A DNA stretch of 64,000 nucleotides from Bernardetia sp. ABR2-2B (GTDB lineage: Bacteria; Bacteroidota; Bacteroidia; Cytophagales; Bernardetiaceae): the NCBI RefSeq assembly GCF_037126435.1, contig NZ_CP147020.1:3576001-3640000 (forward strand), written 5' to 3'. Shown in pieces: positions 1 through 64,000 of this stretch; within the stretch, counting starts at the first letter, position 1, and every line of letters starts with the position of its first letter. The translations under genes and the position numbers were made by a program. The notes under the pieces are model-generated. The model saw nothing but the letters and a program-made list of their open reading frames with translations, searched no databases and was not told the DNA's origin.

Positions 1-2231
1 GGGATATTTGCCCAAACTCCATCATCATTGGTAGCCAATACTTCAAAATCATAATTTCCATCTTCCAAGTGAGAATAATAAGCAAAGTTTTGTGTTGTTA
101 TCTCTGACCAGTTTTTATCAAACCCCTTTAAGCGATATTTGAATTTTACTTTTTCTGGGTAACGAAATGTAATTGTCTTGAAATCAAAGCGTAAGCTATA
201 ATCATCATAAGGCAAAACTAAATTTTCTTCAAAACTTTTTTCTTTACCAAAAATACGAAAACCACTTAAAACAACCTTTGGACGAACTAAATTGATATGG
301 TCATTTTGTCCAATATAATGAATCAAACCCCTTGTAGTTCCGAACCATAAATCTCCATTATACTCTCTTTCGATAGCACTTCTATTGGCTTCTGTTCCGA
401 TAAGCCCGTCTGATTGATGATAAATCTTTGCTAAATCATCTTTAGGGCGAAGCCTAGTAATTCCTTTTCTTGAACCAATCCAAATATTATAATTTCTATC
501 AGCAGCAATAAAGTAAGAATAGTTTGAAGCCAAACCGTTAGCCGTTGTATATTTTTTGATTCCATTGTCGGAGTATGCAAAAACACCAGAGCCTTCCGAA
601 CCTATCCAAAGCGTATTTTCGGCATCTTCTGTAAAACAAGTTGCCTTTACTTGATTAAACTCCGGAACAGCATCTAAAACAGTCAGTTTGTTATCTTTCC
701 AATAAGATAGTGTGTAGTCAGAAGAAGCAATCCAAATACGGTTTTGTCTGTCTTTATAAATATTCTGAATTCGATTTAGTTGTATTGTTTTGGTAGGCAA
801 AATTTGAATAAACCTATTTTCAGATTTGAGGTATTTGAAAAGTCCCCATAAGTTTGTTGCTATCCAAATATTTCCCTCATCATCAGCTGTTATTTTGTTG
901 ATAGTTTTGTCAGGAACATCTCTAATTGATTTCAAAGAATTAGTAACTGGGTCAAATGTAAAAAGTCCTTTGTTCTCTGTTCCTATCCATATTTTACCCA
1001 AAGAGTCTTGAAATAAAGTTCGGACAATAGCTTGAGGAAAAGCAGGTAGATATGTTTTGAAGGTTGTTGAATCTCCTTGCTGAACGAGAGAGGTTATATT
1101 TTGGTCTGTTCCTAAAAGTAGATTATTCTCATCAATTCGTAAGATAGACAAAATATTTTCACTAGGTAAGCCATGCGAGTAGGTATAAATTTCGAACATC
1201 TCATTGAGCATCTGAACAAGTCCATTATTTTCTGTTCCTATCCAAATACTTCCTTCATAATCTTGCAAAATACAAGAAATAGATGAGCTTGGAAGTCCGT
1301 TTTTAGTGGTGTAATGTTCTATACTTACTATTTTTTCTTCCTTCTTTGTAGATTCTACTCTAAATAATCCATTGTTTTTTGTTCCTATCCAAAGTTTCCC
1401 TCTTTTATCTTCCAAAATAGAAGTGATATATTCTTTGGCTAGTTCTGTTCTGCTCGGAAAAGCTTTTTTTACATTATTATTAGAAAAAAAATTATATATT
1501 CCATTGTCTTTTGTTCCTATCCAAAAACCTATTTGCCCCTGCTTTTTTCGTGTAATAGAATGTACTTCTATTCCTTTCAGTTCTTTTATCTTATCAGTAA
1601 AAACAAACTTTTCATCTTTTATGGAGGCTACAAAAAGTCCACTATCTGTTCCTACTAAGAACTCATTACTAGGTAATTTTTCAAAAACATTACATCTTTC
1701 TGTATGCGTACTGACAAGAGGAAAATAAGAGGTCTGATAATCGAATGTTTCTTTTACTTCCTTCTTCTGACTTTTATCAAAACTAATCTCAAAAATACCT
1801 TCACGCTCTGTTAATGCCCAAATATGTTCTTCTTCTACATAAATCTGCTGAATTCGGCTAAGTAAATTTTGGTTAAGGGAAGTAATTGTCCAGATAGAAT
1901 CTGTCTGTCTATCGTGGTAAGAGAGTAATCCTTGTGGATGTCCGAGCCAAGTTCCATTACGCAAAGAATCTGTTGCTAAGGCAGTAATGAAGTTGTCAGA
2001 GAGTCCATCACTCTGTGTAAAAGGTTGCATGTCATGCCCATCAAAACGAGCCAATCCATTTCCTGTTGCTATCCATAAAAAACCATTCTCATCTTGTGCT
2101 GCCCCATAAATATCACCTTGAGGTAAGCCTTCATCTACGTCATAATGACGCAAACCGATAGATTGCGCAAAAGAAGTTTGCACCAAAAATAAAAATAATA
2201 GAAGAAAGAGGTATAAGACAATGTGTTTCAT
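1..2231 (-). CDS. Two-component propeller sensor, C-terminus beyond the window edge
   Basis: The gene starts with ATG at 2231 and reads off the left edge, so about 743 residues are visible. The N-terminus is a signal peptide (Lys-His, a Leu/Phe-rich core, then TSFAQS). After it come many reg_prop blades of the type D-x-x-G-x-[IL]-W-[IF]-G-[ST]-x-x-G-[IL], the periplasmic propeller of hybrid two-component systems and related sensors. Near the left edge the reading turns into a Y_Y_Y domain (pattern F-K-Y-R-L-K-G-F-D-K-N-W), which normally precedes a transmembrane helix. The output domain (histidine kinase, SpoIIE phosphatase, cyclase or LuxR) is not visible. It has the same architecture as the SpoIIE gene at 45872-49810. 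It is probably an inner-membrane sensor of an external ligand; the ligand is unknown. Confidence 0.85.
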   Translation of the reverse strand, partial: MKHIVLYLFLLLFLFLVQTSFAQSIGLRHYDVDEGLPQGDIYGAAQDENGFLWIATGNGLARFDGHDMQPFTQSDGLSDNFITALATDSLRNGTWLGHPQGLLSYHDRQTDSIWTITSLNQNLLSRIQQIYVEEEHIWALTEREGIFEISFDKSQKKEVKETFDYQTSYFPLVSTHTERCNVFEKLPSNEFLVGTDSGLFVASIKDEKFVFTDKIKELKGIEVHSITRKKQGQIGFWIGTKDNGIYNFFSNNNVKKAFPSRTELAKEYITSILEDKRGKLWIGTKNNGLFRVESTKKEEKIVSIEHYTTKNGLPSSSISCILQDYEGSIWIGTENNGLVQMLNEMFEIYTYSHGLPSENILSILRIDENNLLLGTDQNITSLVQQGDSTTFKTYLPAFPQAIVRTLFQDSLGKIWIGTENKGLFTFDPVTNSLKSIRDVPDKTINKITADDEGNIWIATNLWGLFKYLKSENRFIQILPTKTIQLNRIQNIYKDRQNRIWIASSDYTLSYWKDNKLTVLDAVPEFNQVKATCFTEDAENTLWIGSEGSGVFAYSDNGIKKYTTANGLASNYSYFIAADRNYNIWIGSRKGITRLRPKDDLAKIYHQSDGLIGTEANRSAIEREYNGDLWFGTTRGLIHYIGQNDHINLVRPKVVLSGFRIFGKEKSFEENLVLPYDDYSLRFDFKTITFRYPEKVKFKYRLKGFDKNWSEITTQNFAYYSHLEDGNYDFEVLATNDDGVWANI

Positions 2232-2340
2232 GTAGTAATATTTGACATAACTATCAAAAATATTCATTTTTAATCAAAATACAAATACGATTTCTGTACA
2301 AAAAGCACATAATCATATTTTTACTACAATCAATCAACAA

Positions 2341-2838
2341 TCAATTCGCTCTGATATAACCTCTTAACTTTTTCAGGTTTTCTATTGAAGAAGCATATTT
2401 AAAAATTCTGTGTCTTTGTTCAAATGGTAAAGCTTGAATTTTAGAGTATTCTAAATAATCTACTGAGGTAATAATCTGATTATCAACTCCATGTTCTGGG
2501 TCAAAGCCTGTTTTTAGTTTTCCACCAACAGCACGAACAGCAAAAAATAACTCTACGGCATGAATAGGCAAATTGACATACTCATAAACACACATAAAGT
2601 AATCAACTTCTATTTCCAGTCCTGTTTCTTCCAAAAATTCTCTTTTTAGTGCATCAGTTGCTGTTTCTCCTAGTTCTATTCCACCACCAATAGGCGAAAA
2701 AAAAGGTTTGTTTTGCTCTAAATCTGATGAAATTCCTTTCATGTTTACGACAAGCAAACGCCCTTTTTTATCAACACAAATTCCACAAACCCGTGTTCGG
2801 ACTTTTTTACCATATATTTTTTCTAACGATGTATCCAT
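2341..2838 (-). CDS. NUDIX hydrolase
   Basis: A 165-residue protein starting at ATG 2838. Residues 52-74 match the full Nudix box G-x5-E-x7-R-E-x-x-E-E-x-G (G52, E58, R66, E67, E70, E71, G73), which binds the catalytic divalent metal. The family hydrolyses nucleoside diphosphates linked to another moiety. The substrate cannot be told from the sequence; the size and single domain fit a housecleaning or nucleotide-sugar type enzyme. The gene lies downstream of a methyltransferase on the same strand, with two sets of 7-base repeats in the 171-bp gap. The repeats ATTACGA x3 end about 10 bases before the start codon. Confidence 0.9.
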   Translation of the reverse strand: MDTSLEKIYGKKVRTRVCGICVDKKGRLLVVNMKGISSDLEQNKPFFSPIGGGIELGETATDALKREFLEETGLEIEVDYFMCVYEYVNLPIHAVELFFAVRAVGGKLKTGFDPEHGVDNQIITSVDYLEYSKIQALPFEQRHRIFKYASSIENLKKLRGYIRAN

Positions 2839-2848
2839 ATCTAACTAA

Positions 2849-2872
2849 ATTACGAATTACGAATTACGAATT
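2849..2872. repeat. Heptamer repeat ATTACGA, three copies
   Basis: Three perfect copies of the heptamer ATTACGA (TCGTAAT on the gene strand) plus a partial fourth lie just upstream of the NUDIX start codon. On the gene strand this reads as repeated ATTCGTA. The same heptamer occurs ahead of menD (about 8690) and in the cdaA/sensor gap (62901), so it belongs to a dispersed family. Confidence 0.85.
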
Positions 2873-2925
2873 TATTTTTTTAAAGGCAAGAAAATCAAAA
2901 CAATGAGTATAGAAATACAATTTCT

Positions 2926-3009
2926 CACTAATCACTAATCACTAATCACTAATCACTAATCACTAATCACTAATCACTAATCACTAATCACTAATCACTA
3001 ATCACTAAT
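2926..3009. repeat. Heptamer array CACTAAT, 12 perfect copies
   Basis: Twelve uninterrupted perfect copies of CACTAAT (84 bp) fill the gap and stop exactly against the TAA stop of the upstream methyltransferase (stop at 3010-3012). The unit differs from the neighbouring ATTACGA heptamer. There are no spacers, so it is not a CRISPR array. Perfect short arrays like this usually vary in copy number by replication slippage. Confidence 0.97.
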
Positions 3010-3795
3010 TTATTTCTCTACTACAAAAATCATTCTGTCAGAAATTTCTTCTTCAAATTCAGACAAATCATAATCTCCAAAAATACGTGCTACGGTTAGT
3101 CCAGCATTTCTAAAATAACGCAAAAAGTCTGTGGTTGGAATTGCCTTTACTCGTTCTTGAAAATGAAATTGTTTCCCTTTATCTTCAAAATTAATATCCT
3201 TTACAATGAAGTCATTTTGTATAGATTTTGAGATTTTAAACGTGATTCCATCGATATTTTTTTCTTCATAGCACACTAGTGATTCTATGACTTTAGTAGT
3301 ATTGAAAAAATCTAATACAATTCTGCCTTCTGTTTGGAGAGCTTCTGCCATTGCTGAAATAGCTTGTTGGTTTTCGTTATCCGTTTCAAAATAACCAAAA
3401 CTTGTAAATAGGTTCAAGATAAAATCGAAATAATCACTTTTATAGATTTTCCTCATGTCATGCTGACTAAAACTCAAACGCTCATTCTCAAATTGCTTGG
3501 CATACTGAATGCTCTCTTCTGATAAGTCTATTCCTTCAACACAAAGCCCTTTCTGATTGAGATAAATAGAATGACGACCTTTTCCACAGGCTAAGTCAAG
3601 TATTTTATCATTAGAAAGAAAATTAAGATATAGACTTATGTTATCCATAAACAAACGAGCTTCTGTATCATCTCTGTCTTTATAGAGGATATGATAATAA
3701 TGTGAATCAAACCACGTTTCAAACCATTCACTATTTTTATTGGAATTATTGGGGTTGTTTTTTTTGTTCTTATCTTCTGAATTAGAATTTGACAC
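3010..3795 (-). CDS. Class I SAM-dependent methyltransferase
   Basis: A 261-residue protein. The SAM-binding motif I is at residues 65-75 (I-L-D-L-A-C-G-K-G-R-H), followed by an acidic end of beta-2 (G-I-D-L-S) and a motif II region (F-D-F-I-L-N-L-F-T-S-F-G). This pattern is typical of the Methyltransf_25-like soluble enzymes common in Bacteroidota. The substrate is unknown. The start codon is GTG at 3795; no in-frame ATG exists before the conserved core. The first 22 residues are an Asn/Ser/Lys-rich tract unlike the rest, so the true start could lie slightly later. It is upstream of the NUDIX gene on the same strand and may be cotranscribed through the heptamer array. Confidence 0.85.
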   Translation of the reverse strand: MSNSNSEDKNKKNNPNNSNKNSEWFETWFDSHYYHILYKDRDDTEARLFMDNISLYLNFLSNDKILDLACGKGRHSIYLNQKGLCVEGIDLSEESIQYAKQFENERLSFSQHDMRKIYKSDYFDFILNLFTSFGYFETDNENQQAISAMAEALQTEGRIVLDFFNTTKVIESLVCYEEKNIDGITFKISKSIQNDFIVKDINFEDKGKQFHFQERVKAIPTTDFLRYFRNAGLTVARIFGDYDLSEFEEEISDRMIFVVEK

Positions 3796-4157
3796 GGCTA
3801 ATAAAAAGGGTAAAGTAAGGGAGATAAAAGTTTTGAAATAGCAAATAATTTTTAGACAAAATAGAAAGCAAAACTTCAGAGTTTTTGGCTTTATTCAATT
3901 TTAATCTGAAAATAGTTGAGAATTAATTCTGAATTGCGTGTTTGTGTTTGTTTTTAGTCAAAAAACAGTTAGTTTAGATTATCTTTTTATGATTTTTTTG
4001 TTTGGTTATACTAAAATAGTTTTTTAATTATTGATAATCATTAGTTTCCCAAGCAACACATACGCCTATTTATAGAAAGATAATAAAAAAACAAAATTCT
4101 GTTCTTATCATTCTGCGATTGCTTCTTTGAAAGCATTTGCAAGTTGTGCAAATTTAT
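3796..4157. other. Divergent intergenic region, 362 bp
   Basis: This very AT-rich stretch separates the methyltransferase (reading left) from the CHAT-like gene (reading right). It must hold both promoters, but I see no convincing TTG/TAnnTTTG pair, no hairpin with a T-run and no small gene. Confidence 0.5.
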
Positions 4158-7100
4158 ATGAAACAATCCTATTCACCAATAATTTTTTTGACTTCTGCTA
4201 CCGAAACATCTGCTTTTTTGGCTGCCGATGTTGCCCTTTCTACGCCTCAACGCACAGGAACATGCGAACTGGTAATGACTTCAGAGAATATTTTTTCAGA
4301 AGTATTTCAACGTTTAGATGAAAAAGAATTTAGTGATAGGCTTTTTATTTTTCATTGGATAGGAGATTCGAACGACTCTACCTTCATCGAACAGCTTATT
4401 CGCCGTCTTTCTACGATGCCAAATTTAGTTTGTTTGATTTTGGAAGATATACAAGTCCCTCCTTCTGCAACAATTGCACACCTTTTACCGATTACGATTG
4501 CTGTTTCTAAAAATCAAGATAAAGAAGATAATAGTATTTTTAGTAGTCATTTTTATGAACAACTTGCTCAAAATAACTCTATCAAAGAAGCCTATAATTA
4601 TGCTTCAAGAAAGCTTCCAAATACGCCTTCAACACTTTTTGTTAAGCCAAACGCAGAACACGTACTTGATTTTACATTATCAAAAACACAAAAAGAAGAA
4701 GAAACTCCAAAAACTCCAGAGCAGGAAAAAGTAGAGCGTTTTAAGAAAATAGTAGGTCAGAAGGCTCGTTTTTCAGTTCATTCTAAACCAGAACTTTTAC
4801 TTTCTAAAGAAGAAGTAAAGTTTTTTGAAGAATATAGATTTGAACTTGCTCCTCTTTCAGATATTGAAAATCAACTTTATATTCGTAGTCTCAAAAAAAT
4901 AAATCAGAAAAAAAGACAACAAAGATATTTATATAGAGCAATATTTTTCTTGACGTTTTTTTTAGTATTGGCTGGATTAGGTTTTTGGGCGCAATACTTA
5001 GAATATGAAAGACAAGCCAAATCACACAAAGTACAAACTCGCCAACAACAAGCTAATTTTTTGACGTATTTGGGTGATAATATGCAAAAAGAAAATTCTA
5101 CAAAGGCAATTCGATTAATAGAAAAAGCTATTAGAGAATATCCAACACGCTCAGCACAAGGTTCTTTATACTCTCACTTTTATAGTCTAAGTTTGTATTA
5201 TTCGGCTCAAATTCCAATCAAAAATTTTAATAAAGATGGAGATGATAAAGAAAAAATAAACTATGCTGTTTCCTCTGATGCTCAATGGTTGGCTTATTTT
5301 GAAAATGATGATAAGACAGGTACTTCTAAAGGACAAAGTGCAATATTTATTAGTTCGTTACAAGGAGATGTTATCAAACGAATTGAGAAGGAAGTAGGTA
5401 TTGAAAAAATCATTTTTTCAAATAACGTTCCCTATCGTTTGGCTGTTGGTTTTTCAGATGGAAAAGTAGAAATTTTAGATGTTTATGGAAAGAGTTTATT
5501 AGAAATGCAGGTGCATAATGATACTATTTCAGGACTTTCTTTTTCAAAAGATGATACAAAAATCATTTCGGCTGCTGATACAACAGCACTTATTTGGACA
5601 ACGGCAGGAGAAGTATTAGATACGATTAGTGGCAATCGTAGCAAAATTTTGAAGATGCGATTTTCTCAAAATCAAAATACCCTTTTTACAGAGGCAAAAG
5701 ATAGTGTAATTGCAGTTTGGGAAGGTGCTGACTTACTTTCTACTTTTGAAGGCACGAAGGCAAAATGGCTTTCTCATAATTATTTGGTTCTGAAACAACA
5801 TAACAACTCTAAAGATGAGAATAAAGAGAAACAACGTAAGCAGAAGAAAAACAAAGAAAATATAGATACGACTGATTCTCTAAAATGGATAGTCTGGGAT
5901 ATTTCCACAAATAAAATGAAAAAAGAACTTCAAAATCCAAAGCAAATATTGTCTCAAGATTCTGTTTCTTTTTGGGTAATTGATGAGAAAAATACATTGA
6001 AAAGATATTATTTTGAAAGTGATTCTGTAACGCTTTGGCAAAGAAATGTAGCTTATTTTGCAATGTATGAAGGAAATCCTTTGACAAAGGAGAATAAAAA
6101 ATGGGTAATTATATCAAAAGATGGTTTGGTTACTATGCGTTTTGCTGATGGAAGTCAGGCTACTACAAAACTAGAAAATCTACCTATTAAAGAACCTTAT
6201 TTTACACAAGATGGAAGTTATTTGGTCATTCAAACTCCTTCAATGATTACTTTTTGGAGAGCTTCCAGCCCTCAAATGCGTTTTACGGACAAACTACAAG
6301 GCGAAAAATGGATTGCTCAAAATGCAATGACAAACTCAAATAAAATACAAAATAGAGATATACGGCTAATTTATTACTCTGGAAATATTTATAGACTTAC
6401 TGACCTAAACGAGAATGCAAAAGCAGAGTTTGCAGCCGATAAAGTATTTTTACATCCGTATCAAAACTATGTTCTGACAATCAAAAATGCTGTTATTTCG
6501 TTAGATAAATTTGATAAAACCAATATAGCTGAAAAAAACAAACCATTCAAAGTTACAAATGCCTTTACCAAAAAAGCAGAGTATGTAAGTGTTGGTTTTT
6601 CTGAAAGAGGCAGTTTTGTTTGGGCAATTACACAAAAGAATGAACTTCAATTAATAGACTTAAAAGGTAAGGTTTTTTACACACAAAAAGTGAAGCCAAA
6701 TACAGAAGTAATAAGTTCTTTTGATGATAAATATTTAGCCTTTGCTCAAAAAATAACAGGAGGGCTAAAACCTTATATGATTTTTCATTTAGACACTAAG
6801 CGAGGCTATGAATTAGATACTCGTTTGGAGCGTTCGAATATTTCTTCTTTTTTCTTTTCTCCTTCTCAAGCACAACCTTATTTAGTTTCTGCTTCGGGTT
6901 CGTGGACAGATTTTTGGGATTTAAAAGGGCGTAGAATGAAAGCTCTAAAAGGAGGGAATCCAATGTATGGAAAAGAAATGATTCTGACTTCTTCTTATGG
7001 TAATTTTTATATTGCTACTTTAGACGCAAATAGAGTGTATCATAAAAAAATAGATAATCTTCAAAAAGCTACGCTAAGTCCTGATAAAAATTATATCATA

Positions 7101-7223
7101 TTGCATTTTTCAGAGTCTATGCAAGTTTGGAAAACATCGCCTTTTGGAATCATTCAATGGTTGGAAGAAAACAAAATTTATCAACTATCAACACAAGAGC
7201 AAAAACAATTATTGCTTCGATAA
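4158..7223 (+). CDS. CHAT-like / transmembrane / WD40-type protein with degenerate protease site
   Basis: The frame is open from a TTG at 4137, but ATG 4158 gives a more natural start and 1021 residues. Residues 1-165 resemble the CHAT caspase-like fold: an opening P-I-I-F-L-T strand, F-H-W-I-G-D at 65-70 where active CHAT proteins have F-H-[YF]-[GA]-G-H, L-V-C-L-I-L-E-D at 90-97 where they have an N-x-C, and a closing F-Y-x-x-L-x-x-x-x-S-I-x-E-A-Y helix. Both catalytic positions (His of the GH pair, Cys of NxC) appear to be replaced. A charged linker leads to one membrane helix at about 260-281, then roughly 650 residues of WD40-like blades. It may act as an inactive scaffold or sensor. The CHAT relationship is my inference from pattern; the WD40 and TM parts are clearer. 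Confidence 0.65.
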   Translation: MKQSYSPIIFLTSATETSAFLAADVALSTPQRTGTCELVMTSENIFSEVFQRLDEKEFSDRLFIFHWIGDSNDSTFIEQLIRRLSTMPNLVCLILEDIQVPPSATIAHLLPITIAVSKNQDKEDNSIFSSHFYEQLAQNNSIKEAYNYASRKLPNTPSTLFVKPNAEHVLDFTLSKTQKEEETPKTPEQEKVERFKKIVGQKARFSVHSKPELLLSKEEVKFFEEYRFELAPLSDIENQLYIRSLKKINQKKRQQRYLYRAIFFLTFFLVLAGLGFWAQYLEYERQAKSHKVQTRQQQANFLTYLGDNMQKENSTKAIRLIEKAIREYPTRSAQGSLYSHFYSLSLYYSAQIPIKNFNKDGDDKEKINYAVSSDAQWLAYFENDDKTGTSKGQSAIFISSLQGDVIKRIEKEVGIEKIIFSNNVPYRLAVGFSDGKVEILDVYGKSLLEMQVHNDTISGLSFSKDDTKIISAADTTALIWTTAGEVLDTISGNRSKILKMRFSQNQNTLFTEAKDSVIAVWEGADLLSTFEGTKAKWLSHNYLVLKQHNNSKDENKEKQRKQKKNKENIDTTDSLKWIVWDISTNKMKKELQNPKQILSQDSVSFWVIDEKNTLKRYYFESDSVTLWQRNVAYFAMYEGNPLTKENKKWVIISKDGLVTMRFADGSQATTKLENLPIKEPYFTQDGSYLVIQTPSMITFWRASSPQMRFTDKLQGEKWIAQNAMTNSNKIQNRDIRLIYYSGNIYRLTDLNENAKAEFAADKVFLHPYQNYVLTIKNAVISLDKFDKTNIAEKNKPFKVTNAFTKKAEYVSVGFSERGSFVWAITQKNELQLIDLKGKVFYTQKVKPNTEVISSFDDKYLAFAQKITGGLKPYMIFHLDTKRGYELDTRLERSNISSFFFSPSQAQPYLVSASGSWTDFWDLKGRRMKALKGGNPMYGKEMILTSSYGNFYIATLDANRVYHKKIDNLQKATLSPDKNYIILHFSESMQVWKTSPFGIIQWLEENKIYQLSTQEQKQLLLR

Positions 7224-7299
7224 CGTATATAGTAATAAGAGGTCAAGATTATGGCTTCAAATTTTTATTATTTCCTTTCATTTTTTAAACTTCAAATTT

Positions 7300-7509
7300 A
7301 TGTTTACGATTCTTTTAGATAACGCATTTGGCGTAATAGGTGGTGGCTTAGGTAGTATTTTGGGTATTCTTTATGCTGTCTTGGTTATTTATGGCTTATA
7401 CAGAGTATGGACTTCTCCTAGTTCGATGGGAACAAAAGTTCTTTGGTCAATAGCTATTTTCTTCTTACCATTATTGGGTACAATCCTTTACCTTTTAATA
7501 GGCGATTAA
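7300..7509 (+). CDS. Small PLDc_N-like membrane protein
   Basis: A 69-residue protein. The frame is open further upstream into the end of the previous gene, but ATG 7300 starts the conserved part. Two membrane segments (about residues 12-33 and 46-65) flank the loop W-T-S-P-S-S-M-G-T-K-V-L-W. The C-terminal L-P-L-L-G-T-I-L-Y-L-L-I-G-D matches the PLDc_N pattern (phospholipase D/cardiolipin synthase N-terminal domain, stand-alone form). No phospholipase HKD motif is present, so no enzymatic role is suggested. It lies 76 bp after the CHAT-like gene and is followed by a clear terminator, so the two may be one transcript. Confidence 0.8.
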   Translation: MFTILLDNAFGVIGGGLGSILGILYAVLVIYGLYRVWTSPSSMGTKVLWSIAIFFLPLLGTILYLLIGD

Positions 7510-7563
7510 AAAGTATTTTTATAATTCAATTAGGAAAATTAATTCTGAATCTGTTTTAAGTAC

Positions 7564-7600
7564 AAAGACCTACATCTCATAAAAGATATAGGTCTTTTTT
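7564..7600 (+). terminator. Rho-independent terminator after the PLDc_N-like gene
   Basis: Arms AAAGACCTACATCT (7564-7577) and AGATATAGGTCTTT (7584-7597) pair with one mismatch around a 6-base loop and are followed by a T-run. Confidence 0.85.
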
Positions 7601-7758
7601 ATGTCTTAATAATAGGTCAATTTCAAAGAGCAGACTGTCTATACAAAACCGAAACAGGTCTTAGAGAATTTAAACTTGAAAATGTACAAACTATTGAATA
7701 GTGGAAACTGAGAGAAAATAATTGAATGACATTTACTTCTCTCTTTTTTTAAAAAAAT

Positions 7759-8448
7759 ATGAGTATAGAAAAATACAAATTACAACTAGATATATTGAGG
7801 AAGGAATTCCCTATTGGAATCCGTCAAGGTCTTTTGATTTTAAAAGAAGTGGAGGGAGATATACAAAAAGCTAGAAAATTATTTCAGCAAAAATCTATTG
7901 AAGTTATACTTCAAAAAGTAGATATAAATCATGATATGGCTTTACAAAATCTAATTGAAAATAATTTTTCAATGCCTGAGACGTTGGAAAGTATTAATAA
8001 TAAGCGATTTACACTAACAGAAAGAATACTACGCAAAAATAAAAATAATAAACTCAAAGCTTTGTCAAGGATAGCTTTAGCTATTGAAGATGTAGAAAAA
8101 CTAGAAAGAAATTTTTGGTTAAGTTTCTCTGAATTAGATAAGCTAAATAGATTAGGAAGTATTTCTGAAAAGGTTATTTGCTTTATGGTAGTAAATGAGT
8201 GGTTAGATTACGTAGAGTGGGAAAGTTTTGATAGTGCTGTTTATTTTCATTTGGAGTACGTAATATATCAAATTGAAACTTATCTTTCTCTTCCTGTTCT
8301 TGTATCGATATTGAATAATGCAAAAGAAAACAGTAGTAATATAAATGAAATTTCACAAATAGAAGCAAAATTTGAACTTGAAAAGCCTTTACTAATTTCT
8401 GCCTTATATAATTTCGTAGAATCAAATATTGAATACTTTCCTAAATAA
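7759..8448 (+). CDS. Uncharacterised protein with UBA/TS-N-like N-terminus
   Basis: A 229-residue soluble protein starting at ATG 7759; the overall family is not recognised. Residues 8-45 (L-R-K-E-F-P-I-G-I-x-x-G-L... then G-D-I-Q-K-A-R-K-L-F) follow the three-helix UBA/TS-N pattern seen at the N-terminus of elongation factor Ts. A second, weaker copy follows (D-I-N-H-D-M-A-L-Q-N-L-I-E-N-N-F), as in tandem UBA-like modules. The rest is helical and rich in Trp, Phe and Glu, without motifs I know. No EF-Ts core follows, so it is not tsf. It stands alone between two terminators, so no operon context helps. A binding role (protein or tRNA) is only a guess. Confidence 0.6.
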   Translation: MSIEKYKLQLDILRKEFPIGIRQGLLILKEVEGDIQKARKLFQQKSIEVILQKVDINHDMALQNLIENNFSMPETLESINNKRFTLTERILRKNKNNKLKALSRIALAIEDVEKLERNFWLSFSELDKLNRLGSISEKVICFMVVNEWLDYVEWESFDSAVYFHLEYVIYQIETYLSLPVLVSILNNAKENSSNINEISQIEAKFELEKPLLISALYNFVESNIEYFPK

Positions 8449-8461
8449 TGACCACAAAAAA

Positions 8462-8494
8462 AGGCTTCAGAACATGCCGAAACCTCTTTTTTAT
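8462..8494 (+). terminator. Weak terminator-like hairpin
   Basis: GGCTTC and GAAACC form a short imperfect stem around about 10 bases, flanked by an A-run on the left and TCTTTTTT on the right. It sits just after the UBA-like gene. One C-A mismatch on this strand lowers confidence. Confidence 0.45.
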
Positions 8495-8689
8495 AGCCAT
8501 GAAAAAATTACCAATCTCGTGGCAATCACGGTTAATTAAATAGCTATTAATATGCCAAAGTCTAAAAATAGAAGACAAACAAGAGAATAAACAAAATTAA
8601 GTTCTGAATGGATATAGATATAGAGTTTCTAATTGATTATTTTTGTTGAGCAAAACGGATTGCTTTCAGAAATGCTATATTTGAGTTAA

Positions 8690-8718
8690 TTCGTAATTTT
8701 TAATTTTTAATTGCCAAT
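8690..8718. repeat. Degenerate ATTCGTA/ATTTTTA heptamers ahead of menD
   Basis: One ATTCGTA heptamer is followed by two ATTTTTA units and ends about 7 bases before the menD start codon. The core GTAATTTTTAATT also occurs at about 62912 and, inverted, at 27686-27698. A TATATTTG, which fits the -7 element, lies at 8676-8683, but no TTG sits at the right distance upstream. Confidence 0.6.
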
Positions 8719-8724
8719 TCAATT

Positions 8725-10491
8725 ATGTCTTACGCCCTTCAACCCATTTGGAATATTGCTCACATTTGCCATAAACACGGCATCGAAAACGTAATAATTT
8801 CTCCCGGTTCTCGGTCTGCTCCTCTTACCTTGTCTTTTGTAAGGCATAAAAATTTGAATTGCAAAGTAGTAGCAGATGAGCGTTCGGCTGCTTTTATTGC
8901 CTTAGGAATTGCACAACAGACAAACAAACCTGTTGTTTTGATTTGTACTTCGGGTTCGGCTGCCTATAATTATGCCCCAGCAATTGCAGAAGCCTATTTT
9001 GGGCAGATTCCTTTGCTTGTCTTTACGGCTGACCGTCCTCCAGAATGGATAGACCAGTTCGATGGACAAACTATCAGACAGACCAATATTTATGGCAAAC
9101 ATGTAAAGGAAAGTTATACCTTGCCTGTTGATTTATCGCATCAAGACGCTGTTTGGCATGTCGAACGTACTATTTCAGAAGCTATAAATTTATCCAAGAC
9201 TTATCCTTTTGCACCTGTTCATATCAATGCGCCTTTTCGTGAGCCATTTTATCCACCTGTCGAAAGTCAAGAGGAACAAAAGGAAGAAGATATAAATAAT
9301 TTTTATGAAAATCAGATAAAATACGATATTGATGTAAAAATTATAGAACAAATTCATAGCCGTCCCAAAATCAGAACACAGCATTGGGAAGACTTACTAG
9401 ATGTTTGGAACAGAACAGAAAAAAAATTGATTGTAGGAGGACAAATGCGTTATAATGAACGTTTGATTACTGCATTGAACGGTTTGGAAGTTACTGTTGT
9501 GGCTGACGTAATTTCAAATCTTCATACTGTCAAAAATAGCATTCAACATCAAGATGTATTTTTGATGAACAGAGAAAGCCTAGAAGAACTCAGACCAGAG
9601 TTATTGATTACATTCGGAAAGTCAGTCATTTCAAAAAACCTCAAAAAATTCTTGCGTGAATATCCTGCGATTGAGCATTGGCATATTCAACCTGCTGGAA
9701 TTGCTGCTGATACTTTTCAGTCGCTTACAAAAGTAATTCCTCTTAATCCTTCTTATTTTTTTAGAAAGGTTTTGGAGAAGCAAACGACTTTTGCAGAGTC
9801 GTACCGTCAATCTTTTTTTGTAGATAATTGGCGAGGAACAGATGCAGAAATTACAAAACTAAATGCTAATTTCTTCGAAGAGCAACCTTTTTCAGAGTTT
9901 GAAGCTGTAAAAATGCTAATGGATATAGTACCAGAACACTCTAATATTCATTTGGCAAATAGCATGAGCGTACGTTATGCAAATTATTTTAATACAGGAA
10001 AAAAGATAGAGTTTTTTTCCAATCGTGGTACAAGTGGGATTGATGGTTCTACAAGTACAGCTATCGGACACGCTCTTGCAGACGAGGAAATTTTGAATGT
10101 TTTACTGACTGGTGATGTTGCTTTTTTCTATGATAGAAATGCGTTTTGGAATAATTATCTACCAAAAAACTTGATTGTAATTCTACTCAATAATCAAGGA
10201 GGAGGAATTTTTAAGATGCTTCCTGATTGTGCCAAACAGCCCGAATCCGATGAGTTTTTTGTAATCAAACAGCCTTTGAATGCAGGAAAACTAAGTAAAG
10301 AATTTGAACTAGAATATACATTTTGCGAAAATAAAAGTAAAATTGAATTTCAAGAAGCCTTAGGAAAATTAGAGTTAGATGTAGAAAAACGAAGCCAAAC
10401 TTCTATTATTGAAGTCAAAACAAGTATAGAAATAAATACAAAGGTTTTTCAAGACTATAAAAAAGCTGTTAAGTTTTTGGAGGTGGATTGA
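8725..10491 (+). CDS. menD: MenD, 2-succinyl-5-enolpyruvyl-6-hydroxy-3-cyclohexene-1-carboxylate synthase
   Basis: A 588-residue thiamine-diphosphate enzyme, full family length. It adds a succinyl-semialdehyde unit from 2-oxoglutarate to isochorismate in menaquinone synthesis. The N-terminal PYR domain carries the MenD signature I-S-P-G-S-R-S-A-P-L-T (about residues 25-35) and the catalytic Glu region A-D-E-R-S-A-A-F. The C-terminal domain has S-N-R-G-T-S-G-I-D-G-S-T-S-T-A-I-G and the ThDP-Mg motif beginning G-D-V-A-F-F-Y-D and ending N-N-Q-G-G-G-I-F. It starts at ATG 8725, with no other men gene beside it; menC is at 24933-25979. Confidence 0.95.
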   Translation: MSYALQPIWNIAHICHKHGIENVIISPGSRSAPLTLSFVRHKNLNCKVVADERSAAFIALGIAQQTNKPVVLICTSGSAAYNYAPAIAEAYFGQIPLLVFTADRPPEWIDQFDGQTIRQTNIYGKHVKESYTLPVDLSHQDAVWHVERTISEAINLSKTYPFAPVHINAPFREPFYPPVESQEEQKEEDINNFYENQIKYDIDVKIIEQIHSRPKIRTQHWEDLLDVWNRTEKKLIVGGQMRYNERLITALNGLEVTVVADVISNLHTVKNSIQHQDVFLMNRESLEELRPELLITFGKSVISKNLKKFLREYPAIEHWHIQPAGIAADTFQSLTKVIPLNPSYFFRKVLEKQTTFAESYRQSFFVDNWRGTDAEITKLNANFFEEQPFSEFEAVKMLMDIVPEHSNIHLANSMSVRYANYFNTGKKIEFFSNRGTSGIDGSTSTAIGHALADEEILNVLLTGDVAFFYDRNAFWNNYLPKNLIVILLNNQGGGIFKMLPDCAKQPESDEFFVIKQPLNAGKLSKEFELEYTFCENKSKIEFQEALGKLELDVEKRSQTSIIEVKTSIEINTKVFQDYKKAVKFLEVD

Positions 10492-10502
10492 TGAATTTAA
10501 TA

Positions 10503-11189
10503 TTATTGTAAAATTTTATCTTCATATTTAACTGGAAATAATTCTAACTCAAAAGCACTTCTTATTTTCGAAGTAAATTCATTTTTACAGCATAGAAACA
10601 TATCAAGATTCTCTGAAGTTGTGATACACCATTTCATACTTTTAGGAAATAAGTATGTACAATAGTCAAAGCCTAATTCTTGCTGCCACTCAAAATAATC
10701 TTCAATAGTAAGATTCTCTATCTCCTGTTTTGGATTTATTTTATCAATTGAATGTCTATAAATATCTTCTACAAATAAATTTAGAGGTTCATTTTTTAAA
10801 ATCTTTTCAATTCCTGATTTTAAATTCGAAATAGTTAGGTTTCCAAGAGTTTTAATTGCTGGTGTTCGCTTAATTTTATTCAAGACATTATAGTCATAAT
10901 CTACATTGAATCTCTCAGCAATTTCTTTTAAAGTTGTTGGGCGAAATAGTTTGTTTTCATTTGGATTAAGAAATAAACCAAACTCTTTTTCAATTTTTAT
11001 CCTTTTATTGGTTTCTTCTATCGTTTCGTTTTTTAAAGGGTAATTGTCAAAAGGAAAATCATCAACTATTCCAACCTTCCAATGAATCAGAAAGTAATCA
11101 TTAAATTCATTAGGGATTATATCTGAAATGCTATTCCAACTTTTGCTTCGTATTTCATAGAATTGTTTTATCCAATCAAACTTGTTCAT
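10503..11189 (-). CDS. Hypothetical protein
   Basis: A 228-residue soluble protein from ATG 11189 that I do not recognise. It has no signal peptide or membrane segment. It is rich in Ile, Asn, Glu, Trp and Phe, with a Trp-rich start (D-W-I-K-Q-F-Y-E) and a later stretch with several Cys and Trp (F-D-Y-C-T-Y-L-F-P-K-S-M-K-W-C, then F-L-C-C). The start codon lies 3 bases beyond the stop of the SpoU methyltransferase, so the two are surely cotranscribed. It ends 11 bases from the stop of the oppositely oriented menD. The irregular composition resembles accessory or immunity-type proteins, but nothing proves it. Confidence 0.65.
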   Translation of the reverse strand: MNKFDWIKQFYEIRSKSWNSISDIIPNEFNDYFLIHWKVGIVDDFPFDNYPLKNETIEETNKRIKIEKEFGLFLNPNENKLFRPTTLKEIAERFNVDYDYNVLNKIKRTPAIKTLGNLTISNLKSGIEKILKNEPLNLFVEDIYRHSIDKINPKQEIENLTIEDYFEWQQELGFDYCTYLFPKSMKWCITTSENLDMFLCCKNEFTSKIRSAFELELFPVKYEDKILQ

Positions 11190-11192
11190 TTT

Positions 11193-11819
11193 CTAGTCTT
11201 CTTTTTTTTTGTGTTTTGCTTTATGCTGGTATTTCTTCTGTCCTCTTTTATATTTTTTTTGAAACTCTCTCCTTTGCTTCGTTATCTCATAAAGGACAAT
11301 TCCTGTTGAAGTTGCCAAATTTAAACTTTCAACTATTCCATACATCGGAATATTCACACAAAACTCACTTTTTTCAATTGCCAGTTCACTTATGCCCCTT
11401 GATTCATTTCCAAACCAAACAGCTAATCTAATTTGTGTGTAGTCTCCTTCATGTAACACTACATTTTCTTCGCCTTTTATATGTGGAGAAGTTACTATAG
11501 ATACAAACCTTTTCTTTTCTAAATGTTCGAAACATTCTTCTGTACTATTAAACCTTTTAACAAACGTCCATTTGATTGCTGAAACAGATGCTTTTGCTAA
11601 ACTTTTTCTACTTCTTATTTCTTGCCAATCGTCAGGTAGTTTATTTCTACTATCAATAATGTATAGCTTTTCAACTCCAAGAGCATTTATATTTCTAATT
11701 GTCCTTCCTATATTTTTATAATCGTTCGGCTCTTCTAGAACAGCAATTAGGTTTTTACACCGAAATTCTTTTATAGCATCTGCTCTTTTTCTAAGTGAGC
11801 TTTTTTCTTTTTCTCCCAT
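11193..11819 (-). CDS. TrmH/SpoU-family RNA 2'-O-ribose methyltransferase
   Basis: A 208-residue SPOUT methyltransferase. The three conserved SpoU motifs are visible: motif 1 N-I-G-R-T-I-R-N (about residues 37-44), motif 2 W-F-G-N-E-S-R-G-I (about 135-143) and motif 3 E-S-L-N-L-A-T-S-T-G-I (about 164-174), which make the knotted SAM site. The length is close to TrmH (tRNA Gm18), but substrate cannot be settled between tRNA and rRNA. The C-terminal 30 residues are a basic Lys/Arg/His/Gln tail that could contact RNA. It starts at ATG 11819; the hypothetical gene follows after 3 bases. Confidence 0.88.
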   Translation of the reverse strand: MGEKEKSSLRKRADAIKEFRCKNLIAVLEEPNDYKNIGRTIRNINALGVEKLYIIDSRNKLPDDWQEIRSRKSLAKASVSAIKWTFVKRFNSTEECFEHLEKKRFVSIVTSPHIKGEENVVLHEGDYTQIRLAVWFGNESRGISELAIEKSEFCVNIPMYGIVESLNLATSTGIVLYEITKQRREFQKKYKRGQKKYQHKAKHKKKED

Positions 11820-11848
11820 TTCTTTTTTTACGTTTAATGATGATTTAT

Positions 11849-13558
11849 CTACCCCTTAATCAACTTATCCCCCAAAGAATTCGCTTTTGAATTATTAAAC
11901 TGTTTCAAAAACTGCCCTAGCTCTGGGAAAGAGACTTTTTTGGGCTTGTATTTTTTGGCAAGTTTTAGATAATCTTTGTCCTTAGTTTGAGAGTATAGAG
12001 CCACAGCACAAAACAAACGCACCTCTTGACGCTCCAACCCTTTGAGTAACTCTTGTTTTATTTCTTCATCTTTATCTAAGGCAGAAAGAGCCAAAATAGC
12101 TCTCATCTGACGAGTTTGTAGTGCATAATAGGTTTTGTTTTTCCATTTAGAAGCCGTTTTGGGAAGAGGCAAATACAACTCTTTTATAAGTGCTGTTCTG
12201 CTTCTTTCATCATTTAGTTTTGATAAATTTTGAGCAATATTCATCGATTCAGGTAAATAATCATATTCCAATAAGCTAATCAAAACATCGTGCATATTAG
12301 GCGATTTTTTTCTAACTAAAGTCGTTGTTATTTCCCTTGTCAGTTTTATTTCTTTTGTCTCTTTAAGAAGCTGTATTAAAAGCCATTGTCCATGTTGTCT
12401 GTTCGCAAGTGTATTGATTATATTTTTGCGTTCTCTATCAACTAAGGAATAATAATTACTGAACGTGTGAAGCAATTCAGAATCAGAAGCATCGGCAGCT
12501 AAAGTAGCGACCAATAAGTTTTGCGAGTTAATGTATCTTTTCGAATCGTTAGAAATAGAGTTTCTCAGAGAATCAATAAGCTTTGACCTATTTTTTTTCT
12601 GAATGTAATTCTTTATATGAATTCTACCTAAAAGAAGAGCGTTTTCCTTTGAAAATTCAAAACGTGCATATTTGGGAACAGAGGCATAAAATTCAGCTTT
12701 TTGTATCATTTCTAAAGAAGGAGAGGTTTCAGTTTCCTCATTTTTCTTTTCCTTGTCATTTCTTTCAATATCTTCTTTTTTTGCCAAAATACGTCCCAAT
12801 TCTTTGTAAGTATCAGGATTTTGAGCATCAACTTCTAATGAATGATGCAGTCTCTTGATAACCAAACTTTCTAAAGAATCCTGTTCTTTTTTATTATCTG
12901 TCTTTATTTTAGCTTGATAAATGGCTGCGTTGGTAAGGTAATGACTGTTTTCTGGGTAGAGTTCTGCAAGTTGTTTGTGATAGACAAATGAGCTATCAAA
13001 CTCTCTATTCATCTCATAAAAATTAGCCAAACGTTCTAAAACAAACTCCTCATATGGATAAATTTTGTAAGCAGCTCGGTAGGCTATAATTCCTTTTTGC
13101 CAATATTTTAAGAAGGGAGTAGAGGTATTTTCTAGAAAATCTTGTTCATAGAGTGATAAATTTTCTTCTATATCTTTTTCTGAATACGTTTTGAGATAAA
13201 TAGAAGGAGCATTTTGCTCTGCTTTTTCGAAAAAAACATTACCAATATTCATATGAAGAACATAATCAGAGGGCTTACCTTTCAATCCTTCACTCCAAAT
13301 ATCGATAGCCATTTTCCATTCTCCCAAATGGTAATTCATTTTTCCTAATACGGAACGAGAATCCGAATCATCTGGATCGTGTTCTAAGTTTTGGCGTAAT
13401 AGTATTTTTGCTTCGTTATGATTTCCTGCATTAAAAAGTGAGATGGCATCATCTAAAGAGTGAGGAATAGAAGCTGTTTGTGCAATTACTGAAATGTTCA
13501 TCAAATAAAAACAGCATAGGCAAAAGCAAAAGACAGAAGAAAGAATATATTTTTTCAT
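11849..13558 (-). CDS. Exported TPR-repeat protein
   Basis: The frame opens at 13606, but ATG 13558 begins a good signal peptide (M-K-K-Y-I-L, a Cys/Phe/Leu-rich core, S-V-I-A-Q), so I take 569 residues. TPR units follow, the clearest at about residues 35-105 (A-I-S-L-F-N-A-G-N-H-N-E-A-K, then L-G-K-M-N-Y-H-L-G-E-W) and about 150-260. The C-terminal half is helical with HEAT-like segments (A-L-S-A-L-D-K-D-E-E-I-K-Q-E-L-L-K-G-L). It is probably a periplasmic scaffold. It lies 29 bases upstream of the SpoU gene on the same strand and may start that operon. Confidence 0.75.
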   Translation of the reverse strand: MKKYILSSVFCFCLCCFYLMNISVIAQTASIPHSLDDAISLFNAGNHNEAKILLRQNLEHDPDDSDSRSVLGKMNYHLGEWKMAIDIWSEGLKGKPSDYVLHMNIGNVFFEKAEQNAPSIYLKTYSEKDIEENLSLYEQDFLENTSTPFLKYWQKGIIAYRAAYKIYPYEEFVLERLANFYEMNREFDSSFVYHKQLAELYPENSHYLTNAAIYQAKIKTDNKKEQDSLESLVIKRLHHSLEVDAQNPDTYKELGRILAKKEDIERNDKEKKNEETETSPSLEMIQKAEFYASVPKYARFEFSKENALLLGRIHIKNYIQKKNRSKLIDSLRNSISNDSKRYINSQNLLVATLAADASDSELLHTFSNYYSLVDRERKNIINTLANRQHGQWLLIQLLKETKEIKLTREITTTLVRKKSPNMHDVLISLLEYDYLPESMNIAQNLSKLNDERSRTALIKELYLPLPKTASKWKNKTYYALQTRQMRAILALSALDKDEEIKQELLKGLERQEVRLFCAVALYSQTKDKDYLKLAKKYKPKKVSFPELGQFLKQFNNSKANSLGDKLIKG

Positions 13559-13746
13559 TATCGATGTATCTAGGTTAGAACAAGCCCTTAGCTCTTGAAA
13601 GGACAACTACAAGATAGATAAATAAAAGAAAATTCTGAAATAAGCTACTTTTATAATCTATTGTTCTAATTTAAACGCAAAAAAAATGATTCTAGTTGCA
13701 AATGCCTTTTTGTAGGTTTAAAAGGCTTACCTTTTACTGGATATAA

Positions 13747-14655
13747 TTAGTACAAATCATCTAATCGCATATATAAATATTTGCTCACAGCAATATAAGC
13801 ACTAATTGTATTGATACTCACACCCAAAACTAAAATAATAAAACCAAGACCAAGAATAGAACCCATATAATCAAAAGCATTGAGTTCTGGAATCCAAATT
13901 GCAAAACCTTTCGCAAGAACAAGTACCAAAACATAAGCGATAAGCCCACCAATAATTCCGTGAATAAGCGCACGACGAAGAAATGGTTTTTTGATAAAGA
14001 ATGGAGTTGCCCCGACAAGTTGCATACTGCGAATCAGAAAACGCTGTGAAAAAAGAGCAAGACGAACACCACTATCGATTAGAATAATGGCAGCAATAAA
14101 AAAGATGACAGCAAAAGCAAAGAAAATATAACTAATCGTTTGAAGATTTTTAGTGATTTCCTCAATATATTTATCCTTAAAGTCTACTTCATAAACGCCT
14201 TCTATACTTTCAATTTGAGCCTTTAATAAAGCCATTTTATCTTTTTGATAATAAGATTCTTCTACATTGATATAATAAGCATCAGGCAAACGGTTTTCTC
14301 CTACCAAAAATTCTTCAAATTCTACACCTGCTTCTTGTCGCATCATTTTGGCTGCTTCTTCACTTGCCATAAAACGAATACGAGGTTTTCCTTGTTCATT
14401 TTTCAAGACAAAATCTAGTTGAGTGAGCTTTTTCTGAATACTCAAACGCTGATTTTCATTGACATCTCTACGCAAATACACTTCTACTTCTACATTTTGT
14501 TTTGTTCTGATAGAAAACTGATAGGTATAAATCAGAATCAAACCCAAAAGTCCAGTAATAAAAAGTGCCAACGTAATATTGACTAGCACTCCCATATATG
14601 GATAAGAGCCAATACGTTTTTTGGAAAAAGGACGGTTGATAGAAGGAAATTGCAA
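13747..14655 (-). CDS. ftsX: FtsX, permease-like cell-division protein
   Basis: A 302-residue FtsX with four membrane helices: one at about residues 25-45, then a large external loop to about 170, then three at about 175-195, 230-250 and 270-290. FtsX with the ATPase FtsE regulates peptidoglycan hydrolases at the septum. The loop and the S-Q-R-F-L-I-R-S-M-Q-L-V-G-A-T motif ahead of the third helix are family hallmarks. The start codon is TTG at 14655: an in-frame stop lies four codons upstream, and the next Met (residue 22) would cut into the conserved S-K-K-R-I-G-S-Y-P. ftsE is not adjacent, as is usual in Bacteroidota. Confidence 0.9.
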   Translation of the reverse strand: MQFPSINRPFSKKRIGSYPYMGVLVNITLALFITGLLGLILIYTYQFSIRTKQNVEVEVYLRRDVNENQRLSIQKKLTQLDFVLKNEQGKPRIRFMASEEAAKMMRQEAGVEFEEFLVGENRLPDAYYINVEESYYQKDKMALLKAQIESIEGVYEVDFKDKYIEEITKNLQTISYIFFAFAVIFFIAAIILIDSGVRLALFSQRFLIRSMQLVGATPFFIKKPFLRRALIHGIIGGLIAYVLVLVLAKGFAIWIPELNAFDYMGSILGLGFIILVLGVSINTISAYIAVSKYLYMRLDDLY

Positions 14656-14841
14656 TTCTTTGAGTGATTAATTAAATTTCAATTATTTGATTGATTAGCG
14701 TTTTACAAAAATACTAAAAAGTAATTTGTTTGTTAGAAAAAATGTAGTTTCTATTTATTCTTTTACTCTTTTAGCTGCTTTTGACTAATGAATTTTTAGC
14801 ATTACTATCTTTAACAAAAAAAGAATATTTCATTCAAATAC

Positions 14842-14870
14842 TTGTAAATCCAAATAATTCCTTAATTTTG
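14842..14870 (+). promoter_or_regulatory. Putative guaB promoter, Bacteroidota type
   Basis: TTG at 14842-14844, then 18 bases, then TAATTTTG at 14863-14870, which matches TAnnTTTG. This predicts an RNA start near 14877 and a leader of about 25 bases before the guaB ATG. The spacing is one base shorter than the usual 19-21. Confidence 0.45.
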
Positions 14871-14902
14871 TATGGCAAATAGAAACATTACATTATTTGC
14901 AC

Positions 14903-16447
14903 ATGTCTGAAAATTCCACAACCCAAAATGGTGCAGCTACAACTAGCCACCCAAACCTACAAAGCCAGAATATTTCTGATGCTTTTGCTTCCAAATTCTT
15001 GATGGAAGCTCTCACTTACGACGATGTATTGCTCGTTCCTGCTTATTCTGAAACACTTCCTAGAAATACGCAAACCAAAACTAAGCTCACTAAGAAAATC
15101 ACATTGAATGTTCCGATTGTTTCGGCTGCAATGGATACGGTTAGTGAAGCTGAAATGGCGATTGCTATTGCTCAAGAAGGTGGAATTGCTTTTATTCATA
15201 AAAATATGAGTATTACACGCCAAGCCGAACAGGTAAGAAAAGTAAAACGCTCTGAAAGTGGAATGATAACCGACCCAGTAACTGTTTTTCCTACTCAAAC
15301 ACTTGCAGATGCAAACCGATTGATGAAAGAGTTCAAAATTGGAGGTATTCCTGTTGTTGATGAAAATAAAAAATTAGTTGGAATCCTTACAAATAGAGAT
15401 TTGCGCTTTCAAAAAGACCTTTCTCTTCCTGTTTCGGATATCATGACTTCTGAAAATCTCATTACAGCAAAGGAAGGCGTTGATTTAGCACAAGCAGAAT
15501 CTATTTTAGATGCCAATAAGATAGAAAAGTTATTAATCATTGATGATGAAAATAATCTTGTAGGTCTGATTACTTACAAGGATATTCTCAAAAACAGTGA
15601 CCGTCCGAATGCCTGTAAAGATGAGCGTGGTCGTTTGCGTGTTGGTGCTGCTGTTGGAGTTACTGGTGATACACTAGAAAGAGTGGCTGCACTTGTAAAG
15701 TCTGAGGTTGATGTAATTACGATTGATACAGCTCACGGACACTCAAAAGGTGTTATTGATATGCTAAAGAAAGTAAAATCTACTTATCCAAAGCTTCAAG
15801 TTATTGTAGGAAATGTAGCTACTGGTGTAGCAGCAAAAGCTCTAGCTGATGCAGGTGCAGATGCCGTAAAAGTTGGTGTAGGGCCTGGAAGTATTTGTAC
15901 GACGAGAATTATTGCAGGTGTAGGAATGCCACAACTGTCAGCCGTTTTTGAAGCTGCACAAGCTGTAAAAGGAACAGGAGTTCCAGTTATTGCAGATGGA
16001 GGTGTTCGTTTTTCGGGAGATTTAGTCAAAGCAATTGCAGCAGGTGCATCTTGTATTATGATAGGTTCGCTTTTGGCAGGAACAGACGAAGCTCCAGGGG
16101 AAATGATAATTTATGAAGGAAGAAAGTTCAAATATTATCGTGGAATGGGTTCAATTGAGGCAATGGAAGAAGGCTCAAAAGACCGTTATTTCCAAGATAC
16201 AGAAGATGATATTAAAAAACTTGTGCCAGAAGGAATTACTGGAAGAGTCGCCTACAAAGGAAAAGCTGCCGAAGTAATTTATCAACTTGTTGGAGGACTA
16301 AAAGCAGGAATGGGCTATTGTGGTGCAGCTTCAATTGAAGACTTGCAAAAAGCACAGTTTGTCAAAATTACAAATGCAGGAATGAGAGAAAGTCATCCAC
16401 ACGATGTAATGATAACTCGTGAAGCTCCGAATTATAGTAGAAATTAA
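14903..16447 (+). CDS. guaB: Inosine-5'-monophosphate dehydrogenase
   Basis: A 514-residue IMPDH, which oxidises IMP to XMP with NAD+ in the committed step of GMP synthesis. ATG 14903 is preferred over the in-frame TTG at 14897. The barrel begins [10 protein letters not shown]; two CBS domains sit at about residues 110-225 (D-P-V-T-V-F-P and I-M-T-S-E-N-L-I). The catalytic loop G-P-G-S-I-C-T-T-R with its active Cys is at about 323-331, and the flap G-M-G-S-I-E-A-M at about 405. A 20-residue N-terminal Ser/Thr/Asn extension precedes the core. It has its own promoter candidate and terminator. Confidence 0.97.
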
Positions 16448-16466
16448 TAATTGATGTAAGAAAAAT

Positions 16467-16512
16467 AAAGCCATTATAATTCTAGTCAAATAGTTTTATA
16501 ATGGCTTTTTTC
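16467..16512 (+). terminator. guaB terminator
   Basis: Arms AAAGCCATTATA (16467-16478) and TATAATGGCTTT (16497-16508) pair perfectly and are followed by a T-run. Confidence 0.9.
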
Positions 16513-16557
16513 TTTTTAGAAAGGTTAGTTTTTTATAATCTTTTACTTGATTTTTAT

Positions 16558-19506
16558 CTACCTACCAAACACCAATTTCTGACATTCTTTATTAAGCGTC
16601 CTGTAAAGCGTAAAAAGACTTGTTTGCTCTGAGTAAAAAAGTGCAACAGTAGTATTACTTTTTATTGGTTTGCCTCCTAACATTGTTCCGTTGGTATAAT
16701 AAAGATAGGTTTTTTGGGTGTGCATATCCGTAACAGCAATGACTTCTATACTTGCTCCAAAATTAAAATATTGAATGAGTTTTGTGCCTTCATTATCATA
16801 AGTTTTTGAAAATAAAAGTTCTTCTTCCGAAGAGTAAAGCGTTAGTTTTTTGCTGTCCTGTCTTGCAATAATAAAGTTTTGCTCACGCTGTTTGTCAGCT
16901 GCAAGTGTAAAAATTGCACCTTGCTCTCCTTTTTCAAAAAACTTTCTATCTATTATTTTTCCTTCTAAATTAAAACGAATTAGTTCTCCTGCTTCGGTAA
17001 GCATACTTATTTCTGTTGAGGAAAGTGTATTTCCATAATCAACATGAAAATCATTTGTAATATCTGAATTGAAATTAAGAGGAAAATTAGAATAACTTTG
17101 AGAGTTTCGTTTTAATAAATTGACAATTCCATTTTGCTCAATGGCAATCATTGCATCTCTACTTCCTGCTCTTACGTGTTCTAAAGGTGCAGAGAGAGCC
17201 ATTCCAACTTTACGAGGTTGCCAACCAGGGAGACTTTTTCCTGTTTTATCATACAAATAAACATTACCTTGGCTTGTTGCTACTCCAATTCTATAATTTT
17301 TAGAGTTGTCATAATCAATGACAGAAAGATGCGTAATAAAAGTGCTTTCTGGAAACCAAATCGGAAAGTCAGAAACGGCTCTGCCCAAACGGTCAATCAA
17401 ATAAACCTTTGTAGGTGTGGCAATCAAATACTGTAATTTTCCATTTTTATAAGCATCAATTTGATATACTTGTGGTCGCATTGTACCGTTTAGATAATAA
17501 TTCCAAAGGATTTTTCCGTCTTTAGAAATCAAGTACAACATATCTTTCTCATCTTGAACCAAAACTTCCCAGCTTCTATCCAAATGATTTCTTACTAAAT
17601 AAGGAGGGCTTTCTAACTTGCTTTTAAAAACAGTTTTGGCTTCTTCTTTTTTGCTTTGTGCTACTAATTCAGCCGTTTTTTGTTGTTGGAAAATAAGTGA
17701 ACTTGCAAAACGTTTTTCCTCTCCTTCTGCTTGCCACGCCAAAAATTCTACCTTTAAAAGATTGTATTTATAAGCTTCAAGAGTCGTTTGCCATTCAGGC
17801 GAGACATTTGCCATCAGCCAATTCCAAGAGCGAGGCAAATCTACGATTACACTAACTGTTGAGCGAGTTCCTATTTGCTCAAAAAACTTTCTTTGTCTTA
17901 CTAATTTTCCCCAAACACGTTCATTTTTATAATCATCAATCAACGTTTGAATAGCTTGAAAACTACTTCCAATTACAATATACTTACTTTCCAAAACGGT
18001 ATAATATGACTGTGAAAACCCACTAAAACCTTCTCCAAACATTTTTAGAGGAAAATCAGCCACTTCGATGCGTGTAATTGGTAATTCTTCGTAAATCTCT
18101 CTCAGAGGTTTGGTCTCTGATTTATCTTCATTTTTTACTTCTATGCGTGAATTTTCGGCAAGTTGATTTAATAATGCAATCGCTTTTTGTTCGTACTTTT
18201 CAGTTTGTCCATCTTCAGTTTTTATTTTTAAGAATGCCAGTTTTTCTGGCTTCTTTCTATTTTCTGGCATTTCCAAAACAGCAACAGCAATTTCATTTCC
18301 AATAGTATTCAGAAAACGAGTAGGCGAAAAGCTATAATAATCTATGAGTGATTCTCTTTGTTCTATCTGTTTTGGTAGATATTCTTTTCTATAATTATCT
18401 AAATCACTAAAGTATTTTTGAGGCTCAGAAAGTCCAATTCTATATAAAAGAGCTGTTTCTTGTGGTACGAACTGTTGTAAGTCGATAAAATCAATTGCTT
18501 TTTGTCCTTCCAAAATAGATAAATAATCTCGGTTTGCTCCCTCTTCTTGTGTAAGAAGATAGCCATTTAACAAAAGTAAATGTTCTTTCAATGAAACATC
18601 AAGCATTGCTGATTTTGCCCAGTTTTCGAAGCTGGAAAGCAAAGCTGTATTTTCTTCTTCTGTAAAGAGAGAAAATAGTTTTGGAATCTGTGAAGCCGAA
18701 AGGTAAAGGTTTGCATCATCATCTTCTATTTTTGTGAGTTTTAGAAGGTCTTGATTTTCTTTAAAAAATGGAGTTTCTTCATTCATTGCTATTTTACGTA
18801 CAGCATCTTCTACCAAAAAAGGCGTATAACTTCCTATAAAAAAGTTTTTATAAATAACGTATGTGAAAATTACACTTTCAGTCTGATTTTGTCTGTTTGA
18901 GTTTTTTCGTGCTTCTACATTTCCATTCTCATCTGTTTTTTCATATTCATATTTTAATTCATGAACCGTAATGTCGTTGTATAAGCGTTCGGAATGTGTA
19001 AAAGGAATATCTTTTTTTAATTTTTTGGTAAGACTATTTATAATTCTTGACTGTAAAGACATCGGAACAAAGAACATAATATCAGCACTTGTACGAGAAG
19101 TTTGGTGCAACGAAACGTATATTTTTCGCCCTTTCAAATAATTCATAATATTTAAAGAATCTCTACCCACCGAATCCAATACGGTTTTACGAGAATGATA
19201 AGCCTGTAAGTAAGGTAAGTTTTTGAAGGGTTGCCAAAAAGGAAGCGAATCAATTTTTTCTCTCATTCGCTGTGCTTCTGTCGTTTCCAAAACCAAAATA
19301 GCATCATTAGGTACAAGTTCCCAAACGGAGGCTTCTCTATTGTTATCCCAAACAAAAAAAGCAACTGCAAAAACAAGTAAAACACCCAAAAGACTAGTAA
19401 CTCCGACTGTATATCTTTCTTTTTGAGAGCGACTTTCCCATTGGTTTTCTAACCATACACGAAAACGTAAAAAACGCATTTTCCATCTTATCATATAAAC
19501 TATCAT
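16558..19506 (-). CDS. Large membrane-anchored protein with C-terminal propeller
   Basis: A 982-residue protein from ATG 19506, with alternative Met at residues 5 and 10. A single N-terminal helix at about residues 35-55 follows a basic segment, so the protein is anchored with its bulk outside the cytoplasm. Residues 60-600 begin V-P-N-D-A-I-L-V-L-E, like the DUF3352-type exported proteins. From about 640 onward the repeats (Y-L-I-S-K-D-G-K-I-L-W, Y-L-I-D-R-L-G-R-A, Y-L-Y-D-K-T-G-K-S-L-P-G-W) are PQQ/WD-like blades. It stands where nqrF would be expected downstream of nqrE, but has no ferredoxin or flavin motifs and is separated by a terminator. The function is unknown. Confidence 0.75.
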   Translation of the reverse strand: MIVYMIRWKMRFLRFRVWLENQWESRSQKERYTVGVTSLLGVLLVFAVAFFVWDNNREASVWELVPNDAILVLETTEAQRMREKIDSLPFWQPFKNLPYLQAYHSRKTVLDSVGRDSLNIMNYLKGRKIYVSLHQTSRTSADIMFFVPMSLQSRIINSLTKKLKKDIPFTHSERLYNDITVHELKYEYEKTDENGNVEARKNSNRQNQTESVIFTYVIYKNFFIGSYTPFLVEDAVRKIAMNEETPFFKENQDLLKLTKIEDDDANLYLSASQIPKLFSLFTEEENTALLSSFENWAKSAMLDVSLKEHLLLLNGYLLTQEEGANRDYLSILEGQKAIDFIDLQQFVPQETALLYRIGLSEPQKYFSDLDNYRKEYLPKQIEQRESLIDYYSFSPTRFLNTIGNEIAVAVLEMPENRKKPEKLAFLKIKTEDGQTEKYEQKAIALLNQLAENSRIEVKNEDKSETKPLREIYEELPITRIEVADFPLKMFGEGFSGFSQSYYTVLESKYIVIGSSFQAIQTLIDDYKNERVWGKLVRQRKFFEQIGTRSTVSVIVDLPRSWNWLMANVSPEWQTTLEAYKYNLLKVEFLAWQAEGEEKRFASSLIFQQQKTAELVAQSKKEEAKTVFKSKLESPPYLVRNHLDRSWEVLVQDEKDMLYLISKDGKILWNYYLNGTMRPQVYQIDAYKNGKLQYLIATPTKVYLIDRLGRAVSDFPIWFPESTFITHLSVIDYDNSKNYRIGVATSQGNVYLYDKTGKSLPGWQPRKVGMALSAPLEHVRAGSRDAMIAIEQNGIVNLLKRNSQSYSNFPLNFNSDITNDFHVDYGNTLSSTEISMLTEAGELIRFNLEGKIIDRKFFEKGEQGAIFTLAADKQREQNFIIARQDSKKLTLYSSEEELLFSKTYDNEGTKLIQYFNFGASIEVIAVTDMHTQKTYLYYTNGTMLGGKPIKSNTTVALFYSEQTSLFTLYRTLNKECQKLVFGR

Positions 19507-19523
19507 TTAGTAACTGATATACT

Positions 19524-19541
19524 CTGACACTCTAGTGTCAG
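19524..19541. repeat. Short palindrome CTGACACT-CT-AGTGTCAG
   Basis: Perfect 8-base arms around two bases lie between the nqr terminator and the start of the 982-residue gene. It resembles the palindromes at 37041 and 39162. Confidence 0.8.
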
Positions 19542-19562
19542 CTACAGTAATTCTTAAACAAA

Positions 19563-19597
19563 AAAACTACTTTCTTTTATCAAAAGAAAGTAGTTTT
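19563..19597 (-). terminator. Terminator of the nqr operon
   Basis: Perfect 16-base arms (19563-19578 and 19582-19597) enclose a 3-base loop. On the minus strand the stem runs into a T-rich stretch, so it ends transcription after nqrE and supports an operon without nqrF. Confidence 0.88.
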
Positions 19598-19669
19598 AAG
19601 TATTTTATAAAAATAGCATATTAAATTGTTTATCACAATCTAATTTCCTTTTATTTTTCTGAAATATCT

Positions 19670-20284
19670 TTACAGTGTAATCCCCATAAAAGACATAAAA
19701 GCAAGTCCCATAAGTCCTGTAATAATAAATGTAATACCAAGACCACGCAAAGGTGCAGGAACATTTGAGTATCTCATTTTCTCACGAATGGCAGCAAGAG
19801 CAATAATAGCAATCCACCAACCTACACCAGAACCGATACCATAAACAACAGACTGCCCAAGGTCATATTCTTTCTGAACCATAAAGAGTGAACCACCCAA
19901 AATAGCACAGTTTACGGCAATAAGTGGAAGGAAAATTCCCAAAGCACCATACAAAGCAGGAGAAAAACGCTCAATAATCATTTCTACAAGCTGTACGATA
20001 GAAGCAATTACTGCAATAAAGGTAATGAATTGTAAGAAAGTCAAATCTACTTTTGCAAACTCATCTCCCAAAAGTGGAGCTAAAGCACCTTCTGCAAGAA
20101 GTTTAGATTGAATCAAATAATTGACAGGACAAGTAACAGCCAAAACAAAAATTACAGCAAGTCCAAGTCCCATAGCTGTTGATACTTTCTTAGAAACTGC
20201 CAAATAAGAACACATTCCTAGAAAGTAAGCAAAGACCATGTTTTCGATAAAAACCGAACGAATAAATATATTTATGTAATCCAT
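19670..20284 (-). CDS. nqrE: Na+-translocating NADH:quinone oxidoreductase subunit E
   Basis: A 204-residue, six-helix membrane subunit of the sodium pump, of normal length, starting at ATG 20284. The opening [14 protein letters not shown] and [11 protein letters not shown] are typical of NqrE. With NqrD it forms the inverted pair that holds an intramembrane iron centre through conserved Cys (Cys in F-L-G-M-C here, another in V-N-C-A-I-L-G). It is the last gene of the run A-B-C-D-E. It lies 53 bases after nqrD and is followed by a strong terminator. Confidence 0.95.
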
Positions 20285-20337
20285 TTTTTTAAATGAAGTT
20301 ATGTAGTTGTATTTTGATTAAAATTTAAAAGAATAAA

Positions 20338-21045
20338 TTAATGGTCTTCTACATAACCATTGAAATAACGTTGTATCCAAATAATGACACCAATGACGAT
20401 AAACGCACCAACTGGGTTTGTCATAAGTCCGTTATTAGGCAAACTTAAACTTGTACCTAATATTCCATTGATAAAATCAGTTATAGGAACTATAATCGGA
20501 ATATCTAAGAGCGTTCCAGAGCCAAATAACTCTCTAAAGAAAGCCACTACTAATATTACCCAAGCATAACCAATACCACTACCAAAACCATCAAGTAAAG
20601 AATCGTAAGGCTTATTACCCATTGCAAAGGCTTCTAAACGTCCCATGATGATACAGTTGGTAATAATAAGACCCACATAAACCCCCACAATTTTGGCAAG
20701 GTCATAAAAGTAAGCTCTCAAAACTTGATCTACCAAAATTACAAGCATCGCTACAATACCAAGTTGAACAATGATACGAATACGTCCTGGAATTACATTA
20801 CGTAAAAGCGATACAATTACGTTTGCCCCAATAATTACGACCATTACGGCTATTGCCATAACAAGTGTAGGAGCAATTTTGGCAGTAACGGCAAGTGCCG
20901 AGCAAATTCCCAAAACTTGTACTGTAATCGGGTTAGAGTCATCTAATGGGTCTGCTACCAAACGACGACGACGTTTTGAGAATAAATCTTCCGATTTTTT
21001 CTTAACTACGGTCGCTTCCATAGATGTAGCTGTTTCTGTTGCCAT
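20338..21045 (-). CDS. nqrD: Na+-translocating NADH:quinone oxidoreductase subunit D
   Basis: A 235-residue membrane subunit with six helices. The core begins near residue 30 with D-P-L-D-D-S-N-P-I-T-V-Q-V-L-G-I-C-S-A-L-A-V-T and includes Y-V-G-L-I-I-T-N-C-I-I-M-G-R-L-E-A-F, where the two Cys residues fit the NqrD/E iron site. The first 28 residues are a soluble Ser/Thr/Lys-rich extension, longer than in Vibrio NqrD. ATG 21045 is the start used. It pairs with NqrE in the membrane. Confidence 0.95.
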   Translation of the reverse strand: MATETATSMEATVVKKKSEDLFSKRRRRLVADPLDDSNPITVQVLGICSALAVTAKIAPTLVMAIAVMVVIIGANVIVSLLRNVIPGRIRIIVQLGIVAMLVILVDQVLRAYFYDLAKIVGVYVGLIITNCIIMGRLEAFAMGNKPYDSLLDGFGSGIGYAWVILVVAFFRELFGSGTLLDIPIIVPITDFINGILGTSLSLPNNGLMTNPVGAFIVIGVIIWIQRYFNGYVEDH

Positions 21046-21140
21046 AGAGTTGTGTATTTTAATTTATTGAAAGATTCAATAAATATTTTAGTATTTGATT
21101 TTAAAGCTAATTTCTGTTTTTTTTAATGTATCTGTCTAAC

Positions 21141-21935
21141 TTACTTAGCTAAAGCTACATTTTCAAGAGTAGTTGTATTGTTAGCAGAAGATTTTTTTAC
21201 TTTTTGAATATAGTTTTCATACAAAGCAAAATACTTATCTAACATATCGTTTACACCACGAGCTGTAATAGTTGCTCCAGAAAGACCATCTACTTCGTGT
21301 TCTGTAAGCGCACCTGGTTCTACATTTCCCTCTCCTTTTATCATTTCGATAGAAGCGAGTTCTCCTTTAGCATTATAAATAGCTTTTCCTTTATAACGAT
21401 TTTCAACCTCTGTATCAGCTATACGTGCGCCCAGTCCAGGAGTTTCTCCTTGATGATCAAAGACTGCACCTTTCACAGTTTTCATATCAGGTTCTAAAGC
21501 TATATAACCCCAAATATTATCCCAAAGACCATTTCCATAAACAGGAAGAATATAGGCTGTTACTTTACCAGCATCGTCTTTAAATTTAAAAACAGGAAGT
21601 ATTTTTTCACTCTTCTCCTTCTTTTTAAATTCTTTACGAATGCTTACTTTCTCAGGAATGATTGGCTCATTGCCTTTCATTTTTTTCTCATCTCCATTTA
21701 CATCTACTGCAATCGATTCGATGTGTTTGGCATAATAAGCATTTACTTCTTCGCCTGTTTCTCCTACTTCGGAAAGTGGTACAATAGCACTCAAAATTTG
21801 CTTTTGAGTGTCTAATTCTACGGCTTGTTTTTGAGCTTCTTTTGTAAACTCTTTTACAAGACCCAATACGACAGCAATGACAAGTATCATTGCTATCGAA
21901 AATGTTAGTATATATGCGTTTGATTCTTTAGACAT
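21141..21935 (-). CDS. nqrC: Na+-translocating NADH:quinone oxidoreductase subunit C
   Basis: A 264-residue subunit with one N-terminal helix (about residues 9-27) and a periplasmic FMN-binding domain. The flavinylation motif S-G-A-T-I-T is at about residues 219-224; its second Thr takes covalent FMN from ApbE, which is not in this window. Its ATG overlaps the end of nqrB by 8 bases, which implies translational coupling. Confidence 0.96.
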   Translation of the reverse strand: MSKESNAYILTFSIAMILVIAVVLGLVKEFTKEAQKQAVELDTQKQILSAIVPLSEVGETGEEVNAYYAKHIESIAVDVNGDEKKMKGNEPIIPEKVSIRKEFKKKEKSEKILPVFKFKDDAGKVTAYILPVYGNGLWDNIWGYIALEPDMKTVKGAVFDHQGETPGLGARIADTEVENRYKGKAIYNAKGELASIEMIKGEGNVEPGALTEHEVDGLSGATITARGVNDMLDKYFALYENYIQKVKKSSANNTTTLENVALAK

Positions 21936-23130
21936 GGATTCTTTTTAATCTACGGTTTTTATTAGCATTAATTACATAAAAATCTATCAGAGGGGCAAAT
22001 ACATTCATAAGAAGTATCGCAAGCATAATTCCCTCTGGATAAGCAGGATTAAATACACGGATAAGAACTGTAAGAAGTCCTATAAAAAATCCATATATCC
22101 ATTTTCCTGTTTCAGTTTGTGCAGCTGATACTGGGTCTGTTGCCATAAAGACAATTCCGAAAGCAAAACCACCCATAATCAAGTGATAATGAGGCATCAT
22201 TTGCATAAAAGGAGTAGAACCTGCAAGGTGAAAGATAAGCCCCATTACTAAAGCTCCTACTACACCACTTACCATAATTTTCCAACTTGCTACACCAGCA
22301 ACAACTAAAATAATTGCTCCTAAAAGAGCCATAACAGCAGATGTTTCTCCAATAGAACCTGGGATAGCACCGATAAGCATATTATTAAAACTAAATAAGC
22401 TTTCTGCACCTGCCCAAGAAGTAGTTGCACCATCTAAGGCTGCAGTTACTGTTCCTGCTTTTGCTTCTGCTGCAATAGATAAAGCTGTTGCACCAGTATA
22501 ACCATCAACAGCAGCTTTATCTCCTAGATACGTCCAAACTGTACCAGAAATATTAGTTGGATAAGCAAAATAAAGAAAAGCACGAGCTGTAAGGGCTACA
22601 TTAAGAATATTCATTCCTGTTCCTCCAAAGGCTTCTTTTGCAATAATTACTGCAAAAATAGTCGCCAAAGCAACTTGCCAAAGTGGAATATCTGGTGGCA
22701 TAGTCAGAGGAATAAGCATTCCTGTAACTAAAAAGCCTTCATTAATAGGGTGCTTTCTGATAATAGCAAAAATAACTTCGACAATACCACCAGCCGTGTA
22801 AGAAACAATTACGATAGGCAATACTTGAATAGTACCTACTATAATTATATCTAAAAGAGCAGCATCAGGATTTCCTGTTGCTAAGAAATGTTGATAACCC
22901 ACATTCCAAATACCAAATAAAAGAGCAGGAACCATAGCGATAACTACTGTCATCATCATACGTTTCAAGTCAATAGCATCACGAATGTGTGCGCCCTTGG
23001 CAGGAGTTGTAGTAGAGGGGGTAAAAGCAAACGACTCACCTGCTTCAAAAAGGTAGTAAAACTTTTCTAGTTTTCCTCCTTTTTCAAACATTGGCTTTTG
23101 CTTTTCTAAAATATCATGTAAGAACTTCAT
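21928..23130 (-). CDS. nqrB: Na+-translocating NADH:quinone oxidoreductase subunit B
   Basis: A 400-residue polytopic subunit that forms the sodium and electron path. It shows P-A-K-G-A-H-I-R-D-A-I-D-L-K-R at about residues 43-57 and the covalent-FMN motif D-G-Y-T-G-A-T-A-L at about 213-221. About ten hydrophobic helices follow, with D-P-V-S-A-A-Q-T near the C-terminus. It starts at ATG 23130, and its last bases overlap nqrC. A 126-bp gap separates it from nqrA. Confidence 0.96.
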   Translation of the reverse strand: MKFLHDILEKQKPMFEKGGKLEKFYYLFEAGESFAFTPSTTTPAKGAHIRDAIDLKRMMMTVVIAMVPALLFGIWNVGYQHFLATGNPDAALLDIIIVGTIQVLPIVIVSYTAGGIVEVIFAIIRKHPINEGFLVTGMLIPLTMPPDIPLWQVALATIFAVIIAKEAFGGTGMNILNVALTARAFLYFAYPTNISGTVWTYLGDKAAVDGYTGATALSIAAEAKAGTVTAALDGATTSWAGAESLFSFNNMLIGAIPGSIGETSAVMALLGAIILVVAGVASWKIMVSGVVGALVMGLIFHLAGSTPFMQMMPHYHLIMGGFAFGIVFMATDPVSAAQTETGKWIYGFFIGLLTVLIRVFNPAYPEGIMLAILLMNVFAPLIDFYVINANKNRRLKRIHV

Positions 23131-23256
23131 ACTTACGGATTTATAAGATATAAATTAACCAAATTGATTTTATTTTTAATTGGTCTGAAAGTTATTTTAC
23201 TATTGAAAATACTACTTCAAACTCTATATATTTGAGCGATTAAAGCGTTACTATTT

Positions 23257-24621
23257 CTAGCCTTCACGTAAGAGCTCAATTCCCTGACGAACTATATTTT
23301 GAATACGATGTTTCGAAACATCTACAAATTCACAAAGTGCAACATCTTCTTCGATGACTTCATAAATACCTAGACTTTCCATTCCATCATAATCTTCTGC
23401 CATAATAGATTTTACGAGCTGTAAAGGAAGAATATCCATTGGAACTACTTGCTCCATTACACCTGTTTCTACAAAAGCTCTTTCTTCCCCATTCAAACTT
23501 GTGTCAATGACACGTTCTTTTTTGGGATTAAGAAAAGACAAAAGACCCAAAGCACGATGGAAACTCAAACGAGAAGTAGGAGCAAGCCAACCGTCACTCA
23601 AGAAAAAGCGAGGTTTATCACCTTCTGGTAAAACAGTAACTAGATTATCATAAAAGCCAACATAACTATCTTTTTCAATAGCTGTTCCTGTCAAAATATT
23701 TCCAGAAATTACTCGTACATGGTCTTGTTTTAGGTTATTCTTTAAGAATTTGCTTACACTAGCACCAATATACGTTTCATAATATTGTGGAGTAGTTACT
23801 TCCGAACCCACAATTGCAATTTTCTTAGAAGCATCATAACGACCTTCTAAAAACAGTTTTCCTATCTGAATTACTCCATAAGGATGGATTGTCCAAACTA
23901 CTTCGCCTCTATTAATAGGCTCAATATGATGAATCTGCACACCTACATTTCCTGCTGGATGAGGTCCTGAAATAGTATGTTGCTCTACATTACGTACATT
24001 TTGGAAAATAGCTGAAACTTCAGCCTTTCCATCAGTAGTAAGATGAATCGGAACATCAACCATTTTCTTCAACGCATCAATTCCTGCTTGAAAATACTGA
24101 CCATCGTTTTTGAAAAGAAAGTCATAATCAGGAGCTAAAGGGTTTGAATCAAAAGCTGATATAAAAATTGCACGAGGAGCATCTTCAGGGTTAGCAACAA
24201 CACCATAAGGGCGTTGAATAATGTTTATCCAAGTACCACTTTTCAAAAGTGATTCCTTTACATCTTCTCCTTTTAGATTTGCCATATCAGATATACTATA
24301 CTTCGTAAAGTTTTCGTATTCGATTTGCTTATCTGCTAAAATCTTTATTTCTAGTAGTTTTCGTTTATCTCCACGCTTTACCTCAACTACTTCGCCACTA
24401 ACAGGAGAAGTATAAAGTGCCTTTTCTAATTTTTTGTCAAAGAAAAGAGGCGTTCCAGCTTTTACTACATCGCCCTCTTTTACGACTACTTTTGGACGGT
24501 GCATACCTACAAAATCGGTAGGCTTTATGGCAAATGTTTCGGACTGTTCGGCATTTCCTACTTGTAAAGCAGCTTTACCTGCAAGATTGATGTCGAATCC
24601 TTTACGAGTTTTTATGTTCAT
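23257..24621 (-). CDS. nqrA: Na+-translocating NADH:quinone oxidoreductase subunit A
   Basis: A 454-residue peripheral subunit, normal for NqrA, implicated in quinone binding. It opens with K-T-R-K-G-F-D-I-N-L-A-G-K-A, and has the biotinyl/lipoyl-like hairpin (P-K-V-V-V-K-E-G-D-V-V-K-A-G) and the Rnf/Nqr core G-P-H-P-A-G-N-V-G-V-Q-I-H-H at about residues 219-232. It is the first gene of the operon, from ATG 24621. The promoter must lie in the 311-bp gap upstream; a TAATTTTG (-7 type) is at 24725-24732 on the minus strand, without a well-placed -33. Confidence 0.96.
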   Translation of the reverse strand: MNIKTRKGFDINLAGKAALQVGNAEQSETFAIKPTDFVGMHRPKVVVKEGDVVKAGTPLFFDKKLEKALYTSPVSGEVVEVKRGDKRKLLEIKILADKQIEYENFTKYSISDMANLKGEDVKESLLKSGTWINIIQRPYGVVANPEDAPRAIFISAFDSNPLAPDYDFLFKNDGQYFQAGIDALKKMVDVPIHLTTDGKAEVSAIFQNVRNVEQHTISGPHPAGNVGVQIHHIEPINRGEVVWTIHPYGVIQIGKLFLEGRYDASKKIAIVGSEVTTPQYYETYIGASVSKFLKNNLKQDHVRVISGNILTGTAIEKDSYVGFYDNLVTVLPEGDKPRFFLSDGWLAPTSRLSFHRALGLLSFLNPKKERVIDTSLNGEERAFVETGVMEQVVPMDILPLQLVKSIMAEDYDGMESLGIYEVIEEDVALCEFVDVSKHRIQNIVRQGIELLREG

Positions 24622-24932
24622 TGTGCTTGGCTAATACCTAATGATTCATCTATTTTTGACTTTTATAAATCTTTATCAAAACTCAAACAAATGCGTTTGG
24701 AAAGACCTATAAAACAATTAAAGGCAAAATTAAAAAATATATCAAGACTTTACACATATAATTTCAATTATATTCGATAAAAGTAAAGATATTTCTATAA
24801 AACGTTATTTTTCAGTAGAATAACTCTCCAACTCTCTATCATTGAAGTGAAATCATGTTGCTATCAAAGTTATTTTATGCCTTACAAATCAATGTATAAG
24901 AGATTTGTTTGAAGAAATTGTAAAAAGTGTTT
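24622..24932. other. Intergenic region upstream of nqrA, 311 bp
   Basis: AT-rich and without a gene. It holds the presumed nqr promoter (TAATTTTG at 24725-24732 on the minus strand) and the end of the menC transcript, for which I see no clear terminator. Confidence 0.45.
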
Positions 24933-25979
24933 TTATCTTCTACTAAAAATCTCTCCATTCTCAATTTCCAAAGAAGACTCTATATTATTATGATATAGTT
25001 TTCCTGTTCCTAATCCTTGTGGAAGTGTAGGGTTATAACCAGCTACAAACTGCGAAATGGCATTAAGCCCAATATTTGATTCTAACGCTGATGTAATCCA
25101 CCAATCTATATTTCTTTTCTTACAGAGCTCTATCCATTCAGCCGTTTTTTGTAATCCTCCTAATAAAGTAGGCTTGAAAATCATAAATTGAGGGTTTATA
25201 TAATCTAACATTTGTTTTTTGTCTTCTAAGTTTATCAAAGGAATCAGTTCTTCATCAAGAGCAATCGGTAAAGGTGTTGTTTCACAAAGTTTTTTCATTT
25301 CATACCATTGATTTGCTGCAATAGGCTGTTCTATGGAATGAATCTCATAATTTGATAAAATTTTCAGTTTGTCTAATGCCTTATCTGCAGCGAAAGCTCC
25401 ATTTGCATCTACACGAATTGTTATTTTATTCTCATCAAAACGTTTTCTAATCGATTCTAAAAGTTTACACTCTTTTTCAAAATCTATTGCTCCGATTTTT
25501 AGTTTTATACACGAAAACCCTTGTTCTAATTTTTCTTCTAACTGATTTTTCATAAACTCAAAATCTCCCATCCAAACCAAACCATTAATAGGAATAGCTT
25601 TTTGATTCAATGAAAAATCGTTTTTATAAATAATACGTTTTCCTCCATTTTGTAAATCTAAAAAAGCAGTTTCAAAACCAAAGCGAACAGCAGGAAGAGA
25701 AGCTGGTATTATATCAAAAATATCATCAACTGAATTTATAGTATTTGTAGTTATATTTTCTATTCGTTTACAGACATCTGTAATTATATTTTCAAGGTGT
25801 GGTAAAAAATCTATACTTAATCCAGAAAGAGGGGAGATTTCTCCTGTTCCAATAACTCTGTCGTTATCTTTTTTTGATAAATAGATAAAATAAGTATCTC
25901 TTTCTGTCATTGTGCCACGAGATGTCCCAGCCAAAAAGCGAAATTTTAAACGGTGTTTTTTATAAGATGCAGAATACAT
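24933..25979 (-). CDS. menC: MenC, o-succinylbenzoate synthase (enolase superfamily)
   Basis: A 348-residue enolase-superfamily enzyme. It dehydrates SHCHC to o-succinylbenzoate in the menaquinone pathway, two steps after MenD. The catalytic set is complete: K159-x-K161 in I-K-L-K-I-G, metal ligands D191 (V-D-A-N-G), E217 (I-E-Q-P) and D242 (L-D-E-E), and K269 in F-K-P-T. Dipeptide epimerases are related, but I-E-Q-P-I-A-A-N-Q-W and the ending G-L-G-T-G-K-L-Y fit MenC. It is not linked to the other men genes here. Confidence 0.9.
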   Translation of the reverse strand: MYSASYKKHRLKFRFLAGTSRGTMTERDTYFIYLSKKDNDRVIGTGEISPLSGLSIDFLPHLENIITDVCKRIENITTNTINSVDDIFDIIPASLPAVRFGFETAFLDLQNGGKRIIYKNDFSLNQKAIPINGLVWMGDFEFMKNQLEEKLEQGFSCIKLKIGAIDFEKECKLLESIRKRFDENKITIRVDANGAFAADKALDKLKILSNYEIHSIEQPIAANQWYEMKKLCETTPLPIALDEELIPLINLEDKKQMLDYINPQFMIFKPTLLGGLQKTAEWIELCKKRNIDWWITSALESNIGLNAISQFVAGYNPTLPQGLGTGKLYHNNIESSLEIENGEIFSRR

Positions 25980-26314
25980 TTGAAGTAAATTTAGGTTGCT
26001 AGAAGAAATGAACTGATATAGTTTGAAAAATAAACGAATTTAATACAAAATTAAAATTGCTTTTACTTAGATTCTTTAGATGAAATTACTATTTTTGATG
26101 TTAAGAGCATAAAAAAAAGAGTTTCAATGCGTGATTCTCTCAGAAGTTTTGTAATATTGAAAGGCAAATTAAGAATCTTTGTTTAAGTGAAACTATAAAG
26201 TTTTTTTCAAAGAAAAAGCATTCTTTATAACAAAATCAATAGAACCAGCTTTTCTTTGTTCTAGTTTAAAACACTTATTCCTCAATAAATAATTAACCCA
26301 ATCCCAAAACCCTC
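25980..26314. other. Divergent intergenic region, 335 bp
   Basis: This lies between menC (left) and the HepT-like gene (right). A CAAAATTA at 26046-26053 would be a -7 element TAATTTTG for menC. I see no MntA-type nucleotidyltransferase gene, no repeats and no hairpin with a T-run. Confidence 0.45.
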
Positions 26315-26659
26315 ATGAGTCAAAGCAAAACAGACTTAGCACGAATACAAAGTGTTTTGGAGGCTATGTATGAAATCGAAAGTTATGTAAAAGGAGCTTC
26401 TCATGAAGATTTTCTTAATAATTCCATGATGCGTACTGCGACTGTAAAACAAATGGAGATTATTGGATTGATTGTAGAAAAGGTTTCTGATGATTTGAAA
26501 GACGATTATCCACAATTGCATTGGGAGGCTATCGAAAGATTACATAAAGTATTAGTTCATGAGTATTTGGGGATTAATTTTGAACTTGTTTGGGTAACAG
26601 CTCGTAAAGAAATTCCTGTTCTGAAAAAACAATTTGAGCTTATTTTATCACAGCTTTGA
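26315..26659 (+). CDS. HepT-like (DUF86) protein without an MntA partner
   Basis: A 114-residue, all-helical protein from ATG 26315. The C-terminal part shows R75-x6-H82-E-Y84 (R-L-H-K-V-L-V-H-E-Y-L-G-I-N), the R-x4-6-H-x-Y motif of HepT toxins, followed by the usual W-V-T-A-R-K-E-I-P-V-L-K. In HepT/MntA modules HepT is an HEPN RNase and MntA AMPylates its Tyr. No nucleotidyltransferase gene lies on either side; neighbours are menC (divergent) and tRNA-Asn. It may be a domesticated solo HEPN protein or part of a split module. Confidence 0.75.
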   Translation: MSQSKTDLARIQSVLEAMYEIESYVKGASHEDFLNNSMMRTATVKQMEIIGLIVEKVSDDLKDDYPQLHWEAIERLHKVLVHEYLGINFELVWVTARKEIPVLKKQFELILSQL

Positions 26660-26806
26660 ACTTATTTACTAGTAAGCAGGTTTTATAGCTACAAGGCAAA
26701 AAAAAACTTTTTTTTAATAAATCATTGCTAATCAGATAAATACAGCTTTTCGAAGGTTTCAATCCGTTTTTTTGAGAAAAAAAATAGAAAAAAAATAGTC
26801 AAACTA

Positions 26807-26837
26807 TTGTGTAGTTTAAAAAAACGTTTTACCTTTG
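26807..26837 (+). promoter_or_regulatory. Upstream promoter of tRNA-Asn, P1
   Basis: TTG at 26807-26809, 20 bases, then TACCTTTG at 26830-26837, matching TAnnTTTG with the expected spacing. Confidence 0.6.
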
Positions 26838-26925
26838 CATCAGCAAATAAGGAAAACAAACCCTTTTTGAAAGAAAAAGATTGTTTTTGGAAAAAAAAAG
26901 TATTTGCAAAATAACCTTAATTAGT

Positions 26926-26957
26926 TTTGTTTTTTTTATAAAATTTGCTTACATTTG
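26926..26957 (+). promoter_or_regulatory. Proximal promoter of tRNA-Asn, P2
   Basis: TTTG ending at 26929, 20 bases, then TACATTTG at 26950-26957, an exact TAnnTTTG. The start would be near 26964, about 30 bases ahead of the tRNA. Confidence 0.75.
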
Positions 26958-26994
26958 CAAAACATTATTTGAAAATAATAAAGCCAGTTTAAAT

Positions 26995-27068
26995 TCCTTC
27001 TTAGCTCAGCTGGTTAGAGCATCTGACTGTTAATCAGAGGGTCCTTGGTTCGAGCCCAAGAGAAGGAG
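26995..27068 (+). tRNA. tRNA-Asn (GTT)
   Basis: The cloverleaf closes fully. The acceptor TCCTTCT (26995-27001) pairs with AGAAGGA (27061-27067), and the discriminator is G, as in tRNA-Asn. The D-arm is GCTC...GAGC, the anticodon stem TCTGA/TCAGA holds loop CTGTTAA with anticodon GTT at 27029-27031, and the T-loop is GGTTCGAGCCC. CCA is not encoded. Confidence 0.97.
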
Positions 27069-27143
27069 CAAAATCTTAACAGATTATTAACTTTTACTTT
27101 TTAGTAGTTGTGATACTTTGAGATTTTCATAATTGAAAGATAG

Positions 27144-27180
27144 AAAAAAGCCTTTACAGTTTTGTAAGGGCTTTTTTTAT
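27144..27180 (+). terminator. tRNA-Asn transcript terminator
   Basis: AAAAAAGCCTTTACA (27144-27158) pairs with TGTAAGGGCTTTTTT (27163-27177) around four bases, with one wobble, and then a T-run. Confidence 0.88.
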
Positions 27181-27233
27181 GTCAATACTTTTCTATTGTA
27201 TAACAAGAATAGAAAAAGAACGTTTATAGAATT

Positions 27234-27683
27234 ATGAAACTACCTATTTATTCCTCTATATTTATTTTATTCTTTCTTTTATTATCTTGTACATTTATGC
27301 CTACAAAAACTGATTTACTTGATAAATTTCAATGGAAAAATCGTATTTTAATTGTTTTTTCAGATACAAAAGACAATAGTCTCTTTCAAAAACAAATGCA
27401 ACTTTTCTTGGAAAACAAAGAAGGTTTAGAAGAGCGTGATTTGATTGTATTTCAAGTTTTTGAAGAAATAGGAATTATGCCTAGTAATAAAACTATTTCT
27501 GATACTGAAGAACTGAAAAAACGATTTGATTTTTCCTTTGAAGAAAATAAATTTGCTGTCTTTTTGGTGGGAAAAGATGGAGGTATAAAATTAAAAGTAG
27601 AAAATAAAATTCTGACCTTAGAAAAGCTATTCGGAACTATTGATGCTATGCCTATGCGACAAGCTGAAATGGAAAGAAAGTAA
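27234..27683 (+). CDS. DUF4174-type lipoprotein
   Basis: A 149-residue protein. The N-terminus is a lipoprotein signal (hydrophobic stretch ending L-L-L-S-C at residue 19). The body has a thioredoxin-like layout (R-I-L-I-V-F-S-D then F-A-V-F-L-V-G-K-D-G-G-I-K-L-K) as in DUF4174, without redox Cys. The C-terminal M-P-M-R-Q-A-E-M fits the D-x-M-P-M-R-x-x-E-M ending of that family. The biochemical role is unknown. It follows the tRNA terminator and precedes the T9SS genes. Confidence 0.78.
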   Translation: MKLPIYSSIFILFFLLLSCTFMPTKTDLLDKFQWKNRILIVFSDTKDNSLFQKQMQLFLENKEGLEERDLIVFQVFEEIGIMPSNKTISDTEELKKRFDFSFEENKFAVFLVGKDGGIKLKVENKILTLEKLFGTIDAMPMRQAEMERK

Positions 27684-27759
27684 GAATTAAAAATTACAAG
27701 CTTTTGAGAGCTATGATAATAGTTTCTACTATCATTTTTAATAAAAACACAAAGTTTAT

Positions 27760-29427
27760 ATGAGAGGAGTTAATTTTTTGATAAATAATAGATTAAAGAG
27801 TTTTAGGATATTCTCTGTCTTTGGTTTGATGTTATTTTATAGTTTTACTAATTCATCATTTTCTCAAATAACTACTTTTGAGTATGTCTATGGTGTGAGA
27901 GGAAATGAAGAAGCAAAAAAAGTTGTGGCTATTGAAGATGGGTACCTTATCTTAGGTACAACCACAAGTTTTGATAATAACTCAAATCTTTTTTTAATGA
28001 AAATAGATGAAAATGGTCATTTGCTTTGGACTCAAAAATATGGGAATGAGAAAAATGAAGTGGCTTGGGATATGATTAAAACAAAAGATAATAATATACT
28101 GATTTGTGCCACTACTGAAAGCTCTGCCTCTGGCAACCCTACAAATCAACAGAGTTTGTTTTTGAAAGTAGATAAAAAAGGAAATATAATTTGGCAAAAG
28201 GTATATACTCATCAATCCTATAATGTTCCGACAAGTGCTTTGCTTTTAGATAATGGTGGATTTTTGATTACTGGATATTTTGCTTTTGATATCAGTACAA
28301 ATACTAGAGATGCTATGGCGATGCGTTTGTCGGAAAAAGGAGAAATTATTTGGGCAAAGTCGTATGATAGTGGTTCTGGAACGGGTGGAAATGAATATTT
28401 TTTACAAGCAAGAGCTACAAAAAATGAAAATTATTTGATTACCACACCAATAGGAAATCGAAAATATACACTTGGAGGTCTTTATGACAACGCAATTACA
28501 TGTATAGATGAAAATGGAAAGCAAGTTTGGGCAAAACATTTCGGAGATATACATAATGATGCTTTTGAAGCTATTGTTCCCTCAAAAGGAAATAAATTTC
28601 TCGTAGCAGGGCATTATCGTACTTCGGCAAACAATTATAATATGAGTTTTTCATTTTTGAATCAGAGAGGAAAGTTTGAAAAAATTAATTATTTTGGAAA
28701 ACAAGGTGTTGAACGTGTTTTTAGTATTGCTTCTACTAAGAAAGAAAAATATCATGTCTTAGTCGGAATGACCACTTCTTTTGGTAATGGAAACAAAGAC
28801 GGATTGGCTTTAATCATTGATTCAAAAGGCAATTATATTAGTAGCCAAACTTTTGGAGGAAAAGAGGATGATATTTTGAATTGTGTTATTCCTACTAATG
28901 ACAAGAGTGGATTTATTTTAGTAGGCAAAACAAAGAGTTTTGGTTTTGGTAGAGAAGATATTTATATAGTCCGAATGAATTTTGATGATAAAGAAGAAAA
29001 AATTCAAAATAGTTGTAATATAAATGAAATCCAGAACCCTCTCACACCATTAGATTTAGAGGTAAAAGATTTTTCATTTAATGAATATATTTCTTCTTTT
29101 GGCAATGGCAGTTTAATGATGCAAAATGAAATTCAATTTGATAGTAAAAATTTATGTTGTGCACAAGAATCAATAGATGAAACAAGTTTACCCAACATAA
29201 TTACTCCAAATGGCGATGGCAAAAATGATTACTTAGTTTTACCTCTTCAAGAAGGCTCAAGTGCTTCATTAGTAATCTATGATAGATGGGGGAAAATGAT
29301 TTTCAAATCAGAGGATTATCAAAATGATTGGAATGCAAAAAAGCTTTTAAGTGGAACATACTATGCTACCCTAACTATTTCATGTACAGGGCAGAAAATG
29401 AAATTTTGGATAGATGTAAGCAAATGA
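27760..29427 (+). CDS. Secreted protein with T9SS type B sorting domain, tandem paralogue 1
   Basis: A 555-residue protein with a long signal peptide (cut near residue 36, S-S-F-S-Q). Residues 40-415 are propeller-like repeats of about 50 residues (for example F-L-M-K-I-D-E-N-G-H-L-L-W, I-T-C-I-D-E-N-G-K-Q-V-W). The last 85 residues form the gliding-motility/CHU_C type B sorting domain: N-I-I-T-P-N-G-D-G-K-N-D, then Y-D-R-W-G-K-M-I-F, then W-N-A-K...G-T-Y-Y. T9SS moves such proteins across the outer membrane. It shares its N-terminal module with the next gene, so the pair arose by duplication. Confidence 0.9.
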   Translation: MRGVNFLINNRLKSFRIFSVFGLMLFYSFTNSSFSQITTFEYVYGVRGNEEAKKVVAIEDGYLILGTTTSFDNNSNLFLMKIDENGHLLWTQKYGNEKNEVAWDMIKTKDNNILICATTESSASGNPTNQQSLFLKVDKKGNIIWQKVYTHQSYNVPTSALLLDNGGFLITGYFAFDISTNTRDAMAMRLSEKGEIIWAKSYDSGSGTGGNEYFLQARATKNENYLITTPIGNRKYTLGGLYDNAITCIDENGKQVWAKHFGDIHNDAFEAIVPSKGNKFLVAGHYRTSANNYNMSFSFLNQRGKFEKINYFGKQGVERVFSIASTKKEKYHVLVGMTTSFGNGNKDGLALIIDSKGNYISSQTFGGKEDDILNCVIPTNDKSGFILVGKTKSFGFGREDIYIVRMNFDDKEEKIQNSCNINEIQNPLTPLDLEVKDFSFNEYISSFGNGSLMMQNEIQFDSKNLCCAQESIDETSLPNIITPNGDGKNDYLVLPLQEGSSASLVIYDRWGKMIFKSEDYQNDWNAKKLLSGTYYATLTISCTGQKMKFWIDVSK

Positions 29428-29524
29428 GTTTTTGGTGTATAATATAGTCAGAATTAGATAATGTTTTAGTAATTTTGTGGATTATTTATATTTTTTACTC
29501 TGCCAAACTTCTATGCTAATAGAT

Positions 29525-32500
29525 ATGAAAGCTTTATTCTTTACTTTACTTTTTTATAGTTTATTATTTCCCTTTTCTGATGTTTTTTCTCAATCTTTTC
29601 AAAATACGTATGGATTAACAGGAAATCAAGAGGGAATTGCATCAGTAGCTGTTGGAGATGGGTACGTAATCTTAGGAGATATACAAGCAGGAAGTAGAAA
29701 AGACTTATACCTTTCAAAAATAGATGAAAATGGAGAATTAGTTTGGCAACGTACATATGGGGATTCAAATACAGACGAAACATCATGGCATCTTCTCAAA
29801 ACAAGTGATAATGGTTTTCTAATATCTGCATCAACTACAGCTAGTTTTAGTTCTGTTGATAGAGTATTATTTATTAAAACAGATAATAATGGAAACATTC
29901 AATGGCAAAAAACATACACCTACTCCAATTATGTAGCTCCTACCCATGCTTTAGAATTATCAAATGGGGAATATATGATAACAGGGTATTTTGCATTTGA
30001 TTCAAATAGAAATAATAGAAGTGGCATGGTTATGCGAATTTCTGCGACAGGTACTATAATTTGGTGTAGAGGCTATCATAGGGGAGGATTTAATGATGAT
30101 CAAATTAGTCAATATTTCATAGGAATTAGACAAATTCAGAATGGAAACTTTATCATACCAACAGCATATGGAGGTAATGGTTCTGGAACACCTAGTGGAA
30201 GATATGATAACTCTATTACTTGTATAGATGGAAGTGGAAATCAAGTTTGGGGAAAACGATTTGGAGCATCTGATAATGATGAGTTTAGAGTAATCTTGCC
30301 CATTTCTTCTACCGAAACCATAGTAGCAGGAAGTTATAGAAACACAGCTTCAGATTTAGAAATGGCTTTTTGTAAAGTACAACAAAACGGTACGATTACA
30401 CAAAGGAAAAAGTTTGGCAGAAGTGGATTCGAAAGAGTTTTTTATGCAACAGCTACAGCAGATAGAAGTAAACTTTATTTTGTAGGCTACACTTCTTCTG
30501 TGGGAGGAGGAGACAGGGATATGTTAGTTTTATGTACTGATATAAATGGGAATTATCTTTGGAGCAAAGCATTTGGAGGAACAGGATTTGAAGAGGCTAG
30601 AAGTGTAGTGCTTACTAATGATGGAAATGGAATCGTAATTATTGGAAGAACAGCTAGTTTTGGAGCAGGACAAAATGATATTTATGCAGTAAAAATAGAG
30701 GATGATACAGATGTGCAGTGTAATCAAACTAACTTTACCGACCCTGTTGAAGATATTACAGGAACAATAAGTAATATTACATTTAATACAACCTCAATAA
30801 CTTTAGGAAATGGAAATGCTTTAAACACAGGTTCTATTGCTTTAACTAAAAACTCTACATGTTGTACTGGTTCGGTAATTATTACAGGAACTACAACAAT
30901 TTCATGTTCTGCACCTAGTACAACTCTTTCTACTTCAACAGGCTATACTTCATATTTATGGACTTTTCCTGATGGAACTACTTCTACAAACCGAGTGATT
31001 ACCACCTCACAAGTAGGAGTACATTCTTTAAGAGCCACAAACACAAGTAATTGTGAGTTTTTTGCACAAACAACTGTAACTTCTTCAATTCCTACATCGC
31101 CTGATTTACTTCCTACTTCTTCCTCTTTACCGTGTGAAGGAACAACCACTTTATCAGCACCAAATGGCTACACTTCGTATTTATGGACATTGCCAAATGG
31201 AACAACTTTAACTACTCAAGATATTACAGCAAGTGCAACAGGAACGTATAGTTTGCAAGTTCAGAATGCAAGTGGTTGTACTTTTACCGACCAAACTGAT
31301 GTCGTTATAGATGATACAACACCAACAGGATTAGATTTACTTCCTACTTCTTCCTCTTTACCGTGTGAAGGAACAACCACTTTATCAGCACCAAACGGTT
31401 ATACTTCCTATTTATGGACATTACCGAACGGAACAACTTTAACTACTCAAGATATTACAGCAAGTGCAACAGGAACGTATAGTTTGCAAGTTCAGAATGC
31501 AAGTGGTTGTACTTTTACCGACCAAACTGATGTCGTTATAGATGATACAACACCAACAGGATTAGATTTACTTCCTACTTCTTCCTCTTTACCGTGTGAA
31601 GGAACAACCACTTTATCAGCACCAAACGGTTATACTTCCTATTTATGGACATTACCGAACGGAACAACTTTAACTACTCAAGATATTACAGCAAGTGAAT
31701 TAGGAACGTATAGTTTGCAAGTTCAGAATGCAAGTGGTTGTACTTTTACCGACCAAACTGATGTCGTTATAGATGATACAACACCAACAGGATTAGATTT
31801 ACTTCCTACTTCTTCCTCTTTACTGTGTGGAGGAACGACCACTTTATCAGCACCAAACGGTTATACTTCCTATTTATGGACATTACCGAACGGAACAACT
31901 TTAACTACTCAAGATATTACAGCAAGTGAATTAGGAACGTATAGTTTGCAAGTTCAGAATGCAAGTGGTTGTACTTTTACCGACCAAACTGATGTCGTTA
32001 TAGATGATACAACACCAACAGGATTAGATTTACTTCCTACTTCTTCCTCTTTACTGTGTGGAGGAACGATAACTTTATCAGCACCAAATGGCTACACTTC
32101 CTATTTATGGACATTGCCAAATGGAACAACTTTAACTACTCAAGATATTACAGCAAGTGCAACAGGAACGTATAGTTTGCAAGTTCAGAATGCAAGTGGT
32201 TGTACTTTTACCGACCAAACTGATGTCGTTATAGATGATACAACACCAACAGGATTAGATTTACTTCCTACTTCTTCCTCTTTACTGTGTGGAGGAACGA
32301 TAACTTTATCAGCACCAAATGGCTACACTTCGTATTTATGGACATTGCCAAATGGAACAACTTTAACTACTCAAGATATTACAGCAAGTGCAGCAGGAAC
32401 CTATAGTTTGCAAGTTCAGAATGCAAGTGGTTGTACTTTTACCGACCAAACTGATGTTGTTATAGATGATACAACACCAACAGGATTAGATTTACTTCCT

Positions 32501-33874
32501 ACTTCTTCCTCTTTACCGTGTGGAGGAACGACAACTTTATCAGCACCAAATGGCTACACTTCGTATTTATGGACATTGCCAAATGGAACAACTTTAACTA
32601 CTCAAGATATTACAGCAAGTGCAGCAGGAACCTATAGTTTGCAAGTTCAGAATGCAAGTGGTTGTACTTTTACCGACCAAACTGATGTTGTTATAGATGA
32701 TACAACACCAACAGGATTAGATTTACTTCCTACTTCTTCCTCTTTACCGTGTGGAGGAACGACAACTTTATCAGCACCAAATGGCTACACTTCGTATTTA
32801 TGGACATTGCCAAATGGAACAACTTTAACTACTCAAGATATTACAGCAAGTGCAACAGGAACGTATAGTTTGCAAGTTCAGAATGCAAGTGGTTGTACTT
32901 TTACCGACCAAACTGATGTTGTTATAGATGATACAACACCAACAGGATTAGATTTACTTCCTACTTCTTCCTCTTTACCGTGTGGAGGAACGACAACTTT
33001 ATCAGCACCAAATGGCTACACTTCGTATTTATGGACATTGCCAAATGGAACAACTTTAACTACTCAAGATATTACAGCAAGTGCAACAGGAACGTATAGT
33101 TTGCAAGTTCAGAATGCAAGTGGTTGTACTTTTACCGACCAAACTGATGTTGTTATAGATGATACAACACCAACAGGATTAGATTTACTTCCTACTTCTT
33201 CCTCTTTACCGTGTGGAGGAACGACAACTTTATCAGCACCAAATGGCTACACTTCGTATTTATGGACATTGCCAAATGGAACAACTTCTACAAACGAATC
33301 CATCTCTACAACTTTAGAAGGTATTTATATAATTGAAGTTCAGAATGCAAATGGTTGTAGATTTATGGATTCTTTAAATGTTCAGTTTGTAGAAGTAGAA
33401 AAAGAGTTAATTCAAGATAGTTTTGAATTAAAATGTATCAATCAGTCAGTTGAGTTATCATTAGTGGAAAACTTTGCTGAATATTTATGGATATTTCCAA
33501 ATGGAGAAACTTCTACTGAAAAAATAATTATGACAAATCAAGAAGGTGTTTACAAAATAATTGTAGTCGATGAGTTTGGTTGTCAGTTTGAAGATACGAC
33601 AGAAGTAAAAGCAATCAATCCAACACTCACAGAAGAAGATGTAACAAACATAATTACTCCAAATGCTGATGGATTTAATGATACGTTTGTGTTTCCTACT
33701 GATAATGCTAAGTTGTCTATTTATTCTCGTTGGGAGGAAAAAGTGTATCAATCTGATAACTACCAGCATAATTGGAATGCTGATAACTTGCCTAGTGGAA
33801 TGTATTTTGTAATTGCTTATGACCCTTGTTCAGATAGTGAAGTAAGGCTATGGATTCATGTGATAAAAGACTAA
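29525..33874 (+). CDS. Large T9SS-secreted protein with amplified Ig-like repeats, tandem paralogue 2
   Basis: The frame opens at a GTG (29477), but ATG 29525 starts the signal peptide (M-K-A-L-F-F-T-L-L ... D-V-F-S-Q), giving 1449 residues. Residues 20-430 repeat the propeller module of the upstream paralogue. A diverged Ig-like unit follows, then nine near-identical 77-residue units plus a tenth that diverges half-way, then another diverged unit. Each unit has two Cys (P-C-E-G and A-S-G-C), spaced as for a disulfide across a beta sandwich, and a W-T-L-P-N-G core. The C-terminus is a type B sorting domain (N-I-I-T-P-N-A-D-G-F-N-D). It is probably a surface adhesin or filament. The repeats are Thr/Ser-rich and could be glycosylated. 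Confidence 0.9.
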   Translation: MKALFFTLLFYSLLFPFSDVFSQSFQNTYGLTGNQEGIASVAVGDGYVILGDIQAGSRKDLYLSKIDENGELVWQRTYGDSNTDETSWHLLKTSDNGFLISASTTASFSSVDRVLFIKTDNNGNIQWQKTYTYSNYVAPTHALELSNGEYMITGYFAFDSNRNNRSGMVMRISATGTIIWCRGYHRGGFNDDQISQYFIGIRQIQNGNFIIPTAYGGNGSGTPSGRYDNSITCIDGSGNQVWGKRFGASDNDEFRVILPISSTETIVAGSYRNTASDLEMAFCKVQQNGTITQRKKFGRSGFERVFYATATADRSKLYFVGYTSSVGGGDRDMLVLCTDINGNYLWSKAFGGTGFEEARSVVLTNDGNGIVIIGRTASFGAGQNDIYAVKIEDDTDVQCNQTNFTDPVEDITGTISNITFNTTSITLGNGNALNTGSIALTKNSTCCTGSVIITGTTTISCSAPSTTLSTSTGYTSYLWTFPDGTTSTNRVITTSQVGVHSLRATNTSNCEFFAQTTVTSSIPTSPDLLPTSSSLPCEGTTTLSAPNGYTSYLWTLPNGTTLTTQDITASATGTYSLQVQNASGCTFTDQTDVVIDDTTPTGLDLLPTSSSLPCEGTTTLSAPNGYTSYLWTLPNGTTLTTQDITASATGTYSLQVQNASGCTFTDQTDVVIDDTTPTGLDLLPTSSSLPCEGTTTLSAPNGYTSYLWTLPNGTTLTTQDITASELGTYSLQVQNASGCTFTDQTDVVIDDTTPTGLDLLPTSSSLLCGGTTTLSAPNGYTSYLWTLPNGTTLTTQDITASELGTYSLQVQNASGCTFTDQTDVVIDDTTPTGLDLLPTSSSLLCGGTITLSAPNGYTSYLWTLPNGTTLTTQDITASATGTYSLQVQNASGCTFTDQTDVVIDDTTPTGLDLLPTSSSLLCGGTITLSAPNGYTSYLWTLPNGTTLTTQDITASAAGTYSLQVQNASGCTFTDQTDVVIDDTTPTGLDLLPTSSSLPCGGTTTLSAPNGYTSYLWTLPNGTTLTTQDITASAAGTYSLQVQNASGCTFTDQTDVVIDDTTPTGLDLLPTSSSLPCGGTTTLSAPNGYTSYLWTLPNGTTLTTQDITASATGTYSLQVQNASGCTFTDQTDVVIDDTTPTGLDLLPTSSSLPCGGTTTLSAPNGYTSYLWTLPNGTTLTTQDITASATGTYSLQVQNASGCTFTDQTDVVIDDTTPTGLDLLPTSSSLPCGGTTTLSAPNGYTSYLWTLPNGTTSTNESISTTLEGIYIIEVQNANGCRFMDSLNVQFVEVEKELIQDSFELKCINQSVELSLVENFAEYLWIFPNGETSTEKIIMTNQEGVYKIIVVDEFGCQFEDTTEVKAINPTLTEEDVTNIITPNADGFNDTFVFPTDNAKLSIYSRWEEKVYQSDNYQHNWNADNLPSGMYFVIAYDPCSDSEVRLWIHVIKD
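31103..33181 (+). repeat. Nine tandem 231-bp repeats inside the T9SS protein
   Basis: Unit starts (GATTTACTTCC) are at 31103, 31334, 31565, 31796, 32027, 32258, 32489, 32720 and 32951, exactly 231 bases apart; a tenth begins at 33182 and diverges near 33287. Variant bases are shared by neighbouring units: PCEG in units 1-3, LCGG in 4-6, PCGG in 7-10; GTCGTT in 1-5, GTTGTT in 6-9. Expansion looks recent and local. Confidence 0.97.
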
Positions 33875-33907
33875 AACCAAAGTAAAGGAAAATTCTAAAT
33901 TCAATAA

Positions 33908-35257
33908 ATGCCTAAAATTTTTGATAAAACACACTTTCTAAAATATGCCAAAAATACCAACTGGCTGATTATAGAAAAAATACTTCAGATTATTTCTGGG
34001 TTTTTTGTAGGACTGTATGTTGCTCGTTATTTGGGGGCAGAACGTTTTGGAGTGCTTAATTATGCTCAAAGTGCAGTTGTTTTATTTAATACCCTTGCTT
34101 TTTTAGGAATTACAGAAGTCATCACTAGAGAACTAATAACGGATTTTAAACTTCAACAAAGAATATTAGGAACTGCTCTAATCCTTCGCCTTTTTGGTGG
34201 AGGGTTATTTTTGCTTTCTATGTTATCTTATATTTTTTTTTATGAGCAAGATATCGAAACTCGCTGGATAATTGGAATTATTTCCTTTGGGTATTTCTTC
34301 AATTCCTTTGATATTGTAGTTTATTATTTTCAAGCAAAAGTAATTTCAGATAGAAAAGTAAAAGCCTTTTTAATTTCGCTTTCTACTGGTGCAATGCTCA
34401 AATTACTGTTTATTTATCTTGAGCTTCCTTTAATTTATTTTGCTGTCGCTTTGGCTGCCGAAAATATAATTTTAGTCATTGGTTTACTTATCGGTTATCA
34501 ACTAGAGTCAAAAGATATTTTCAAATGGAAATTTGATAAAACAGTTGCTCAACGGCTCATTCTGACAGCTTTACCCCTTCTTATCAGTAATGGACTAATG
34601 AGTATTTATATGCGAATAGACCAATTGATGATAGAAAAAATACTTCAAGATGATGCGCTGAATGGCTATTATGCTGCTGCTGTTCGGCTTAGTGAAATGT
34701 GGTATTTTGTTCCCCTTTCTGTTTGTGCTTCTGTTTTTCCTGCTATTCTACACGCAAAAGCAAGTGATGAAAAACGCTATCAGATACGCCTACAACAACT
34801 TTTTGATGGTTTGGGTTGGTTTGCTATTTTGGTAGCTTTGTTTTGTTTTTTGTTTAGTGATTGGATAATTCTACTGGCTTATGGAAAAGAATATGCTCCT
34901 TCTGCTGATATTCTGACAATTCATATTATAGGAGGGTTTTTTGTATCTATTGGTGCTGTGAGTGGAAAGTGGATTTATGCCGAAAAACTAGAAAAAATTG
35001 TCTTTTTTAGAACGCTTCTAGGAGCAATTATGAATATTATTCTGAACTGGTATTTTTTGCCTATCTATGGAATAAAAGGTGCAGCTTGGGCAACTGTCAT
35101 TTCTTATTTGTTGGTTTATACGATTAGTAATTTATTCCATAAAAAATTAATTCAGCTTGTTCTTTTTCAAATTCGTATTTTTACATTTCCTTTCCGAATA
35201 AATCAATTCATACAAACTTATTTGGAGGAAAAAAAGAAAAAACAAGAGAAAAAATAG
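33908..35257 (+). CDS. Wzx-type polysaccharide flippase
   Basis: A 449-residue polytopic protein with 12 or more helices, starting at ATG 33908. The start (N-W-L-I-I-E-K-I-L-Q-I-I-S-G-F-F-V-G-L-Y-V-A-R-Y-L-G) and the G-x-L-N-Y-A-Q-S loop are classic for the polysaccharide-transport branch of the MOP superfamily. These proteins flip undecaprenyl-linked glycans across the inner membrane. The C-terminal tail is Lys-rich and cytoplasmic. It lies 17 bases ahead of a GT2 gene and starts the surface-glycan run. Confidence 0.92.
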   Translation: MPKIFDKTHFLKYAKNTNWLIIEKILQIISGFFVGLYVARYLGAERFGVLNYAQSAVVLFNTLAFLGITEVITRELITDFKLQQRILGTALILRLFGGGLFLLSMLSYIFFYEQDIETRWIIGIISFGYFFNSFDIVVYYFQAKVISDRKVKAFLISLSTGAMLKLLFIYLELPLIYFAVALAAENIILVIGLLIGYQLESKDIFKWKFDKTVAQRLILTALPLLISNGLMSIYMRIDQLMIEKILQDDALNGYYAAAVRLSEMWYFVPLSVCASVFPAILHAKASDEKRYQIRLQQLFDGLGWFAILVALFCFLFSDWIILLAYGKEYAPSADILTIHIIGGFFVSIGAVSGKWIYAEKLEKIVFFRTLLGAIMNIILNWYFLPIYGIKGAAWATVISYLLVYTISNLFHKKLIQLVLFQIRIFTFPFRINQFIQTYLEEKKKKQEKK

Positions 35258-35274
35258 AATCAAATTAGAAAAAA

Positions 35275-36252
35275 ATGCCTACAAAAGTGCTTGTCGTAGT
35301 GGTGGTTTATAATGGAATGCCTTTACTTTCAGAATGTGTAGAAAGTATAGAAAAAAGCAGTAGAGAAGAATCTTGTAAAGTAGATTTGTTTGTTGTCGAT
35401 AATGCTTCAAGTGATGAGTCTAAAGTTTATTTAGAAAAAAATACATCAAAAATACATCAACTTATTTTCTTAGATAAAAATGTAGGGTTCGGAAAAGGAA
35501 ATAATTTGGGAATGAAATACGCTTTAGAAAATGGCTATGATTTTGTCTTTTTATTGAATCAAGATGCTTGGTTTACTGAAAATTCTATTCCTGTTTTGGT
35601 AGAAAAAGCCATTCAAAATCCTGAATATGGAATTTTGTCGCCTTTACAAGTCAATACAGAAGGAAATTATTTTGACCCAAATCATTATTTACATTTAAAA
35701 GAAGTTTTGCCAAATTTAGAAAATAATCCTCATCAAGATTTTGCCAAAATAGCTGATAAAATAACGGAAAGTAATTTGATAGAACTTCCTTTTACTAATG
35801 CAGCAGCTTGGCTGATTTCAAAACAATGTTTGAATAAAATAGGAGGATTTGACCCTCTTTTTTTCTTGTATGGAGAAGATAATGATTTGAATAATAGACG
35901 AACTTTTCATCAATTAAAAATGGGAGTTGTTACAAATAGCATCGTTCATCACGCTCGTTATAAAGGACATACACAACAAAAAAAGTCGTTTTCAGAACGA
36001 AAAAAGCAACTTACGACTCGCTTTTATTCCGACCAAATAGCATTTTTCAAAAACATCAATTATTCATTCGAAAATAGAAAAGCAAAAAGTTTTTCTCATA
36101 CAGCCAAAAGAGCTTTAAGGCACTTACAAAAAAATAAAATGGCAGAGTTTTGGGCAGAATGGAATGCTTACTTTCGTATCTTAAAAAACCTAGAGGTTAT
36201 CAAAAAACAACGATTAATTTGTCAAGAAGAAGCTCCTCATTTTTTAGAATAA
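35275..36252 (+). CDS. GT2-family glycosyltransferase
   Basis: A 325-residue GT-A fold enzyme. It shows V-V-V-Y-N-G at the N-terminus, V-V-D-N-A-S-S-D at about residues 41-48, G-F-G-K-G-N-N-L-G at about 74-82, and N-Q-D-A-W as the DxD-equivalent at about 104. F-F-L-Y-G-E-D-N-D, with the catalytic acidic residues, is near 203. It resembles rhamnosyltransferase-type members. It probably adds a sugar to a lipid-linked glycan at the cytoplasmic face; donor and acceptor are unknown. Confidence 0.9.
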   Translation: MPTKVLVVVVVYNGMPLLSECVESIEKSSREESCKVDLFVVDNASSDESKVYLEKNTSKIHQLIFLDKNVGFGKGNNLGMKYALENGYDFVFLLNQDAWFTENSIPVLVEKAIQNPEYGILSPLQVNTEGNYFDPNHYLHLKEVLPNLENNPHQDFAKIADKITESNLIELPFTNAAAWLISKQCLNKIGGFDPLFFLYGEDNDLNNRRTFHQLKMGVVTNSIVHHARYKGHTQQKKSFSERKKQLTTRFYSDQIAFFKNINYSFENRKAKSFSHTAKRALRHLQKNKMAEFWAEWNAYFRILKNLEVIKKQRLICQEEAPHFLE

Positions 36253-36333
36253 TTAAACTGTGTTCAGTTCCCCAAAACTAAACAAAATGCTTTCTCAAAA
36301 GCGTGATTAATAGACCTTACAAACTCATTAAAA

Positions 36334-36999
36334 ATGAACAATAAAAAAGTAAAAAACGTAAAAGCCTACACAGGTACACGTCCAGATATTATAAAACAGC
36401 TTTCTACACCCAAAAAAGTATTAGATGTAGGTTGTAATGAGGGTGCATTGGGCGAATCTATAAAATCACTTTTTTCAGAAAGTCATGTAACAGGAATTGA
36501 TTATAATTCGGAAGCCATAGAAATAGCCAAAAATAGATTGGATGAAGCCTATACAATTGACTTAGAAAATGAAAACGCCTTGCCTAATTTTTTAGAAAAT
36601 AAAGAATTTGATACTATTATTTGTGCAGATGTTTTGGAACATATTCGTTTTCCTTGGAAAGTTGTCGAAGAGCTTTATAATCATCTTTCTGAAAACGGGA
36701 AAATTATTATTTCTCTGCCTAATTTTGGTTTTTGGGAATCTTTTTTTCATTTGCTCAATCAAAAATTACCAATGAGAGATAGAGGAATTTATGATGATAC
36801 ACACCTTCGTTTTTTTATGCGTAAAAATCTGCCTTCTCTTGCTCCAAAAAATGCAACATTCAAAATTGCAGCACGAAATTACCGTTTGAAAGAAACAGGA
36901 AAAACACCGTTAGATGGAATCTTTATTCCAGTTTTGAATAAATTACCTCTTTTTAGAGATTTGATTACTTTTCAGTTTATTATTACGATTGAGAAGTAA
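36334..36999 (+). CDS. SAM-dependent methyltransferase in the glycan cluster
   Basis: A 221-residue class I methyltransferase (Methyltransf_23 pattern). Motif I is V-L-D-V-G-C-N-E-G-A-L-G at about residues 31-42, the acidic end of beta-2 is G-I-D-Y-N, and the I-C-A-D-V-L-E-H-I motif follows near 97. It lies in the run of glycosyltransferases, so a sugar or glycan-modifying role is plausible but unproven. Confidence 0.85.
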   Translation: MNNKKVKNVKAYTGTRPDIIKQLSTPKKVLDVGCNEGALGESIKSLFSESHVTGIDYNSEAIEIAKNRLDEAYTIDLENENALPNFLENKEFDTIICADVLEHIRFPWKVVEELYNHLSENGKIIISLPNFGFWESFFHLLNQKLPMRDRGIYDDTHLRFFMRKNLPSLAPKNATFKIAARNYRLKETGKTPLDGIFIPVLNKLPLFRDLITFQFIITIEK

Positions 37000-37040
37000 A
37001 TTTTACTGGTGCAAGATTCTATCTTGTATCCATTTATTTT

Positions 37041-37056
37041 GTCAGCATATGCTGAC
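37041..37056. repeat. Perfect 16-bp palindrome GTCAGCATATGCTGAC
   Basis: A perfect palindrome between two convergent genes. With the next palindrome (37070) it shares the core AGCATATGCT. It could be part of a bidirectional terminator or a dispersed repeat. Confidence 0.9.
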
Positions 37057-37069
37057 GAAAAAAAGCATC

Positions 37070-37083
37070 CAAGCATATGCTTG
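37070..37083. repeat. Perfect 14-bp palindrome CAAGCATATGCTTG
   Basis: Lies 13 bases after the first palindrome, with the same AGCATATGCT core but different outer bases, so paired changes keep the palindrome. Confidence 0.9.
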
Positions 37084-37099
37084 AACGATAAGTAACTAC

Positions 37100-37858
37100 T
37101 TATTTAGTTGCACAAAATAAAATATCTTCATCTAATAATCCATATTTAAACTGCTGCTCCGAATTGAAATTTTTTGAGCTAAATTGCTCTACTTCAAACC
37201 CTACATTTTTTATTTTAGCATCAAAATCAGTTCCGTACATACGCACATGGTCAGTTTGTCCGAAGGCTTTTAGGCGTTCTTCTGGAGAAGTAAGCGACCA
37301 GTCTTCATACGTTTTTTCTAATTTTTGGTCAAGAGGAACTAACAAAATAGCTTTTCCATTTGGTTTCAAAACTCTATAAATTTCTTCTAAGGCTTTTGTA
37401 TCATCTGGAATATGTTCCAAAACGTGTGAGCAAAGCACTAAATCAAATGAATTATCTTTTTCTGGCAAGGCTGTCAAATCATAATTTTTAGTGATTTTTG
37501 GATATTGATAACCCTCTTCAAATTTATCACACGGTGTATAATCGATTATATTTTTTTTATCTAATTCTATCAAACGACGAAAAAGGGCAGGTTCGGGAGC
37601 AACATGCAAAACCTTTAACTTTCCTTCTTTACTATTTTTACTTTGCAATAAATTTTCTTGTTCTAAAAAAAGCCATGTCAAACGATGCCTTTCCAAAGAG
37701 CTACAAATCGGGCAATAGGCATTCGAACGAGCGACAGTTCCGTAAGGAAAAAACGTAACTAAATTATTCTGACAACAAGGACAAAAAACATAATTTCCTT
37801 TGAGGGTCTTTTTTAAAATAAATTCTTTTACTGATTTGGGAAGCCATTTAGTTGCCAT
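37100..37858 (-). CDS. Methyltransferase with N-terminal zinc-ribbon-like module
   Basis: A 252-residue protein from ATG 37858. Residues 21-60 hold two C-P-x-C pairs (F-C-P-C-C-Q and Y-C-P-I-C-S) about 24 residues apart, then E-R-H-R-L-T-W, which looks like a small zinc-binding module. A class I methyltransferase fold follows: V-L-H-V-A-P-E-P near residue 87, D-L-V-L-C-S-H-V-L-E-H-I-P-D near 138 and L-K-P-N-G-K-A-I-L near 163. It is the only gene of the glycan region on the minus strand. The substrate is unknown. Confidence 0.82.
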   Translation of the reverse strand: MATKWLPKSVKEFILKKTLKGNYVFCPCCQNNLVTFFPYGTVARSNAYCPICSSLERHRLTWLFLEQENLLQSKNSKEGKLKVLHVAPEPALFRRLIELDKKNIIDYTPCDKFEEGYQYPKITKNYDLTALPEKDNSFDLVLCSHVLEHIPDDTKALEEIYRVLKPNGKAILLVPLDQKLEKTYEDWSLTSPEERLKAFGQTDHVRMYGTDFDAKIKNVGFEVEQFSSKNFNSEQQFKYGLLDEDILFCATK

Positions 37859-37939
37859 AAAATTGTATAAAGTCTGAATGAAATAAATGTAGAGTTAAGA
37901 TTAACTTTGTAGATTTGTAGGCAAAAATACTCTAAAAAA

Positions 37940-39193
37940 ATGAAACTACTTTTTCTTTCGCATTATGGAGAACTACTTGGCGCAAATCGTTCCTTGCTTA
38001 GTTTATTAAAAGGCTTAAAAAATCATACTTCTAAAAACATAAAATCTTTTGTTGTTGTGGCTGGGGAAGGAGAGTTTACAGAAGAGTTAAAAAAAAATGA
38101 CATTGAATTTGAGATTATTCCTTTTTTACTCAATATGCAAGTTATTTCTCCTAAAGAAAAAGGGTTTAAAAAAATATTTCGCTCCCTGTTTTTTAAATAT
38201 TCTGCTGTTCAATCAAAAGTAAAAAATGAAAAAGCTATTTTGAAAATTTTGAAATGGGTAGAGCAAAAAAATATTGATGTTGTTCATTCGAATGCCTCTG
38301 TTTTTGATGTTGGGCAGTTTCTAGCAAATGCTTTACGTGTGCCACATATTCAGCATTTTAGAGAGTTTGGAGATAAGGATTATTTTCTTGTTCCTTATAC
38401 GTCGTGGCAAAATATTCGTCAAGAATGGCAAAAATTAGATGCTAAAATAGTGATTTCAAAAGCTATTCAGAACCATCACTTTCCAACTCAAGAAAGTAGG
38501 AAAGATAAAAAAGGAAAACTAAATACATTTTTGATTTATAATGGAATTTTTGAAAAATCAGTTTTTGAAGAATTAAAAAAGCGATTTGAACAGGAACAAA
38601 ATAATCCTCAAACAGAAACAAATAAACCTTTTATATTTACCATCTTAGGACTTCTTCACCCAGCAAAAGGACAAGCAGAAGCCATAAAAGCATTTGCAGA
38701 AATACAGAAAAAATATCCAAATACGGTTTTGCAGCTTATCGGAAAATCAAATTTTAAAGGTTATCAAGAAGAGTTAGAAAGTTTGGTAAAAGAATATTCT
38801 TTAGAAGAAAAAGTAATTTTTGAAGGTTACATTTCAAATCCTATTACAAAACTTTTGGAAAGTGATGTTCTTTTGATGTGTTCGACAGCCGAAGGAATGG
38901 GAAGAGTAACAATTGAAGGAATGGCGTGTGGTTGTGTTTTGATAGGAAAAAATAGTGGTGCAACAGGCGAACTTATTGAACACAAACAAACAGGCTTTTT
39001 ATATAATTCTGACTATAAAAACTTAGCAAAACAAATGGCTTTTGTTTTAGAAAATCAAGAGCTTTGTAATGAAATAAGGCAAAATGCGTTTGAGTTTGTG
39101 AAAGAAAATTTTAGTACAGAAAGTTATGTTTCGAAAGTAATAGAAGCCTATCATACCGTAGCTGACAGTTTGCAACTGTCAGAAAAAAAGTAG
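37940..39193 (+). CDS. GT4-family glycosyltransferase
   Basis: A 417-residue GT-B fold enzyme. The N-terminal domain starts L-L-F-L-S-H-Y-G-E-L-L-G-A-N-R-S-L-L-S-L. The C-terminal domain has I-L-G-L-L-H-P-A-K-G-Q near residue 234 and the E-x7-E motif E-G-M-G-R-V-T-I-E near 317-325, which binds the donor sugar nucleotide; G-E-L-I-E follows. The last codons (from about A-D-S-L-Q-L-S-E) lie on a CTGACAGTT/AACTGTCAG inverted repeat, so a short repeat seems to have supplied the C-terminus. Confidence 0.92.
   Translation: MKLLFLSHYGELLGANRSLLSLLKGLKNHTSKNIKSFVVVAGEGEFTEELKKNDIEFEIIPFLLNMQVISPKEKGFKKIFRSLFFKYSAVQSKVKNEKAILKILKWVEQKNIDVVHSNASVFDVGQFLANALRVPHIQHFREFGDKDYFLVPYTSWQNIRQEWQKLDAKIVISKAIQNHHFPTQESRKDKKGKLNTFLIYNGIFEKSVFEELKKRFEQEQNNPQTETNKPFIFTILGLLHPAKGQAEAIKAFAEIQKKYPNTVLQLIGKSNFKGYQEELESLVKEYSLEEKVIFEGYISNPITKLLESDVLLMCSTAEGMGRVTIEGMACGCVLIGKNSGATGELIEHKQTGFLYNSDYKNLAKQMAFVLENQELCNEIRQNAFEFVKENFSTESYVSKVIEAYHTVADSLQLSEKK
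39162..39182. repeat. Inverted repeat CTGACAGTT-TGC-AACTGTCAG in the GT4 gene end
   Basis: Perfect 9-base arms with a 3-base loop, then an A-run, all inside the last coding bases of the GT4 gene. Related to the palindromes at 19524 and 37041. Confidence 0.85.
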
Positions 39194-39212
39194 TTTGAAA
39201 AAAATAAAATGT

Positions 39213-40046
39213 ATGAAAAAAATCAAATTCTCTACCCTCACAATAGCGACTGTTTGCTACAATGCAGCCGAAGAGCTTGAAAAAACTATTCAAAATGTAG
39301 CTCGGCAAACCTATCCAAATATTGAATATATTATCATTGATGGAAACTCAAAAGACAATACTTTAGAGGTTATAAAGAAATATGAAGAGAATATTTCAAA
39401 CTATATAAGTGAAAAAGACAATGGAATTTATGATGCCATGAACAAAGCTATTCAAATAGCAAAAGGCGATTATATTCTCTTTATGAATGCTGGAGATACT
39501 TTTATAGATGATATAATTGTAGAAGAAATTTTCACAGAGTTATATCAAAATTTTGATTTTAAAACGAATTTTCCAGACTTAATTTATGGAGATTATACAG
39601 TAATTAATCAAACCTTTTCAGAAACTGTAAAAGCAGAATCTTTGAAAAAACCGTGGAGAGGAATGAAGTTTTGTCATCAAAGTATGCTTTTAAGAACAAG
39701 TTTAGCCAAAAAACAGCTTTTTTCTGGCAATTATATTACATCTGATTTTGAGCAGGTGTATGAGCTTTATAAAAAAGGTATTTCATTTTATTATTTCCCA
39801 AGACCAATAGCCAATTTTAAAACAGATGGGTTAAGCAGTAAAAATAAAATCAAAGTGCGTTTCGAATCTAAAGAAATTGTAAAAAAGCACGACAAAAGTG
39901 TTAAAACAGCTTTCTCATTTTGGAAACTTATCCTTTGGACGTATTTTGTAGAAATATTGCGTAATATTTTACCAACTTCTTTTTTTGAGAAAATGGAAAA
40001 AACAAAAACTCAAATTTTGGGAGGAAGGAAGCAGATAAAAGAGTAA
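39213..40046 (+). CDS. GT2-family glycosyltransferase
   Basis: A 277-residue GT-A enzyme. ATG 39213 is preferred over the in-frame TTG at 39195; it lies 19 bases after the GT4 stop. Motifs: T-V-C-Y-N-A-A-E-E-L-E at about 14-24, I-I-D-G-N-S-K-D at about 41-48, S-E-K-D-N-G-I-Y-D-A-M-N-K at about 66-78, and the DxD-region I-L-F-M-N-A-G-D near 88-95. This set is typical of WcaA/WfgS-like colanic acid or O-antigen transferases. It is part of the 33.9-40.0 kb glycan module. Confidence 0.92.
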   Translation: MKKIKFSTLTIATVCYNAAEELEKTIQNVARQTYPNIEYIIIDGNSKDNTLEVIKKYEENISNYISEKDNGIYDAMNKAIQIAKGDYILFMNAGDTFIDDIIVEEIFTELYQNFDFKTNFPDLIYGDYTVINQTFSETVKAESLKKPWRGMKFCHQSMLLRTSLAKKQLFSGNYITSDFEQVYELYKKGISFYYFPRPIANFKTDGLSSKNKIKVRFESKEIVKKHDKSVKTAFSFWKLILWTYFVEILRNILPTSFFEKMEKTKTQILGGRKQIKE

Positions 40047-40066
40047 TTTTATCAAAAACAATAATC

Positions 40067-41335
40067 ATGAAAACAAATTCTATCCACACAAAAATCATTT
40101 TTCTTAGCTTATTTTTTTTAAGTTATCTATTTATCTCAAACTCTGCTTTTAGTCAAAAAACGTTGAATGATTATTTTAATGGTTTACAGACTTCATACAC
40201 TCAAAAAAAGTATGATTCAATGCTCTATTATGCTAAGGTTTTGGATACACTTCGCCCAAATCATCCAACAGTTCTCAATTATTTAGCTCTGTCATATTCA
40301 TTAAATAAAGATTCAAAACAAACTGAAAAAACACTTCAAAAATTAGCTCTCATTAATGCTGATACTTCTATTTTGAATAATGAAGAACTTATTAGTTCGC
40401 TCAAAAAATCTCAACTCAAACGACTTCAAAAACTTTGGGACAAACAAAATGAAAAAGTAGAAAATAGCAAAAAAAACTTATTACTATCAGCTAGGCATAT
40501 TGAAGGAATTACTTTTATAGAGGAAAAGATAATTGCTTTTGCTTGTGTCAATAAACCTGCTATCGGATTTTTAGAAGGAAAAGATACTTCTTATATAGAA
40601 ATGAAAATGCCTGTAATGAATCTTTTTTATGTAAAAGAAACTCAAAAATTATGGGGAGTAACCAGCGAAATGCAAAATTCGTCGCTTTACAAAGAAGAAA
40701 ACAAAGGAAAAGCAACCATTTTTTGTATGGACGGAAATACAAACGAAGTGCTTTTTGAATACGAACTTTCAGATTCTTTAGACCATGTCTTGGGAGAAAT
40801 AAAGCAGGGAAAAGATGGAAAAATGTATTGTACAGATAGCCAAAATCCGATTATTTATGTTTGGAATGAAGAAACTCAAAAACTAGATGTAAAATGGACA
40901 AATCCAAAATGGCGTTCACTTCAAGGAATTACTTTTTCAGATGATGGAAAATGGGCTTTTGTAGCAGATTATTCTTCTACTATTTATCAAATCAATATTC
41001 AAACAGGAAAACTGACAGCTTTAGAAGCTCCAAAAGGCTTTTCATTCAAAACTACTGACGGACTTTATCTCTATAAAAACAAACTTATTACAATTCAAAA
41101 TGGAACAGTTCCGATGCGAATTTCAAGTTTTGAGCTAGATATGGAAAAGCAAAAAGTAACAGAAGGAAAAGTTTTGGAACAAGGAAATAGTCATTTGGGA
41201 GAACCTACAAATGGCGTTTTGGTAGGAAATAAATTTTTATATATCGCTAATAGCCAATGGGGAAATTATGACAGAGAAAACAAACCAAAAGAAGACTGGA
41301 AACCTGTTGTTATTTTGGAAATAGAAATTGAATGA
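40067..41335 (+). CDS. Exported TPR plus SMP-30/gluconolactonase-like propeller protein
   Basis: A 422-residue protein with a signal peptide ending at about residue 30 (S-A-F-S-Q). Residues 35-110 contain two TPR-like units (S-M-L-Y-Y-A-K-V-L-D-T-L-R-P-N-H). From 130 the repeats I-E-G-I-T-F, L-Q-G-I-T-F-S-D-D-G-K-W-A-F-V-A-D-Y and L-G-E-P-T-N-G-V fit a six-bladed SMP-30-like propeller. No substrate can be named. It follows the glycosyltransferases by 20 bases but may be an unrelated last gene. Confidence 0.75.
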   Translation: MKTNSIHTKIIFLSLFFLSYLFISNSAFSQKTLNDYFNGLQTSYTQKKYDSMLYYAKVLDTLRPNHPTVLNYLALSYSLNKDSKQTEKTLQKLALINADTSILNNEELISSLKKSQLKRLQKLWDKQNEKVENSKKNLLLSARHIEGITFIEEKIIAFACVNKPAIGFLEGKDTSYIEMKMPVMNLFYVKETQKLWGVTSEMQNSSLYKEENKGKATIFCMDGNTNEVLFEYELSDSLDHVLGEIKQGKDGKMYCTDSQNPIIYVWNEETQKLDVKWTNPKWRSLQGITFSDDGKWAFVADYSSTIYQINIQTGKLTALEAPKGFSFKTTDGLYLYKNKLITIQNGTVPMRISSFELDMEKQKVTEGKVLEQGNSHLGEPTNGVLVGNKFLYIANSQWGNYDRENKPKEDWKPVVILEIEIE

Positions 41336-41343
41336 AAATAAGC

Positions 41344-41364
41344 TCTCTTTGTAAATGAAAGAGA
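41344..41364. terminator. Short hairpin between convergent genes
   Basis: TCTCTTT and AAAGAGA form a 7-bp stem with a 7-base loop between two facing stop codons. There is no strong T-run, so function is uncertain. Confidence 0.3.
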
Positions 41365-41371
41365 CTAAATT

Positions 41372-42145
41372 CTAAAACTCATAACTCAAAAAGTAACTAA
41401 AACCAAGATTGACAGGTTTATCATTTTGTCCAAAACCTGCAATAGTTGTTGGCTTGGCAAATACATCGTTTGGTTGAGAGATTCGCATACGAATTCTGAA
41501 AAGGTAACTCATATACAAATGTGATAAAAAACCTTTTCTTGCCAAATTTACTTTCATTCCAGCATTTATTTCTGCCCAGCTAAAGGTCATATTATCTTCG
41601 GCTACTTGCCTAGAATAACGAATACGGTCATTATCAACAGCTTCCAAATCCCAATAACGGTCATCAATATCATAATTTAGTTGATGCGAAAAACCAGCAA
41701 AACCATACTTTGCACCCAAAACGATTGCTTCTCTATCCAAAAGACGATGCAAAACGTTATATTCTACTCCTATTCTTCCAAAATAACCTGTGTTTTTATA
41801 CTCAAAAGAGTTTGGAATTTCTTTAAAAGATTGTGCATCACCATAGCCTCCTTCTACAACTGCAAACCAAACATTATTAAATGTAATCTCTGCGTTTCCA
41901 TTAAAACGCAAAATATTTGGATTACGAGCATTATTTAATAAAGACCATATATCAACCCCTACACGAAATGAAATAGGTGTATAAACTACTGGTGGTTTGG
42001 GTTCTTTTTTCTTTTTTACGATTGTTTGCGTAGTATCATTAGTTGTCGTTAATTGTGCAAAAACCGTATTTACTTCAAAAAATAAAACAAATAATAATAG
42101 CGTAAAAGTAATCTTTCTTATGATTTTAAAAGTTCTTTTTTTCAT
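41372..42145 (-). CDS. DUF6048-type outer-membrane beta-barrel-like protein
   Basis: A 257-residue protein with a signal peptide (cut near residue 30, V-F-A-Q). A short Pro/Lys linker is followed by alternating hydrophobic strands (F-R-V-G-V-D-I-W-S-L, W-F-A-V-V-E-G-G-Y-G, F-G-R-I-G-V-E-Y-N) and an aromatic end (F-S-Y-F-L-S-Y-E-F), as in outer-membrane barrels. The layout fits the Bacteroidota family DUF6048, usually paired with DUF6452 as here (16-base gap). The function is unknown. Confidence 0.75.
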   Translation of the reverse strand: MKKRTFKIIRKITFTLLLFVLFFEVNTVFAQLTTTNDTTQTIVKKKKEPKPPVVYTPISFRVGVDIWSLLNNARNPNILRFNGNAEITFNNVWFAVVEGGYGDAQSFKEIPNSFEYKNTGYFGRIGVEYNVLHRLLDREAIVLGAKYGFAGFSHQLNYDIDDRYWDLEAVDNDRIRYSRQVAEDNMTFSWAEINAGMKVNLARKGFLSHLYMSYLFRIRMRISQPNDVFAKPTTIAGFGQNDKPVNLGFSYFLSYEF

Positions 42146-42161
42146 TTTAGTATGTATTCAA

Positions 42162-42689
42162 TTATTCAATAATTTTCAAGTGTGGTAAAGGATTATCACT
42201 ATTGAGTTCTTTTAAGTCTGTTCTCAAAACCTCTACATTGCTAAATGTATGATAAATGACTTTCATATCCGTAATGGCTTCATCATAACCACAATCTGGA
42301 GGCAAAACTTCTACATCTACTTCATAACTCATCATTAATGTATCTTGAATAGTATCACGAACTGAGTTCTGAGTAACATATTTATAAAAAACAAACATCG
42401 TTGTATCTGCACGACTAAAAATAGGCAATTCGAAAACAGTTGCTGTTGTATCTTCTAAAGAATTAGGCATTTCTGTATTGGTACGAGTAAAAACACCTAC
42501 AATTTTATTAAATGTCTTTTCTGTTGCTTTATCATTAGCATCATAGAAAGAAACGGCTGCAAACTGTACATTATCACTTATAAAAGTACAGTTTTCACAA
42601 CTAGAAAGTAGGAAAGGAAGGCAAATAACAGCACTATATAAAAATCGTAAGACGTACCTAGAGAAATAGGTAGAACAAAAATTTAGCAT
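42162..42689 (-). CDS. DUF6452-type lipoprotein
   Basis: The frame opens at a GTG (42719), but ATG 42689 starts the protein more naturally, giving 175 residues. A lipobox L-L-S-S-C is at about residues 26-30, with a second Cys soon after (C-E-N-C). The body is beta-rich with D-x-T-A-T-V-F-E-L-P and a late D-C-G-Y-D-E, as in DUF6452. It is cotranscribed with the DUF6048 gene. The two probably act together at the outer membrane; the role is not known. Confidence 0.72.
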   Translation of the reverse strand: MLNFCSTYFSRYVLRFLYSAVICLPFLLSSCENCTFISDNVQFAAVSFYDANDKATEKTFNKIVGVFTRTNTEMPNSLEDTTATVFELPIFSRADTTMFVFYKYVTQNSVRDTIQDTLMMSYEVDVEVLPPDCGYDEAITDMKVIYHTFSNVEVLRTDLKELNSDNPLPHLKIIE

Positions 42690-42902
42690 AAAATCAAGTT
42701 TAGAATAATTTGTAGCCACAAAAGTAACAAAGAGTTTGCTAACTCTATCTAAACTAAAACTCTAATTTTGAATTTTTATGGAAATTAAAGATGTTTTGTT
42801 TTGTCTCTACTAGATAACCGATTCTTTTTTTATCTAAAGTTTACTCTAAAATTAATTCAAAAAAAGTGTCTTTGTAGCTATTTTTTGCAAAAATAATATA
42901 TA

Positions 42903-43082
42903 ATGAAAAAAAAAAATACTTTTTGGGCAATACTCATATTATTATTTTCTACCAATTATGTATTTGGGCAGATACAATTGGGACAAAGTTTTGTTGATAA
43001 TGATGTTTACGAGATAGTTAAGGTTTCTCTATCCGTTAATGGAAATCATTTAGCCGTTGGAAAAAAGAAAAGAGTGGTATAA
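42903..43082 (+). pseudogene. Stump of an exported repeat protein, 59 codons
   Basis: A 59-codon frame from ATG 42903. It has an intact signal peptide (M-K-K-K-N-T, hydrophobic core, Y-V-F-G-Q) and then I-Q-L-G-Q-S-F...V-S-L-S-V-N-G-N-H-L-A-V-G, which matches the first blade of WD/FG-GAP-like exported Bacteroidota proteins. It stops at 43080-43082; just after the TAA the frame reads F-Y-E and stops again, as if a longer gene had been cut by nonsense mutation and deletion. It ends 22 bases from the stop of the kinase gene facing it. Confidence 0.6.
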
Positions 43083-43104
43083 TTTTACGAGTGATTTAAT
43101 ATGT

Positions 43105-45543
43105 TTATTTTTTTATTTTCTTTGCAATTCTTTTCCACCAAGGCAAATCAGCATCACTTACTTCATAATATCCATATCCTCCATAAGAGCCATAACCATA
43201 AACTCCTACAGATTGTGTCTTTACATCATTAAAAATAATACCTACATTATGCAGCATTTGCTCATTATATATACGCTCTAAACCTTTTAGTTTTTCTATC
43301 GGTGTTCTATCCTGACGCACAACATATACTGTAGCATTAGCATATTTTCCCAAAATTAGCGCATCACTTACCAAACCCAAAGGAGGAGTATCTATTATGA
43401 TATAATCATAATTCTTTTTCAAATCTTTTATAAGTTCATCCATTGATTCTCCCATCAAAAGTTCTGCTGGATTAGGAGGAACTGCCCCTGAATAAATAAC
43501 ATCTAAGTTTTCAATAGAAGTAGCTTGAACTACTTCATCTAAGCTCTTACTTCCTATTAAATAAGTGCTAAGTCCATCTTTACTATACTGTTCATTAGGC
43601 ATAGGAACGTACATTTGTGGCTTCCTCATATCAGCAACAATCAAAACTGTACGTTTTCCTGTTAGAGCCATAGAAATAGATATATTTGCAGAACAAAAAG
43701 ATTTTCCTTCTCCTGATATAGATGAGCTAATCATTAAGGTACTTGTTTTATCTATACGACCAATCAAAAATAATAGATTGGAACGAATAGAGCGAAAAGC
43801 CTCTGCAAGTGCTGATTTTGGCTGTGTATTTATGAGAGGAGTGCTATTTCCTCGTTTTTTCTTTTTAGAGTGCATTACTACTCCTAAAATAGGAACACTA
43901 GAAATACTCTTTACTTCATCTAAGGTTTCAATGGTACTTCTAAAGTAGTTTCTAACATAAACAAGTGCTATTGGAAAGAGTAAACCCAGTAAAATAGCTA
44001 TCGTATAATTCTGCTTTGCATTAGGAGAAATTGCTCCATAATTAAATGGAGGTTCTAGAATTTGACTATCTTCTCTAGTGGCAGCTTGTGCTATACTAGC
44101 TTCCATACGTTTGTTGAGTAGTAGAATATAAATTTCTTCATTTATTGAATAAAGACGGTTGATATTTAAAAGTTTACGCTCTATACTAGGTAAAGTATTC
44201 ATTTGCTTGTCTAATAAATTAAGACGGCTTCTTATATCTTCAAATGCTATCTTATTATTCAACTTTGTATTATTGAGGTGTTCTAATAATGACTCTCTTA
44301 CTTTATCAATTTCAATATTAGTTTCTACTAGAAAAGGATTTTTTGCGCTTCCCTTTTCTAAAAATATTTCCCTTTGTATCTGTAAATCAACTAATCTTCC
44401 AATTAAAGAAGATGTGATTCCATCTTCAACACCTACAGCAGCAGGAGGTGTAACTCCTTTATAATTATCACTTTCTTTTATATAAGCTACTAAATAATCT
44501 AAATATTTTTCCTGCAATATCAATTCTCTGTTTGTCTCTTCTAGCTCAACGTATTGTTCTAGGTTTCTACCTACGGCATCTTCTCCTACTACAAACTTAT
44601 TATCAGATTTGAAGTTCTGTATTTTATTTTCTATTAAGAACAAAGAATCCCTAATTTGAGAAAGTTGTTCATCTATAAAATTAATCGTACGAACAGCTTC
44701 TAAGTTCTTGTCTTCCAAGCCATAAGCAATATATTCTTGCATCACAGTTGTAATAAAATCTTTTGCTCTTGCAGGTACAGATGAAACTATATTGAGACGA
44801 ATTAGAGAGGCATCTTCGTCAGTATAAGCAGAAAGACGTCCTAAAAAGCCTCTAGCTAAAGAAGATGGGTTTGTGAAACGAAAGCCATAAATAATCCCAT
44901 CTACTAAATTTTTATTTAATACTTTAAAAGTCGTACTACTTTCAGAAATAGTTTCTCCAAATTGATAAGACCGTGCATTATCCCACTCTTCGCTTGAGTT
45001 TATTAGAAAAAAACTTTTATCATCTTTATATTTTATCTTGTAGTTTGGAAGTTCTCTTAGATTACTATCTGCGTCAATATTTATCATCACTTCGAATGAG
45101 GCATTTTTGACAGGATAAATTTCAGTAGTGCGAATATTACCTTCTTGATAATAATATACACGCATATCCATTTTTTCACATACTCGTTTTATAAAAGGAT
45201 AAGAACGTATAAATTTAATTTCAGAAGATAAGCGTTTGTTACCCCCAAACATATCTTTTGAATAAAGTAAAGCTACAGGAGAAGATGATTTTCTATTGTC
45301 TTTCACTTGAATAGCTGCCCCTATTGTATAGATAGGAGTAGCATAATATGTTTTCCACCAAGCAATAGAAACTGCTATACCAATGCAGAATAAAATAAAA
45401 AGTTTATTTCTCCAAAGTGTATAAATGATTTTTTTGGGGCTAAAAGCATCATTGTCAGGCTTTGTTAATGAAGCTTGATTACCTTTTGCTTGACCGTTTT
45501 GATTACCACTAGTAGTAGTGATTACATCTTGTTGAATATCCAA
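43105..45543 (-). CDS. Wzc-type polysaccharide co-polymerase and tyrosine autokinase
   Basis: An 812-residue protein. A Wzz domain lies between two membrane helices (about residues 48-68 and 525-545), with long coiled-coil periplasmic segments. The cytoplasmic kinase has Walker A S-G-E-G-K-S near 622-627, Walker A' V-L-I-V-A-D-M-R and Walker B I-I-I-D-T-P-P near 730. The C-terminal tail is Tyr/Gly-rich (V-G-V-Y-G-Y-G-S-Y-G-G-Y-G-Y-Y-E), as in BY-kinases that phosphorylate themselves to control polymer length. The start is TTG at 45543: an in-frame stop lies seven codons upstream and no ATG precedes the first helix. A related Wza is not adjacent. Confidence 0.92.
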   Translation of the reverse strand: MDIQQDVITTTSGNQNGQAKGNQASLTKPDNDAFSPKKIIYTLWRNKLFILFCIGIAVSIAWWKTYYATPIYTIGAAIQVKDNRKSSSPVALLYSKDMFGGNKRLSSEIKFIRSYPFIKRVCEKMDMRVYYYQEGNIRTTEIYPVKNASFEVMINIDADSNLRELPNYKIKYKDDKSFFLINSSEEWDNARSYQFGETISESSTTFKVLNKNLVDGIIYGFRFTNPSSLARGFLGRLSAYTDEDASLIRLNIVSSVPARAKDFITTVMQEYIAYGLEDKNLEAVRTINFIDEQLSQIRDSLFLIENKIQNFKSDNKFVVGEDAVGRNLEQYVELEETNRELILQEKYLDYLVAYIKESDNYKGVTPPAAVGVEDGITSSLIGRLVDLQIQREIFLEKGSAKNPFLVETNIEIDKVRESLLEHLNNTKLNNKIAFEDIRSRLNLLDKQMNTLPSIERKLLNINRLYSINEEIYILLLNKRMEASIAQAATREDSQILEPPFNYGAISPNAKQNYTIAILLGLLFPIALVYVRNYFRSTIETLDEVKSISSVPILGVVMHSKKKKRGNSTPLINTQPKSALAEAFRSIRSNLLFLIGRIDKTSTLMISSSISGEGKSFCSANISISMALTGKRTVLIVADMRKPQMYVPMPNEQYSKDGLSTYLIGSKSLDEVVQATSIENLDVIYSGAVPPNPAELLMGESMDELIKDLKKNYDYIIIDTPPLGLVSDALILGKYANATVYVVRQDRTPIEKLKGLERIYNEQMLHNVGIIFNDVKTQSVGVYGYGSYGGYGYYEVSDADLPWWKRIAKKIKK

Positions 45544-45871
45544 TTTATAAAGAAATTTGCTTTAAATTCATTTGATTAATACTTTCTACTTTCTTTAAAA
45601 GAAGTAAGTAATTGCAAAAATACGCATTTTTGGTAGAAGCAAGAATATTATAATGCTGATTTTATATAAAAAGTTTTTATATAGTATTATCAAAACATAC
45701 TATTTCATTACTCAAGAGCAAATTATTACTGAAGGAGGTACTAATAGAGAGGAAATTTACTATTTTTTACTGACAATTGATATAGCACGTATATTTTAAA
45801 ATAATATTCAAAAGATAACTGCTTTCAAATAATTTTTGTTTTTTGAAAGAACCAATTTTATAATATCTATA
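45544..45871. other. Intergenic region, 328 bp, upstream of the Wzc-like gene
   Basis: No gene is visible. A TATTTTTG (-7 type) for the kinase gene lies on the minus strand at 45615-45622, with a TTG 17 bases further upstream. A 21-base near-palindrome TATATAAAAA-G-TTTTTATATA is at 45663-45683. Confidence 0.5.
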
Positions 45872-48800
45872 TTACATTTTAAGACCAATGAGTGTTATAT
45901 CATCACGCTGTTCTTCTTCTCCCATATGAGTCCGCATTTCTTCTAATAATACTTCTTTTTGATCATGTAAAGGCATTCCTGTGAAAGAAGCTAATACTTT
46001 TTTGAAACGTAGTGTTCCATATTTTATGCGGTCGAAATCATTTTGATCAACATAACCATCAGTAGTGAGATAAAGAATATCGCCAGGGTGAAGTAACAGC
46101 TGACGTTGCTCATATTCTGCATCTGTTTTTTGTCTTCCTCCAATAGATTTTCTACTTCCTTTTACTTCTATAAGTTTGTCGTTTTTCAAGATAAATAAAG
46201 GTCTTTTTGCGCCTGAAAAATTCACTACACGCATATTGAGTTCATCAGCATCTTCAATTACGCACAAACATATATCCATTCCATCTAAGTTTTGATAATC
46301 TTCTTGATGCAGTGCTTCCCAAATACCTTGGTTTAGATTTTCTAATATTTGTGCTGGTTCTGTTATATTTTGTAAGGTAACAATTTCATTCAAAATTGTA
46401 TTACCTATCATAGACATAAATGCACCTGGAACACCATGTCCAGTACAATCAACAACAGCTACAAATGTTTTATTTCCTGTACGAACAGACCAATAAAAAT
46501 CTCCTGAAACTACTGCTTGAGGCTTGAATATAATAAAGTGGTCTTCAAAATTTCTAATAAAATCTTGAGGATCAGGAAGGATAGCATGTTGAATAGTTTC
46601 GCCATAACGAATACTATCCATAATAGCTTGATTTTTTGTTTTGATAAGATCATTTGCTCCCTCTAATTGCGTATAAGTACGAGCATTATCCAAGGCAATT
46701 GAAATATAAGAAGCCAAAGTACGTAATATAGTAAGGTCATTCCTAGAATAAGCATTCGTAGTATGACTTTGAACTGTTAATACACCTACAATTTTACCTT
46801 CTAAGAGCAAAGGCAAATAAATAATAGATTGATACATATCTCCCACTCTATCTAAAGAAACTTCATTAATATATTGGGTATGTTCTTTTGCAAAATCATT
46901 AATGATAATGTCTTCATTACGAGTAAGACAAATTACTGAGAGTTTGTTTTCATCAGTAATATCGTCATAACTATCAGGGATACGCTCACCATTCTCAATA
47001 AATCCTCTAAAATCTATTCGTTCTTTTTCTGCATTGTAAATACCAATACCGAAGGCTGTTGCATCAGTAAGTTCGTTTACGTACTCATAAACAGCACTAA
47101 TAACACTATCTAAATCAAGAATAGAAGTAATTTTTTGTCCAATTTCACTAAGAACACGAATATTACTATACGAACGCTCAATTTCTGTTTTTTGATTTTC
47201 TAGTAGAACATTTTGCTGACCAATCTCAGCAGTTCTTTCACCTACTAAACGCTCTAATGTATCATTTTGACGCTTTACAGCATTCATTCTATTTTTATAA
47301 AAACTAAATGAAAGACCTAATATAGAAAGAGTTGCAATAGTCAGGAACCACCATGATTTCCACCAAGGCGGAAGGACTTTTATTTTGATAGATATTTCCT
47401 CATTATTTTCTATGCCATCACTATTGGAAGCCTTTACTTTGAATATGTAATTTCCTGCTGGAAGGTTACTATAAGTAGCAAAACGACGATTTCCGACTTC
47501 GTTCCATTCTTTATCAAAACCTTCCAAAATATAAGAATAATTTGTTTTTTCAGGTCTTCTATAATTAATGGCAGCAAACTCAAAAGTAACTACTCTATCC
47601 TCATAGGTTAGTGTCATTTCCTTTGTTTGAGAAATATCAACCGTCAATGGCGATTCTGGATTACCCAAACTCTTTATTCCTACCGAGCGATTAAGAATTT
47701 TGAAATCCGTCATCACAACAGGAGGAACATAAATACTAGGTCTGATATCTTTTGGATAAAAGGCATTCAAGCCTTGTATACCTCCAAAAAACATTTCTCC
47801 ATCTTCAGCTTTAAAAAATGCTCCTGAATTAAACTCACTACTTTGTAACCCATCTTTGGGGTTGTAATTCGTCATTCTTTTAGAATCGTCTATACTTTCA
47901 TCTCCTAGAAGACGCATAAGTCCAAAGTTTGTACTTATCCAAAGGTTATCTTTTTCATCAATTAGAATACCGTAAATAGCATAATTGGCAAGTTCATTTC
48001 TCTCTCCCCAATGCTCAAACTCACCCGTTTTACGATTCATTAGATTAAGACCATTTGTTGTTCCCACCCAAAAATTACCCTTGGAGTCTTCTGCAATAGC
48101 TCTTATTGTATTGTGACTAACTGATTTTAGATTTTCAGGGTCATTCTTATAGTATTTATAATCTATGGGAGTGTTATTTTCATCTCTAATTACTTTAATT
48201 AAACCTTCATTAGAACCAAGCCAAAGTATACCATTATTATCTTCATATGTAGTCCAAATAGCAGCATCGGAAAGAATTTTTTGCCCTTCATATCCAAATT
48301 TATGTCTATCTGATGGGATCATTTTATAAAGACCTCCAAAAGTTCCTATCCAAATAGTACCTTGTTTATCTTGCAGGGTACTTATAATTTGATTCCTAAT
48401 TGTAGTTGAATCATCTCTATTAGATACTAAACTAACAAATTTAGCTCCTTCTTTTTCAGAGAAGTTCAAGAGGCGAGATATACTTAATCCAGTAACTACC
48501 CAAAGCTCTCCTTCCTTCGTCTGTAATAGGTCTCCAACACTTCGTTGTACTAGATCCGTATTCTTATCTCCAGATTTGATATGTGAATATTTTGGAATAG
48601 TTCCACTTCTATCTATACGTGAAAGTCCTTCATCAGTTCCTACCCACAGAATATCTTGATAGTCTTTCAGAACAGACCAAACATTTCTATGGGGGAGAGA
48701 GTTGTTATTTCCTACCTCATGATAATAATACTCAAATTGACTGGTAAGAGGGTCATATTTTATAGCTCCTAAATTACGAGATGATACCCATATAATATTT

Positions 48801-49810
48801 CCCTTAGTTCTAATAATAGCAGGCATAGAACCTAAATCATCTAGTGAAGTTCTATAACGAATAAGTTCTTTGGAGTTAATATCTAATTTATAAACATAAT
48901 CACTTCCAGCTCCCCAAAGAATACCATCAGTACCCTCTGTAAGAGATTGTAGTGCGTACGGTCTTCCTTGATAACGAAATCTATCAAACCCATCTATATT
49001 TGGATTGTAACGATTAAATCCCCCTTCTCCAGCTAACCAAACATCTCCAACCCTGCTAATCATTATATTACTGCTCCCAAAGCCATAATAACTTGTACTA
49101 TCTCCTCTTGTTAGTCTGTATAGCTTTTTATCTCCAGTTGTTAAATTCCATTTATTAATACCTGCTCTATTTGTTCCTATCCATAAGTTATTATTAGTAT
49201 CCACAGCTAAAGCAGTAATATCATTACTCCCTAACATGACACTATCTTCGTCAGTAGCAGTATAGTTAGTAAAAGAGTGATTATTATAGTCGTATTTACT
49301 CAGTCCATTTGTAGTTCCTAACCAAATAAAACCTTCTTTATCTTCTGTGATTGCATTGACCTCATTATCCACAAGGGTATTTTTTTCATCTTCTTTTTTA
49401 TAAAATGACTTAAAAGTTTGTGTTTTTGTATCAAAGATTGAAACTCCTGCAATTGTACCTATCCAAATGTTATGATTGGTGTCTTCATAAATAGCTTTAA
49501 CTTGATTATCTATAATAGAAAGGGAATCTTCTCTATTATGACGGAATATAGTAACATCATAAGCATTATAACGATTAAGTCCATCATCTGTACCTATCCA
49601 TATATATCCTTCACTGTCTTGAATCATAGCATTTACACTATTTTGAGACAGTCCTTGTTCGATAGCAAGTTGTTCTACTCTTAGTTTGGGAAGTTTTAGT
49701 TGTTCATTGTCTTGAGCAAATGCAAAATTAATACTACCTACTACAAAAAGTAAGAGCATTATATGTATAAAGAAACTTCTAAGAAAGTTATTTGTTATCT
49801 TGTATTGCAT
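45872..49810 (-). CDS. Propeller sensor - GAF - SpoIIE (PP2C-type) phosphatase
   Basis: A 1312-residue protein from ATG 49810. In order: signal peptide to about residue 32 (F-A-F-A-Q); about 14 reg_prop blades to about 700 (D-S-E-G-Y-I-W-I-G-T-D-D-G-L type); a Y_Y_Y domain at about 720-805; a membrane helix at about 812-832; a coiled coil to about 880; a GAF domain at about 885-1050; and a SpoIIE/PP2C phosphatase at about 1090-1312. Metal-site motifs are visible: F-V-A-V-V-D-C-T-G-H-G-V-P-G-A-F, L-T-T-D-G-Y-V-D and R-D-D-I-T-L-I. An outside ligand probably controls dephosphorylation of an anti-sigma-antagonist-type target; no such partner genes are beside it. Confidence 0.93.
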   Translation of the reverse strand: MQYKITNNFLRSFFIHIMLLLFVVGSINFAFAQDNEQLKLPKLRVEQLAIEQGLSQNSVNAMIQDSEGYIWIGTDDGLNRYNAYDVTIFRHNREDSLSIIDNQVKAIYEDTNHNIWIGTIAGVSIFDTKTQTFKSFYKKEDEKNTLVDNEVNAITEDKEGFIWLGTTNGLSKYDYNNHSFTNYTATDEDSVMLGSNDITALAVDTNNNLWIGTNRAGINKWNLTTGDKKLYRLTRGDSTSYYGFGSSNIMISRVGDVWLAGEGGFNRYNPNIDGFDRFRYQGRPYALQSLTEGTDGILWGAGSDYVYKLDINSKELIRYRTSLDDLGSMPAIIRTKGNIIWVSSRNLGAIKYDPLTSQFEYYYHEVGNNNSLPHRNVWSVLKDYQDILWVGTDEGLSRIDRSGTIPKYSHIKSGDKNTDLVQRSVGDLLQTKEGELWVVTGLSISRLLNFSEKEGAKFVSLVSNRDDSTTIRNQIISTLQDKQGTIWIGTFGGLYKMIPSDRHKFGYEGQKILSDAAIWTTYEDNNGILWLGSNEGLIKVIRDENNTPIDYKYYKNDPENLKSVSHNTIRAIAEDSKGNFWVGTTNGLNLMNRKTGEFEHWGERNELANYAIYGILIDEKDNLWISTNFGLMRLLGDESIDDSKRMTNYNPKDGLQSSEFNSGAFFKAEDGEMFFGGIQGLNAFYPKDIRPSIYVPPVVMTDFKILNRSVGIKSLGNPESPLTVDISQTKEMTLTYEDRVVTFEFAAINYRRPEKTNYSYILEGFDKEWNEVGNRRFATYSNLPAGNYIFKVKASNSDGIENNEEISIKIKVLPPWWKSWWFLTIATLSILGLSFSFYKNRMNAVKRQNDTLERLVGERTAEIGQQNVLLENQKTEIERSYSNIRVLSEIGQKITSILDLDSVISAVYEYVNELTDATAFGIGIYNAEKERIDFRGFIENGERIPDSYDDITDENKLSVICLTRNEDIIINDFAKEHTQYINEVSLDRVGDMYQSIIYLPLLLEGKIVGVLTVQSHTTNAYSRNDLTILRTLASYISIALDNARTYTQLEGANDLIKTKNQAIMDSIRYGETIQHAILPDPQDFIRNFEDHFIIFKPQAVVSGDFYWSVRTGNKTFVAVVDCTGHGVPGAFMSMIGNTILNEIVTLQNITEPAQILENLNQGIWEALHQEDYQNLDGMDICLCVIEDADELNMRVVNFSGAKRPLFILKNDKLIEVKGSRKSIGGRQKTDAEYEQRQLLLHPGDILYLTTDGYVDQNDFDRIKYGTLRFKKVLASFTGMPLHDQKEVLLEEMRTHMGEEEQRDDITLIGLKM

Positions 49811-50081
49811 TTAATAGCTGTCTTTAATTAATAAATTACTATTACTTATCTAGTCTGTGTCGTTTGGTTTTATTATGAACCTTGCTATCTATATAATTGA
49901 CAACAATAGATTCTAATTTTCAAGGTTACTCAAAAATACAATAAAAAATTAAATTATTCGACTATTTAGTAATGTTAATTATTATTTCTACTAATTTATG
50001 AGGACATAATCCTATGAAATTAATAAACGATATTGGTTTTGGGTTAGTATAAAGTTACTAATTTTTTATAAATCATAACTT

Positions 50082-52301
50082 TTACTTTTCAAATATACCA
50101 GCAATCAAATCATCAAAGTATTCGTCTTTCAAAAGTTCATTGAAAGTACCCTCTTTAATTATTGTTCCGTCTCTCATAAGATAAATCTTATCCATTTTTT
50201 CTAATAGAATAGGGTCATGACTGGCTGCAAAAATAGACCAAGGGTATTTATTTTTTTGTAATATCTTGTCTAATACTCTGCGTTTGTAGCTTCCTTCTAA
50301 GTTATAGAAAAAATCATCAAAAACAATTAAATTTGGATGAGTAAGCATACTTCTAGCAAAAACTATTTTCTTTTGAAAGGTAGAAGAAAATCCTTGTCCA
50401 GAAGGTAACATATGTGTCTGTAATCCATCTTTAAGCGATTGAATATCATCAATTAGTTCTACTATCTCCAAAACGTGATTAAGATATTCCATGTTAAAAC
50501 CTTCTCTTCCGACCGTAATATTTTCTAAAAGAGTTCCCTCAAAAATATCTTCATGAGATAAATTATCCCCGATATAATCTTGTAAATTCTTGATATTCAA
50601 ATCTCGTAGAGTGAATCCATTGAAAGTAATATGTCCTTTATATTCGTCATAAAGTCCTGTCATTATTTTCATTAGTGTTGATTTTCCTGCCCCCTCATTT
50701 CCAATAATCCCGACATATTCTTGAGGCTTTATTTCCAAATCTACATTTTTCAGTGTTGGTTTGTTACTTTCTGGATAGCTATAAGAAACTCCGTGTGCTT
50801 TGATATGGAATCCTTTTCTATTAAAGTTATCAAAAGTATTTGTTTTTTCTAGTTTCAAGTCAGTTACATTTCCTATTTTTTCTACGGCTGTAAGTGTATC
50901 ATAAATTGTATCCAAATTCAGAATCATTTTTTCAACAGCTGTAATAACTGAAATAATTACGATTTCAGAAGCTACAAATTGTCCTAAAGTAATATTTCTT
51001 TCAATAACTAAAAGGCTACCCAAAATCAAAACGCCACCAGTAATGACAGTTTTAAAGGCTACAAATGCAGAATATTGAATAATCAAGATACGGAAATGAG
51101 ATTTCCTTTTATATAAATATCCTGTAAGTAACTTTTGCATTTTCTTTAATGGAAGAAGCGTATTTCCTGCGATTTTGAAAACACTCTGATTTCTTCCCAG
51201 TTCCTCTAGCCAATAAGCAACTTTATACTTATACTTTGATTCATACAAACTTGTATCTAAACCTGCTTTTCCTGTAAAATAAAATATAAGCCCCAAGACA
51301 GCGACTAAAAATAAACCAAAAAAGACAAAAAATTCATGATAAAAAGCTAAAAGAGCTAGTCCAAACAAGACTTGTAAGAGTGCCGTAATTACACTAGTAA
51401 GTAGTTTTGCTAATCCTTTTTGAAGCGTAAGAATATCAAAAAAGCGATTTGCAAGTTCTGGTGCATATTGTTTTAAAATAGATTCTAAACGAATACGAGG
51501 GATTCGATAAGCAAACTCAAAAGCTGCACGTGTAAAAAGCCGTTGTTGTAAAGTCTCCACAATACTCATCTGCATAATCTGCATAATTCCACTTATAAGC
51601 GTTCCTGCCACAACAAAAGCAATCAAAACAACAACAGAATTGATGATAAGTCCTCCTGAAATAAGCCCAATAATTGCTTGAACACCTAATGGCAAGGTCA
51701 GACTGAGCAAACCTACAATCATTGCATAAATGTAGGTATAAGAAATATCACGCTTTTCGGTCATAAGTAAATGCCAAAGACGTTGTCCTGGCGTACGATT
51801 TTCTCTTTTCTCATCTTCGTTAGGTGTAGCAATAGGGTCAATGAGCATTGGCACAAGACAATAAATAGTATTGGGCTGACACAACTCGCTATCTCCATAC
51901 AAATCAGCTTTACAAGCAAGTTTACTTATAAGTTCATTGTGGTCAGTAATATCATTTTCTTTCCAACTTTCGTCGTCCTCTTGCATAATATGGATAGTAT
52001 CCTTTTTTCCATGCCATGCCAAAATAGGACTTGCATTTCCTTCAACAGACTGGAAAAGAACCAAAGGAAGAGCAGTAACAGAAAGAACTTCATCTAGCTC
52101 TTCTCTTGATATTTCCTTTTCAATAAAATGCAAATGCGCCTCACGCCCAACGTCTTGTAAGTGTCCGACCCATTGACGCATCTCTCTTCTACTAGAAATA
52201 CCTTCTGATGTTGCAACAGGAGAAAATTTATAGTGCGCTTCATCTGGTTTCCAACGTTTTATAATCTGAAAAACAATATTTCGGGCGATTTCGTACTGCA
52301 T
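50082..52301 (-). CDS. ABC exporter subunit with degenerate C39-like N-terminus and atypical ATPase motifs
   Basis: A 739-residue permease-ATPase fusion. Residues 60-140 look like a C39-like domain without its catalytic Cys (L-P-L-V-L-F-Q-S-V-E-G-N). Membrane helices fill about 190-475. In the ATPase, Walker A is normal (G-N-E-G-A-G-K-S-T), but the signature that should be L-S-G-G-Q reads P-S-G-Q-G-F-S, and Walker B is L-I-V-F-D-D, with Asp where the catalytic Glu stands. The H-loop (A-A-S-H-D-P) is intact. The order and size fit type I secretion or bacteriocin-type exporters. No membrane-fusion or TolC-like gene is beside it. Confidence 0.85.
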   Translation of the reverse strand: MQYEIARNIVFQIIKRWKPDEAHYKFSPVATSEGISSRREMRQWVGHLQDVGREAHLHFIEKEISREELDEVLSVTALPLVLFQSVEGNASPILAWHGKKDTIHIMQEDDESWKENDITDHNELISKLACKADLYGDSELCQPNTIYCLVPMLIDPIATPNEDEKRENRTPGQRLWHLLMTEKRDISYTYIYAMIVGLLSLTLPLGVQAIIGLISGGLIINSVVVLIAFVVAGTLISGIMQIMQMSIVETLQQRLFTRAAFEFAYRIPRIRLESILKQYAPELANRFFDILTLQKGLAKLLTSVITALLQVLFGLALLAFYHEFFVFFGLFLVAVLGLIFYFTGKAGLDTSLYESKYKYKVAYWLEELGRNQSVFKIAGNTLLPLKKMQKLLTGYLYKRKSHFRILIIQYSAFVAFKTVITGGVLILGSLLVIERNITLGQFVASEIVIISVITAVEKMILNLDTIYDTLTAVEKIGNVTDLKLEKTNTFDNFNRKGFHIKAHGVSYSYPESNKPTLKNVDLEIKPQEYVGIIGNEGAGKSTLMKIMTGLYDEYKGHITFNGFTLRDLNIKNLQDYIGDNLSHEDIFEGTLLENITVGREGFNMEYLNHVLEIVELIDDIQSLKDGLQTHMLPSGQGFSSTFQKKIVFARSMLTHPNLIVFDDFFYNLEGSYKRRVLDKILQKNKYPWSIFAASHDPILLEKMDKIYLMRDGTIIKEGTFNELLKDEYFDDLIAGIFEK

Positions 52302-52504
52302 AAGTGGTAATTTCTTTTGACTATTTAGAAGACTAAAACCTAGACTACATAATTATTGACTTTTTCTTGCCAACAGTATCAACTAATAAAAATGAAAAAG
52401 GTTTACTAACTTTTGTGATAGTTTTACTTTTAAAGTTATTTAAAACAAAATCACTATTTGAACTAAAAATTGTATAGTGATTTTGCTTTGTAAGCCATTG
52501 AAGC

Positions 52505-53266
52505 TTACTTTCTTCTTTTCTTGTTTCTTCTATTTTTCTTTCCACCCTGATTTCTTCTCCTATTACTTGCGTTGTTTGAAGCACGAGATGAATTAGAACT
52601 ACGGTTAGAGCGTGAACGGCTATTACTAGAAGAGCTTTGTCTTTGAGGTCGTTGTCTTGGTGCGTTCCCAAGTTCAAAAAGATTATCATCTTTAATCACT
52701 TCTATATCAATATCTATTTTCCCACCCGAAAGACGTTTGATGTCTTTCAAAATTACCTCATCTTCTACACTATCTCTATTCCAAGTCAGATAAAAAGATT
52801 TCATTAGCTTTCCAATGTCAGCAACAGCATCGATAATGTCTTGTTCATCTTCTAATTCAGCTGCTTTTGCAATTACTAATTCGACATTTCTACCATAATG
52901 ACGATATTTTACAGGCTCTTGAGAGTAGCCAATATGTTCAGGTTTTTTGGTGCGCTCTTCTTCTGTTTGTGGCAAAAATTCATTATTAAACTCAATTTCT
53001 CCATCAGCCATAATATATAAATGATCCCAAATTCGATGTATATTATCACTGTTTTCTCTAACACTTGGGTTGAGTTGTTTCATTAAGTTGATAAGCGTTT
53101 CAGCTGCACGAGTACGTTCCTCAACATCTTCAATGGTTTTGAGATGGCGTACCATGTTTTGCATATTTCTTCCATACTCTTTCAAGACAAGAGCATCTCT
53201 TTGTGTATTATAATCTAAATTTTTGAGCTTGACCGAACCTTGGTCTGAATTTTCTATCTGTTCCAA
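52505..53266 (-). CDS. DUF4290 protein with a basic Ser/Arg/Asn tail
   Basis: A 253-residue protein. Residues 17-195 match the Bacteroidota-specific DUF4290 (L-D-Y-N-T-Q-R-D-A-L-V-L-K-E-Y-G-R-N-M-Q, then I-W-D-H-L-Y-I-M-A). From about 208 the composition changes to Ser/Arg/Asn only, then to a Lys/Arg block, like low-complexity RNA-binding tails. The start is TTG at 53266; upstream codons run into a stop without any ATG. Function unknown; the tail suggests nucleic-acid or ribosome contact. Confidence 0.85.
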   Translation of the reverse strand: MEQIENSDQGSVKLKNLDYNTQRDALVLKEYGRNMQNMVRHLKTIEDVEERTRAAETLINLMKQLNPSVRENSDNIHRIWDHLYIMADGEIEFNNEFLPQTEEERTKKPEHIGYSQEPVKYRHYGRNVELVIAKAAELEDEQDIIDAVADIGKLMKSFYLTWNRDSVEDEVILKDIKRLSGGKIDIDIEVIKDDNLFELGNAPRQRPQRQSSSSNSRSRSNRSSNSSRASNNASNRRRNQGGKKNRRNKKRRK

Positions 53267-55933
<2,667 letters not shown>

Positions 55934-55956
55934 ATTTTTAATTTATTTTTCTATAT

Positions 55957-55995
55957 AAAAACAGCCTAATTTTAGTATTAGGCTGTTTTTTTTCA
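55957..55995. terminator. Bidirectional terminator between katG and the ADP-ribosylglycohydrolase
   Basis: Perfect 14-base arms (55957-55970, 55977-55990) enclose a 6-base loop, with a T-run after it on the plus strand and an A-rich lead that gives a T-run on the minus strand. It serves both convergent genes. Confidence 0.92.
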
Positions 55996-56009
55996 TACTT
56001 AAAAATTAA

Positions 56010-57029
56010 TCACTCATTCAAAACAAAAGAAATATAATCATTCAATTCATCTTGATATTCAATTCGCTGCACCCAATCACTAGGAAATGATGATAATCCA
56101 TTTCTAGCTCCTACTAATGCACCTGTAATACAAGCAATAGAATCTGAATCTCCTTTTGTATTTACGGCTCTGATTAGTGCTTTTACAGAATCATTTGGAT
56201 ACAATAAAAAACACAATAAGCCAGTAGCCAAAGATTCTTCAGCAATCCAACCTTCTCCTGTATACTCACATGGGTCTGTTTCTTTATCATTTAGTTTTGC
56301 AGCCTTTTTGACTCGTTTCAATATTTCAATACACTGCTCCCAACCTCTGTTTATAAAATCTACCTCATTATAAATTCCTGCTCTTTCCCATATATTTTTG
56401 AGAAAATCATCATGATATACATTTTTTTGAGAATGACTGTATTCTATCAACACATCAATTAATTCTGTTGGTTCTATACCTTCTATGATTTTGATAATTG
56501 CGATGGCTGTTAATTCAGAAGCTACTAAAGCAGTAGGATGAGCGTGTGTTATGACAGATTGAAATTGCGACCATTTAGCAATTTGAGTATCTGTTATATT
56601 TTTATTTTTGAATTTCAATATCCCTAATGGGGTAACTCTCATATTTGCACCACAACCTTTTGAATCTTTTGCTGTGGCTTCTTCCCATTTCAGTCCTTTT
56701 TCTAAATTTTCACAAGATTTTAGACAAGTCATTCCAGGCGCACGATTATTTTCATCATCATTCAGCCACAAGATAAATTCATTTATGAGTTCTTTTTCAA
56801 AATTATCTCTTATCAAATTTTCTTCTTTATAAGATTTCATTATTGCTTTAGATACAGCTATTGCCATTTGAGTATCGTCAGTTACTTTTATTATATCGCC
56901 TATTGGTTCTGTGAGTCCATTATTTCCCCATTTTAGTTTTATTTCTTCCACATTCATAAACTCAGTTGGATAACCAAATCCATCTCCAATGGCTGAACCT
57001 ATTAAACATCCTTTTATTTTATCTTTCAT
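56010..57029 (-). CDS. ADP-ribosylglycohydrolase family protein
   Basis: A 339-residue DraG/ARH-type protein, which removes ADP-ribose from proteins or related substrates using two Mg ions. It opens I-K-G-C-L-I-G-S-A-I-G-D-G-F-G-Y-P-T-E-F; the metal-binding motif T-D-D-T-Q-M-A is at about residues 50-56, and the second metal motif G-D-S-D-S-I-A near 292-298. All the acidic ligands are there, so it is probably active. The substrate is unknown. No ADP-ribosyltransferase gene is nearby. Confidence 0.9.
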   Translation of the reverse strand: MKDKIKGCLIGSAIGDGFGYPTEFMNVEEIKLKWGNNGLTEPIGDIIKVTDDTQMAIAVSKAIMKSYKEENLIRDNFEKELINEFILWLNDDENNRAPGMTCLKSCENLEKGLKWEEATAKDSKGCGANMRVTPLGILKFKNKNITDTQIAKWSQFQSVITHAHPTALVASELTAIAIIKIIEGIEPTELIDVLIEYSHSQKNVYHDDFLKNIWERAGIYNEVDFINRGWEQCIEILKRVKKAAKLNDKETDPCEYTGEGWIAEESLATGLLCFLLYPNDSVKALIRAVNTKGDSDSIACITGALVGARNGLSSFPSDWVQRIEYQDELNDYISFVLNE

Positions 57030-57312
57030 AATGGTTTCAAAAATTTAAGTTAAATTTTTCACACAAATTTATTCATTTTTCTTGAAGAACAATGAATAGA
57101 AAGAGATGAATCCTTTTTAGAATCATTCTAATTAATATCCATAAATTGATAATTTGCTTTCTTGTGCGTAATTTTCTAGTTTAATAAAAAGCACACACTC
57201 ACAAACCTATTCTGACACTATTCTTTCTGTATTTCTAACTATTTTCTCAGATACGAGTTAGTTTAAGACATAAACCAAATAAAATTTTCACTTTTAATAA
57301 ATACAAAAACAA

Positions 57313-59586
57313 ATGGCTCTTTACGATTTAGATATGATGAAAAAAGTCTATGCGCAACTCAAAAGTCGTGTAGATAAAGCGAGAGAAGTAGTAGGTAAAC
57401 CACTAACTTTATCCGAGAAAATTTTATACAACCACCTTTGGGATGGCGAAGCAAAAACAGCATTCAAAAGAGGAGAAGATTACGTAGATTTCGCACCAGA
57501 CAGAATCGCTTGTCAAGATGCAACAGCACAAATGGCATTATTGCAGTTTATGCAAGCAGGAAAAAATCAAGTAGCAGTTCCAACAACAGTTCATTGCGAC
57601 CACCTTATTCAAGCAAAAGAAGGAGCAGCAAAAGATTTAGCATTTGCCAACAAAACAAGTTCAGAAGTATTTGATTTTTTATCTTCTGTTTCTAACAAAT
57701 ACGGTATTGGGTTTTGGAAACCAGGGGCTGGTATTATTCACCAAGTAGTTTTAGAAAATTATGCTTTCCCTGGGGGAATGATGATTGGTACAGACTCTCA
57801 TACCGTAAATGCTGGTGGACTAGGAATGGTTGCTATCGGTGTTGGTGGTGCTGATGCTGTGGATGTAATGGCAGGAATGCCTTGGGAATTGAAATTTCCA
57901 AAACTAATTGGAGTAAAATTGACTGGTAAATTATCGGGTTGGTCTGCACCAAAAGACGTTATTTTGAAAGTAGCTGGTATCCTTACTGTAAAAGGTGGAA
58001 CAGGTGCTATCGTAGAATATTTCGGAGAAGGCGCAAAATCTATGTCTTGTACAGGAAAAGGAACTATCTGTAACATGGGTGCAGAAATTGGAGCGACAAC
58101 TTCTACTTTTGGTTATGATGAATCAATGGAACGCTACTTACGTGCAACAGGTCGTGATGCAGTAGCAGATGCAGCCAATGAAGTAGCTGATTATTTGACA
58201 GGAGATGACGAAGTATATGCAAACCCAGAAAAATACTTTGATCAAGTTATTGAAATTAATTTAAGTGAATTAAAACCACATATCAATGGTCCTTTCTCTC
58301 CAGATTTAGCTTCAGAAGCTGGTTCTGATGTCAGAGAGAAAGCACAAGCAAACGATTGGCCTTTAGATGTAGAATGGGGACTTATTGGTTCTTGTACGAA
58401 CTCTTCATACGAAGATTTATCAAGAGCAGCCTCTATTGCAAAACAAGCTGTCGATAAAGGAATTGAAGTAAAAGCTGACTTTGGAATTAACCCAGGTTCT
58501 GAGCAAGTACGTTATACGGCTGATAGAGATGGTTTATTAGGAATTTTTGAAGAACTAGGAGCTAAAATATTTACAAATGCTTGTGGTCCTTGTATTGGAC
58601 AATGGGCTAGATATTCTGACCCTAAGAATGCACCAAAGAACTCTATTGTTCACTCATTCAATAGAAATTTTGCCAAACGTGCAGACGGAAACCCAAATAC
58701 ACACGCTTTCGTAACTTCTCCTGAACTCGTTGCAGCAATTGCTATTTCTGGTCGTTTGGACTTTAACCCAATGACAGATACTATCAAAAATAAAAAGGGC
58801 GAAGATGTTAAATTTGATGAACCAGTAGGAGATGAGCTTCCGTCAAAAGGATTTGATGTAGAAGATGCAGGTTTCCAAGCTCCAGTAGAAGATGGTTCTG
58901 GTGTTAATGTGGTAGTAGCTGATGATTCTGAAAGACTACAATTACTTACTCCTTTTGAGCCAATTGGTTCAGACATCAAAGATGCTAAGTTATTAATTAA
59001 AGCATTTGGAAAGTGTACAACTGACCACATTTCTATGGCTGGTCCTTGGTTGCGTTTCCGTGGACACTTAGATAATATTTCTAATAACTGTCTTATCGGT
59101 GCTGTAAATGCTTTTAACAAAGCAACTGACAATGTAAAAAATCAACTGACTGGCGAATATGGAGCTGTTCCTGCTACGGCAAGAGCATATAAAGCTGCTG
59201 GTGTTCCTTCTGTTGTTGTGGGTGATCATAACTACGGAGAAGGTTCTTCAAGAGAACACGCTGCCATGGAACCTCGTCATTTGGGAGTTGTGGCTGTAAT
59301 TGTAAAATCTTTTGCTCGTATTCACGAAACAAACCTCAAGAAACAAGGTATGCTAGGTCTTACTTTTGATAACGAAGCAGATTATGATTTGATTCAAGAA
59401 GATGATTCATTTACATTTACAGATTTGAATGAGTTTGCTCCAAACAAACAACTTACTTTAGAAGTAACTCACAAAGACGGTTCTAAAGATACTATCAAAT
59501 TGAACCATACATATAATGCAAGTCAGATTGCTTGGTACAATGAAGGTTCTGCATTGAACTTGATTAAGAAAGAAAATGCAGCTTAG
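57313..59586 (+). CDS. acn: Aconitate hydratase
   Basis: A 757-residue, mitochondrial-type aconitase, which isomerises citrate to isocitrate in the TCA cycle. The [4Fe-4S] Cys ligands are in G-S-C-T-N-S (about residue 359) and A-C-G-P-C-I-G (about 422 and 425). The substrate-binding D-S-H-T is near 160, and the swivel domain motif [10 protein letters not shown] is near 646. It starts at ATG 57313. The codons are smoother and richer in GC than in the neighbours, as for a highly expressed gene. Confidence 0.96.
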
Positions 59587-59613
59587 TTTGTAAGCTATTC
59601 ATTTTATAGAAAT

Positions 59614-59649
59614 AAAAAAGCAAGTTCAGAAATGGACTTGCTTTTTTTT
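59614..59649 (+). terminator. Aconitase gene terminator
   Basis: AAAAAAGCAAGT and ACTTGCTTTTTT form a strong stem with a loop of about 10 bases, then a T-run. Confidence 0.9.
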
Positions 59650-59656
59650 GAACTAC

Positions 59657-59700
59657 TTAGCGAGTGATTTATATGATTCGTATGACTAAAGGCAAGATAA
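59657..59700 (-). repeat. Copy A of the GxxExxY-flanking repeat, inverted and diverged
   Basis: The reverse complement ends in ATAAATCACTCGCTAA and carries ATCTTGC...CATACGAATCATAT, related to copies B-D but with a shorter middle. Opposite to copy B, so the two could pair. Confidence 0.75.
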
Positions 59701-59750
59701 ATACAATGAAATACTTATTTTTGTAAATTCTTGTAAACAATAGGTATTCG

Positions 59751-59803
59751 CCTTTATCCTGTAATTCATCATATAAATCATACAAAATCACTCGCTAATC
59801 AAG
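59751..59803 (+). repeat. Copy B of the GxxExxY-flanking repeat
   Basis: 53 bases starting CCTTTATCCTGT and ending ATCACTCGCTAATCAAG, 8 bases before the GxxExxY start codon. Differs from copy C by a single one-base insertion. Confidence 0.95.
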
Positions 59804-59811
59804 CCTAATTT

Positions 59812-60198
59812 ATGCAAAACGAAAACTATCGACACAGCGAATTAACAGACAAAATTATAGGTGCATTTTATACTGTTTATAATAAACTAGGACATGGTTT
59901 TTTAGAAAATGTATATGAAAATGCTTTATCTATCGAACTCAAAAAAATAGGTTTAGATATACAAACTCAAGTTTCTATCAAAGTATATTATGATGAATAT
60001 GAAGTAGGAAGTTATTTTGCTGATATACTTGTAAATGATACAGTTATTTTAGAGTTGAAAGCAGTAGAACACGTTTTACCTGCTCACGAAGCACAGTTAC
60101 AAAATTATTTACAAGCTGTTCGACTAGATGTTGGTTTGCTATTAAATTTTGGAGTGCAACCAGTAGTAAAACGAAGAACAAGACGAGTAAAGGCATAA
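59812..60198 (+). CDS. GxxExxY protein (PD-(D/E)XK-like)
   Basis: A 128-residue protein from ATG 59812. The name-giving motif is G29-F-L-E32-N-V-Y35. A nuclease-like set follows: D71 (F-A-D-I-L-V), E81-L-K83 (V-I-L-E-L-K) and H92-E-A-Q-L (A-H-E-A-Q-L-Q-N-Y-L), the order seen in PD-(D/E)XK folds. The activity of this family is not established as far as I know. The C-terminus is basic (K-R-R-T-R-R-V-K). It sits between two near-identical 53/52-bp direct repeats, with two more copies outside, as a cassette inserted between aconitase and the symporter. Confidence 0.9.
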   Translation: MQNENYRHSELTDKIIGAFYTVYNKLGHGFLENVYENALSIELKKIGLDIQTQVSIKVYYDEYEVGSYFADILVNDTVILELKAVEHVLPAHEAQLQNYLQAVRLDVGLLLNFGVQPVVKRRTRRVKA

Positions 60199-60206
60199 AA
60201 AACTTA

Positions 60207-60258
60207 CCTTTATCCTGTATTCATCATATAAATCATACAAAATCACTCGCTAATCAAG
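60207..60258 (+). repeat. Copy C of the GxxExxY-flanking repeat
   Basis: 52 bases starting CCTTTATCCTGT and ending ATCACTCGCTAATCAAG, 8 bases after the GxxExxY stop codon. Same orientation as copy B, 456 bases from it. Confidence 0.95.
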
Positions 60259-60298
60259 TTCTAGTATTTTGTATTAGTAATTCAAAAAGCAATTTGTA

Positions 60299-60346
60299 TT
60301 TATCTTGTCATTCATCCTATAAATCATATAAAATCACTCGCTAATC
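60299..60346 (+). repeat. Copy D of the GxxExxY-flanking repeat
   Basis: About 48 bases, TATCTTGTCATTC at the start and ATCACTCGCTAATC at the end; a more diverged direct copy, ending 17 bases before the symporter start. Confidence 0.9.
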
Positions 60347-60362
60347 TTATACAGTATTTCCA

Positions 60363-61841
60363 ATGTCTCCACTAACTACCCTTTTTGTCTTAATTGCTTA
60401 TTTCGGAGTTTTATTTTTCATTTCTTGGCGTACTTCAAGAGGCGCAACTACCGAAACCTTTTTTACAGCTAATCGAAATGCTCCTTGGTATTTGGTTGCC
60501 TTTGGAATGATTGGTGCATCACTTTCAGGAGTTACTTTTATTTCTGTACCAGGAAAGGTAGGGGCAAATGCTTTTAGTTATATGCAAATTGTTTTTGGGT
60601 ATCTTTTGGGATATTTAGTCATTGCTACGGTTTTATTGCCTCTCTATTACAAACACAATCTAACTTCTATTTATCAATATTTAAGTGGACGTTTTGGATT
60701 TTGGTCATATAAAACAGGAGCTAGTTTTTTCATTTTGTCTAGGATTATTGGTTCTGCTTTCCGTCTGTTTTTAGCTGCTGGAGTATTACAAATTTTTCTT
60801 TTTGAACCATTAGGGATTCCGTTTGAAATAGCTGTTTTGGTTACAATTATTTTGGTCTTGCTCTATACATTTCAAGGAGGAATAAAGACGATCGTTTGGA
60901 CAGATACTCTGCAAACGCTTTTTATGCTTTTGGCTGTCGGAATTACGATTGTAATGATAGGAAATGAACTTGGACTAGATTCTATTTCAAAAATTTATAC
61001 TTCAGTTTCGGAGAGTGAAATGAGTAAAACCTTCTTTTGGGACATCAATACGCCAGATAACTTTTATAAGCAGTTTTTCGCAGGTGCTTTTATAGCTATC
61101 ACAATGACAGGATTAGACCAAGATATGATGCAAAAAAATCTTTCTTGCCGAACGTTAAAAGAATCTCAAAAAAACATATTTTGGTTTAGTATAGTCCTCG
61201 TTTTTGTCAATTTATTATTTCTTGCAATGGGTGCGCTATTGTATATGTACGCAAATACAAAAGGGATAGCTATTCCAGAAAAAACAGATATGCTTTACCC
61301 CATTATTGCCAAAAATCATCTACCAGCACTGGCAGGGATTCTATTTTTGATAGGTATTATTGCAGCAGCTTATTCTAGTGCAGATTCGGCTCTGACTGCA
61401 CTCACTACTTCTTTTTGTGTGGATTTTTTAGGTTTTGAAGAATATAAAAATGCAATGACAGAAAAGGAGTACAACACAAAAGAAACAGAAAAAAAATCTA
61501 CTCGCTTAAAAGTACAAGTTGGTTTTGCAGCTATTTTATTCTTTGTGATTTTGACTCTGCATTATATAAATGATAGGTCTGTCATTGATGGAATTTTTAC
61601 AGCAGCAGGTTATACCTATGGTCCTTTACTGGGATTGTATGCCTTTGGAATGTTTACCAAAATTCAAATAAAAGATAATTTTACGCCATTTATTTGTGTA
61701 ATTGCGCCTATTATTACGTTTTCTTTGGTTTCATTTATCAATACTTCGCCAGAAATTTTTGGAGGATATAAAATCGGTTTTGAAGCTATTTTACTCAATG
61801 GTGGATTTACTTTCTTAGGTCTTTTGTTGGCTAAGAGATAA
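60363..61841 (+). CDS. Sodium:solute symporter (SSS family)
   Basis: A 492-residue protein with 13-14 helices, starting at ATG 60363. The SSS fold is shown by G-A-S-L-S-G-V-T-F-I-S-V-P-G near residue 50-63, Y-Q-Y-L-S-G-R-F-G near 104-112, R-I-I-G-S-A-F-R-L near 128-136, D-Q-D-M-M-Q-K-N near 253-260 and A-A-Y-S-S-A-D-S-A-L near 337-346, the Na2-site helix. The solute could be a sugar, sialic acid or similar and cannot be named. It would run on the sodium gradient made by the Na+-NQR pump at 19.7-24.6 kb. Confidence 0.92.
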   Translation: MSPLTTLFVLIAYFGVLFFISWRTSRGATTETFFTANRNAPWYLVAFGMIGASLSGVTFISVPGKVGANAFSYMQIVFGYLLGYLVIATVLLPLYYKHNLTSIYQYLSGRFGFWSYKTGASFFILSRIIGSAFRLFLAAGVLQIFLFEPLGIPFEIAVLVTIILVLLYTFQGGIKTIVWTDTLQTLFMLLAVGITIVMIGNELGLDSISKIYTSVSESEMSKTFFWDINTPDNFYKQFFAGAFIAITMTGLDQDMMQKNLSCRTLKESQKNIFWFSIVLVFVNLLFLAMGALLYMYANTKGIAIPEKTDMLYPIIAKNHLPALAGILFLIGIIAAAYSSADSALTALTTSFCVDFLGFEEYKNAMTEKEYNTKETEKKSTRLKVQVGFAAILFFVILTLHYINDRSVIDGIFTAAGYTYGPLLGLYAFGMFTKIQIKDNFTPFICVIAPIITFSLVSFINTSPEIFGGYKIGFEAILLNGGFTFLGLLLAKR

Positions 61842-61882
61842 TTAAAAAGTAGTGCCAACTTTCATATAACTTTTAATCAAAC

Positions 61883-62707
61883 TCAATTTGGCAAAGGCAC
61901 ATCATCAATTTCTTTCTTCTCAGCAGAAAGATATTCATTGAGCATTTGGCGTGTCTGTTGGGGAGAAAGGTTTTTAGTAATATCGCCATTTTTGACAATG
62001 GAAATTTGTCCTGTTTCTTCTGAAACTACCAGAATAAGCGTACTCGTTCCTTCACTCATTCCGATTGCAGCACGGTGACGCATCCCTAAAGAAGCAGGAA
62101 TTTGTTCGTTTGTCGAAAGAGGAAGACGGCAACGCCCAGCCATTATACGACCTTTATAAAAAATAGCTGCTCCATCGTGTAACGGACTATTCTTAAAGAA
62201 AATAGAGGAAATAATTCGTTTCGAAATCTTAGCATCAATAATATCTCCTGTCGCTGCATATTTCTCCATATCATCAAAACGAGAAATTACGATAAGTGCG
62301 CCTGTGCTAGTACGAGCCATTTCTTTTGTCGAATCTACAATGGCATCAATATTCCAAATGATATTTGCTGTATCTTTTCCAAACAGACCATTCCAAAAAT
62401 CAGAATTAAAGGCAGGTGCTTTTCCAATCAAAAGTAAGAAACGACGAAGTTCATCTTGAAATAAAACCACAGCAGCCACCACACCCACACCCATAAATTG
62501 CCCCAAAATAGAAGACAAAAGCTCCATTTCAGTAGCTTCTACAATGAGGTACAAAAAATAAAGCGACAAAAAACCAATAAACACACGAAGTGCAACCGTT
62601 CCCTTGACGAGTTTATAAAAGTTATAGATTAAGAGTCCAACCAGCAGAATATCGAAAATATCTACCCATTTTACTTCCAAAAAACCGATATTGAAGCAGA
62701 AAAACAA
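61883..62707 (-). CDS. cdaA: Diadenylate cyclase CdaA
   Basis: A 274-residue membrane-bound cyclase that makes c-di-AMP from two ATP. Three helices fill the first about 95 residues, followed by a coiled linker (D-E-L-R-R-F-L-L-L-I-G) and the DAC domain with the active motifs P-L-H-D-G-A-A-I and G-M-R-H-R-A-A-I-G. The last 20 residues are acidic. The apparent start is TTG at 62707; no ATG exists upstream in frame, and the first Met is inside the second helix, so a slightly later TTG (the L-E-V-K-W point) is also possible. CdaA is usually a single housekeeping gene controlling turgor and wall. Confidence 0.93.
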   Translation of the reverse strand: MFFCFNIGFLEVKWVDIFDILLVGLLIYNFYKLVKGTVALRVFIGFLSLYFLYLIVEATEMELLSSILGQFMGVGVVAAVVLFQDELRRFLLLIGKAPAFNSDFWNGLFGKDTANIIWNIDAIVDSTKEMARTSTGALIVISRFDDMEKYAATGDIIDAKISKRIISSIFFKNSPLHDGAAIFYKGRIMAGRCRLPLSTNEQIPASLGMRHRAAIGMSEGTSTLILVVSEETGQISIVKNGDITKNLSPQQTRQMLNEYLSAEKKEIDDVPLPN

Positions 62708-63090
62708 ATTTTGATGAATTGTGAATGGTAAATGAATACACTTGAAAAATAGATATACGCCCTAAGCAAAAGTAAGATAAAATAACAAATAAACCATATG
62801 GTCAAAAAGGAATTACCTTATTTTGATGCTATTTTTTCAAAATAACACCAAAAATAGTAGTAGGTTTAAAGTCAGAAATTAACGAATAAAAACAGGTTAT
62901 ATTCGTAATTCGTAATTTTTAATTCGTAATTGTTTCTCAGAGTTAGTATTCGTCGAAAAAAAGATTTATTTTAGCTAAACAAGCAAGATATTTGAATCAA
63001 ATTCTGTTAATTAAAGATTATCTAAAAAATAGGTAAAAATAAAAACAGACCTTCTTTCCGTCTTATTAAATATAAATGTCCATATAGTCT
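62708..63090. other. Divergent intergenic region, 383 bp
   Basis: This lies between cdaA (left) and the sensor gene (right). It carries the ATTCGTA heptamers at 62901-62932. No gene or terminator; no clear promoter pair. Confidence 0.5.
62901..62932. repeat. ATTCGTA heptamers
   Basis: ATTCGTA twice in tandem, then ATTTTTA, then a third ATTCGTA, in the same family as the repeats before the NUDIX and menD genes. Confidence 0.85.
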
Positions 63091-64000
63091 ATGAAATGGT
63101 TGAATAGTTTATCAAGTAAAATAACGTTTAGTTTTCTCATTATTACAATTATGGTGGGAGTTATGTCTGCACTTACCTTAAAGTATGTAGAGGATTTGCG
63201 TGAGCGTTCAGAAGAAATTTCAGAAGTTCATTTTGAAGGATTGCGTTTACTGACTCATATTGCAGAAGCATATCCAATGACTTTAGTGAAGACTAGAGAT
63301 GTTATCCTGTCTGACTCACTCCCTCAAAGAAAAACATATCGAATGGATATTGAAGAAGAGGAAGAGAAAATAAAAAATTGGACAGAGGAGCTAGGCAATA
63401 AAATGACCTCAGAAGAAGAAAAAGAATTATACACAAAATTTAAAGAATCATTAAAATCCTTCAAAGACCTACGCCGTGCTGCTTTGGTATATGCTATTGA
63501 TGAGGGCGATTTGCAGCGTTCTAGTGCAATGATTTATGGAAACCTTGAGAATCAATCAAAAGAATTGAAATCAACGCTAGATAATTTAATAAAAACAAAA
63601 GAAGAGATTGCAAAAAAAGTGCAAACTGATAATAATAAAGTAGTACAAAAAACTTTTATTTATTTAGGTGTATTCGGAGGCATAGTGCTTTTGATTACTA
63701 TTTTTATTCCGTTTTGGATAAAAGGACAAATTAGCCGTCCTATCGAAATTATGGAAGAAAAAGCAGCACAAGTAGCTCTAGGAGATTTGAATAATGTGGA
63801 GTTCAAACTTAGAGGAAGAAATGATGAAATAGGAAAATTAGGACGAAGTTTTAATGAAATCATAAAAAGTCTTGGTCAAATTGTAAACAAAGCAAATGCT
63901 ATTTCAAAAGGAAATTATGATGTTCAACTCAACGTACGAGGAGAAAAAGATGAGCTAAGTATTGCGCTCAATGAAATGACACATTCTTTACGCAATCAAT
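63091..64000 (+). CDS. Membrane sensor with four-helix input and HAMP domains, 3' end beyond the window
   Basis: Starts at ATG 63091 and runs off the right edge after about 303 residues. It has a membrane helix at about residues 12-32, a highly charged helical periplasmic domain (about 33-185, four-helix-bundle type, as in 4HB_MCP), and a second helix at about 190-210. A HAMP domain follows (I-S-R-P-I-E-I-M-E-E-K-A, then G-R-N-D-E-I-G-K-L-G-R-S-F-N), and then a second HAMP-like unit (G-E-K-D-E-L-S-I-A-L-N-E-M). The output (histidine kinase, MCP or other) is not visible. ATG is followed by a short basic lead (K-W-L-N-S-L-S-S-K). Confidence 0.85.
   Translation, partial: MKWLNSLSSKITFSFLIITIMVGVMSALTLKYVEDLRERSEEISEVHFEGLRLLTHIAEAYPMTLVKTRDVILSDSLPQRKTYRMDIEEEEEKIKNWTEELGNKMTSEEEKELYTKFKESLKSFKDLRRAALVYAIDEGDLQRSSAMIYGNLENQSKELKSTLDNLIKTKEEIAKKVQTDNNKVVQKTFIYLGVFGGIVLLITIFIPFWIKGQISRPIEIMEEKAAQVALGDLNNVEFKLRGRNDEIGKLGRSFNEIIKSLGQIVNKANAISKGNYDVQLNVRGEKDELSIALNEMTHSLRNQ

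Follow-up and report, generated by a model that had tools for sequence, protein, structure and literature searches.

Between two genes that we take to encode aconitase and a symporter-like protein, Bernardetia sp. ABR2-2B carries a small GxxExxY gene framed by four copies of a short repeat, which raises the question of how such a gene and such repeats are related. The window, i.e., the whole 64,000-nucleotide stretch that was analysed, covers C1:3576001-3640000 of the strain's 5.38-Mb genome (G000). Within it, the order between the two neighbours is A(-), B(+), the GxxExxY gene, C(+), and D(+). Copy A (59657..59706, minus strand) is inverted, shows GAT steps ~9-10 nt apart, and forms the left arm of a hairpin unit whose right arm is the direct copy B (59751..59803, plus strand); the loop between them (59707..59750, 44 nt) is alignable in part to the loop of a gene-less pair in the related genome G002. 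The gap between B and the start codon of the gene (59812..60198, plus strand, 128 aa) is 8 nt, the direct copy C (60207..60258, plus strand) starts 8 nt past the stop codon, and a further direct copy, D, lies at 60299..60346 (plus strand). An earlier note on this DNA had described B and C as sitting 8 nt outside the start and stop codons with one indel between them, D as a third direct copy, and A as an inverted, diverged one, and this description holds: the 53 alignment columns of B and C show 98% identity and one indel, D matches B at 92% over 48 nt, and A (inverted) is 84% identical to D over 51 nt and shares perfect blocks of 14 and 13 nt with B and C. The 14-mer ATCACTCGCTAATC, with at most one mismatch, occurred three times in the window vs. 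0.01 expected. Folded as single-stranded DNA, the A-B stretch gave a z of -6.2, equalled by none of 200 shuffles; folded singly, A, B, C, and D gave +1.2, +0.5, +0.2, and +0.5, respectively. The 14-mer count, the A-B fold, and the genomic copy number reported below together place the repeat beyond chance. No inverted repeat of 12 nt or more was found within any single copy, and no consistent GTAG foot was seen on the copies by eye. A and B form an inverted pair, a type of unit that also occurs on its own in other places. As the earlier note had also observed, the element contains no transposase, and a profile search of its protein returned only PF13366 at E ≤ 0.001. Directly upstream of the element and just after the aconitase gene, a stem-loop followed by a T run (59614-59647) is probably the aconitase terminator, outside the element.

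The window protein matched TIGR04256 with 137.4 bits (cut-off 35) and PF13366 (PDDEXK_3) with 140.6 bits (cut-off 22), in both cases over nearly the full profile, and is a full-length member of this family. In 38 aligned sequences, the window's included, E32, Y35, D71, E81, K83, L110, N112, and F113 were invariant; D71 with E81-x-K83 presumably represents the usual PD-(D/E)XK catalytic set. Such a residue set and a basic tail had been pointed out before, and both are present. An AlphaFold2 model (mean pLDDT 92) was of the alpha/beta type, and a fold search of the PDB with this model gave as its best row SSO0001 (E 5.5e-5), which we take to be Cas4-type, with lambda-type exonucleases and Hjc Holliday-junction resolvases at 1.5e-3 to 1e-2 and a tRNA-splicing endonuclease also among the best rows. 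Since the rmsd of the best rows was large (13 A), the match is by the core only; as predicted from the model, these rows indicate a nuclease core and no particular substrate. Judged by its family, modelled fold, and catalytic residues, the GxxExxY protein is a PD-(D/E)XK nuclease. It had no TIGR02436 match and, considering also its alpha/beta model, is not a four-helix-bundle protein. By simple counting, dN was well below dS, at 0.038 vs. 0.24 for the gene pair L002-L068 and 0.174 vs. 0.64 for L003-L077. Of 118 genomes sampled from the phylum, 59 contained GxxExxY genes. The strain's own genome has four, with flanking repeats that by eye are different for each; one of them (L001, C1:4363951-4364280) contains a single in-frame TAG. 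Three matches elsewhere (G064:C9:91044, G091:C1:72354, and G076:C22:338277) lie within 883-aa open frames, making fusion proteins possible, and GxxExxY genes occur as neighbouring pairs at G128:C4:68683 and 69423 and at G068:C1:1593381 and 1593858.

Whether GxxExxY genes are generally framed by repeats was assessed on 241 loci, collected from relatives, from named genomes, and from a sample of the phylum. These yielded 231 intact gene matches in 228 loci; 225 of the matches were unique, and the 218 whose flanks measured 100 nt or more on either side and contained no N were counted. The phylum sample contributed 29 new loci and, from among the matches listed, 80 more without in-frame stops, taken in listed order with some passed over; 80 loci were the matches listed in a search directed at clade I, and 74 of their gene entries are among the 218. 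Each gene received an arm score from local inverted alignment of the 200 nt upstream with the 200 nt downstream, and arms scoring at least 30 were called strong. Strong arms flanked 118 of the 218 GxxExxY genes vs. 6 of 346 control ORFs from the same loci, with median scores of 31.5 and 18 (Mann-Whitney p 1.8e-45); three of the six strong-armed controls (L108, L143, and L189) were themselves TIGR02436 four-helix-bundle genes. The remaining 100 GxxExxY genes fell below the threshold. Among the lowest-ranked 34 of the 80 named loci, inspection by eye gave the impression of arms in most, and an earlier count on the named loci alone gave 43/78 strong vs. 8/349 controls. Clades were defined as cuts of the leaf order of a midpoint-rooted FastTree tree (I-IV with 149, 29, 27, and 10 genes; three left out). 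Strong arms were found in 83/149 genes of clade I, 18/27 of clade III, 6/10 of clade IV, and 2/3 of the others; in clade II (9/29) the signal is weak. Outside the clade I-directed search the fraction was 81/144 and within it 37/74. Loci from metagenome-assembled genomes labelled Pyrinomonadaceae (L179), Deltaproteobacteria (L166), Nitrospinota (L195), and Ignavibacteriaceae (L175), all among the named loci, scored 64, 24, 52, and 55 in that earlier count.

The two arms of a gene also matched each other specifically. Compared with all 218 right arms, a gene's own right arm was the best match for 59 genes, where about one is expected, and ranked in the top 5% for 134/218; the corresponding numbers for controls were 5/150 and 13/150. 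Within clades, the own arm was best for 32/149 (I), 10/29 (II), 14/27 (III), and 8/10 (IV), and the mean own-arm match was 33.2, whereas 2000 random re-pairings within clades averaged 20.1 and never went above 21.4. It follows that both sides change together, whether by joint descent, by conversion, or by selection that keeps them symmetrical. The pairing of repeats with GxxExxY genes is real and general.

The arms consist of short units strung one after another, which run in opposite directions left and right of the gene. By eye and by 6-mer counts, the units in clade I are CACAGAG, CGCAAAG, CACGAAG, and CACTAAG-like, and those in clade III are GGATT, CACGGATT, and ACAGATT-like, the window's being GTGATTTATATGATTCGTATGA; GTCTGAA was seen by eye in several clade II arms. 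Unit starts in clade I were mostly 8 to 11 nt apart, with 36, 78, 145, and 47 cases at 8, 9, 10, and 11 nt (mode 10, from a tally of the arms alone), and GAT steps in clades III and IV lay 9, 10, and 11 nt apart in 49, 17, and 12 cases (mode 9), with flat controls. Autocorrelation over 436 GxxExxY arms was 0.030 at lag 10, where 400 bootstraps of 692 control arms did not exceed -0.003, and 0.017 vs. 0.003 at lag 9; lag 12 was raised too (0.019), and clades II and III peaked at lag 9. A spacing of 9-10 nt is approximately one turn of B-DNA, and the phasing of the arms therefore suggests, as far as can be read from their letters, that the protein may recognise DNA from one face.

Flanking sequence also predicted the clade of the gene. 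A nearest-neighbour rule on 100 + 100 nt of flank reached a balanced accuracy of 0.69, vs. a mean of 0.243 and a maximum of 0.354 in 300 label shuffles, and named the clade correctly for 132/149 (I), 17/29 (II), 16/27 (III), and 7/10 (IV) genes. Other ORFs of the same loci were rejected as a control for this coupling, because 74 of the 78 usable loci belong to clade I and both ORFs and GxxExxY flanks there were within the shuffles; distance from the gene was used in their place. For the 201 loci with enough flank, accuracy was 0.635 beside the gene (shuffle maximum 0.425) and 0.353, 0.207, 0.224, and 0.381 at 100, 200, 300, and 500 nt out, where shuffle maxima were 0.379, 0.431, 0.382, and 0.358; the value at 500 nt slightly exceeds its maximum. 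Protein identity correlated with arm similarity significantly in clade I (rho 0.231, permutation maximum 0.087), marginally in clade II (0.199 vs. 0.196), and not significantly in the window's own clade III (0.182 vs. 0.301). A phased CRCARAG triple, CRCARAGNNNCRCARAGNNNCRCARAG with at most two mismatches, occurred in 20 of the 59 phylum genomes with GxxExxY and in 3 of the 59 without (Fisher p 1.1e-4), a contrast weaker than its p since the genomes lacking GxxExxY cluster in few families and since the pattern was written after seeing the arms and counts arms at genes. There were 74 vs. 4 such sites, and 6 vs. 3 for the reversed control pattern. Some flank a GxxExxY gene (all 8 in G067); most others, among the matches listed, do not.

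The window's repeat is dispersed through its genome. A 72-base query found at least 33 copies at E ≤ 0.001 and at least 49 at E ≤ 10, both lower bounds since 40 of 75 candidates were scored. B, C, and D account for three of the 33, A (E 0.004) falls short of the limit, and the other 30 lie at least 9 kb from any of the four GxxExxY matches in the genome. Detailed inspection covered the 30 best-scoring copies, which fall at 26 sites. None was covered by an ATG-initiated ORF of 100 aa or more, the longest being 76 aa. An inverted partner (score of at least 30, within 200 nt) lay upstream of 12 of them, forming 10 distinct pairs, and downstream of none of the 30. All 12 scored higher than any of the 50 shuffles made for the copy in question; with every copy taken together, the highest shuffle score was 36 and the median of the maxima 25. 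Loops of these pairs measured 17 to 110 nt, mostly about 50-65. Folded as DNA, the pair at L049 had a z of -6.0 and the gene-less G002 pair -4.1; L042, a pair with diverged arms, was no better than its shuffles (z about -0.6). Within the inverted pairs at L044 and L064, upstream of the repeat copy, there is a GGCTTCGCCGAGC-type stretch that resembles a RAYT-type repeat of the same genome (compare L263). The pattern ATAAATCATNNAAAATC with two mismatches was discarded as too loose, with 195 matches vs. 88 for its reversed control.

In the genus, the repeat had 10, 17, and 37 copies in G001, G002, and G005, in which no clade III GxxExxY gene was seen (clade assigned by eye; G005 is 92% complete in 460 contigs). 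G003 had neither a GxxExxY match nor a copy of the window repeat at E ≤ 0.001. The earlier note had named repeats scattered at random and unlinked to GxxExxY genes as one finding that would speak against a connection. This is what we found in part, since 30/33 copies are away from these genes and three species keep the repeat with no clade III gene seen by eye; on the other side, arms recur at GxxExxY genes across the family and track the clade.

Orthologous sites were compared across the genus. At the window's site, compared in seven genomes of the genus, G000 has A-B-gene-C-D and G006 has A-B-gene-C, with no fourth copy seen by eye in this orthologous gene-bearing allele. G002, G004, and G005 have a gene-less inverted pair in the same place, followed in G005 by the symporter start and then other sequence; in G001 and G003 no element was seen by eye in the 700 nt shown, and the neighbours are others. 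Arm-to-arm scores were 60 (G000), 66 (G006), 68 (G005), and 34 (G002), and the G004 pair has decayed (22). G002 and G006 are the closest pair of genomes by the neighbour gene of a second site (95%), and only G006 has the gene at the window's site. Gene-bearing and gene-less alleles thus alternate between closely related species. The earlier idea of one cassette dropped between aconitase and symporter accordingly needs changing: the element does lie there, but with three relatives holding a gene-less pair in that place, the gene either came into a pair or was lost from one.

At the second site (L002), six of the seven genomes carry GxxExxY elements in spacers of 337-584 bp, and G003 is empty with a 42-bp spacer, in which no target duplication was evident by eye, the spacers being too diverged to align confidently; no target-site duplication was seen for the element. 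Between G002 and G006 the next gene is 95% identical and the element 71%, and between G006 and G000 the values are 91% and 83%. The arms are of a AACACAGAG... type in G002 and G004 and ACCACAGAGGTTGAAGAG or close to it in G000, G005, and G001. Judging from these identities and arm types, gene and arms seem to turn over together. Own arms outscored arms of the other type in most, not all, comparisons, an exception being the left arm of G006, which scored 46 with the right arm of G002 and 44 with its own. The genes at this site are broken in three of the six (G001, G004, and G006). Of the five genomes with a long query match (G000, G001, G002, G003, and G005), G000 alone has the L004 site filled; no element was seen by eye at the junction in the other four, and the G005 contig ends nearby. 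This junction was rejected as a clean empty site, the far side not being orthologous.

These observations suggest that the GxxExxY protein acts on its flanking repeats and may spread them. The earlier note had likened this relation to that of RAYT proteins and REP elements, and the likeness is strengthened by recurrent, clade-tracking arms and by dispersed gene-less copies. Like the REP/REPIN/RAYT systems (REPtrons) described in PMC3116915 and PMC6006769, the present one has a nuclease gene flanked by repeats that are dispersed between genes, with a repeat of its own for each gene type and with inverted doublets around a loop. Unlike REPtrons, the protein is of the PD-(D/E)XK and not the HUH/Y1 type, single copies do not fold, and the arms are strings of phased direct units. 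It is therefore not a true REPtron, though by analogy it is likely to function like one. With MITEs and insertion sequences it shares short, gene-less inverted-repeat copies beside gene-bearing ones; it differs from them in that the element encodes no transposase and no duplication of the target was seen. The explanation that we lean towards is a nuclease with cognate repeats, i.e., a REP/RAYT-like (REPtron-like) system built on an unrelated PD-(D/E)XK enzyme. Beyond the pairing itself, which was observed directly, we infer binding, cutting, and mobilisation of the arms by the protein. It would bind its own arms and cut or nick at or near them, perhaps on an inverted pair extruded as a hairpin or cruciform, and repair of the cut could propagate gene-less pairs, carry a copy of the gene from one pair to another, and make repeats such as B and C alike. 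Cutting of the own arms would be the most likely step of this mechanism.

Three other explanations account for some of the same data. The gene-less pairs could be the primary elements, moved by something else, with the GxxExxY nuclease a homing-type parasite that cuts them and is then copied into them by repair. The window's site, gene-less in G002, G004, and G005 and with a gene beside the pair in G000 and G006, would fit this, as would the different gene and arms of the close relatives G002 and G006 at the second site and the 30/33 copies away from GxxExxY genes; however, clade-specific arm types at many genes would need a separate set of pairs for each clade, and we regard homing as unlikely. 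Other machinery, such as a Y1 transposase or recombination, could also have spread the repeats and carried along a small gene that does not act on them. The genome does contain eight Y1/RAYT-type matches, and the repeat persists in species with no clade III gene seen. Nevertheless, none of the eight Y1 loci has the window repeat within 1.5 kb or in its near flanks, the best match within that distance being 17 bp, and the window repeat was rejected as the REP of any of the genome's Y1 genes. Five of the eight (L259, L262, L263, L265, and L266) have strong inverted flanks of their own, of differing types (scores 48-98), and several of these look hairpin-like by eye; PMC6006769 likewise reports atypical secondary structures flanking TnpA-REP subclass 2.6 of Bacteroidetes. 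Both kinds of system thus exist side by side in one genome. The arm type, moreover, tracks the gene clade with a signal that falls within 100 nt, and, apart from a pair of overlapping loci and two brief matches (23 and 33 residues), no neighbour protein recurred at the 26 copy sites, so that a recurrent neighbour was rejected as the owner of the repeat. We consider a mere passenger quite improbable.

Regulation is the third explanation: the arms would be operators or RNA structures that control the gene through autoregulation, attenuation, or RNase processing as in 23S rRNA intervening sequences, and not substrates for movement. B is separated from the start codon by 8 nt, the A-B stretch folds well, and S23 intervening sequences are described in PMC4990558 as hairpins cut by RNase III. 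Against this, arms occur downstream of the gene too, at the dispersed gene-less pairs there is no gene of this kind to control, and phasing of about one turn would fit DNA binding better, so that we think control of the gene alone very improbable. Under the favoured reading, a nuclease acting on cognate repeats, the own arms are a specific candidate substrate, which makes the uncharacterised GxxExxY family assayable; if it is true, an enzyme fold unrelated to that of RAYTs has also given rise to cognate-repeat systems, and an owner is at hand for many dispersed repeats of Bacteroidota that have so far lacked an explanation. A literature search that covered few subscription journals found no published description of the pairing, and repeats are not mentioned in the single passage of each of two papers that names GxxExxY; among the matches listed for the arm motifs, each contained just one of four strings, with no evident bearing.

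A parallel exists in the S23-like four-helix proteins. Like 23S rRNA intervening sequences, the window's element encloses a small gene in an inverted-repeat hairpin built of short tandem units, and in Coxiella, tandem heptamers upstream of the S23 ORF are described in PMC4990558. It is unlike S23 intervening sequences in its unrelated protein, in units of 9-10 nt vs. 7 nt at four-helix genes, and in sitting between protein genes. Of 70 four-helix loci taken from the matches listed (L200-L229 and L365-L404), 69 were found again and 68 counted. The inverted-arm score was at least 30 in 44/68, and the own arm was the best of 68 for 30 genes. These arms showed a sharp 7-nt period (autocorrelation 0.114 at lag 7 and 0.075 at lag 14) with no signal at lag 10 (-0.015). 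Both families might belong to a wide, non-HUH class of REPtron-like selfish systems in which small nucleic-acid enzymes or binders would lie inside, and act on, arms of short phased units. Each protein family would determine its own period, 9-10 nt with GxxExxY nucleases and 7 nt with S23-like four-helix proteins, and the long-known rRNA intervening sequences would be one visible case of the S23-like type; we put this forward tentatively and lean slightly against it. The parallel would give a mechanism to test for the nature of 23S intervening sequences. TIGR02436 four-helix-bundle genes were found in 28 of 39 genomes, including that of the window, where they lie at C1:84979, 566412, 861441, 2229098, and 2922478.
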